This document shows, in pieces, positions 1 to 34,158 of a DNA stretch of 34,158 nucleotides. The stretch spans positions 1-34,158 of the forward strand of contig JAISMJ010000073.1 in NCBI GenBank assembly GCA_031276815.1, read 5' to 3'. Every line of letters begins with the position of its first letter. Positions within the stretch are counted from its first letter, which is position 1. The position numbers and the translations under genes were made by a program. The stretch is from Treponema sp. (GTDB lineage: Bacteria > Spirochaetota > Spirochaetia > Treponematales > Breznakiellaceae). The notes below the pieces were generated by a model. That model was not told where the DNA came from and searched no databases. It saw nothing but the letters and a program-made list of their open reading frames with translations.

Positions 1-46
1 TGAACTTTTCCTCGCTTATTGGGTATAGTCGTTTATCCCTTCCCAT
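1..46 (-). CDS. IS5-family-type transposase, N-terminal end only (runs off window)
   Basis: An ATG at 44-46 on the minus strand opens a frame reading MGRDKRLYPISEEKF up to the window edge. This N-terminus resembles that of IS5-family (DDE) transposases as I remember them; only 15 residues are visible, so the call rests on that short match and on context. A purine-rich GGGGGAGGGAAAAA precedes the ATG as ribosome binding site. Context agrees: the neighbouring lipoprotein gene loses similarity to its own upstream repeat copy at about 116/117, exactly where an inserted element would begin. Too short for the ORF track. Confidence 0.5.
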   Translation of the reverse strand, partial: MGRDKRLYPISEEKF

Positions 47-116
47 TTTTTCCCTCCCCCACGCCTCCTTTTTATCCTGTTTTTCCCCTTTTGTCTATCT
101 TTGCTAACAGTGCCTA
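1..116 (-). mobile_element. End of a probable IS5-type insertion sequence
   Basis: The segment between the lipoprotein repeat homology (which stops at 117) and the transposase start at 46 is about 70 bases of purine-rich leader ending in GGCACTGTTAGC on the minus strand. I infer it is the terminal, non-coding end of the element. The other end and the terminal inverted repeat partner lie outside the window, so target duplication cannot be checked. CTAA at 114-117 is a possible target-site match, not proof. Confidence 0.4.
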
Positions 117-2236
117 ACATAGACCGCATGACCGTAACTAGTACCGCTGGCGGTGTTTTTCAGCGTGGCGCTTGCGTCTGACCCGTAAACGGTACCGCCC
201 GTCTGCTTGGTAAACGTCCCGCCGTATGATACATACACTCCGCCGCCGTAGGAGGAGGCGGTATTGCCGCTGATTTCCCCGCCGCTCATCGTAAACGTCC
301 CGCCGGATACATATACCCCGCCACCATGGGACGACGTGGAGTTGCCGCTGATCTTCGAGCCGGCGTTCATTACCAGCCTCCCTCCGCTGCTCACCACAAC
401 CAGCGAAGCCGTATTGCTTGACCGCCCCTGCAAGGTAATGTTTGCGCCCAGCGTCAGCGTAACGCCGCTTCCTATGGTAAAAAGCGAACCGGTTGAACTT
501 AAACTAATTGTCCGCTCCGTTGAACCGCCGGTGATGGTAATGTTGACGGTTTTTCCACTATATGAAAGCGTCTCGGGCGTGATGGTCTCGTTGGCATTTA
601 GGGTAATGGCATACGCATCGCCTCCCGTTGCGTTATCGCTGATCCACGTTAATGACTCGTTAAGCGTGAGGAGATTAGAGGGCAATGGATCCGCCCAACC
701 GCCCGCCGCGCCGCTTACCGCGCTGTCTAATGTAACGCCGGAACCCACCGTCGTATTGCGTTTTTTTGCCGGAGAAGCAGCGACATAGACCGCATGACCA
801 TAGCTGTCGCTAGAAGCGGTGTTCCGTAAGGAAGTATTCGCGTCATCCGACCCGTAAATAGTACCGCCCGTCTGTTTGGTAAACGCGCCGCCGCTGGCTA
901 CATACACCCCGCCGCCGGAGGACGAAGCGGAGTTGCCGCTGATTTCCCCGCCGCTCATCGTAAACGTCCCGCCGCCGGCTACATGCACCCCGCCGCCGGC
1001 GGATGACGTGGTGTTGCCGCTGATCTTTGAGCCGGCGTTCATTGCCAGCGTCCCTCCGCTGTTCACGGTTACCAGCGGAGCCGTGTTGCTGGTTAGTCCT
1101 TGCAAGGTAACATTTGCGCCCAGCGTTAGCGTTACTCCGTCTCCCACAGTAAAGAGCGAACCGCCTCCGGTCAATGTGATTATTTTCTCTCCTGAATTGC
1201 TGCTCTGAATCGTAATGCTGCGGGAAAGGCTTACCGGTCCTGATGAGAAGCTTTGTGCGATCTGTATGGCGCAGTTCAAGTCCGCCGAAACGGAAGCAAG
1301 GACTGCCGCCATTTCGGCGGCTGTTGAAACGGTAAAGACGAGATCAAAGGGCGTTCCAAACACATCCTCTACACCGGTCAAGACGAGCGCCGCGCCGTTG
1401 TAGCGGAACATATACACCTTACCCCCCTGAAACTCGCTTATGATTTGAGAGAAGACAATCGGATTGCTCGTATTCTGCATGAAGGCATAGCCGGATGTAT
1501 TGCCTGCCTGTACCGCGTACACCGCGTTTTCTTGCGGCATCAGGATAGTTGAAGCGCCTTCCTGCGGTCGCAATTCCACTCCGCCCTGAGTCAATGTGAG
1601 AGAAAAGATACTTTGGTTGTCTATCTTAATACACGCAATCGTAGTGGTAATAGCAGTTATGCGGGGTATCGTTATTGTGGTGATTCTGTGCGCGTCCACC
1701 CGAACCGTAATCGCCGGCGCATCCTGAGTAAAGACCTCAAGCCCGTCAACGGAAACATGGAAACGCGAATAAAATGTAGCTCCATTCGGCGCTGGCTCGG
1801 ACTCAATATTCATCGTTCCGGACGCCGGCACAAGCGCAATTTCCGTAAGCCGGGCGGCATCCTTGTAGATACTCACGGGAAACTGTTCCAGATTCGTAAA
1901 AGATACATAGGTTTTGCCGTCTTCAATCCACTGAGCTGTGAAGGTAACATCCGTATTGACCGTATATGACCCGCCTTCTTGATAGGGGTCATCGTCCGCT
2001 TTCCAGCCGGCGAAGATTTTCCCGAAAGGCGCACTCATGCTTCCCATTCCGGGTAGAGTAATGACTGTTCCTGCGACGGCTGTCTGGGTTGTAGGCGGCT
2101 CGCCGCTTCCGTCCCCCGCACTAAACGTTACGGTGTAGGTAACAGCCGAATCGCCTCCACCGCTATCGCACGCGGCAAGTAAAACCGCCGCTGCGAGTCC
2201 CACCATGACCAGCTTTCCAATAAATTCTCCTTTCAT
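104..2236 (-). CDS. Flg_new-domain lipoprotein with duplicated beta-helix region, 3' truncated
   Basis: Start chosen at ATG 2236 rather than the longer track start, because AAGGAG lies just upstream and the protein then begins with a lipoprotein signal peptide ending in LLAACDSGG (lipobox LAAC). Residues about 32-105 form a Flg_new/InlB B-repeat-like domain (YTVTF...GWKADD...TFTAQW). The C-terminal half has two copies of a glycine/serine-rich module with motifs such as NAGSKISGN, TMSGGEISGN and FTKQTGGT, typical of right-handed parallel beta-helix (autotransporter or polymorphic-membrane-like) proteins. Probably surface-exposed or periplasmic; ligand unknown. The second module stops at SYGHAVYV and then reads RHC and stop, whereas the first continues AASPAKKRNTT, so the end looks truncated by the adjacent insertion. 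It lies 129 bp downstream of the related lipoprotein, probably in one transcript. Confidence 0.8.
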   Translation of the reverse strand: MKGEFIGKLVMVGLAAAVLLAACDSGGGDSAVTYTVTFSAGDGSGEPPTTQTAVAGTVITLPGMGSMSAPFGKIFAGWKADDDPYQEGGSYTVNTDVTFTAQWIEDGKTYVSFTNLEQFPVSIYKDAARLTEIALVPASGTMNIESEPAPNGATFYSRFHVSVDGLEVFTQDAPAITVRVDAHRITTITIPRITAITTTIACIKIDNQSIFSLTLTQGGVELRPQEGASTILMPQENAVYAVQAGNTSGYAFMQNTSNPIVFSQIISEFQGGKVYMFRYNGAALVLTGVEDVFGTPFDLVFTVSTAAEMAAVLASVSADLNCAIQIAQSFSSGPVSLSRSITIQSSNSGEKIITLTGGGSLFTVGDGVTLTLGANVTLQGLTSNTAPLVTVNSGGTLAMNAGSKISGNTTSSAGGGVHVAGGGTFTMSGGEISGNSASSSGGGVYVASGGAFTKQTGGTIYGSDDANTSLRNTASSDSYGHAVYVAASPAKKRNTTVGSGVTLDSAVSGAAGGWADPLPSNLLTLNESLTWISDNATGGDAYAITLNANETITPETLSYSGKTVNITITGGSTERTISLSSTGSLFTIGSGVTLTLGANITLQGRSSNTASLVVVSSGGRLVMNAGSKISGNSTSSHGGGVYVSGGTFTMSGGEISGNTASSYGGGVYVSYGGTFTKQTGGTVYGSDASATLKNTASGTSYGHAVYVRHC
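117..1165 (-). repeat. Two tandem copies of a beta-helix module within the lipoprotein gene
   Basis: Roughly 117-495 and 783-1165 encode near-identical modules in the order GVTLTLGAN, NAGSKISGN, TMSGGEISGN, GGGVYV, FTKQTGGT, SYGHAVYV. They share long stretches of identical DNA, for example ACATAGACCGCATGACC at 117-133 and 783-799. This is an internal duplication that could shorten or lengthen by recombination. Confidence 0.75.
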
Positions 2237-2365
2237 AATCTTCTCCTTATTTTTGATGTAAGATAAGGGGCAGTTCCGCATTTGAAACCGCCCTCTAATA
2301 AACGCAAGCGCCGTCCACAGGCGGACGAACGGCGAGTTTGCCCGTCCCGCCATCCGTTAGCTCAG

Positions 2366-3631
2366 TTAGTTGTAGTACCTGCTTGCGTCAACTTCAGTAA
2401 CGGTTATCTCCGCTGCGTTCTCATTAGCGGGGATAGTGATTTCATATACTTTGTTCGCCTGCATGAACATTTCTATTGGAACAAACTTGTTGTTCTCCCA
2501 TGCATTAGCACTGAAATTAATGCTGGTAGTGCTATCTTCGGTTTCAAAACCACTTATCAGCTCGCTCTTTCCGCCGCCAATAACGAAATCAGCGCCTATG
2601 GCTCCGTTGGTCTTCTGTGAATTAGCGTAATATATTCTGATCGATTTGTTGCTGTTGTTCTTCACCAGTACCGCCGGTTTAATGGTAGTCGACTCAGCGT
2701 TGACATTTTGGATTATGGTGGTAAACGGCTCAGCCGCATTGGTTACTATCGCGGTGTTCGCCTGAGAACGATCCGTTGTTTCCACCAGCGCGACTACCTT
2801 CCCGCCATACTTCAATTCTTTAGAAAAGTAGACGAAATAATCGTACGGGGTATTCAAGGCAATCGGTATAGATACCCGTATGGCGTTTGGCGCTATGACC
2901 GCGTAGTTTTCGGTCAAATCCGTCTTTTTAATCTGTACCCAGTAGCCGCTATTGTTGTTAAATATCCACGTACCGCCGCCATAGGTGCTTGAAGGAGAAA
3001 CCGTTATCGTGTAAGGCTGGGTATTTGAGTAATACGTAAGGACGTTGAACTGGGATGCCTGCGCTGTCTGCTCCTCATAGTTCTCCTTGTCCACTGCTAC
3101 GATGGTGTAAAACTTTTCCTCCGGCAGTCTCACCTTAACGTTGCTCAGAGAACCGACGGAACCGATGTAGTTAGACGCCTCCGCAGTACTAATGAATAGT
3201 AGTACCTCGCTTGCTGTGCTGTTCGTGATAGTCAGTCTGCCATTGTTGGCGTCTACCCTGCCGGCGGGGTAGTTATAAAAGTTGCCGTACAATGTCCATT
3301 GTGCGGTAAACGTGGTATTCGCGTTGATCGTAACGCTCGCACCCGCCGCATAGGTCGATTCGCTGGTCTTCCACCCCGCAAAGGATTTTCCGGAAGGCGC
3401 AGTCATAGTTTCCTGCCCGGGCAGAGTAATGCTCGCCCCCTTGCTAACCTCTTGACTCACCGGCGCTGTGCCAGACGCTCCCGTTCCTCTGTTGAAGATC
3501 ACGGTGTATGTGGTCTCATCATCTTTGCCGCCCGACGTATCGCAGCCGCTAATCAGCGCTCCTGCCAGCGCCAATCCGCATACGAGGCTTGTAAGCCCCA
3601 TCCTCTTGAAAAAATATGCTCTTTTACGCAT
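2366..3631 (-). CDS. Flg_new-domain lipoprotein
   Basis: A 421-residue protein with a lipoprotein signal peptide (MRKRAYFFKRMG, hydrophobic stretch, then ALISGCDTSGG with the lipidated Cys at about 30). Residues about 42-112 are a Flg_new/InlB B-repeat-like domain (YTVIFNRGTGASG...FAGWKTS...TFTAQW), closely resembling the one in the next gene. The remaining 300 residues are rich in beta-strand-type sequence, with no family I recognise. The AGGAGA ribosome site is well placed before ATG 3631. It is probably cotranscribed with the lipoprotein gene downstream. Likely an envelope-anchored exported protein; function unknown. These proteins are common as paralogous families in gut treponemes (general knowledge). 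Confidence 0.8.
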   Translation of the reverse strand: MRKRAYFFKRMGLTSLVCGLALAGALISGCDTSGGKDDETTYTVIFNRGTGASGTAPVSQEVSKGASITLPGQETMTAPSGKSFAGWKTSESTYAAGASVTINANTTFTAQWTLYGNFYNYPAGRVDANNGRLTITNSTASEVLLFISTAEASNYIGSVGSLSNVKVRLPEEKFYTIVAVDKENYEEQTAQASQFNVLTYYSNTQPYTITVSPSSTYGGGTWIFNNNSGYWVQIKKTDLTENYAVIAPNAIRVSIPIALNTPYDYFVYFSKELKYGGKVVALVETTDRSQANTAIVTNAAEPFTTIIQNVNAESTTIKPAVLVKNNSNKSIRIYYANSQKTNGAIGADFVIGGGKSELISGFETEDSTTSINFSANAWENNKFVPIEMFMQANKVYEITIPANENAAEITVTEVDASRYYN

Positions 3632-4114
3632 ACTATTTCTCTCCTATAGAAAAAATTTGTGTGGAACTTGCCCTCCGGTACGCACGAAATACCCGCCAAG
3701 GAAGCCGGTGCCCGTGGGGGCTGTTTCCATCTATAGCAACCGCAACGCGGCTGTATCCACTATCAAGCGCCGCCGTTTCTGACGGCGCATCCGCCTATCG
3801 GCGCAAAACAAGAAACGCCGCCGCAAAGCCGCGCTTCCGCGATCATATTCCCCCATATTTCCAAGCTATGATCGCCTATACATGCCCCCCGCCGTTTGCC
3901 CGCTTCGTCCCAGAAACGTCTTATTCTGTCTCCCGAATGGGAAAGGAGGTTCGGATTCAAAGGCTTGGCGCGTTCTGTTTTTCTGCTTTGGCTGGAATGT
4001 CGCATCCGACCTAGGAACTTCCCGAATAGAGAAAGCCGGCGTAAGACATGAACGCGCTGTGCGGAGCATGGCGTACGCGGTGATATAAATGTATGTGAAT
4101 TAGTTATAAGAGAA

Positions 4115-4150
4115 GCGCCGCTGAATACGGCGCGCCTGCCGGAGTCCGGC
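4115..4150 (-). terminator. GC-rich double hairpin
   Basis: GCGCCG at 4115-4120 pairs with CGGCGC at 4128-4133 across a 7-base loop, and GCCGG/CCGGC at 4138-4142/4146-4150 forms a second stem. Read leftwards, the first stem is followed by TTCTCTTAT, a weak U-rich tail. It could attenuate the transcript from the promoter at 4300-4328 before it reaches the lipoprotein genes. Speculative. Confidence 0.3.
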
Positions 4151-4184
4151 GTTTTACGTATGTTACTTCTTACGCGATCTGTCC

Positions 4185-4199
4185 GGGGGGGGGGGGGGG
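4185..4199. repeat. Homopolymer tract of 15 G
   Basis: Fifteen consecutive G on the plus strand. Such tracts slip during replication and switch genes in several pathogens, including tpr genes of Treponema pallidum (established knowledge). Here the tract lies in the transcribed region 100 bp downstream of a strong leftward promoter and changes the frame of the surrounding ORF. Assembly length may be unreliable. Confidence 0.95.
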
Positions 4200-4299
4200 A
4201 TCGTAAGCGAAAACGGCTATAAATCCGCCTGCTGCGGCGCAGCGTCTTGTTGTTTTCATTATTATTTTAGAACGTTTTATAGACATGTTCATACGAAAT

Positions 4300-4328
4300 A
4301 ATATATCACACAATAGCGCCGTTGTCAA
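4300..4328 (-). promoter_or_regulatory. Sigma-70-type promoter, leftward
   Basis: On the minus strand TTGACA (4323-4328), a 17-bp spacer and TATATT (4300-4305): a perfect -35 and a 5/6 -10. Expected start near 4293, about 35 nt before the ATG at 4259 of the poly-C ORF and about 660 nt before the first lipoprotein gene. Confidence 0.65.
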
Positions 4329-4432
4329 CATTCACTGTATTAATACGCTAAAAAACTATCAGAAGGACGGATTGCGGCGCTTTCAGCGGCGGCGGGACTA
4401 GAGGGTATGAATCCGTCTCTAGCGGTGTCTCA

Positions 4433-5266
4433 TCAGTCATTGTTAATAATCTTATCAATGATAATATTTATTTCTTCAATGAGAATGCCGGTAAACCGTT
4501 CAATATTATCTATTATATATTGCCGCATTGCGTACATATTGCTGCCTAGCTGTATGCCGTACGGCACGTCAATAGTGACAACAAGATGATAGCCTTCTTT
4601 ACTCTCTTTTACCATGACTCTTTTAAGCAGAATATGCGGATTGTACTCCTCGATACAGTTGATAACCATTTCACTCAAGGCTTCGGCTGAAATAGGAATC
4701 TTGTTGGGTTTTGAATACGAAGGCTTTACCAGCGACTTCTCGTGCATTTTGGGAATAGCGCCTATGGCGTCTGGTATTCTCTTCTGCTTAAAAATATTTA
4801 TGGCTTCATAGAAAATATTCGGATAATTTTGTCTGACTTCCATACTGGGCGCCGGAATGATGTGTTTTCCTTCAGTGCGCCGTATCCTGATGGCTTTCTC
4901 AATATCCGATTGTGAAGATACGTCCTCTATCCTGATGATCTTTGTAGGGGGCGGAAGCTGCAGCCGTATCGCTATCTTGTTCGCCATCTTTTCAGACGTA
5001 CCGATAATGAGTATCTTTCGTGATTTTTCCACCAGCAGTTTTCTGGCGACATCATCACGGTGCGCCTTATCATCAAAGAGCGCTACTTTTACCGCGGCAA
5101 GGAATGAGGCTTCTTGCTTTGCGGAACGCCCTGACAGAATACGGTTGTCTTTAATGAGAAGCCCGTCGTCAATAACAAGGTCGATACGGTATTTCTGGGC
5201 AACGAGTTTCGCCTGAAAACTCTTGCCGGTACCGCTCTCTCCCACAAGCGCGTATGTTTTGATCAC
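4433..5266 (-). CDS. P-loop NTPase fused to an Asp23/Gls24-like domain
   Basis: The N-terminus carries a Walker A motif (LVGESGTGKS), so it should bind ATP or GTP; residues about 80-160 contain ILIIGTSEKMANKIAIRL and look like the rest of a small P-loop fold with possible single-strand nucleic acid or kinase-like use. The last 70 residues (VTIDVPYGIQLGSNMYAMRQYI...TGILIEEINIIIDKI) match the pattern of the Asp23/Gls24 alkaline-shock family. The track starts at TTG 5302; I prefer GTG 5264-5266, giving MIKTYALVGESG directly before the P-loop, although neither start has a good ribosome site. No operon partner: an IS605-type remnant lies immediately upstream. Function unknown; an envelope-stress or cell-wall role is only suggested by the Asp23-like part. 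Confidence 0.65.
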   Translation of the reverse strand: MIKTYALVGESGTGKSFQAKLVAQKYRIDLVIDDGLLIKDNRILSGRSAKQEASFLAAVKVALFDDKAHRDDVARKLLVEKSRKILIIGTSEKMANKIAIRLQLPPPTKIIRIEDVSSQSDIEKAIRIRRTEGKHIIPAPSMEVRQNYPNIFYEAINIFKQKRIPDAIGAIPKMHEKSLVKPSYSKPNKIPISAEALSEMVINCIEEYNPHILLKRVMVKESKEGYHLVVTIDVPYGIQLGSNMYAMRQYIIDNIERFTGILIEEINIIIDKIINND

Positions 5267-5329
5267 AAGAGGTATTGTAGTGAAAGGCGGATGAAACGGC
5301 AAGTGCGGTATACCGGCGGGGTAGTTACA

Positions 5330-5520
5330 AAGGGTCGGCGTCCAGCATTAGCTTGTAGCGATAACGATACGTAACGCCGCTAGCGGAGACTTCGGACTTA
5401 CAGCGTCCGTCCACTGCGCCTGATTGGTAGAGCTTTGCTCTCATAGAGCTTGCTCTATCGGTCTACGTGTGGGCTGTGAAACAAGAAGCTCAACGCTAAC
5501 CTTTAACGTTGAGCGGCTCA
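5330..5520 (+). mobile_element. IS200/IS605-type remnant: tnpB 3' end and right end (copy 1)
   Basis: The plus strand reads, with stops, a tail like NAASGDFGLT...RACSIGLRVGCETRSS, resembling the decayed C-terminal tail that follows TnpB in this family. AGAGCTTGCTCTATC (5445-5459), an 18-base gap and GAAACAAGAAGC (5478-5489) recur with identical spacing in copy 2. A perfect 8-bp stem GCTCAACG/CGTTGAGC (5488-5495/5507-5514) closes the end, as in the right end/omega-RNA 3' region of IS605 elements. The rest of tnpB is absent. The terminal GGCTCA overlaps the stop codon of the MoxR gene. Confidence 0.5.
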
Positions 5521-6477
5521 TTTGTATTCCGGTATGGGTATGCGGTCGAGTATGCTTTCGGTTATTCTGTCGGGAAGCACGCCGCGCACAATGCTTTCCG
5601 GCGAAAGCAGCATCCTTTGACGGAACACAGGCGCCGCTATTTCCTTGACGTCTTCGGGTATCGCGTAATCGCGTCCCCGTATGCCCGCCAACGCCTGGCT
5701 TGCGCGGTAGAGCGCCAGACTTCCACGCGGCGATATGCCGATGCGGAGTCTCGGCTCCTGCCGGGTCGCGTCGATGAGCGCCAACATATATGCTTTTACC
5801 GCCGGTTCAACATGGATTTGACTTACCGCTTCCTGAAGCGTTGCGGCATGTGAACCTATATCCGCGGCTTGTACCGCCGGTCGTATATCCATAACCGGAT
5901 GCGTTATGCGCCGCTGATGTTCCAGCATACGGCTTTCCGCTTCCAGATCAGGGTAGCCGATAGGCAGGGAAAGCAAGAACCTGTCCTTTTGCGCTTCAGG
6001 AAGGGGAAACGTTCCCTCGAATTCAACCGGATTTTCCGTAGCAAGTACAAAGAACGGTTCCGGCAGTTTCAGACGTTTACCCTCAACGCTTATCTGTCCC
6101 TCCGCCATCGCCTCAAGGAGCGCCGATTGGGTGCGCGGCGTTGCGCGGTTTATTTCATCAACCAGTACAAATTGGTTGACGATAGGACCTCTGCGGTACA
6201 CAAAGCGCCCGCCCTTTTCCTCCTGCTGCCATACTGAAACGCCGAGTATGTCTGCGGGAAGCAGATCAGGCGTACATTGGATGCGGGAGAAACTCAATCC
6301 AAGACTTCCGGCAAAGGCGCGCGCCAGAATGGTCTTGCCGGTACCGGGTACGTCTTCCAGCAGTACGTGACCCCGCGCAAGAAAAGCCGCGAGTACCATG
6401 TCGATAACCGCGGTCTTTCCCAAGAACACCGTTTCTATATTTGATCTGATAGTGTCGGCAAATTCTGAAATAGTCAT
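5518..6477 (-). CDS. MoxR-family AAA+ ATPase
   Basis: A 319-residue AAA+ protein, full length for MoxR. It has Walker A EDVPGTGKT, Walker B FVLVDEINRA followed by TPRTQSALLEAM, sensor 1 in VLATENPVE, and the AAA lid domain (ISPRGSLALYRASQALA, RDYAIPEDVK). MoxR proteins are chaperone-like ATPases that insert metals or mature partner proteins, usually encoded next to DUF58 and VWA-domain genes. No such partners are here: the downstream side is occupied by an IS605-type end whose last bases supply the TGA stop. Start at ATG 6477 chosen over TTG 6498; it gives MTISEFADTI, the usual N-terminus. A TATACT box only 7 bp upstream of this ATG suggests a very short or absent leader. Confidence 0.9.
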   Translation of the reverse strand: MTISEFADTIRSNIETVFLGKTAVIDMVLAAFLARGHVLLEDVPGTGKTILARAFAGSLGLSFSRIQCTPDLLPADILGVSVWQQEEKGGRFVYRRGPIVNQFVLVDEINRATPRTQSALLEAMAEGQISVEGKRLKLPEPFFVLATENPVEFEGTFPLPEAQKDRFLLSLPIGYPDLEAESRMLEHQRRITHPVMDIRPAVQAADIGSHAATLQEAVSQIHVEPAVKAYMLALIDATRQEPRLRIGISPRGSLALYRASQALAGIRGRDYAIPEDVKEIAAPVFRQRMLLSPESIVRGVLPDRITESILDRIPIPEYK

Positions 6478-7009
6478 AGTACCTAGTATAAGATACAATC
6501 ATGCAAAAAACAATAGGAAGGTTTCCGCCAATAACGTGCGGAGTGTGTCATGTGTATGAATGAAGACATAGACTGATTCAACTAGGCTAATGGAACTATA
6601 GAGTGATCCCAAAAAACAAAACACATACAAAGCTGGTATGCGGAGTACCTCTCCTCCCTATTCTCAAAACACGCCGGTATAGGCTATAGCCCGCAAGCCA
6701 TACTGGAAATACATGATCGATCCGCCTGCAATGCCGCAAACGCATGTAACAACAGAACGCAATAAGACTTGACAAGAGAGTATAGATATAGGTAGTCTAA
6801 CTACTTATGGACATAAAAGATCCGCGCAAGAACTATAAAACAACCGCAACGCCGGTATATAGCTGCCAATAGCATGTGATATGGCGTCCGAAATACCAGC
6901 GGAACGAGCTTCGTATCTCGAAACAATAAGAGGCGAGCCGATTCCGCCGATGAGTCGAATGACATGTTCACCCCTTGCAACTTCGGGCGGCTGACAGTAC
7001 CATACACTT
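6478..7009. other. Intergenic region between divergent moxR-like and Rsm22-like genes
   Basis: About 530 bp with no convincing gene. The track ORF 6801-7007 on the minus strand has no ribosome site or recognisable motif. It holds a possible rightward promoter, TTGACA at 6769-6774 with TAGTCT at 6793-6798 (18-bp spacer), and AT-rich spacer sequence. Confidence 0.5.
6769..6798 (+). promoter_or_regulatory. Possible promoter for the Rsm22-like gene
   Basis: A perfect -35 TTGACA, an 18-bp spacer and a weak -10 TAGTCT. The start codon of the next gene is about 210 bp downstream, so the leader would be long. Confidence 0.35.
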
Positions 7010-8272
7010 ATGACGCTTTTTCATCCCCTATCCGCCGACGTTCGTGCGCGTATTGACGCTTTTCCGCCGCTTATCGACAAGGTTTTCCCACTGCCCGGAC
7101 AGTTCCGGCACACAGTGCCGAATGATATTATAGAGCTTTCCCGCTTACTCACCGGTAACAAGGGAAGCAGAACGCTTTCCTATCTGGGAAAACCCGCCCT
7201 TTTGTCCGCGTATCTTCGCTACTTTCTTCCATGGAACGTGTACCGGCTGTGCCGGCTGCTCCCGTCTCTGTCCATATCGCTGAAACCGGACGACATGATC
7301 GCTGATCTGGGTTCCGGTCCCCTGACCTTTGTTATTGCCCTCTGGATTGCAACGCCGGAACTGCGGGAAACGCCGCTCGAATTCAGGTGTATCGATCATA
7401 CGCAGGCGGTTCTTGACGCGGGGAAAAAGGCGTTTTTTGCGCTTGCTGGTGAAAGATCGGCGTGGACGATCAAAACCATTAAAGACTATATCTATATACG
7501 CCCGCCGGTTTATGGGAAAAGACCCGCGCTGGTTACAGCGGTCAATGTATGTAATGAAATGTACCAAAATCTGCCGCATACGGCTTCCCTCTATGCCGAA
7601 GCGGATAAGATAGGGAGGATGCTCACCGGTTTAGCCCCGCAGGCGCTTGTTGTGGAACCCGGCGTTCCCCGATCAGGTGAATTTATCTCCTTGTTGAGAA
7701 GTGTTTTCTTACGCGCGAGCTTTGACATAGCGTCTCCCTGTCCTCATACGAGTTTCTGTCCCTTGTCCCGCGCCGCAGATCGCAGCGCCGAGCGTGAGCG
7801 GGCGAAATCCAAATGGTGCCACTTCGCGTTCGACACAATCGGCGCGCCGGAAGCTCTCCTCAAGCTCTCCACAGACGCCGGACTTCCCAAAGAACGGGCG
7901 GCATTGAGTTTTCTGTTTGCACAGAGCGGCGAGGTCGCAAGCGGCGACTCTGCGAGCAGCACAAACAAAAAAGCAGGACGCGCTATCTCCGGCACAGGAA
8001 GGGGAGCGGGCGGCTCCGCAAGCGGCGAATCGCGGGTGGCGGTACAGGTACGCGTACTGTCGGACTGCTTCCCGCTTCCGCCGCCAACGCCGGGGCAAAA
8101 GCCGTGTGCCGGCAGATACGGTTGTTCGGAAAAAGGACTCGTTCTTATACGGGGCGGGGAAAAGGCAGTCGGGCGGCTGTTCGCCGGCACGCTGCTTTCG
8201 CTTCAGGTTTCAAGACCTGAAAGGCGGGATGCAAAGACCAATGCCTTGCTTATTGAGGTTACGAAAGAATAG
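7010..8272 (+). CDS. Rsm22-like ribosome small-subunit methyltransferase-family protein
   Basis: A 420-residue protein. Residues about 98-135 contain a class I SAM-binding motif (MIADLGSGPLTFVIAL, then FRCIDHTQAVLDAG). Residues about 243-275 carry CPHTSFCPLSRAAD...KSKWCHF, the Cys/His signature of the Rsm22/METTL17 family, which in the mitochondrial protein holds a [4Fe-4S] cluster and supports small-subunit assembly. Bacterial members are assigned to the ribosome by homology only. A glycine/serine/alanine-rich, probably disordered insert (about 308-345: SGDSASSTNKK, GTGRGAGGSASGES) precedes the C-terminal beta-rich segment; this is unusual. It has no operon partner. Start ATG 7010 follows a weak ribosome site. 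Confidence 0.75.
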   Translation: MTLFHPLSADVRARIDAFPPLIDKVFPLPGQFRHTVPNDIIELSRLLTGNKGSRTLSYLGKPALLSAYLRYFLPWNVYRLCRLLPSLSISLKPDDMIADLGSGPLTFVIALWIATPELRETPLEFRCIDHTQAVLDAGKKAFFALAGERSAWTIKTIKDYIYIRPPVYGKRPALVTAVNVCNEMYQNLPHTASLYAEADKIGRMLTGLAPQALVVEPGVPRSGEFISLLRSVFLRASFDIASPCPHTSFCPLSRAADRSAERERAKSKWCHFAFDTIGAPEALLKLSTDAGLPKERAALSFLFAQSGEVASGDSASSTNKKAGRAISGTGRGAGGSASGESRVAVQVRVLSDCFPLPPPTPGQKPCAGRYGCSEKGLVLIRGGEKAVGRLFAGTLLSLQVSRPERRDAKTNALLIEVTKE

Positions 8273-8616
8273 CGCTCCGGCTATTGCGAACCTGCGGTCT
8301 GCACCGGCGGAACCGGGGCAGACTGAACCGCAAGCCGCCAACAGCGCGACACAGCGGCGAAGTTTGCCCTCTTTTCATGCTCTCCCTATTATTACAAGGC
8401 GCAAGGGGTGTCTGTCTAACAATCACTCATGATTCTTACAAAATCATGTGGTGCAGTACATGCAACAAGAGATACTGTTGTGGCGACAGGGATATACACG
8501 CCTATGGATGGGCGCACTGGCTGCTATTGATAGCAGAGGTGAAATTCCCCTTAGCAAAACCGCGTAATCGGAAGGAAGTAGGAAACATTGTTCAGATTAC
8601 GAATTTGAAATAATGC
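8273..8616. other. Gene-poor region with a short decayed coding trace
   Basis: No intact gene. The plus strand around 8462-8555 reads MQQEILLWRQGYTRLWMGA...EIPLSKTA before a stop, which looks protein-like but is too short to place. CATGATT/AATCATG at 8428-8434/8442-8448 is a small inverted repeat. I see no terminator with a good U-tract for the gene upstream. Confidence 0.35.
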
Positions 8617-8645
8617 TTGACAAGAATAATGAATAGCCGTATACT
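8617..8645 (+). promoter_or_regulatory. Strong sigma-70-type promoter
   Basis: TTGACA (8617-8622), a 17-bp spacer and TATACT (8640-8645). It points at the LamG/FN3 gene 200 bp downstream and so reads through the IS605-type remnant. The flanking GCTTGACAAGAA is shared with the promoter at 24416, which also precedes a remnant with the same EFNACG-coding sequence. Confidence 0.6.
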
Positions 8646-8653
8646 CCAAGAAA

Positions 8654-8822
8654 GCATTAAATTCGCACGAATTTAATGCTTGTGGAGACTTAGGACTTAT
8701 GAGTAAGTACGTCGCCGCTTGGAGTAGCAGAGCTTGCTCTATCAGTTTAAATTGGGCCTGGGAAACAAGAAGCCCCATTGCTAAAGCGAAGGCTCTTGTT
8801 AAAACTTTGAGTAGCTCACTGC
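8654..8822 (+). mobile_element. IS200/IS605-type remnant: tnpB 3' end and right end (copy 2)
   Basis: A perfect hairpin of AGCATTAAATTCG and its complement (8654-8682) opens the segment. The plus strand then reads EFNACGDLGLMSKYVAAW, matching the E-F-x-A-C-G tail commonly seen at TnpB C-termini. AGAGCTTGCTCTATC (8729-8743) and GAAACAAGAAGC (8762-8773) repeat copy 1 with the same 18-base gap. The end is GTAGCTCACT at 8811-8820. The rest of tnpB and the left end are missing, so it cannot move by itself; the right end may survive as an omega-RNA-like sequence within the 5' leader of the next gene. Confidence 0.5.
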
Positions 8823-8853
8823 AATTTCTGTAGATAATAGAGGCGTTGCGTGT

Positions 8854-10458
8854 ATGAAATTAAAAGCCATCTTACTTTTATTGTTTTTTTTTGTATTCTT
8901 CTCGCAGCTCTTTGGATTGGGTGAGATAACTCTGCGTATTGGGCAGGATGCGGGATGGTCTGTGGTTGAAAAACGTGATGGCGTTACCGAAGTTGACGCC
9001 CAGCGTCCATGGACAGTGCTTTCGCTGATTGCGGCTCAACCTGCCATGCGGGGCGTTTATACCGATATGTTGTTTACTTTTGACGAGACTTCGCCGGATC
9101 GCTTTGACGACAGTGCCGGTCATTACAAGGTACTGACGAGGGATGCCTTTGCTGTATCGCAGACTGACAGTCTTACGGCACGGTATGGAGCAGGCGCGGC
9201 GATTTTTTTAGGACGAAACAGCGCCGCATCCGATGGTCCGCTTGTCATTACGCCACAAACAGACGATGCGCTTTTCGCATCCGGGAAACGGATTGGGGAT
9301 TTTAGCATAGAGTTTTGGGCGCTGCCGTTTAATGCGGATACGGGTGAACAGGTGTTTTCGTGGAGTGCTGCAAAATGGCGGACGAGAATCGACTATATCA
9401 TGCAAAGCGTTACGTGTACCATATCTAAAAACAGGTTCCAATGGACATTTCTTGATTTCTTTGCTTCAGCGCGCAATGACGTGCGTTCAACAATTACCCT
9501 GATCGGCAGTATGCCGATCATTCCTAATACATGGTCGCATCATCTTATTCGTTTTGACGCTCATACCGGTCTTTTGGAGTATCTCGTTAATGGTAAGCTC
9601 GAAGCCCTTACCTATGCGACTTCAACAGGACGCGAGGGAGGCGATGTGTATGCCCCGCTCATTGGAGAGGATGGTAGTCTTGTCTTGGGCAAACAATTTT
9701 CAGGACTGCTTGATGAAGTACGCATGATCGGAGGGTACCGGATTGATACGGAAACTATGGAAACGCTGGACATCGCAAAATTTCCCGCTGCTGGCGGACG
9801 CATAGAGACTCGCAGTATTGACCTTGGAGAGCCGAATGTTCAGATCGTCAGGGTTGATGCTTCAACCGGCAGACTTTCTTTCGCAAATAACACGATCAGG
9901 AATGAATTTGCCGGTACGTCCGCAATCAAGTTTTCCGATGAATCCGCGCTTCAATTCTTTATCCGTACCTCTGATTCTCCGTACCACTGGGTAAGCGAAT
10001 GGCGGGTGATAACGCCCGGAGTACCCCTTGTTGAGCAGGTAAAGGGCAGATATGTACAGCTTGCGGTGCAGTTTTACCCAAGTGGAGACGGGGAATCGAC
10101 TCCATATCTGGACGAAATCCGTATTGTTTACAAACCCAATGAACCGCCGTTTCCTCCTACGCTGATTACTGCCATTGCCGGAGATGGCGCCGTGGATCTA
10201 TCATGGAAAAACAGCCCGGATATTGATACAATGGGCTATTTTGTATATTATGGTACCGTTTCCGGTATGTATTTTGGAGAAGGCGCACTATTAGGAGCGT
10301 CTCCTATAGATGTGGGAAAACGTAATTCGATTCGGATTGATGGACTCAAAAACGGTACGCTTTATTATTTTACTATTGCTGCATACGACAGTTTGAGTCC
10401 ACCCCATCTGGGAATGTTTTCCCGTGAAATAACAGCAAGACCTCTACAGGTACGCTGA
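8854..10458 (+). CDS. Exported LamG/concanavalin-like and fibronectin type III protein
   Basis: A 534-residue protein with a signal peptide (MKLKAILLLLFFFVFFSQLFGLG). Residues about 145-290 look like a LamG/concanavalin A-like jelly roll (IGDFSIEFWALPFNADTGEQVFSW, NTWSHHLIRFDAHTGLLEYLVNGK, FSGLLDEVRM). Residues about 430-530 form a fibronectin type III domain (PPFPPTLITAIAGDGAVDLSW...YFVYYGTVSG...LKNGTLYYFTIAAYD). Such proteins bind carbohydrates or partner proteins outside the inner membrane; no catalytic motif is visible. It leads the rightward group with the TPR protein 31 bp downstream. The leader carries an IS605-type remnant. Confidence 0.7.
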   Translation: MKLKAILLLLFFFVFFSQLFGLGEITLRIGQDAGWSVVEKRDGVTEVDAQRPWTVLSLIAAQPAMRGVYTDMLFTFDETSPDRFDDSAGHYKVLTRDAFAVSQTDSLTARYGAGAAIFLGRNSAASDGPLVITPQTDDALFASGKRIGDFSIEFWALPFNADTGEQVFSWSAAKWRTRIDYIMQSVTCTISKNRFQWTFLDFFASARNDVRSTITLIGSMPIIPNTWSHHLIRFDAHTGLLEYLVNGKLEALTYATSTGREGGDVYAPLIGEDGSLVLGKQFSGLLDEVRMIGGYRIDTETMETLDIAKFPAAGGRIETRSIDLGEPNVQIVRVDASTGRLSFANNTIRNEFAGTSAIKFSDESALQFFIRTSDSPYHWVSEWRVITPGVPLVEQVKGRYVQLAVQFYPSGDGESTPYLDEIRIVYKPNEPPFPPTLITAIAGDGAVDLSWKNSPDIDTMGYFVYYGTVSGMYFGEGALLGASPIDVGKRNSIRIDGLKNGTLYYFTIAAYDSLSPPHLGMFSREITARPLQVR

Positions 10459-10489
10459 ACGAATTGTCTACTTATGAAAGGATGACGGA

Positions 10490-11869
10490 ATGAGCGCTAT
10501 AGAAATGCAAAAGATCGCCAAGCTTATTAAAGAAGGCGATTATAAAATCGCGGAAGAATTACTTAAAGTTATTCTCGAAGAGTTGCCTCATAACAGAACG
10601 GCTCATTTTCTTTTCGGTATGCTGCTTGCAAAAACAGGTATGCTTGAAGAAGCTGAAACGGAATTCTTTAATTTAGTGAAAGACGATCGCCGCGATGCCG
10701 AAGCTTTATGTGCGCTTGCGATAGTCTACCGGTGGCAGGGTAAACTCAAGGATGCGCTCGGAACATTTAATGAGGCGATCGATCTTGATCCCACACGTTA
10801 CGAATTCTACCGTTATGTAGGGGATATTCAGATACTGGAAAAGAATTTAAAAGCCGCTTTTATGGCGTATGCAAAGGCGATTGAATGTAATCCAGATTTT
10901 GCATCCGCGTACAATAACCTCGGTATCGTGTATTTTGAGATGAATGAAATTAATAAAGCCCTTAATGCCTTCCAGCAGGCTATTTCCCGTGAAAGCGGTA
11001 ACGAAATGTTTCATTACAATTACGCTATTGCGCTGGAAGCAAACGGACAATTACAGGAAGCGGTACATGAATACGAGATTGCAGTAGGTATAACCCCTTA
11101 TTGGACTTCAGCGCGGCTCAATTTTGGTTCTATTCTAGCAAAATTAGAGCAGCTTGACAGGGCTGGCAGTGCTTTTGATATTATTCTTGATGAGGATCCA
11201 TTCAATGCCGACGGATGGAACAATATGGGCATTGTGCTTGCAAAGCAAGGATATAGAGAAGAAGCGATCCGTCATTTTAACAGGGCTCTTGAAGAGCGTT
11301 CGGGCTACGATCTAGCGCGGCGCAACTTGGACAGCGTAAAAAATGACGCGGACCCTAAAGTTGACTTTGCCGTTGCAGGTATGATTCTTGATCAAGAAAT
11401 AGATATCCTATTCACCCAGCCGAAACCCGACTTCAAGCCGCTTTCCGGTGATTTTATGGGTATTGAAATACCGCATTTGGTTACATTTATGAACTATCTT
11501 AAAGAAATAATCAATTTTCTGCCCGAACAGCAAAAGATGGCGTTTAACCAGAGCGACATCCGCATCCGCATGGAATACATCCTCAATACTTTTATGGGAC
11601 ACCGGGGGATTTTACGAGAAATTCAGGATTTACACCTCAAACAGCAACCGCTTATGAATCCTCGTACGAAACAACTAGAAAAAACAAGCCCTGTACAAGA
11701 ATCCGCCGGACAACCGGATGGAGGAGAAGCGGCGGATGGAATGCTTAATGCAGTAGAGATTGCCGATTTTCTTACCTATTTGGGGACGCTTTCCTCAAAT
11801 CTTCCGGACCCCGCATTAACGAAATACCTTACGGAAAAGATAAAAACGGTTGTTTCAGCGATGCGGTGA
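10490..11869 (+). CDS. Tetratricopeptide-repeat protein
   Basis: A 459-residue protein without signal peptide, so cytoplasmic. Residues about 1-285 contain about eight TPR units; clear ones include AYNNLGIVYFEMNEINKALNAFQ and GWNNMGIVLAKQGYREEAIRHFN. The last 170 residues are a different, mostly helical region without a family I know (PHLVTFMNYLKEIINFLPEQ, EIADFLTYLGTLSSNLPDP). TPR domains act as protein-binding scaffolds. AAAGGA precedes ATG 10490. It is followed after 26 bp by the HDOD gene, suggesting a shared transcript and perhaps a shared signalling complex. Confidence 0.85.
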   Translation: MSAIEMQKIAKLIKEGDYKIAEELLKVILEELPHNRTAHFLFGMLLAKTGMLEEAETEFFNLVKDDRRDAEALCALAIVYRWQGKLKDALGTFNEAIDLDPTRYEFYRYVGDIQILEKNLKAAFMAYAKAIECNPDFASAYNNLGIVYFEMNEINKALNAFQQAISRESGNEMFHYNYAIALEANGQLQEAVHEYEIAVGITPYWTSARLNFGSILAKLEQLDRAGSAFDIILDEDPFNADGWNNMGIVLAKQGYREEAIRHFNRALEERSGYDLARRNLDSVKNDADPKVDFAVAGMILDQEIDILFTQPKPDFKPLSGDFMGIEIPHLVTFMNYLKEIINFLPEQQKMAFNQSDIRIRMEYILNTFMGHRGILREIQDLHLKQQPLMNPRTKQLEKTSPVQESAGQPDGGEAADGMLNAVEIADFLTYLGTLSSNLPDPALTKYLTEKIKTVVSAMR

Positions 11870-11895
11870 TGGACTGTTTATATGGGTAAAGAGAC

Positions 11896-12756
11896 ATGCA
11901 TGACGAATTTCCTGAAAGAATGAAACGATGTATAAATACCATGCCGAGCCTTCCCACAACGATTTTCAAAGTAATAGAAATTTGCGATAATCCAAGAACA
12001 AGTCCGATGGAGCTGAATAGGGTGATTTCTCTGGATCCGGTTCTCACGGCAAGAGTACTTAAACTCATTAACATGGCATATGACGGGATAAATCATCAGA
12101 CTATGAATCTTGTACGCGCCATCATCATGCTGGGACTTAATACCGTAAAAAACGTGGCGCTTTCGAGTTCGGTGGTGCAAACATCCTTGAAAGAAAAAGG
12201 TAAGAGCTGCTTTAATATGCAGGCGTTTTGGCAACATTCCTTGGGCGTGGGCGTTACGGCAAAACTTCTGGCAAAAAAACGTGGTATTGACCGGAAATAC
12301 TGGGCAAGCTACTTCTGCGCGGGATTTCTTCATGACATAGGAAAACTGCCCTTTGATACCGTATTCGCTGAAGGTTACGTAAACGCCATTATAACTGCGG
12401 AACAGGAGCGGAATCCTTTATTTCATGTTGAAGATAGGTTATTCAATATGAACCATTGCTATATGGGAGAGGTAATCGCCGATTTATGGAAACTAGACGG
12501 CGAACTGCGGGATATGATTGCGTACCATCATACTTACAGCGAGTACAATGGACCGTATAAAGATAAATTGTTTACCGTCGTGGCGGCAAACAATTACGTT
12601 ACTATTTCAAAGATAGGATTTTCAGGCAATACCTACCTCGCAGAGGTCGAGCCGATGGTTCTTGAGGAATTGAAAATTTCGCGGGATATGTTCCTTACGA
12701 TGGAAAAAGAAATTTTGATCGAGATTGAAAAAGCACAGATCTTTTTAAAGATATAA
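11896..12756 (+). CDS. HDOD-domain signalling protein
   Basis: A 286-residue cytoplasmic protein of the HDOD family (HD-related output domain). The start is typical (MPSLPTTIFKVIEICDNPRTS...ELNRVISLDPVLTARVLKLIN), followed by VRAIIMLGLNTVKNVALSSS. Unlike many HDOD proteins it keeps the HD-type metal motif LHDIGKLP and a later IAYHHTYSE, so hydrolase activity (for example on a cyclic nucleotide) is possible but unproven. HDOD proteins act in signalling networks for motility and stress. It follows the TPR gene closely and precedes the MBL-fold gene by 117 bp. Confidence 0.85.
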   Translation: MHDEFPERMKRCINTMPSLPTTIFKVIEICDNPRTSPMELNRVISLDPVLTARVLKLINMAYDGINHQTMNLVRAIIMLGLNTVKNVALSSSVVQTSLKEKGKSCFNMQAFWQHSLGVGVTAKLLAKKRGIDRKYWASYFCAGFLHDIGKLPFDTVFAEGYVNAIITAEQERNPLFHVEDRLFNMNHCYMGEVIADLWKLDGELRDMIAYHHTYSEYNGPYKDKLFTVVAANNYVTISKIGFSGNTYLAEVEPMVLEELKISRDMFLTMEKEILIEIEKAQIFLKI

Positions 12757-12873
12757 ATGGTGTACGGACAGAAAGAATTGCGCAATATAAAAGCGAGGGG
12801 TATTATAACGTGTTAATTATTTCTGACATTCATGTTATTATAAAAGTGTCTTCTACGAAGATAAGGAGGAACT

Positions 12874-13824
12874 ATGTTATCGGTTCGTTTCTGGGGAGTA
12901 CGGGGATCGGTTCCAAGCCCTGGACCGTCTACGATTATATTTGGCGGCAATACTGCGTGTCTTGAAATTCGCGCTGATGAACGCCTTATCATTGTTGATT
13001 TAGGAACAGGCATTCGGTTGCTGGGAAATTACCTCATGGCAAATGATTTCAAAAAAGGTCCCATTGACGCCGATATTTTCATTACCCATACGCATTGGGA
13101 TCATATTATCGGTTTTCCTCTTTTCGTGCCGCTTTTTATCCCTTCCAGCACGCTGCGTATTTGGGGACCTATTTCAAGCGACGGTGAGACGCTGAAAGAT
13201 ATTTTGGATGTACAGTTAGCGTACAAGTTTTGGCCCGTACGTCTATCCGAACTTTCCGCCCAGATTTCATACGGTCAAATACAGGAAACGACGCTCGATC
13301 TCGGTAACGGACTTATTGTTAAAAGTAAATACCTGAACCATCCGGTATTTTGTCTGGGCTACCGTTTTGAATATGAGGGAAAATCTATTGTTACTGTTTA
13401 CGATCATGAGCCGTTTTTAAATCTGTTTTCCATGGATCCCAACGCGCCCGATTATGATGAAGAAGCAATGGAGGAAGGGGCGCGTACGGCGGCGGAGGAG
13501 AATGAGAAGATATCCGCTTTCTTCAAGAACGCCGATATACTTATTCATGACAGCCAATACACCGAAGCCGAGTATCAACAAGGTAAACGCGGCTGGGGAC
13601 ATTCATCATACGAACATACAATCTCAAGCATACGCGACGCTGGTGTAAAAAAACTGGTTCTTTTCCATCACGATCCGGATACGTCCGATGAAACGCTCAC
13701 GCAGCGTGAAAAAGACTATCAGATTAAGGACGATGGTCCCTCATCAGGTTTTCTGAGTAAACTGAATAAACTGAAACGTACTTCCATTATTATGGCGAAA
13801 GAACATATGACGATAAGAGCGTAA
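12874..13824 (+). CDS. MBL-fold metallo-hydrolase
   Basis: A 316-residue metallo-beta-lactamase-fold protein. The N-terminus MLSVRFWGVRGSVPSPGPST...GGNTACLEI is typical of the subgroup annotated as cyclic-phosphodiesterase-like or PhnP/RNase Z-like hydrolases. The zinc motif THTHWDHIIGF (HxHxDH) is present, followed by the later ligands in ILIHDSQYT and LVLFHHDPD. Likely a phosphodiesterase; the substrate is not determined by sequence. AAGGAGG precedes ATG 12874. An AT-rich 117-bp gap after the HDOD gene may hold a separate promoter. A cyclic-nucleotide role would agree with the HDOD neighbour but is inference. Confidence 0.85.
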   Translation: MLSVRFWGVRGSVPSPGPSTIIFGGNTACLEIRADERLIIVDLGTGIRLLGNYLMANDFKKGPIDADIFITHTHWDHIIGFPLFVPLFIPSSTLRIWGPISSDGETLKDILDVQLAYKFWPVRLSELSAQISYGQIQETTLDLGNGLIVKSKYLNHPVFCLGYRFEYEGKSIVTVYDHEPFLNLFSMDPNAPDYDEEAMEEGARTAAEENEKISAFFKNADILIHDSQYTEAEYQQGKRGWGHSSYEHTISSIRDAGVKKLVLFHHDPDTSDETLTQREKDYQIKDDGPSSGFLSKLNKLKRTSIIMAKEHMTIRA

Positions 13825-13859
13825 ACTGACGGTGAGAGGCGGCTCTTCTATGCGAAGGG

Positions 13860-14966
13860 CTAAAACCGGAACGACGCCCTGTAGGGATTGCGCTTGCCGC
13901 GTAGATACGCCTGATACGCATTGCTTGCCGCATAGTAGCAATTGAAATCTTTGAAAGAAGAGGATTCATCGCAACGATAGAGTTCCATGAGCAGAGGAAA
14001 AAGCGGCGATTCAATGACGCCGGTGTGCAGATGAAGCGGCAGACGAGGCAGAGCCGCCGGAAACATGTGGTTGCGTACGAGGAAACATACGTCATGGATA
14101 ACCGGAGCCGGAAACCCAAGCCGTTCAAGAAAATTTCTGGCGACATGGACGCCGTGTTCCGCGTGCCGTGCAAAACGACTGCCGCCTGATGGAACTGAAA
14201 GCGGTTTCCCTATGTCGTGGAGGAGAAGCCCCAAAGAGAGAACAAGATCGTTCTTTTTCCGGTATTGAAAGGTTTCCATAGTATGTTTCCACCCGTTTCC
14301 TTCAGGATGAAAGTCTTTTACATGATCCACTTCATCAAGTTTGGCGAGTTCCCGCCACAATTCTTCAACAAAACCGCGCTTTTTGAGAAAGTCTAACCCC
14401 ATATCCGGACGGTCTGATAGCAGAAGCGCGGAGAGCAGTATCCGCTGTTGTTCGGTTGAGGGAGTGGCGGTTGAAACGGACGATTCCCCAGTAAATGGTA
14501 ACGGCGCGCGTATATAACGGGCGAGGATCAGCGCGGCGTCCGCGTCATGCATCTGAACAAGCGCCGCCATTCCCATATCTTCCCCCGTTTTCAGCGCGCG
14601 CAGAATGTGGTATATGCCGGCCGGATCGCTGTAGCGGTTAGTCAACGGATCGAAGGCAAAGCGCAACAACGGAGCGGGACGCGCGGGCGGCGCTGCATCC
14701 GGATCAAGGCAGCGGAAATAGATGGTTACGCCGTTGCAATCAAGCGCCGCATCGGCAAGGTCCGCTCCCGGATAGCGCAGAACGCGCTCATCCGTGTCAA
14801 ATAGGCGGGCGAGGGAAACGGCGTCCGCATCGGTTTGAACAAAGCGGAAGGGAAGCGGCGGCAGTTTGAAATAGCGGTCAATAGCGCTGAAGCTATGGAG
14901 GCAGGCTTGAAAACCCGCGCGATACAGAGGCTCGAATATCTCTGACAGAGCGGTAATGGCTTGCAT
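13860..14966 (-). CDS. HD-domain protein related to CCA-adding enzymes, with degenerate head
   Basis: A 368-residue protein. The second half carries a metal-dependent HD domain: GWKHTMETFQY, LGLLLHDIGKPL, FARHAEHGVHVARNFLERLGF and VRNHM, the arrangement seen after the head of tRNA nucleotidyltransferase/poly(A) polymerase family proteins. The N-terminal 110 residues align in layout with the nucleotidyltransferase head (GFQACLHSF...FVQTDADAVSLARLF) but the catalytic GGxVRD and DxD residues are absent. It is probably a phosphohydrolase or RNA-binding protein without nucleotidyl transfer. It is divergent from recO with 36 bp between the starts. No good ribosome site is visible. Confidence 0.65.
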   Translation of the reverse strand: MQAITALSEIFEPLYRAGFQACLHSFSAIDRYFKLPPLPFRFVQTDADAVSLARLFDTDERVLRYPGADLADAALDCNGVTIYFRCLDPDAAPPARPAPLLRFAFDPLTNRYSDPAGIYHILRALKTGEDMGMAALVQMHDADAALILARYIRAPLPFTGESSVSTATPSTEQQRILLSALLLSDRPDMGLDFLKKRGFVEELWRELAKLDEVDHVKDFHPEGNGWKHTMETFQYRKKNDLVLSLGLLLHDIGKPLSVPSGGSRFARHAEHGVHVARNFLERLGFPAPVIHDVCFLVRNHMFPAALPRLPLHLHTGVIESPLFPLLMELYRCDESSSFKDFNCYYAASNAYQAYLRGKRNPYRASFRF

Positions 14967-15002
14967 GATTGTTCAGTATACCGTATTCTCTCAAGATAAA
15001 CT

Positions 15003-15734
15003 ATGACTCGTAACGTAACATATTCCGCTCTTGTTCTTCGCGTGCGCCCTGCGGGGGAGTCAAACCGCGAGGCGTTTTTTCTCACAGCCGAAAGCGGCAT
15101 TATCAAGGCGACGGTTTTTGGGGGACCAAAGAGTAAGCTGCGCTCTTATGTCTCGCCGTTTCATCAGGGGACACTGTGGGTATACCATGATACGGTGAAA
15201 GATTTTATGAAGACGACTGATTTTGACGTGACGCAATGGCGTCCCGGTTTGCGTGAGCTATACGAGCGTTCTATGGCTGCCGCGGCGGTTGCGGATACCA
15301 TTACGGCTACCCACGCCGGCGGCGGACAGTGGGCGGCTGCGCTTGACCACGCAGGAAGGACGCTTGATGCGCTTGACAGCGCCGATGCGCCTATGGCGTT
15401 GCGCGTGTTTTACCATTTTTTGTGGAATTGGATCGATCTGATTGGAGAAAAACCATCCTTGCGCGGGTGTTCTTTGTGCGGCTCCCCGTTTGACGGCGCC
15501 GTTTTGTACGCTCCGGTTGAAGGCGCGTTTCTGTGTCCTTCGTGCGGCGAAGGACATCACGGGTTGCCCCTGGGAACCGGCGCCAGAAAGTGGCTCGCCG
15601 CGGTAGAGAACCTGCCGCCCGCCGCATTGAACAGGTGGCTGCTGGATACGGGATCGCTTGCCCAGGCGCGCTCTGTAATAATGACGCTTATGGCGGGGCT
15701 TCTGGGCAGAAAGCTGGAAAGCTGGAATTGGTAA
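15003..15734 (+). CDS. recO: DNA repair protein RecO
   Basis: A 243-residue protein, normal length for RecO, which loads RecA at gaps together with RecR. The N-terminal OB-fold region is typical (TYSALVLRVRPAGESNREAFFLTAESGIIKATVFGG). A four-cysteine zinc site is present (GCSLCGSPF ... FLCPSCGEG), and the helical C-terminus follows. It starts 36 bp from the divergent HD-domain gene. A hairpin with U-tract at 15766-15787 follows the stop. Confidence 0.9.
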   Translation: MTRNVTYSALVLRVRPAGESNREAFFLTAESGIIKATVFGGPKSKLRSYVSPFHQGTLWVYHDTVKDFMKTTDFDVTQWRPGLRELYERSMAAAAVADTITATHAGGGQWAAALDHAGRTLDALDSADAPMALRVFYHFLWNWIDLIGEKPSLRGCSLCGSPFDGAVLYAPVEGAFLCPSCGEGHHGLPLGTGARKWLAAVENLPPAALNRWLLDTGSLAQARSVIMTLMAGLLGRKLESWNW

Positions 15735-15765
15735 GCGCCCGCCGTACCGCCCGTATATGGCGCAT

Positions 15766-15787
15766 AGCGCAAAGAACGGCGCTTTTT
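15766..15787 (+). terminator. Rho-independent terminator after recO
   Basis: AGCGC (15766-15770), an 8-base loop and GCGCT (15779-15783) followed by a run of T to 15787. Confidence 0.6.
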
Positions 15788-15884
15788 ATACGTCCGCTTT
15801 TCCCGCAACCGCGCTCCCTATCCCTTCGTCTCGTGTTAACCTCGTTCTAACCATGCCCTTTCTACCATCTATATCCTAGGTGGT

Positions 15885-15910
15885 GTCGTCAAAAGGATCC
15901 TTTTGACGAC
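15885..15910. repeat. Perfect 26-bp palindrome
   Basis: GTCGTCAAAAGGA is followed directly by its exact reverse complement, with no loop, 150 bp after recO. It contains a BamHI-like GGATCC centre. Without a U-tract it is not an obvious terminator; it may be a protein-binding site or an element scar. Confidence 0.8.
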
Positions 15911-16208
15911 TCTCCCTAATAGACGACACATTTCGTCTATACGACCGTATTGCTACGGTATACGCAATCTTTTTTGCTTTGTCAAGGAGGGAAGCGTTGA
16001 CGAACCGGCGTCCGGTAATCTTCTCTGCGGTCAATACGGCACGGCTTCTCCAAGCCGCCGGGCATCACCTTGCCATCCTTCATCAGTACGTCATATCACC
16101 ATGAGCGATTTGGGAATATCCCACAGGCATGGGAAGAAACGCAGCGATTGACCTAGCCAGCCGGAACCCCGAGTCGCCTACCGACGGCGTCCCCAGCTAT
16201 GCTGGGAC

Positions 16209-16240
16209 GCGTAAACAGTCCTGTTATGTGCAGTTAGGGC
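16209..16240. repeat. attC-like recombination-site arm (left border of cassette)
   Basis: A 32-base sequence starting GCGTAAACAGTC and containing GTTATGTG, the form of an attC right-hand arm. It matches the reverse complement of 16774-16805 at 28 of 32 positions and resembles the arms of the site at 33191-33369. The upstream arm of this site is not recognisable. Confidence 0.6.
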
Positions 16241-16248
16241 GTACTCCA

Positions 16249-16705
16249 TTATATTTTATATAATTTTGTCTTTGTTCCTCCAACGGCTATACCAATACCA
16301 CAATTTGTAAATTCTACCGATGTTGCTTTTTCGTGTTTTATTGCTTTCTCTATGTTATTTTCTATGTCAACTATATATATTTCATCAAGCCCAATAAATG
16401 ATAATTTCCCATCATTGCTCCATGCAATTGAACCTAAATCATAAAATACGTCTTTTGTTTTAAAATTTTCTTTTATTAATTTTACGGCATGGGAGTCTAT
16501 ATTATAAATATATACCTTTGATTCATGTACTATATTACCATGTTCTTCACCGGCATAAAAAGATGTCATTATTGCCAAATTATTTTTATACAATGACAAT
16601 ATCCAAAATCTCTATTTGTATATGTTGAGGCGAAAATAATTTATTTGAATTGGGTAAAAATTTATGCCAAAAGCCATTATTTAATTTGAATGTTTTATTT
16701 ACCAT
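16249..16705 (-). pseudogene. Low-GC cassette gene with one frameshift (beta-propeller-like fragment)
   Basis: The track shows only the 116-residue 3' part with a TTG start. Reading further upstream in another frame gives ATG 16705 and MVNKTFKLNNGFWHKFLP...QIEILDIVIV, which runs into YKNNLAIMTSFYAGEEHGN if one base is skipped near 16603. The joined product is about 150 residues. The segment DLGSIAWSNDGKLSFIGLDEIYIVDIE resembles one or two WD40/beta-propeller blades. A well-formed promoter lies just upstream of ATG 16705. The AT-rich composition differs sharply from the flanking recO and kinase genes, indicating transfer. It is carried between inverted attC-like ends, in the usual place for an integron cassette gene but in reverse orientation to recO. 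A sequencing error could also explain the shift. Confidence 0.6.
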
Positions 16706-16711
16706 AAATAT

Positions 16712-16741
16712 TTTATACTATACTTGTTATTATTTTGTCAA
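16712..16741 (-). promoter_or_regulatory. Cassette promoter
   Basis: On the minus strand TTGACA (16736-16741), an 18-bp spacer and TATAAA (16712-16717), only about 7-10 bp before ATG 16705. The cassette gene would therefore be expressed independently of an integron promoter, with almost no leader. Confidence 0.55.
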
Positions 16742-16773
16742 TATTGATTTGTAATATATTCCAAAAAATTTTA

Positions 16774-16805
16774 GCCCTAATTGCGCATAAAACGACTGTT
16801 TACGC
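16774..16805. repeat. attC-like recombination-site arm (right border of cassette)
   Basis: Contains GCGCATAA and CTGTTTACGC, matching the left arm of the site at 33191 (CGCATAA..., CTGTTTACGCTTCG) and the inverted copy at 16209-16240. The opposite arm downstream is not recognisable, so the site seems to have lost its inside and far arm. Confidence 0.6.
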
Positions 16806-16914
16806 TTCGTCCTTCAGGTCTTGACATTCCCGCGCGATTCATGTTTCCGCTCCTTTTCCCCTATTCGGCTGGTAACACGCCGCCAAACCGCAGATTCGTA
16901 CCCGTCCGCCTCAA

Positions 16915-18618
16915 TTACTCGTTACGCATACCAGCAAAACAAACGGTTATCTTCGTTCCCCGATCCTCACGGCTTTCTAACGCGATCTCCGCTTTGTGGA
17001 GCGCGGCTATATGTTTGACAATCGCCAGCCCAAGACCCGTACCGCCCGTTTTTTTGGAACGCGATTTGTCCGCCCGGTAAAACCGTTCGAACACCCTGCC
17101 CTGCGCTTCTTGGGGAATTCCAATGCCCGTATCGGATACGGACAGGGTAACCTCGCCATTGCCTTTCGTAATCTCAACCGTTACCGCGCCCTCCGGCTTG
17201 TTGTATTTGATGGCATTGTCGATCAGGTTGAAACAGAGTTCCGCCATCATGGAGCGGACAGCCCTGACAGAGACGCCTTCTTCGGCGGGAAGGGTGACGG
17301 AAACGCCCAGTTCGGCGGCTTTCCGCATGAGCGGCGCGGCAGCCTCCTTCACGACAGCCGCAATGTCTACCACAGTAAACAGCCCGCCGCTTTTTCCCTC
17401 GTCTAAACGCGACAGCAGCATAATATCTTCTATCAGCGTAATCAAGCGCCCGGACTCGTCTTTGATTGTACGGATACACGCGGCTTTGTCGCCCTCCTGA
17501 ACCATGCCGCCGTCCAGCATCTCCGCGTACCCGTATATGCTCGTAAGCGGCGTTTTCAGTTCGTGGGAAACATTAGCCGAGAATTCACGCCGCAATTTTT
17601 CAGCCTTCATGGCTTCCGTCATGTCAAGAAAGAGCAGCACCGCGCCGTTGTCCGTAACCGGACTGAAATAGACGCGGTAGTTCCTCCCCGCCCGCTCCAT
17701 GTCCATTTCGCTGCGGCTGCCGGACAGCGCGCCACGCATACACTCCAGAAGCCTGCTGTCGCGCAGAAGCTCTACAATGTTTTTCCCTTCTACCGGCGTG
17801 GACGCGCCGAACATCCGCAGGGCGCTCTTGTTTGCGGAAAGCAGTACGCCCCGGCGGTCAAGCAGCGCCGCGCCCTCGCTCATGTTTTCCATAATCGCGT
17901 GTATAGCGTCCGCCCGTTCCTGTAAAGACGCATACTGCTCGGCGATCTGCGCGCGCTGGTTTTCAATGGCGCGGACAAACGGGGTAAGCTCATCATAGGG
18001 CGCGGTTATTTCCCCGTCAAGACGCGCGGTATTCAGTGGTTTGACGATACGGTCGGTCAGACTGCCGGCTGCGCCGTAGCAGATGACGATGACGCAGAGC
18101 AGGACGCCGAACACCGCGGGCAGCGCGCGTTCAAAGAGTGAAAAGACGCTGCCGGTTGTTTTCGCAATACGCACGACACAGCCATTCGGCAACGCCGCCG
18201 CGCAATAGTAGGTTTCCTGTTTCACGGTATCGGAAAAACGGCGGTTTTCCCCAAAACCGGACGCCCGCGCCGCGCGGACTTCCTCCCGATCCGCATGATT
18301 TTCGAGCCGTTCCGCTTCAACGGTATTGTCGTACAGCACGCTCCCGTCCGCTCCGATAATCGAAACCCGCATGTCCTCCGCAAGCGCGGAACATATCCGC
18401 TCCGGTATATAGACGGTTGGTACGCGCCCGTTTGATTCGTTTGCTTCAAACGCTTGTGAAACCGCCAGCGTATCTTTAAGCGCATAGACCCGCCGCTTCA
18501 TGTCCGCGCGCAGATATGCTGAAAAGTGATGGTAAAAAATGAAGCACAATACGCCGGATACGAGGACAAGACTCATGCCGGCGAGCAGCGTCATGCTCGT
18601 ATATATACGCTTTTTCAT
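16915..18618 (-). CDS. PhoR-type membrane sensor histidine kinase
   Basis: A 567-residue kinase. A transmembrane segment at about 8-30, a periplasmic domain (about 31-162) and a second membrane segment at about 165-187 are followed by a PAS-like region (about 235-330, AIMENMSEGAALLDRRGVLL), the HisKA box FSANVSHELKTPLTS with the phosphorylated His near 350, and the HATPase domain (NLIDNAIKYNKPEG, DTGIGIP, GGTGLGLAI). The order and PAS sequence are those of PhoR-like kinases. The gene begins 6 bp after the response-regulator stop. The signal sensed cannot be read from the sequence; a phosphate role is only a family default, and no pst genes are in view. Confidence 0.9.
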   Translation of the reverse strand: MKKRIYTSMTLLAGMSLVLVSGVLCFIFYHHFSAYLRADMKRRVYALKDTLAVSQAFEANESNGRVPTVYIPERICSALAEDMRVSIIGADGSVLYDNTVEAERLENHADREEVRAARASGFGENRRFSDTVKQETYYCAAALPNGCVVRIAKTTGSVFSLFERALPAVFGVLLCVIVICYGAAGSLTDRIVKPLNTARLDGEITAPYDELTPFVRAIENQRAQIAEQYASLQERADAIHAIMENMSEGAALLDRRGVLLSANKSALRMFGASTPVEGKNIVELLRDSRLLECMRGALSGSRSEMDMERAGRNYRVYFSPVTDNGAVLLFLDMTEAMKAEKLRREFSANVSHELKTPLTSIYGYAEMLDGGMVQEGDKAACIRTIKDESGRLITLIEDIMLLSRLDEGKSGGLFTVVDIAAVVKEAAAPLMRKAAELGVSVTLPAEEGVSVRAVRSMMAELCFNLIDNAIKYNKPEGAVTVEITKGNGEVTLSVSDTGIGIPQEAQGRVFERFYRADKSRSKKTGGTGLGLAIVKHIAALHKAEIALESREDRGTKITVCFAGMRNE

Positions 18619-18624
18619 GGGCTG

Positions 18625-19335
18625 CTACTCCTCCAGCTTGTAGCCCACGTTACGTACGGTCTTAATAACGCCGCCGGTAATGGCGCCGCCCGCCGCCCCG
18701 AGTTTCTGCCGAAGCGACTTGATGTGCATGTCAACGGTTCTGCTGTCGCCTAAATAATCAGACCCCCATATACGGTTCAGTATGATTTCACGGGTCAGCA
18801 CGATATTCTTTTTACGCATGAGGTAGTAGAGTAATTCGAATTCCGTATAGGTGAGCGGTACCGGCGTCTCATTGACGCGGACTGTGCGCTTGTCCGGGGA
18901 AAGAACGATGCCGCAGGCGGTGAGTTCAGCGGGGGGATCGGACGTTTTGGAAGCGGTCCTGCGGAGAACCGCCCGAATACGGGCGATGCTTTCGATGACG
19001 GAGAATGGTTTTGTAATATAGTCGTCCGCGCCGGCGTCAAGCCCTTTGACGCGGTCGTACTCGGCGCCTCGCGCGGTAAGCATGATTACCGGAATACGCG
19101 CGGTTTTCTCGTGCGCCTTTAACCGTTTGAGAAGGGACATCCCGTCTTCTCCGGGTAGCATGACGTCCAGCAGCACCAAATCGGGCGTCTCGGCGGTACG
19201 CAGCGCGTCATGTAGCGCCGCGTAAAAAAGAGCGCCGTCCGCATAACCGGCAACGGCAAAACCGGCTTGCGTTAAGGCGTATACCAGCAACTCCCGAATA
19301 CTATCATCGTCCTCGACTATCCATAGCGTGTCCAC
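18625..19335 (-). CDS. OmpR/PhoB-family response regulator
   Basis: A 236-residue regulator. The receiver domain (about 1-118) has the acidic pocket (VEDDDS), the phosphoacceptor Asp in LVLLDVMLPGEDG, the conserved LTARG and the switch Lys in ITKPF. The C-terminal winged helix (about 140-235) includes LTYTEFELLYYLM, NRIWGSDYLGDSRTVDMHIKSLRQKLG and VRNVGYKLE, all characteristic of OmpR/PhoB regulators. The start is GTG at 19335 with a strong AAGGAGG seven bases upstream. It forms an operon with the kinase immediately downstream. Confidence 0.92.
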   Translation of the reverse strand: MDTLWIVEDDDSIRELLVYALTQAGFAVAGYADGALFYAALHDALRTAETPDLVLLDVMLPGEDGMSLLKRLKAHEKTARIPVIMLTARGAEYDRVKGLDAGADDYITKPFSVIESIARIRAVLRRTASKTSDPPAELTACGIVLSPDKRTVRVNETPVPLTYTEFELLYYLMRKKNIVLTREIILNRIWGSDYLGDSRTVDMHIKSLRQKLGAAGGAITGGVIKTVRNVGYKLEE

Positions 19336-19429
19336 AGGTTCCTCCTTGTTTCCGTCGCTATGGTAGCAGAAACACCGGAAAAAGGAAAGAACGCGCGAGA
19401 GGATATACCCGTATCATAAGGAGCTTTAT

Positions 19430-19955
19430 ATGAGCAGCGATTGGATGCCCACGAGACGGGCGGACCGCGTGGAGCGGACCGCTCGAACAATTTACCGCGT
19501 TGGAAACCCTCCACACCGCCGCGGACGCCCTCCTCCAGAAAGCCGAGAGTGGCGAGCGCACGCCGGTCATCACCGAGTAGTGCCGCGAGGCGTTCGACGC
19601 ACTCACCGCCAAAATGCGGTTCTTCAAGAGGCATTACTTCCTCGTGCCGCCCTCACCGCTGCGGATCTTGTGAATCTGGGCTTGTCCCCCCACGCCACGC
19701 CTACCGGAACCCCCCCCCCCCCCCACCGCGGAAGTAACGGTCGAGACGTATCTGGTGGGGCGGCACGAGCTGGGTATACGGATCATCTACATTACCGGCA
19801 GCCCGAAGGATCGCGCGAACAAGGGCTACCGGATATGGTACAAAGCGGTCGCGCCCAGCGGGGAGGCGGTAACGAGCCCGAAACAGCTCAACGAGTCTTT
19901 TTTCACGAAACGGAAGAAGGATGTGGTGCTTTTCAAGTATGAAGACAGCGGGAAG
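19430..19955 (+). pseudogene. Decayed conserved treponemal-type ORF of unknown function
   Basis: A good ribosome site (AAGGAG) and ATG 19430 open MSSDWMPTRRA, but the frame is then lost. Pieces in different frames read in order: EQFTALETLHTAADALLQKA, SGERTPVITE, an in-frame TAG in place of a probable Gln, CREAFDALTAKMRFFKRHY, FLVPP, a shift, then LTAADLVNLGLSPHATPTG, a run of 15 C with another shift, then VETYLVGRHELGIRIIYITG and KANKG-like GYRIWYKAVAP to FTKRKKDVVLFKYEDSGKT. I know this as a conserved hypothetical protein type of gut spirochaetes and anaerobes, normally about 210 residues; the function is unknown to me. The 3' end is cut at an inverted methyltransferase stub. At least three lesions make expression unlikely. 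Confidence 0.65.
19710..19724. repeat. Homopolymer tract of 15 C
   Basis: Fifteen consecutive C inside the decayed ORF. With 15 the frame moves to PPPHRGSNGRD; 14 or 17 would restore TAEVTVETYLVGRHE. The length equals that of the other tract at 4185. Confidence 0.95.
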
Positions 19956-20113
19956 ACACGGACACATTCACGAAAAACAATCATTATGTTTTCGATATAT
20001 TCGTCAATGCTTTTTTCGTTGCCGATACCGCCGCTGTAATCCCGCTGCGGGCTTGTTATGACCAAATCGACGGATTCCGTGCAATCGGCACAATACATTT
20101 TGTTTGTGTCCAT
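19955..20113 (-). pseudogene. 5' stub of a DNA methyltransferase gene
   Basis: From ATG 20113 the minus strand reads MDTNKMYCADC, TESVDLVITSPQRDYSGGIG and SIDEYIENIMIVFRECVRV. This is the start of an N4-cytosine/N6-adenine methyltransferase (motif IV, normally DLxxTSPPY). The motif reads SPQR, so the catalytic Tyr is lost, and the usual 10-15 residues between CADC and SVDL are missing. After about residue 50 similarity ends where the inverted decayed ORF begins. Not functional. It suggests a former restriction-modification locus. Confidence 0.6.
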
Positions 20114-20140
20114 AACTTAGAATATATCCTCTTCTCCGCT

Positions 20141-20395
20141 CTATGCGTTTTCGCTCTCAAAAGCTCCATTACCCATGATAAGGTTCAAGCTCTTCACTTC
20201 GAGAACCAAGTTTCGCTCTTTTAGAAAGAATTGTCCTTCTTTGAGAGCCGGATTCCGCTCTCGGAGAGTCAAATTCGAGTCTTGGAGAATCAATCTTGCC
20301 TCTCCAATAGGGTTATTCCTCTCCCAAAGAGCAATTTTGCAAGTCTCAAAAACCAAAATCAAATCTTTTTGCCCCGAATTAGATTTTTTGAACAT
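20141..20395 (-). CDS. Small protein of about ten heptad repeats (21-nt repeat)
   Basis: An 84-residue ORF that divides into seven-residue units after residue 13: LVFETCK, IALWERN, NPIGEAR, LILQDSN, LTLRERN, PALKEGQ, FFLKERN, LVLEVKS, LNLIMGN, GAFESEN, with consensus LxLxERN. At DNA level this is an imperfect 21-nt tandem repeat. No ribosome site is visible before ATG 20395 and no family is recognised. Either a real coiled or solenoid-like peptide or a decayed minisatellite; it ends just upstream of the methyltransferase stub. Confidence 0.35.
   Translation of the reverse strand: MFKKSNSGQKDLILVFETCKIALWERNNPIGEARLILQDSNLTLRERNPALKEGQFFLKERNLVLEVKSLNLIMGNGAFESENA
20160..20365. repeat. Imperfect 21-nt tandem repeat, about nine to ten units
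   Basis: Units on the plus strand recur about every 21 bases with a core like CTCTxxGAGAGxCxxATT, as in CTCTCGGAGAGTCAAATT, TCTTGGAGAATCAATCTT and CTCCCAAAGAGCAATTTT. Divergence between units is high. Confidence 0.6.
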
Positions 20396-20479
20396 GGTAT
20401 ACGAAACTAAAAATTTAAAAGAGCGAAATCGCTAGAAATTCTTCCATAGCCCGCAAGGTACAGAGAGGGGATCACCTTT

Positions 20480-20520
20480 AAGAAAAAGCGCGGACGCATT
20501 GCCCTCGATGCAGCGTTTTT
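20480..20520 (-). terminator. Possible terminator after the PUR-domain gene
   Basis: On the minus strand an imperfect stem, CGCTGCAT with ATGCGTCCGCG, is followed by CTTTTTCTT. Mismatched, so low confidence. Confidence 0.35.
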
Positions 20521-20558
20521 TTATGCTGCCCCTGGCTCTTTACTCGCACATGGCTGCG

Positions 20559-21038
20559 TTACGGCGTCTTTTTCACAGTCTTCACTTTTCGTTTGGCGCC
20601 GTTCTTCGTCCTGTCAAAGGAACCGCTCTTCCCATCATCCTGCGGTGCGCCGGACCTTCTTTCTTCTTTTTTGACTTTTTTTACAACAAAGCGCTTTTTG
20701 GGATAGGGAGCGCCGCCTTCACTGCCGCCAAAACCGCCGTAGGTATCGCTCCGTCCGCTAATCCGGCTGTCCCTCTGGCTAGAGGCGCGCGCCGTGCGCT
20801 TTTTTTCGCGGTCGGCTTTGTCCATAACCTTCAAGGCATCCTCAAAACCACCCAGAAATTGCGTAAGATCATCGGCAAAAAGTACGACGGACTGCCGTTC
20901 AAAGCCGCCCTCGTCTTTGTTTTTGCTCTCGACAATAGTAAGGTAAATATCACCGAGCCTATTCTCTTTTACATTAAAAAAATACGTCCTGTTTTGCAAC
21001 TGAACCCGCGTTGAAAAAATCTCACCCCGTAAACCCAT
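20559..21038 (-). CDS. PUR-domain (PurA-like, DUF3276) nucleic-acid-binding protein
   Basis: A 159-residue protein. Residues about 1-75 match the bacterial PUR repeat (RGEIFSTRVQLQNRTYFFNVKENRLGDIYLTIVES, then RQSVVLFADDLTQFLGGFEDAL), as in the Borrelia protein BpuR that binds single-stranded DNA and RNA and represses translation or transcription of some genes. The C-terminal half is a lysine/arginine/glycine-rich disordered tail (KKRFVVKKVKKEERRS, KNGAKRKVKTVKK), longer and more basic than the core domain needs, likely for extra nucleic-acid contact. GAGGAG precedes ATG 21038. Its gene lies 42 bp downstream of the phosphohexomutase gene on the same strand, so the two may be cotranscribed. 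Confidence 0.8.
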   Translation of the reverse strand: MGLRGEIFSTRVQLQNRTYFFNVKENRLGDIYLTIVESKNKDEGGFERQSVVLFADDLTQFLGGFEDALKVMDKADREKKRTARASSQRDSRISGRSDTYGGFGGSEGGAPYPKKRFVVKKVKKEERRSGAPQDDGKSGSFDRTKNGAKRKVKTVKKTP

Positions 21039-21080
21039 ATATTCTCCTCGCGTATCTATTGGATACGCCTTCTATTTATT

Positions 21081-22946
21081 TTATTTGTCGGCTTCAATGA
21101 CCATTGCCCGCTGCCATGCGATCAACTCCCGCTCAAGCTCGAAGCATGAGGCGTCAGCCATGATCCGAAACACAGGCTCGGTACCCGATCCGCGCATCCA
21201 AAGCGCGGCAATACGCGCATCCTTATCGTCAGCAAAAATTATTTTTAGTCCACCACGCCCGGCGTCGCCGAAATGCTCAATATGCAGCTTCTCTTCCATA
21301 CCATTATAATGCGCGGCATCCCACGCGGTTATACCGTATTGTCTGTATAGATGCTCTTTCTTTCTTTCCCAGTCGCGCACAAAAATCTTCTGGTACCGTT
21401 CCTTTAAGCTCGCATGATCTGCGGTCTTCACCTTGAGCAAGGCGTCCGGCGTATAGCCGCCGGTAGTAACAAAGGACGGAAGCGTCCTGATAATATCCGC
21501 CAAGGTAAAATCAGCTTTGTACGAGACAGTATTGCCCGAAAGATCGCGCCAAATCTCAAAAAGCCCCTTTTTATCACCGGCGCTTCTTATGGTAAGCATC
21601 TTGAGCAAGGCAAATACCGTGTCTATAGGATCGCGTACTGCGGAAGGGTGCGTAATATTGCCCCCTGCTGACCCTTCTCCCAAAATACGCACCGTATAGC
21701 CCAAGCCGCGCAGTTTCCGTGCAAGGGACACCACATTCGCCTCGCCCACTTCCGCACGGAATACTTTTGCGCCGAACGCTTCCGCTATGACGTCAATACG
21801 TAGCGATGTGGGATCGTTGACCGCAAGAGCGACCTTGTCGAGAAATTTGCCGTTTTCATCACACCGTAACGAACCGGACCATACAAGATGGGACAATTCA
21901 GCAACGCACGCAAGCGCAAAAACTTCCTGCGCTTCAAGCGGGCGCGTCTTCTTCCGCATATCGTCCCAAATGACAATGTTGCCACGGTCACCGTCGCAAT
22001 CCGGCATGTAGCCCATGACAAAAGAGCTGTCGGCAGTATGCCGTTCTTCCAAAAAGCGCGCGGCATATTCAAGCGATTCGCCTTCCGGCACAATACGGTG
22101 CGCTATGCTTCCGGCTTCGCCATTGATACACGCGAACTTCACGCCAAGAGTCGGCAAGAATTCCGTATCAATAGAAACGGAACGCGCGGAACCATTAAAG
22201 TCCGCTATAATACCGATAGGATAGTCTCTTATTGTCTCTTTAATAGCGACGAACAGCAATTCTTGTTCCGTTTTTTCCCCGGTGCCTGATACTACTTCCC
22301 ACGTAAAATCAAGATATGCGGACAAAGCTTGCTGTTTTACTCGTGCCGACTCGCCGTATACCGCGTCTACCACAGACTGTTCGGCACCATTGATAAGTAC
22401 CAACGCCGTCTCTATTCTGTCTGGCGCGGAGAAAAAGGAGCGAAACGCCTCAATGAGGAGCTTCGAATCGGAGGCGGCAAGTACACCGCCGTCCGTTAAT
22501 CCGAATTTAAGCCCGTTGTGTCCGATTGGGTTATGGCTTGCGGAAATATAAACAAACCCTTGCGCCCTGTTTGAAGCGCCCTCGTTTTTCGTAAACGCCA
22601 TTATTTCAGGAGCAGCGGTAATGCCCGCCCAGCGGACGGTACACCCCTCGGTTATCAGCGTCCGTATCATTGCATCGGCGATACTTTTGCCTGTTGGACG
22701 CGCGTCCATGCCTGCAATCAGTACAGGCTGCGCCGCGCCGGTTGTTTTTTTTACATAATCCGCAAACACTTTGGCGGCAACGGCGGCGATTATGGTATGA
22801 GCCGGTGAAATTTCATCGCAGGAATTTTCCTCGTTTCCATCCGGCGCAAAAACCGTACGCCAGCCCGAAGCGGATAAAATCATAGCGGACAGCGCCGCGT
22901 CAATTACATCTTCCCGTAAACCGGAATCATCCTTTGCTAACTGCAA
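21081..22946 (-). CDS. Alpha-D-phosphohexomutase (phosphoglucomutase/phosphomannomutase)
   Basis: A 621-residue enzyme, at the long end for the family, that moves phosphate between C1 and C6 of hexoses and supplies sugar phosphates for glycolysis and envelope glycans. All four signature loops are visible: the phosphoserine loop ISASHNPIGHNG, the metal loop MPDCDGDRGN, the sugar loop GEGSAGG and the phosphate loop RGSGTEPVFRI. The start is TTG at 22946, supported by AGGAG seven bases upstream. A good leftward promoter sits at 23005-23033. Glucose versus mannose preference cannot be decided by eye, so no symbol is given. Confidence 0.88.
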   Translation of the reverse strand: MQLAKDDSGLREDVIDAALSAMILSASGWRTVFAPDGNEENSCDEISPAHTIIAAVAAKVFADYVKKTTGAAQPVLIAGMDARPTGKSIADAMIRTLITEGCTVRWAGITAAPEIMAFTKNEGASNRAQGFVYISASHNPIGHNGLKFGLTDGGVLAASDSKLLIEAFRSFFSAPDRIETALVLINGAEQSVVDAVYGESARVKQQALSAYLDFTWEVVSGTGEKTEQELLFVAIKETIRDYPIGIIADFNGSARSVSIDTEFLPTLGVKFACINGEAGSIAHRIVPEGESLEYAARFLEERHTADSSFVMGYMPDCDGDRGNIVIWDDMRKKTRPLEAQEVFALACVAELSHLVWSGSLRCDENGKFLDKVALAVNDPTSLRIDVIAEAFGAKVFRAEVGEANVVSLARKLRGLGYTVRILGEGSAGGNITHPSAVRDPIDTVFALLKMLTIRSAGDKKGLFEIWRDLSGNTVSYKADFTLADIIRTLPSFVTTGGYTPDALLKVKTADHASLKERYQKIFVRDWERKKEHLYRQYGITAWDAAHYNGMEEKLHIEHFGDAGRGGLKIIFADDKDARIAALWMRGSGTEPVFRIMADASCFELERELIAWQRAMVIEADK

Positions 22947-23296
22947 TTTTAACTCCTGTTATATTCAACTGCTTTATTATCATTACATACTCAGATATGG
23001 CGCTAGTCTAGGGGGTATTTAGATAAATGTCAAGTATTGTTGCGCCGTACAATCATCATATTACACGCAAGGGACGTTCATAACTATAAGTTAAAACCCA
23101 CTCAGCGTAATTTTTGATGGCTCAAAAGAGACTTAATTAACCGAAATATATGCCACCCAATACGGCGAAAAATAATTAATACGGAAAACTGTAATTTGAT
23201 TGCCGGGAACAAGACAACAGTAAACACTGATGATATTATCGCCGTCAATGGGCTTCTTATCGAATTACGAACAAGCTCACGACTAGCGTGACGGCT
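22947..23296. other. Intergenic region upstream of the phosphohexomutase gene
   Basis: Contains the promoter at 23005-23033. The remaining 260 bp up to the end of the membrane-protein gene show no gene, RNA or clear terminator. Confidence 0.5.
23005..23033 (-). promoter_or_regulatory. Promoter of the phosphohexomutase gene
   Basis: On the minus strand TTGACA (23028-23033), a 17-bp spacer and TAGACT (23005-23010), about 55 bp before the TTG start. Confidence 0.6.
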
Positions 23297-24205
23297 TTAG
23301 CCGGGGGTAGCCAACCTGATAAAATACAACGCTACTACTCCGATAAAAAAGATATTTGTCCCGATACCCATGATAAGAATGATCCATGAGCTTACTTCAT
23401 AAAGGACGGCTTTTGCGGAGTAATGGCGCAGCTGTTTTCGCTCATGCGGCTCCTGTATCGCTGTTATATCTGAGCGTATGCTTGCAGTTTCGGCGCATTT
23501 TCGTAGAAAACGACTCATGGAAGTAAACAGGATACCGGGTGGAAGAAAGGGAAAAAGCGGTATGAATACCGCAATAAGCGCGATTATTGCCATGATCCGG
23601 AACGCGGGACGCTGGAGATAGAAAATCGCCATGAGTATGAGGGAAAATATCCCCATGATGATAGAATATGGTGTAACGAGGTTCCAGTAATCGTTCTTGT
23701 TTCTGCTTGCGCTTATGATCCGTACAACAAGGTCTTCATTATCTTCTTTATCGTATAGAATGGTAATGAGGGGATTTTTCTTAGTCGAGGCGAACATTTG
23801 CCGACCATCCTGCCATACAATTTCTCCGGCAACAAAAATTTTTGTCTCTTCGGAAATATCTAGCAGTCTGCGGTTTACGATACGTCGCAAACCGGCATCA
23901 TTGACAAAAAAAATCTGCGTATCTCGTAATCCAAGAGGGATCAGTAAAGATTCGTTCTTGATCCACAGTATTGTTTCGGATACAGATTCAAATTTTCCCA
24001 AAAAACGGAACATTGTATCGTTTACATGCCCTCGTTCAAGCAAACGCCATGTTTCATAGTCCAGAAGAGGTTTGTGTAGGACTACCATAAGCTGCTGCCG
24101 AAAGACTTTTCTGTGGTAGCGGTGAATAAACGTACCAACCACGGGTATCATGCCATACCAGAAAAAGAGAAGACCGGTAATAATACATAGATCGACTATT
24201 CTCAT
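23297..24205 (-). CDS. Multi-pass inner-membrane protein of unknown function
   Basis: A 302-residue protein with hydrophobic segments at about 6-27, 178-197, 203-225 and 274-297. The stretch between the first two (about 30-175) is mixed and probably forms an extracytoplasmic domain (LWIKNESLLIPLGLRDTQIFFVNDAG, KIFVAGEIVWQDGRQMFAS). A cytoplasmic loop around 230-265 is charged (EPHERKQLRHYS). I do not recognise a family. It lies alone, divergent from the LysM-M23 gene across a 470-bp gap; a TATAAT-like box is in the AT-rich sequence just before ATG 24205. Confidence 0.7.
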   Translation of the reverse strand: MRIVDLCIITGLLFFWYGMIPVVGTFIHRYHRKVFRQQLMVVLHKPLLDYETWRLLERGHVNDTMFRFLGKFESVSETILWIKNESLLIPLGLRDTQIFFVNDAGLRRIVNRRLLDISEETKIFVAGEIVWQDGRQMFASTKKNPLITILYDKEDNEDLVVRIISASRNKNDYWNLVTPYSIIMGIFSLILMAIFYLQRPAFRIMAIIALIAVFIPLFPFLPPGILFTSMSRFLRKCAETASIRSDITAIQEPHERKQLRHYSAKAVLYEVSSWIILIMGIGTNIFFIGVVALYFIRLATPG

Positions 24206-24415
24206 AACGGGCTTTCGAACCTTATAGTTTTATTATAACATATAGCATTTATAAAAAAATAACATAAGAAATAAAAAAATACCGATTATAATTTTTATAG
24301 ACGACAGCGTACGCTCATCGTCTAGCCCTCACCTCTTCGGTTCCATAGCTATTGAATTTTCTTTAAAAACTCCACTCCGCATCAAAAAGATTTGAAAACA
24401 ATAAAAAAAACACGC

Positions 24416-24444
24416 TTGACAAGAACGATAGATAATGATAGATT
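24416..24444 (+). promoter_or_regulatory. Promoter upstream of the LysM-M23 gene
   Basis: TTGACA (24416-24421), a 17-bp spacer and TAGATT (24439-24444). The context GCTTGACAAGAA is the same as at the 8617 promoter. The transcript would have a leader of about 220 nt. Confidence 0.5.
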
Positions 24445-24473
24445 AACTACAAGAATGAAAATTGTATGGGCGT

Positions 24474-24600
24474 ATGAATTTAATGCTTGTGGAGTTAGAG
24501 AAGGCCGGATTGTTACAGCTTGTCCTTCAGTCTAAGTTTCGCCAGCAAAATAAGCTTGTCATAGATTTGGTCTTTAGTAACTCACGTGTGTGCTTATATT
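24474..24600 (+). mobile_element. Possible third IS605-type tnpB-tail remnant
   Basis: GAATTTAATGCTTGTGGAG here is identical to copy 2 at about 8675-8693 and encodes the same EFNACG; it then reads VREGRIVTACPSV and stop. The AGTAACTCAC near 24588 resembles the GTAGCTCACT end of copy 2. The internal conserved blocks of copies 1 and 2 are not present, so the assignment is weaker. Confidence 0.35.
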
Positions 24601-24675
24601 CTGATTGATAAAGCGCTTCCCACATAAACTGAAGTGTTGGGAAAGCCCAAAGTATAAAGGAGATACCGTGGCTTG

Positions 24676-25701
24676 ATGGTGAGATTTAACACCTTTTTAA
24701 GAATGGGATTACTCTGTGTGCTCATAGCGTGTGTTGTCGCGATGATTTTTCCTAAAAAAGTTAATGCAAGCAAACTTGAATCGCAAACGGAAACGGTGGA
24801 AGCCCGCGGCGGTCTGGAACTTACTATCGCTATTGATACACAGAGCGATATGGAAACGGGTACTACAGCCGAAATTGAACCTGAAGAGTTCTCTAAGCCG
24901 AAAATGTTGCTGTATACTTCTTATACTGTTCAGTCAGGTGATGTGATTGGAACAATTGCACAACGATTTGCCCTTGAACAGGGAACCCTCATATCGGTAA
25001 ACAATATAACAAATCCCAAAACATTACAGATAGGGCAGGTACTCAAAATTCCAAACCAGGACGGCGTGCTTGTAAAAGTTGAAAGAATAGAAAAAAAACT
25101 GCCGACCTTAAACGAATTTATAAAGAGAATTTCCCAAAATAGAAAATATCAGGGGACTCCTTCTTCGGAATCAGGATTACAAGCGCTTGCGGTTTCTATA
25201 CAAAGCGCAAATGAATTATTTATGGATATACATGAAAAATTCGGAACGGAAACTAAAAGCGTGTTTATTCCCGGAGTGCAGATAAGTAATTTAGAGTTGC
25301 AGGAAATCAACGGAGATATCTTCTTGTGGCCCGTTCGCGGGCGCATTACCGACACATACGGCTACCGCTACGATCCATTCGGCGGTAATTCCCGAGAATT
25401 CCACAACGGTATGGATATAAGCGCACGTACGGGTACGCCGGTATACGCCACCATGGCTGGGCGTGTGACGTTTGCGGGCTGGAGCGATTCCTATGGATAC
25501 TATGTGGTGATTAGCCATTCGGGGGGGTACCGTACTCTCTATGCACACATGAGTGTTCTCCGCGCCAAAACGGGCGACTATGTAGAGGCTGGCGGGCGTA
25601 TCGGCGATGTGGGAAGTACTGGACGCAGTACCGGATCTCACTTGCACTTCACCGTGTATAAGAACGGTGTTACGGTAAATCCACGATCCTTGCTGCGGTA
25701 A
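24676..25701 (+). CDS. LysM-M23 family peptidoglycan endopeptidase
   Basis: About 341 residues. A signal peptide or anchor (MVRFNTFLRMGLLCVLIACVVAMIFP) leads to one LysM domain at about 82-128 (YTVQSGDVIGTIAQRFALEQ...LQIGQVLKIP), which binds peptidoglycan. The C-terminal M23/LytM domain (about 230-340) keeps the zinc ligands in FHNGMD and HLHF and the LYAHM motif, so it should be an active zinc endopeptidase cutting cross-links. Start: AAAGGAG is 13 bases before ATG 24676, and the track's TTG 24673 is also possible. GTGGCTTGATG overlaps this start and could encode a two-residue upstream ORF. The small gene follows after 6 bp. Confidence 0.85.
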   Translation: MVRFNTFLRMGLLCVLIACVVAMIFPKKVNASKLESQTETVEARGGLELTIAIDTQSDMETGTTAEIEPEEFSKPKMLLYTSYTVQSGDVIGTIAQRFALEQGTLISVNNITNPKTLQIGQVLKIPNQDGVLVKVERIEKKLPTLNEFIKRISQNRKYQGTPSSESGLQALAVSIQSANELFMDIHEKFGTETKSVFIPGVQISNLELQEINGDIFLWPVRGRITDTYGYRYDPFGGNSREFHNGMDISARTGTPVYATMAGRVTFAGWSDSYGYYVVISHSGGYRTLYAHMSVLRAKTGDYVEAGGRIGDVGSTGRSTGSHLHFTVYKNGVTVNPRSLLR

Positions 25702-25707
25702 GTTGAA

Positions 25708-25956
25708 ATGAATGTAGATTGGCGTGAATTAAAATACGAAGAAGCCTTTGAACAGGAGGTGCGAGGACTTGAACGTCGACGTATCTCTACTGCTTGTACT
25801 CTTGAGGAGATCGAATCCCTTCTGGAAAGCCTTTACAAGCTGGATGGTGATAATTGGCTTGGACGCGGAGAAGTGCAGGATATCGTAATGTCGGCGACTA
25901 TTGCTGCGTACGAACATTTTCTTGCAGAATGGCGGCGCGAAGCGTGCGTGGATTAG
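25708..25956 (+). CDS. Small acidic helical protein, function unknown
   Basis: An 82-residue protein (MNVDWRELKYEEAFEQEVRG ... AAYEHFLAEWRREACVD), predicted by eye to be almost wholly helical, without signal peptide or membrane segment. It starts 6 bp after the M23 gene's stop with the ribosome site inside the junction, so it is translated from the same transcript. A perfect terminator hairpin at 26010 follows. No family recognised; it may be a cytoplasmic partner, but its link to the peptidase is only by position. Confidence 0.6.
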   Translation: MNVDWRELKYEEAFEQEVRGLERRRISTACTLEEIESLLESLYKLDGDNWLGRGEVQDIVMSATIAAYEHFLAEWRREACVD

Positions 25957-26009
25957 GGGTACCTCCTAGTAAAGCGTACAAAATGATTATAAAAAGGTGA
26001 AAAACTTTG

Positions 26010-26038
26010 ATACCCCCTTGATCTGATTGGGGTATTTC
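26010..26038 (+). terminator. Terminator of the M23 operon, overlapping the tRNA promoter
   Basis: ATACCCC (26010-26016) and GGGGTAT (26029-26035) form a perfect 7-bp stem followed by TTTCT. The -35 box of the tRNA promoter lies in its loop. Confidence 0.55.
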
Positions 26039-26047
26039 TGCTATGAT
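26018..26047 (+). promoter_or_regulatory. tRNA-Ala promoter
   Basis: TTGATC (26018-26023), an 18-bp spacer and TATGAT (26042-26047), 11 bp before the tRNA. Confidence 0.5.
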
Positions 26048-26058
26048 AATATCACCGT

Positions 26059-26131
26059 GGGGATATAGCTCAGTTGGTAGAGCGATAGGTTCGCAATCTA
26101 TAGGTCAGGGGTTCGAATCCCCTTATCTCCA
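26059..26131 (+). tRNA. tRNA-Ala (anticodon CGC)
   Basis: A 73-nt cloverleaf fits without gaps: acceptor GGGGATA/TATCTCC, D-arm GCTC/GAGC, anticodon stem ATAGG/TCTAT with loop TTCGCAA (anticodon CGC, reading GCG), T-arm AGGGG/CCCCT with TTCGAAT. The acceptor has the G3:U70 pair that marks tRNA-Ala. The discriminator base is A; CCA is not encoded. Confidence 0.93.
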
Positions 26132-26344
26132 ATCTCTTTAGTTTTTGTGAGGTGATTCACAAAGTGTAGTAAGCCTCAAAAGAAAGCCATGTCAAACACT
26201 TTCCGGTGGTTGAACAGATTCTTGGAAAAACAACAGGTCATCCGAAATGCTCGTCGTATCCGATGCATCAGTCGACTATTATTCCCCTTCAATCCTTACC
26301 ATTCGGTTTATTTTGTCAACAGCTGGCAAAACGCGTATGAAACC

Positions 26345-28054
26345 TCATTTGCTCTTCATCACCTCTACCCCGTCCCAATCCGGCGGCGGCGGGTTATGCG
26401 CGTAGACTTTTGCGCGTTCAAGCAGCATCGAAGCGTTTACGTCTTCGGGAATGAGGGTGAGCGCTTCCCGGAACTGGGCTGCTGCTTCCGCAAAAAACCG
26501 GTTGTAATAATACTTCATGCCTTGATTGTGAATTGACCAGGCTTTCGCTTCCTTTTCCGTGAGACTGCGTTTTACCGCGAAGATTTTTACCCCCTTGGTT
26601 TTGCCCTTGACTGCAACCGTATCAAGAAGCCGCACATGAAACGACAAACCGCTATGCAGACTGCTATTCCGCTCCCGAATCGCATTGTACACGGTTTCTG
26701 AAATAAGCATATCCGCATGGTACATCTTGGTAAGCCCTTCAAGCCGCGAGGCAAGGTTCACGGTGTCCCCGATGACCGTGTAATCCATCTTCCGTTCGCT
26801 GCCGATATTACCCACCGTAACGGTTCCGTAGTTAATACCGATGCCGATGTGGAATTCCGGCTTCCCAAGTTCCCGTTGTTTTGCATTAAAAGTCTGTAGC
26901 GCGTCAATCATATCAAGCCCGGAAAGCACGGACTGCATAATATCGTCTTCATGCTTTACGGGAGCGCCCCAGAACGCCATAATCGCATCGCCTATGTATT
27001 TATCAACGATGCCATTCCGGTTCATAATAATATCGACCTGCCCCGAAAAATACCGATTAAGCGAATGAACAAGCTCATCAGGGCGCAGGGATTCTGAAAT
27101 CGTAGTAAACCCGCGTATGTCGGAAAAAAGGATCGACACCTCGCGATTGTCGCCTACCAGCATGGATTCCGGGGATGCGAAAAATTTATCAATAAGGTCT
27201 TTCGGTACGTATTTCTGAAAAATCTGCCTGATACGCTGCTCCTTTTTCCGCGCCAGCACCGCTTCAAACGCATGACGCTTTATTTCATGATACGCCTGTT
27301 CAAGCCCCGTAATCATCATATTGAAGGTTCCCGCAAGAGTACCGGTCTCATCCCGGTACTCAACCGGCACCCGTCCGCTCATGTCGCCCTCCGTGATGAT
27401 GGCGCTCATAGCGCGAGTCAATGTCGATAAGGGGGTTGTCAGCATACTCGAAAGCAGAATAAGCAGCGCGACGGCAAGCGCCGAAGAGGCGGCGATAATG
27501 AGGATGGTTTGATATTTTATGCTGTTTATATCGTGATAGAAAACGGCTTTTTCTTCGCTTACCACAATATACCATCTGAAAGGAGGAAAGTAAAACGCCC
27601 TGAACACCCGCTCAACGCCGCCCAGCGTCGCGGTCATTATTCCGCCGTTTTCTTCGCCGAATAGCGCCAGTAGCGTCTCTTTTTCGGTATCGGACAGAGT
27701 AATGTCGGAAGTCTTCATAACGACTTCGCCGCTTCCGTCAACGGCGAAGATTTTCTCGGTTATCGGTATATCCGCTGGTACATCTCGATACGCAATAATA
27801 CTCTGCGCATAGAGTTCCACGGCTTTCTGGGCAGCCGCATCCATATCGGCTCTGCCTGCATACCTGTTTTCCACCAGCAACGCCCATTGGCTTTCCGCGT
27901 ACCGCTGTAAATCGGCTGCTTTATAGCTCAAGAAACGCTCCGCGCCGCGGCTAATATCGTTCGCCGCAGAAAAGTACGATGCAACCTCACCCAAAAGCAA
28001 AGGTACTATAATGAGAGGAAGCACGGTTACTATAATTCTCGCTCGAATCTTCAT
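26345..28054 (-). CDS. Class III adenylate cyclase with extracytoplasmic sensor and HAMP
   Basis: About 569 residues from ATG 28054 (the track's GTG 28072 is six codons longer and has no better ribosome site). Membrane segment at about 5-25, extracytoplasmic sensor domain at about 26-180 (possibly Cache-like), second membrane segment at about 183-205, HAMP at about 206-260, and catalytic domain at about 295-480. Both metal Asp (ILFSDIRGFT and the D of KYIGDAIMAFWG), the Lys of VDKYIGD and the Asp/Asn/Arg set of IGDTVNLASRLE are present, so it should make cAMP. The C-terminal about 60 residues look TPR-like (GMKYYYNRFFAEAAAQFREAL). Promoter with an inverted repeat in its spacer at 28127-28155. 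Confidence 0.88.
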   Translation of the reverse strand: MKIRARIIVTVLPLIIVPLLLGEVASYFSAANDISRGAERFLSYKAADLQRYAESQWALLVENRYAGRADMDAAAQKAVELYAQSIIAYRDVPADIPITEKIFAVDGSGEVVMKTSDITLSDTEKETLLALFGEENGGIMTATLGGVERVFRAFYFPPFRWYIVVSEEKAVFYHDINSIKYQTILIIAASSALAVALLILLSSMLTTPLSTLTRAMSAIITEGDMSGRVPVEYRDETGTLAGTFNMMITGLEQAYHEIKRHAFEAVLARKKEQRIRQIFQKYVPKDLIDKFFASPESMLVGDNREVSILFSDIRGFTTISESLRPDELVHSLNRYFSGQVDIIMNRNGIVDKYIGDAIMAFWGAPVKHEDDIMQSVLSGLDMIDALQTFNAKQRELGKPEFHIGIGINYGTVTVGNIGSERKMDYTVIGDTVNLASRLEGLTKMYHADMLISETVYNAIRERNSSLHSGLSFHVRLLDTVAVKGKTKGVKIFAVKRSLTEKEAKAWSIHNQGMKYYYNRFFAEAAAQFREALTLIPEDVNASMLLERAKVYAHNPPPPDWDGVEVMKSK

Positions 28055-28126
28055 ATACTCTATATCCACCAAGTCAAAAACGTGTTGTGATACTCTTTCC
28101 GCTTCATTTTATATGCTTATTTTTCA

Positions 28127-28155
28127 ATAATAGCGAATCGCACTCGCTATGTCAA
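28127..28155 (-). promoter_or_regulatory. Cyclase promoter with operator-like inverted repeat in the spacer
   Basis: On the minus strand TTGACA (28150-28155), a 17-bp spacer and TATTAT (28127-28132). ATAGCGA at 28130-28136 and TCGCTAT at 28144-28150 form a perfect 7-bp inverted repeat with a 7-base centre that fills the spacer, the standard position for a repressor dimer. Confidence 0.6.
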
Positions 28156-28198
28156 TGAAAGCATTTCATTATTTCTTATATAGTAAAATGCCGCTTCT

Positions 28199-28825
28199 TT
28201 ACACCGCGCGGTTTTTCTCCCGTAGCATATCCGTATAGTACCGCGCCTCGATCTTGTCTTCCTCAATGCCAGTTCTATCGAGACAAGACAGAAGCCGACG
28301 GCGCACTACGGACACGGTACGCTCATCACCACAGCCAGTAAGGATTTCGAGTTCAACAAACCACCCGAGCCCCGCAACCTCGCATAACTCTATAGTAATC
28401 GGCGGATTATTCCCGCTATCCGGCGGGTTTTCGTCTTCAAATCGCCACGCCCAGCCGGTTTTATGCTTGCATAGCGCGAGATGCAGCCCAAAGAGGGTAA
28501 GCAATCCCTCAAACGGTTTTTCAGAGCCGTCTTCCATTATAGAAAACTCCCGTTCGGTATTGACTTCAATACGATCGCGGGTTTCTTTCGTTTTATAAGT
28601 TACCCAAGTTTGCGTACTGCGCTGCAAAACGCCGGAAGCGTTTTCCACATAATCCGTTTCCTTTCTGATCCGTATGCTGGACGTGAAGAGCGCAGCGCTT
28701 GGTTCACGAGGTCGCCAATACGCATCCTCTTTATCAAACGCCTTGATATACCGGGCAAAAGACGAGATAACAGACTTTGTTGTGTGCGGATCATCAACCC
28801 GCGCTTTTACTTCAATTTCGATCAT
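28199..28825 (-). CDS. CYTH-domain protein (class IV cyclase/triphosphatase superfamily)
   Basis: A 208-residue protein beginning MIEIEVKARV, the ExExK motif that defines CYTH proteins, in which a tunnel of charged residues binds triphosphates with metal. Further basic and acidic strands follow: SIRIRKETDY, WVTYKTKE, EREFSI, FVELEIL. Members include CyaB-type class IV adenylate cyclases and thiamine or tri-polyphosphatases; sequence alone does not separate them, though small bacterial versions are often annotated as class IV cyclases. It lies 144 bp upstream of the class III cyclase on the same strand, though the cyclase has its own promoter. TATAAT is just before ATG 28825. Confidence 0.8.
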   Translation of the reverse strand: MIEIEVKARVDDPHTTKSVISSFARYIKAFDKEDAYWRPREPSAALFTSSIRIRKETDYVENASGVLQRSTQTWVTYKTKETRDRIEVNTEREFSIMEDGSEKPFEGLLTLFGLHLALCKHKTGWAWRFEDENPPDSGNNPPITIELCEVAGLGWFVELEILTGCGDERTVSVVRRRLLSCLDRTGIEEDKIEARYYTDMLREKNRAV

Positions 28826-28856
28826 ATTATTATAATTAGTTCATTAATCAGTTCAT

Positions 28857-28885
28857 TTGACAATTTTTTATTTTTCTTATATACT
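28857..28885 (+). promoter_or_regulatory. Promoter of the LysM-lolA-rodZ-rimO operon
   Basis: TTGACA (28857-28862), a 17-bp T-rich spacer and TATACT (28880-28885), about 85 bp before the TTG start at 28971. Confidence 0.65.
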
Positions 28886-28970
28886 GATTACTATATCATG
28901 ATAGCGTATCGCGGACTAACAAGGCGTAACGTCCCATTATTGAATTTAGTATAGACGAAAAGGAAAAAAT

Positions 28971-29813
28971 TTGCAACGGCAGTTTATGTTTATGCAGAGG
29001 ATGTTTCTCTCTGTTTTTTTGTTTGCGTGCGTAATACGCATCTTTGGAGAAAGCGTTCATACAGTCAAAAACGATGAAACGATTTACTCTATAGCTCTCT
29101 CTTACGGAGTAAGCATGGATGCGCTTATGAAACTGAATGGTATCACGGATCCCAAAAAATTACGCGCCGGGCAGAAACTCAAAATACCGGAGAAACTAGC
29201 GATTGGCTCTCATGGACAAAGCGTTGCGACATATAATAAAGAATATACCGCAATCAAGGGAGATACTCTGTTTGCCCTTGCAAGAAAAAACAACACCACT
29301 GTAGCGGCTATTCGCGCTGCAAACGGGCTTTCCGAATCGTACGTATTAAAAGTGGGCGATAAACTGAAAATCCCATTTGCGGTAACTGAACAACAGAACT
29401 CCGCGCCATCTCAGCCGCAGAGAGTTGCTGTTCAGAGCAACGCCGGTCCTCTACCGAAATATGGCGCTACTACATGGCCCGTTGAGGTACGATCTATTGC
29501 AAAAGCGGAAGGTAAACTGGAGAACGGCGTAATCGTTACGAGTTATGCATCTGAGTCGGTCCGAAGTCTCACTGGCGGCGTCGTAAAAGCTGCGGGACCT
29601 TACTTTAATTTCAGAAACGTCGTTGTCGTGCAGTCGAAAGAAGGCTATTTGTATACGTATGGCGGCTGTGAACGTCTTTCGGTGAAGGTGGGAGATCAGG
29701 TAGGAGTAGGAACAGAACTCGGCAGACTGGACACGAGTAATGATCCACAGCTTTTGCTTATGGTAACAAAAGACAACAAGTCGGTGAATCCCCACGCCGC
29801 TCCGAGAGGGTAA
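28971..29813 (+). CDS. Double-LysM protein with catalytically dead M23/LytM domain
   Basis: A 280-residue exported protein (signal peptide MFMQRMFLSVFLFACVIRIFGES). The TTG start at 28971 is supported by AAAGGA seven to eight bases upstream; an internal ATG at 28986 is an alternative. Two LysM domains at about 30-73 (HTVKNDETIYSIALSYGVS) and about 92-135 (YTAIKGDTLFALARKNNTT) bind peptidoglycan. The C-terminal M23-like domain has lost its zinc ligands: the HLHF position reads LLLM and YAHL reads YGGC, and no HxxxD is present. Such inactive LytM proteins (EnvC/NlpD type) activate amidases at division. First gene of the lolA-rodZ-rimO run. Confidence 0.8.
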   Translation: MQRQFMFMQRMFLSVFLFACVIRIFGESVHTVKNDETIYSIALSYGVSMDALMKLNGITDPKKLRAGQKLKIPEKLAIGSHGQSVATYNKEYTAIKGDTLFALARKNNTTVAAIRAANGLSESYVLKVGDKLKIPFAVTEQQNSAPSQPQRVAVQSNAGPLPKYGATTWPVEVRSIAKAEGKLENGVIVTSYASESVRSLTGGVVKAAGPYFNFRNVVVVQSKEGYLYTYGGCERLSVKVGDQVGVGTELGRLDTSNDPQLLLMVTKDNKSVNPHAAPRG

Positions 29814-29866
29814 GCCTAGAGGTACGCCTCTTGCAATTATCATTCTTTTTCAGGTAGGATAGTACT

Positions 29867-30535
29867 ATGGCTACTAAAAGACTATTTTTTTTATCTTTTT
29901 TGATAACGTCTCTTTCTTTCGGCGCATTTTCGCAGGAAATTATCACCGCTGAACGGTACCTTGAAACAGTATCTGAAAAATACGCCAATATGCGTGATTT
30001 CGAGGCGAAGATCTCCATCCAAGCAAGCGGATCAACTATGACGGGAACTATAAGCTACCTTGTCCCCTACTTCCTACGTATAGACTTCACTACTCCCGCA
30101 GAACAGGTAGTCGTGTTCAACGGAGATATGCTCACCTTATTCCTCCCCGATTACCGCGCAACCTTGACGCAAGAGGTAAGCTCCGGGCGTTCTTCGGCGG
30201 ACGGTCAGGGACTCCGTATTCTCAGGCGTAACTATACGCCTTCTTATGTAACCGGTCCCGCGCCGGTCCTCCTTGAAGGAACTTCTGAATCAGTCGTGAA
30301 ACTGAGGCTAACCAGACGTTCTAGTTCTGAAAGTTTTCGGGAAATCATTGTAAGCGTTAATCCTGATACCAAACTCATACGGCGCATGGATGGTACGACT
30401 CTTACCGGTGCGCTGGTACGGTTCGATTTTTCAGCCATAAAGATCAATCAAGGTATTCCTGAGCAGCGTTTCATTTATGATTCTCCAGCCACAGCAAATA
30501 TGTACCACAATTTCTTATTTAAAGATACGGACTAA
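29867..30535 (+). CDS. lolA: LolA-family outer-membrane lipoprotein carrier protein
   Basis: A 222-residue periplasmic protein with signal peptide (MATKRLFFLSFLITSLSFGAFSQE). The LolA pattern is clear: AERYLETVSEKYANMRDFEAKISI at the N-terminus, then ISYLVPYFLRIDFTTPAEQVVVFNGDMLTLFLPDY and a half-barrel of strands to FIYDSPATANMY. LolA carries lipoproteins from the inner to the outer membrane, which fits the lipoprotein-rich envelope of spirochaetes. It is second in the operon, 54 bp after the LysM gene and 12 bp before rodZ. Confidence 0.8.
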   Translation: MATKRLFFLSFLITSLSFGAFSQEIITAERYLETVSEKYANMRDFEAKISIQASGSTMTGTISYLVPYFLRIDFTTPAEQVVVFNGDMLTLFLPDYRATLTQEVSSGRSSADGQGLRILRRNYTPSYVTGPAPVLLEGTSESVVKLRLTRRSSSESFREIIVSVNPDTKLIRRMDGTTLTGALVRFDFSAIKINQGIPEQRFIYDSPATANMYHNFLFKDTD

Positions 30536-30547
30536 TCGGAGGATGCG

Positions 30548-31645
30548 ATGGAAGGTCTAGGAAATACATTAAAAAAAGCCCGTGAATATAAAAAAGAATC
30601 GCTCGAAGACGTAAGCCGTAAAACCAACATTGCAGTCCGGTACCTGAAAGCCCTAGAAGAAGAAGATTTTTCCCTCTTTATGGGAGAGGTCTACGCTATC
30701 GGTTTTTTGAAAAGTTACGGTATGTACCTCGGCATAAACCCTGATGAACTGCTCCCTTTGTATCGGGCTGTGAAACTACAGGAACAGCCGACACCCGTTG
30801 ATCAACTCATAGATGTACGCCGAAAATTTCCTATAAAAATAGTTCTTCATATTCTCGTGGCGCTTGCGATTAGCGTAGCTATTGCGGGGGGCGTGTACTT
30901 CGTGCTGCATCTACCCAAAAGAGCGCCGGAAGAGTCGAAATCCCGTAAAACAAAAGAATATATTATGGAGGAAAACCCAACTGACAGGCGGCTGTCCCTA
31001 GGGGATTCCTTTATTGTGCCATATAACGATTCTAATTACCAGTTTATGCTGATGAATATCGGTGAATATGTGAACATTACATCTCCAATTGGCGATCTTC
31101 GGCTCGATCTGGGACAGGAAGTCAGAGTCGATATGGATAACGACGGCTACAATGAGTTAAAGATCGTAGCTGCGGACTTTGTGAAAAATCATCCGAATAC
31201 GGGGGCACGTATGTATTTCGAGCTTGACGACTCATCGCCGTCGGCAATGGCGGCCTCCCCCGAAACCGCCGAATTCGCCTCTGGTACTGGAAACAATCAA
31301 GCTATTCCCGTAATCGTTATGTTCTCATCTCCCACACCGTACCCATTCACCTTACAAGTAACATTTCAAGGCTACTGTCTTTTCCGTTGGGAAATTCTTG
31401 CGGAACTGAACAGGCAGGGACGCAATGAGCAGTACTTTGAACGGGGCAATGAACTCAACATTCAAGCGCAAAACGGCGTCCGTATTGGCGCGTCCAACGC
31501 CGCTACTGTCAAGATTCAGGTTATTGGCGGTGGGAATACCGTACCCATTGATCTGGGCAGCGCGGGTGAAGTCGTAGTCGCGGACATCCGCTGGATAAAA
31601 GACGAGGATAACCGTTACCGGCTTGTGCTGGCGCCGCTTGAGTAA
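30548..31645 (+). CDS. rodZ: RodZ-like helix-turn-helix membrane protein
   Basis: A 365-residue protein. Residues about 1-75 are the cytoplasmic HTH of RodZ (LGNTLKKAREYKKESLEDVSRKTNI, VRYLKALEEEDFSLFMGEVYAIGFLKSYGMYLGI), which contacts MreB rather than DNA. A membrane segment is at about 95-118 (IVLHILVALAISVAIAGGVYF), and the rest is periplasmic, with a beta-rich C-terminal domain (about 250-365, FTLQVTFQGYCLFRWEI) placed like RodZ DUF4115. RodZ links MreB to wall synthesis and so to cell shape. GGAGG precedes ATG 30548. It lies in the operon between lolA and rimO. Confidence 0.8.
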   Translation: MEGLGNTLKKAREYKKESLEDVSRKTNIAVRYLKALEEEDFSLFMGEVYAIGFLKSYGMYLGINPDELLPLYRAVKLQEQPTPVDQLIDVRRKFPIKIVLHILVALAISVAIAGGVYFVLHLPKRAPEESKSRKTKEYIMEENPTDRRLSLGDSFIVPYNDSNYQFMLMNIGEYVNITSPIGDLRLDLGQEVRVDMDNDGYNELKIVAADFVKNHPNTGARMYFELDDSSPSAMAASPETAEFASGTGNNQAIPVIVMFSSPTPYPFTLQVTFQGYCLFRWEILAELNRQGRNEQYFERGNELNIQAQNGVRIGASNAATVKIQVIGGGNTVPIDLGSAGEVVVADIRWIKDEDNRYRLVLAPLE

Positions 31646-31675
31646 GATGTTTCATGGTATCTGCGGCGAGAAGCG

Positions 31676-33037
31676 ATGAAATACTTTATCGATCCATTCG
31701 GCTGCTTTAAAAACCAAGTGGATGCGGAAACCATGATGGCGTTCCTAAACAAGGACGGCTGGGTTTTCGCAGATGCTGAAGAGGCGGACGTTATCATCGT
31801 CAATTCCTGTGGATTCATAGAACGCGCGAAACAGGAGTCCATCAATGCGGCGATTGGATGGCGCGCCCTGTATCCGAACAAGAAGATCGTCCTTGCCGGC
31901 TGTTTAAGCCAGCGGTATGCATCCGAACTTGAAGAATCCCTTACTGAAGTCGATGTGATCTTCGGCAACAAAGACCTCTCAAACATCCGCGCCGCTGTTT
32001 CCGCAGTGGTACGCGGAGAAGGACGCGGCACAGCCGCCGGTTATGCCGCTCCTGAACAGGCGGCTTCCAGCGACGAAATCGAAACCGTCTTGCCGGAAAG
32101 ACCTCTACTCTCCCTGCCCGGCTCCGCTTATATTAAAATCAGCGAAGGGTGCGATAACCGTTGCGCGTTCTGCTCCATTCCATTCATACGCGGACGTTTG
32201 AGAAGCAGAACGATTCCTGCAATCGTGGGAGAATGTTCCGCGCTCCTCATGCGCGGCGTTAAAGAACTCTGCCTCATTGGACAGGACATAGGCTCATTCG
32301 GCATGGACAGGGGCGGCACTCAGGAACTGCCCGATCTGCTGGCGGCTATCTCCGCCCTATCGGGCGATTTTTGGGTGCGGCTACTCTACATACATCCGGA
32401 GCATGTTCCTCTGCAAATCCTCGCTCTCATGCAGAACGATACGCGCTTTCTGCCCTATTTTGATCTCCCCTTCCAGCATGGATCTGCGTCCATTCTCAAA
32501 GCCATGAACCGCCAGCAGTGCGCGGAGGACTATCTTGCCCTGCTTGCCGCGATTCGTTCCGCCCTGCCGGACGCGGTTGTCCGCTCAACTTTCCTGCTCG
32601 GCTTTCCCGGCGAAACTGAAAAAGATATGGATGAACTGCTTGATTTTCAGGAGAAAGCCACGCTGGACTGGCTTGGTTGCTTCACCTATTCGCGGGAGGA
32701 GTATACAAGTGCGTATTCGATGAAGAACCGCGTTTCAAAAAAGACGGCGCTGGAACGAAAACAGCGAGTGGAGCGGAAACAGACGGCGATTACCGAACTG
32801 CGGATGGAACGTTTCATTGGGCGCTCGCTTGACATGCTTATAGAGGAAGCAATTCAGAGAGAAGACCTCTATTTCGGCAGATTGTTCTGTCATGCGCCGG
32901 AAGTAGACGGTTCTGTGGTTATCTCATCAGACGCGGTTCTGGAAACAGGAACTTTTATTCGGGGCGCGGTATTCGCCCGTACAGGATATGATCTGCACGC
33001 TACGGTGCTGCCCTCGCACACCGTACCGACCTGTTGA
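31676..33037 (+). CDS. rimO: Ribosomal protein S12 methylthiotransferase RimO
   Basis: A 453-residue radical SAM enzyme that methylthiolates the conserved Asp of ribosomal protein S12. The N-terminal UPF0004 domain keeps its three cluster cysteines (PFGCFKNQVDAE, IIVNSCGFI, VLAGCLSQRY). The radical SAM motif CxxxCxxC is in SEGCDNRCAFCSIP, followed by FIRGRLRSR. The C-terminal TRAM domain is present (about 380-450). MiaB is excluded by the RimO-type N-terminus (GCxKNxVDxE). Last gene of the operon, 30 bp after rodZ; an attC-like site follows. Confidence 0.92.
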   Translation: MKYFIDPFGCFKNQVDAETMMAFLNKDGWVFADAEEADVIIVNSCGFIERAKQESINAAIGWRALYPNKKIVLAGCLSQRYASELEESLTEVDVIFGNKDLSNIRAAVSAVVRGEGRGTAAGYAAPEQAASSDEIETVLPERPLLSLPGSAYIKISEGCDNRCAFCSIPFIRGRLRSRTIPAIVGECSALLMRGVKELCLIGQDIGSFGMDRGGTQELPDLLAAISALSGDFWVRLLYIHPEHVPLQILALMQNDTRFLPYFDLPFQHGSASILKAMNRQQCAEDYLALLAAIRSALPDAVVRSTFLLGFPGETEKDMDELLDFQEKATLDWLGCFTYSREEYTSAYSMKNRVSKKTALERKQRVERKQTAITELRMERFIGRSLDMLIEEAIQREDLYFGRLFCHAPEVDGSVVISSDAVLETGTFIRGAVFARTGYDLHATVLPSHTVPTC

Positions 33038-33190
33038 TTTTTTAGCCTAATTGATGCGGTGCGTTCTGACAACGGTGGCGTTCTGCGTTATAGTACTTCG
33101 CATGAATAGGTCTATAACCGCCGGATGAATCCGTGCAGATTGAAATTTGTTCTCGGAATAAATAAATAAAATATAACGCAAAAATTACTT

Positions 33191-33369
33191 CGCATAACGG
33201 GACTGTTTACGCTTCGCCGCAGTAGCGGCTCGGGCTACGTTTTGGCTAGGTCATTCCGCTACGCTTCATTCCCACGCCAAAACTCTGCCACATTTTTGCA
33301 GCCCTGGTCTTGCTACGCAAGCCCTTATTCGGGCTGCAAAACCGTCGTAAACAGCCGGAACGTTATGTG
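33191..33369. repeat. attC-like imperfect palindrome, 179 bp
   Basis: The left arm has GCATAACGGGACTGTTTACG (33192-33211); the right arm has CGTAAACAG (33346-33354) and CGTTATGTG (33361-33369). The arms pair except for a few unpaired bases on the right (CCGGAA against GGGA), the extrahelical-base feature that guides strand choice in attC sites. Inside are further stems: GTTTTGGC/GCCAAAAC and GCAGCCC/GGGCTGC. The arms match those at 16209-16240 and 16774-16805. Longer than most attC sites and the family here is inferred, so "attC-like" is the limit. Confidence 0.65.
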
Positions 33370-33456
33370 TAATTTGGACTGAAATTAGTTGGAAAAATAT
33401 TGAAAAAATGTTTTTTAGAAATAAAATAAACACAAAGGATAATCTGGTTAAATATT

Positions 33457-33920
33457 ATGGAGAATAAAAAAGTTTGCACTGAATGTTATTCAGATAATCC
33501 CCGTAAACACCGTTGAATGGCGCAAGGGAATGTCTTGAAAATCATAGACAATATATATGCTCGACCTGTGGAAGAATTGTGTGTATTGATTTGGGCGGAG
33601 AAAGAAAGGCGAGATGTTTTTCCCTTTTAAGACAAAAGAAATGGCAATATTATATTTAAAATGTGCCGAAATAATTACAAATTCAAATTGTGAAATTTAT
33701 GAAGTAATATATAAAAGAGGAGACAAAAGATACAAAATATTTGAAACGGAAGATGAGTTAAATAACTTTCTGGAAAAATAAAGATGTAAAATGTGAAAAC
33801 AAATGTCCTGTATATATTAAGAAAAAACACAAGACAGTATCGGAAAAACAGGTGAGATATTTAACAAAAGATGAAGTGGAAAAATATATTACCGAACGGG
33901 AAGAAATGGGAATAAAATAA
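33457..33920 (+). pseudogene. Low-GC zinc-ribbon cassette gene with at least three frameshifts
   Basis: In pieces: ATG 33457 reads MENKKVCTECYSDNPRKHR and stop; another frame reads NHRQYICSTCGRIVCIDLGG and ERKARCF; a third reads FFPFKTKEMAILYLKCAEIITN and IYEVIYKRGDKRYKIFETEDELNNFLEK and stop; a fourth reads DVKCENKCPVYIKKKHK and VSEKQVRYLTKDEVEKYITEREEMGIK and stop at 33920. Together they make one protein of about 150 residues with two CxxC knuckles (CTEC, CSTC) of a zinc ribbon. The composition is much more AT-rich than rimO. It follows the attC-like site in the position of a cassette gene. It has no recognised function, and the lesions suggest it is dead. Confidence 0.6.
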
Positions 33921-33971
33921 TTATGTAAAAAACATTGAAAGTAATAATGGGAATGTTATAAAAGATAATGG

Positions 33972-33981
33972 GTAGCTCACT
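33972..33981. other. IS605-type right-end trace
   Basis: GTAGCTCACT is identical to the terminal block of copy 2 at 8811-8820. Only ten bases, so it may be chance; no stem or tnpB tail is seen before it. Confidence 0.2.
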
Positions 33982-34042
33982 CTGGTTAAGGCAATGAAGA
34001 AAATGATTGGAATACGGTAAACGGAGTATAGGCGGAGGGAAC

Positions 34043-34158
34043 ATGGCAAAGGAAGCGAAGGCGCGGATAAAAATAAATAAACTTCTGGAACAGGCGGGGT
34101 GGCGGTTCTTTGACGATGAAAACGGAAAGGCATCCATTACCCTTGAATCGTGCGTAGC
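34043..34158 (+). CDS. Type I restriction HsdR-like protein, N-terminal part (runs off window)
   Basis: An ATG at 34043 with a strong GGAGGGAAC site opens MAKEAKARIKINKLLEQAGW and continues RFFDDENGKASITLESC to the window end. This N-terminus is typical of type I restriction R subunits and related DEAD/DEAH helicase-nuclease proteins (KARIxINKLLEEAGWRFFDDENGKANI-like). Only 38 residues are visible, too few for the nuclease or helicase motifs. The likely role is DNA restriction with HsdM and HsdS encoded further downstream. Absent from the ORF track because it is cut off. Confidence 0.6.
   Translation, partial: MAKEAKARIKINKLLEQAGWRFFDDENGKASITLESCV

Follow-up and report, generated by a model that had tools for sequence, protein, structure and literature searches.

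Published definitions of integron integrases rest on an additional domain (PMC9668308, PMC8352920), which serves both to define these enzymes and to detect them in genomes (PMC7790495, PMC9668308, PMC8352920). The gain of this domain has been described as the step from double-strand to single-strand recombination (PMC7790495). The closest described systems are the chromosomal integrons of Treponema denticola and Treponema succinifaciens, in which an attI site lies next to the gene for a canonical IntI integrase and the cassettes are carried on attC sites of 63-132 bp with a GTT core (PMC3607928). The same study, by Wu et al. in 2013, reported integrons in several treponemes and none in termite-gut species (PMC3607928). 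Cassettes can also be met away from a complete integron, either in attC clusters lacking an integrase, termed CALIN (PMC8618304, PMC9668308), or, according to the summary of Loot et al. 2024 given in PMC12901181, as insertions at attG sites outside arrays in the chromosome.

Here we describe a segment at 16209-16805 of a 34,158-nt stretch of DNA (hereafter the window) from a termite-gut Treponema sp. (assembly GCA_031276815.1, contig JAISMJ010000073.1, positions 1 to 34,158). With a probability of roughly 0.84, we regard this segment as a stranded and decayed cassette that derives from an integron system on the chromosomes of termite-gut spirochaetes; the integrase of this system, TGR, is related to IntI and does without the additional (I2) domain. 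Like the integrons of T. denticola and T. succinifaciens, this system has attI next to the integrase, attC cassettes and a GTT core, but its integrase is without the additional domain, its attC sites measure about 180 bp, and its hosts belong to the very group in which integrons had not been found (PMC3607928). The window genome is like a CALIN in having attC sites and cassettes and no intact integrase that we could find; it differs in that its sites, many of them single and truncated, are dispersed across 31 contigs. The likeness to attG insertion, as far as the summary in PMC12901181 describes it, lies in cassettes found outside arrays, and the differences are that the integrase here is of another type and that the chromosomal insertion is a putative one.

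Results

An isolated cassette between chromosomal genes

The segment is bounded by inverted ends of 35 nt (16206-16240 and 16774-16808), which are 86% complementary and lie 533 nt apart. Their arm GGACTGTTTACGC has exact copies at 16209-16221 (minus strand) and at 33200-33212 (plus strand), the latter within a complete site near the end of the window, and a copy with one mismatch at 16793-16805 (plus strand); when up to two mismatches are allowed, three matches are found against 0.8 expected by chance. The interior has a GC content of 26% and contains an open reading frame of 116 codons on the minus strand (16249-16599). Because the 5' part of the gene sits in a different frame from this open reading frame, the gene is broken (Table 1). 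Its promoter escaped a strict promoter scan, which requires a T that the -10 box does not have at its sixth position. No homologue of the gene was detected among 149 family genomes, its only match was a weak, WD40-like one, and Rfam gave no match at the locus. A sequence-only reading had described an AT-rich segment with inverted ends matching the arms of the site at 33191 and with a reversed, promoter-led, frame-broken gene inside, and this description is borne out in each of these respects.

To score the ends, PWMs were derived from the starts and ends of other cassettes. On the minus strand, the cassette-start PWM gives the right end 36.6 bits, with a random maximum of 19.6, and the cassette-end PWM gives the left end 32.0 bits, with a random maximum of 16.7. 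Since the right end fits a start and the left end fits an end, the two are not equivalent and delimit one minus-oriented cassette, with its 5' start at about 16791 in the degenerate core TTTATGCG and its 3' end at an R'' box (16223-16230, GTTATGTG on the plus strand). These fits agree with the earlier proposal of an integron-type cassette isolated between chromosomal genes. The accompanying claim that only half sites flank it holds for the right end, while the left end continues to about 16125 as a truncated attC, which consists of the R''/L'' arm (16209-16230) and about half of a site, its 3' half being missing. In the half site on the right, the GCGTAAACAGTCG arm resembles an inverted L''/R'' arm, and one may speculate that a core joined to an inverted arm at 16784-16808 is the product to be expected of top-strand or inverted recombination.

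Table 1. Features of the window (positions on the forward strand).
Feature	Position	Strand	Basis or remark
Left neighbour gene, chromosomal	15003..15734	+	recO by our own reading of the sequence
Truncated attC	16125..16230	-	site HMM positions 3-115; downstream of the cassette gene
Integron cassette	16223..16791	-	start and end PWM scores
Cassette gene	16249..16705	-	ATG at 16705; frame broken near 16590-16610
Cassette promoter	16712..16741	-	TTGACA 16741-16736, 18-nt spacer, TATAAA 16717-16712; sequence read directly
Half site at cassette start	16784..16808	-	R'-like core joined to GCGTAAACAGTCG; sequence read directly
Right neighbour gene, chromosomal	16915..18618	-	PhoR-type histidine kinase by our own reading
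Complete attC-like site	33191..33370	+	boxes, DNA fold, covariation
Remnant of next cassette	33363..33940	+	start PWM 39.5 bits; right limit approximate

A hairpin attC site and its arrays

The site at 33191-33370 has the anatomy of an attC, which runs from R'' (GCATAAC) through a short spacer, L'', a variable middle, L' (CGTAAACAGCC) and the spacer GGAAC to R' (GTTATGY). In the complete site of the window, R'' GCATAAC lies at 33192-33198, L'' GG(A)CTGTTTACG, with one bulged base, at 33200-33211, L' CGTAAACAGCC at 33346-33356 and R' GTTATGT at 33362-33368. The whole is an imperfect palindrome whose bottom strand folds, as single-stranded DNA, at -46.5 kcal/mol (z -6.3), and whose top strand folds more weakly (-42.1 kcal/mol, z -5.2). 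Across 33 sites from many genomes, 93.5% of the cells of the hairpin are paired and two-sided changes occur at 17 pairs; none of 500 shuffles paired as highly, and slid structures pair 26-42% of cells. The hairpin shows strong compensatory covariation, and the site has the features of an integron attC, with a GTT core, a hairpin, and R and L boxes that pair. The site search found no attC after 33383 up to the end of the window.

Far from being solitary, as had been assumed, the window cassette shares its genome (2.37 Mb) with about 50 sites, 48 of which were matched by the site at 33191 and which are spread over 31 contigs. Several stand in small arrays, many are single and truncated, and many of the contigs carry core genes. 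After split site matches had been merged, neighbouring sites less than 2 kb apart had the same orientation in 65 cases and the opposite one in 6 (about 130 related loci). The intervals between sites are mostly 0.3-1.0 kb long, AT-rich, and have a conserved start motif at the core in common. The longest open reading frame reads with the site in 59/65 cassettes, seven of these coming from one contig that entered the set twice, which amounts to the array of one-gene cassettes in a single orientation that characterizes integrons. Of 166 cassette starts, 28% have a promoter-like motif no further than 150 nt from the core, against 1.3% in shuffles, so cassettes are frequently self-promoted. A comparison for shared cassettes yielded few pairs.

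One array of the window genome (C106, L037, 3511-5486) lies beside carA and reads, in one orientation, site, BrnT-like gene, site, PIN-domain gene pair, site; its two adjacent cassettes are toxin-antitoxin-like (all gene names by our own reading).

Integrons with an unusual integrase in relatives

Relatives of the window genome encode TGR, a tyrosine recombinase some 390 aa in length. The contigs that carry it often stop just downstream of its gene, and most of the loci examined show in this position a GTTATGCG/GTTAGGCG-like core and, after it, a cassette start. With the cassette-start PWM, trained solely on attC-adjacent sequences, as the profile, an attI core was found no more than 600 nt downstream of TGR in 28/33 loci at p<=0.05 and in 23/33 at p<=0.01. 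One case is a closed genome of 4.65 Mb (G277), whose integron spans C1:3518822-3560499 (L307, L308, L328): TGR occupies 3,518,822-3,520,075, an attI core follows about 164 nt after the match, and 42 attC sites extend from 3,521,925 to 3,560,499, all on the plus strand and with RYYYAAC-like and GTTRRRY-like boxes, the cassettes being forward in 38 of the 38 measured. A second closed genome (G090, 4,059,867 bp) has TGR, attI and 3 attC sites at C1:2031219-2036000 (L309), and complete integrons with TGR, core and 3-4 attC sites were found at L092/L312 (L092 is WRLP01000026.1) and in G030. An integrase gene with an adjacent attI that leads into an array is thus present in relatives, the window genome having a relic only. 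IntI over the cut-off was found in none of the eight TGR-integron genomes examined, including the closed G277 and G090. Of 36 family genomes that bear TGR, 24 also have this attC sequence type, and 43 genomes have attC sites and no detected TGR; this co-occurrence is only partial and is therefore not used as proof.

A separate group of three sites lies at 326.8-330.0 kb in G277. In other families of the order, seven genomes (G037, G039, G048, G056, G057, G100 and G120) have integrases of the TGR type, for the most part accompanied by an attI-like core, and no attC of this sequence type; they probably hold integrons with other attC families.

The integrase lacks the region of the additional domain

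TGR scores 186-214 bits against TIGR02249, short of the curated cut-off of 265. Its scores lie around the cut-off of 220 bits of NF040815 (site-specific tyrosine recombinase/integron integrase), a broad XerA-type model, with 222 bits for TGR of G002, barely above, and 211 bits for TGR of G030, slightly below. Measured from GKGxKDR to HxLRHSFA, the segment is 115 aa long in 6 spirochaete IntIs, 79-104 aa in Xer proteins and 73-75 aa in the 34 TGRs compared, all of which lack some 41 residues in the stretch that joins the catalytic motifs GKGxKDR and HxLRH. Of the structures in the PDB, TGR matches Vibrio IntI4 best (2a3v, E 9e-41) and shares with it the catalytic core and a C-terminal SPL; TGR skips chain residues 179-240, the region of the additional domain, which remain unaligned. 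Judged by these alignments, the residues missing from TGR are the region of the I2 domain, which in canonical IntI lies near patch III.

A midpoint-rooted tree, in which the IntIs were spirochaete ones only, separates IntI and TGR together from Xer (100/100) and recovers a TGR clade (88/75), which places TGR, on this tree, as the sister group of spirochaete IntI with Xer outside. TGR therefore groups with IntI and not with Xer, and is without the I2 domain and the score of a canonical IntI. The link that had been drawn to the integron of T. denticola fails on this point, as no canonical IntI is found here and the integrase of the relatives belongs to a clade of its own in which the additional domain is missing. 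A single-sequence AlphaFold model of TGR (pLDDT 38) was too poor for use, and hhalign gave no support (probability 0.6) for relating the N-terminal extension of TGR to that of spirochaete IntI. By eye, a W-D...W..P motif is visible in some members of both groups.

The window genome itself, which is 80.6% complete, contains no canonical IntI over the cut-off. Of TGR it retains a relic alone, which lies at the very beginning of a contig (C128:3-227) and is interrupted by an in-frame stop. It has attC clusters, and no intact integrase was found in it; given the completeness of 80.6%, an intact TGR copy could be missing from the assembly. In a relative of the same genus (G003), the copy of TGR is interrupted by many stops. 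XerC/XerD-like recombinases are present in the window genome too. Cassettes would become stranded, like the one in the window, once their integrase had decayed, and the segment does reflect the movement and decay of cassettes that the sequence-only reading had envisaged. That reading had also looked to the genome for intI and more cassettes, and would have yielded to a lack of integrase or further sites: the cassettes are there in numbers, IntI is not, and the integrase is lacking in the window genome, apart from the relic, and present in relatives.

Discussion

The system has the structural features of an integron that we examined and is predicted to function as one, although its integrase fails the test for a canonical IntI. 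In the mechanism that we propose, TGR would presumably act as the catalyst and recombine the attI core GTTATGCG, just downstream of its own gene, with the R' core of the hairpin attC of about 180 nt, which may react as a folded single strand. The reaction would add one-gene, often self-promoted cassettes in a single orientation, and would sometimes put cassettes into other chromosomal places. The window cassette may have left an array by such an off-target insertion and lost its function after TGR decayed in the lineage.

How the cassette came to stand alone is the point on which another account deserves most attention. The hybrid half site on its right and the truncated attC on its left are both remnants, as would be left if a local array had decayed in place by deletion of the neighbouring cassettes and no single cassette had ever been inserted off target. 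We think this possible and yet the less probable course, since the recO/rimO region was free of sites in six relatives of the same genus, which favours insertion in the lineage of the window (no base-exact empty site was found), and since sites are spread over 31 contigs, many with core genes. It is improbable, in our view, that TGR is a bystander in a true integron whose cassettes are moved by XerC/XerD or by a canonical IntI that escaped detection. Xer-like proteins are indeed present, and TGR is missing from many genomes that bear sites; against this, an attI core follows TGR in 28/33 loci, two closed genomes have no IntI over the cut-off, and IntI, rather than Xer, is the closest relative of TGR.

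Many dispersed copies, inverted ends of 35 nt and the frequency of truncated copies might suggest a palindromic MITE-like repeat, whose transposon ends we would have taken for sites and ordinary DNA between insertions for cassettes. We hold this very unlikely. Neighbours of such a repeat should have no preferred orientation, and the ratio here is 65:6; the intervals carry a conserved start motif at the core, and 42 co-oriented sites follow the integrase in a closed genome. As the sites are co-oriented, mostly 0.3-1.0 kb apart and associated with one forward gene each, and relatives have integrase and attI ahead of them, they are not the inverted repeats of an ordinary transposon, the outcome that would have undone the sequence-only reading. 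Least credible of all is a pdif-like Xer module with a gene between inverted dif-like sites: it would suit the inverted ends around one gene and the ACTTCGTATAA stretch of some sites, which in our own reading resembles what we take to be a XerC half site, but sites elsewhere are direct and not alternating and form long covarying hairpins, so that orientation and array structure reject it together with the MITE-like repeat.

In the light of these TGR integrons, the earlier finding that integrons are absent from treponemes of the termite gut (PMC3607928) calls for revision. Surveys based on the additional domain would presumably report such integrons, at best, as clusters without an integrase. 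A literature search limited to open-licence papers returned no report of an integron integrase without this domain, and an integron of 42 sites with such an enzyme makes the idea of a passage from double-strand to single-strand recombination directly testable. We lean slightly towards the view that working integrons of spirochaetes form a clade whose integrase either lost the I2 helix, which is held necessary for recombining folded single-stranded attC, or has always been without it, and that they would represent either a living pre-I2 stage in the evolution of integrons or another way of recognizing attC, by sequence or as a double strand.

The cassettes may also reach beyond spirochaetes. 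Identical 20-nt copies of the attC arm were met in MAGs from the termite gut that are labelled Campylobacteraceae, Helicobacteraceae, Planctomycetaceae, Bacteroidales and Clostridiales (L124, L069, L101, L074, L072 and others). Provided that the binning is right, near-identical arms in MAGs labelled Campylobacterota, Bacteroidota, Planctomycetota and Firmicutes suggest a common cassette pool in the termite gut. One cassette without an open reading frame is present both in a Campylobacteraceae MAG (L124) and in a spirochaete (L203), the two copies being 78% identical; single arm matches in two Lachnospiraceae may be due to chance.

Two further repeats lie near the window cassette. One, at 15956-16069, directly adjoins the truncated attC, and the same combination of truncated attC and repeat tail recurs at C128:9396-9509, C117:21148-21252 and C18:16634-16694, making four places in all, as if arrays ended in a preferred sequence. 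The other, at 15877-15918, is an abutting 21-nt inverted repeat beginning TAGGTGGTGTCGTCAAAAGGATCC; a similar sequence lies on C65, and the two belong to a separate small repeat family.
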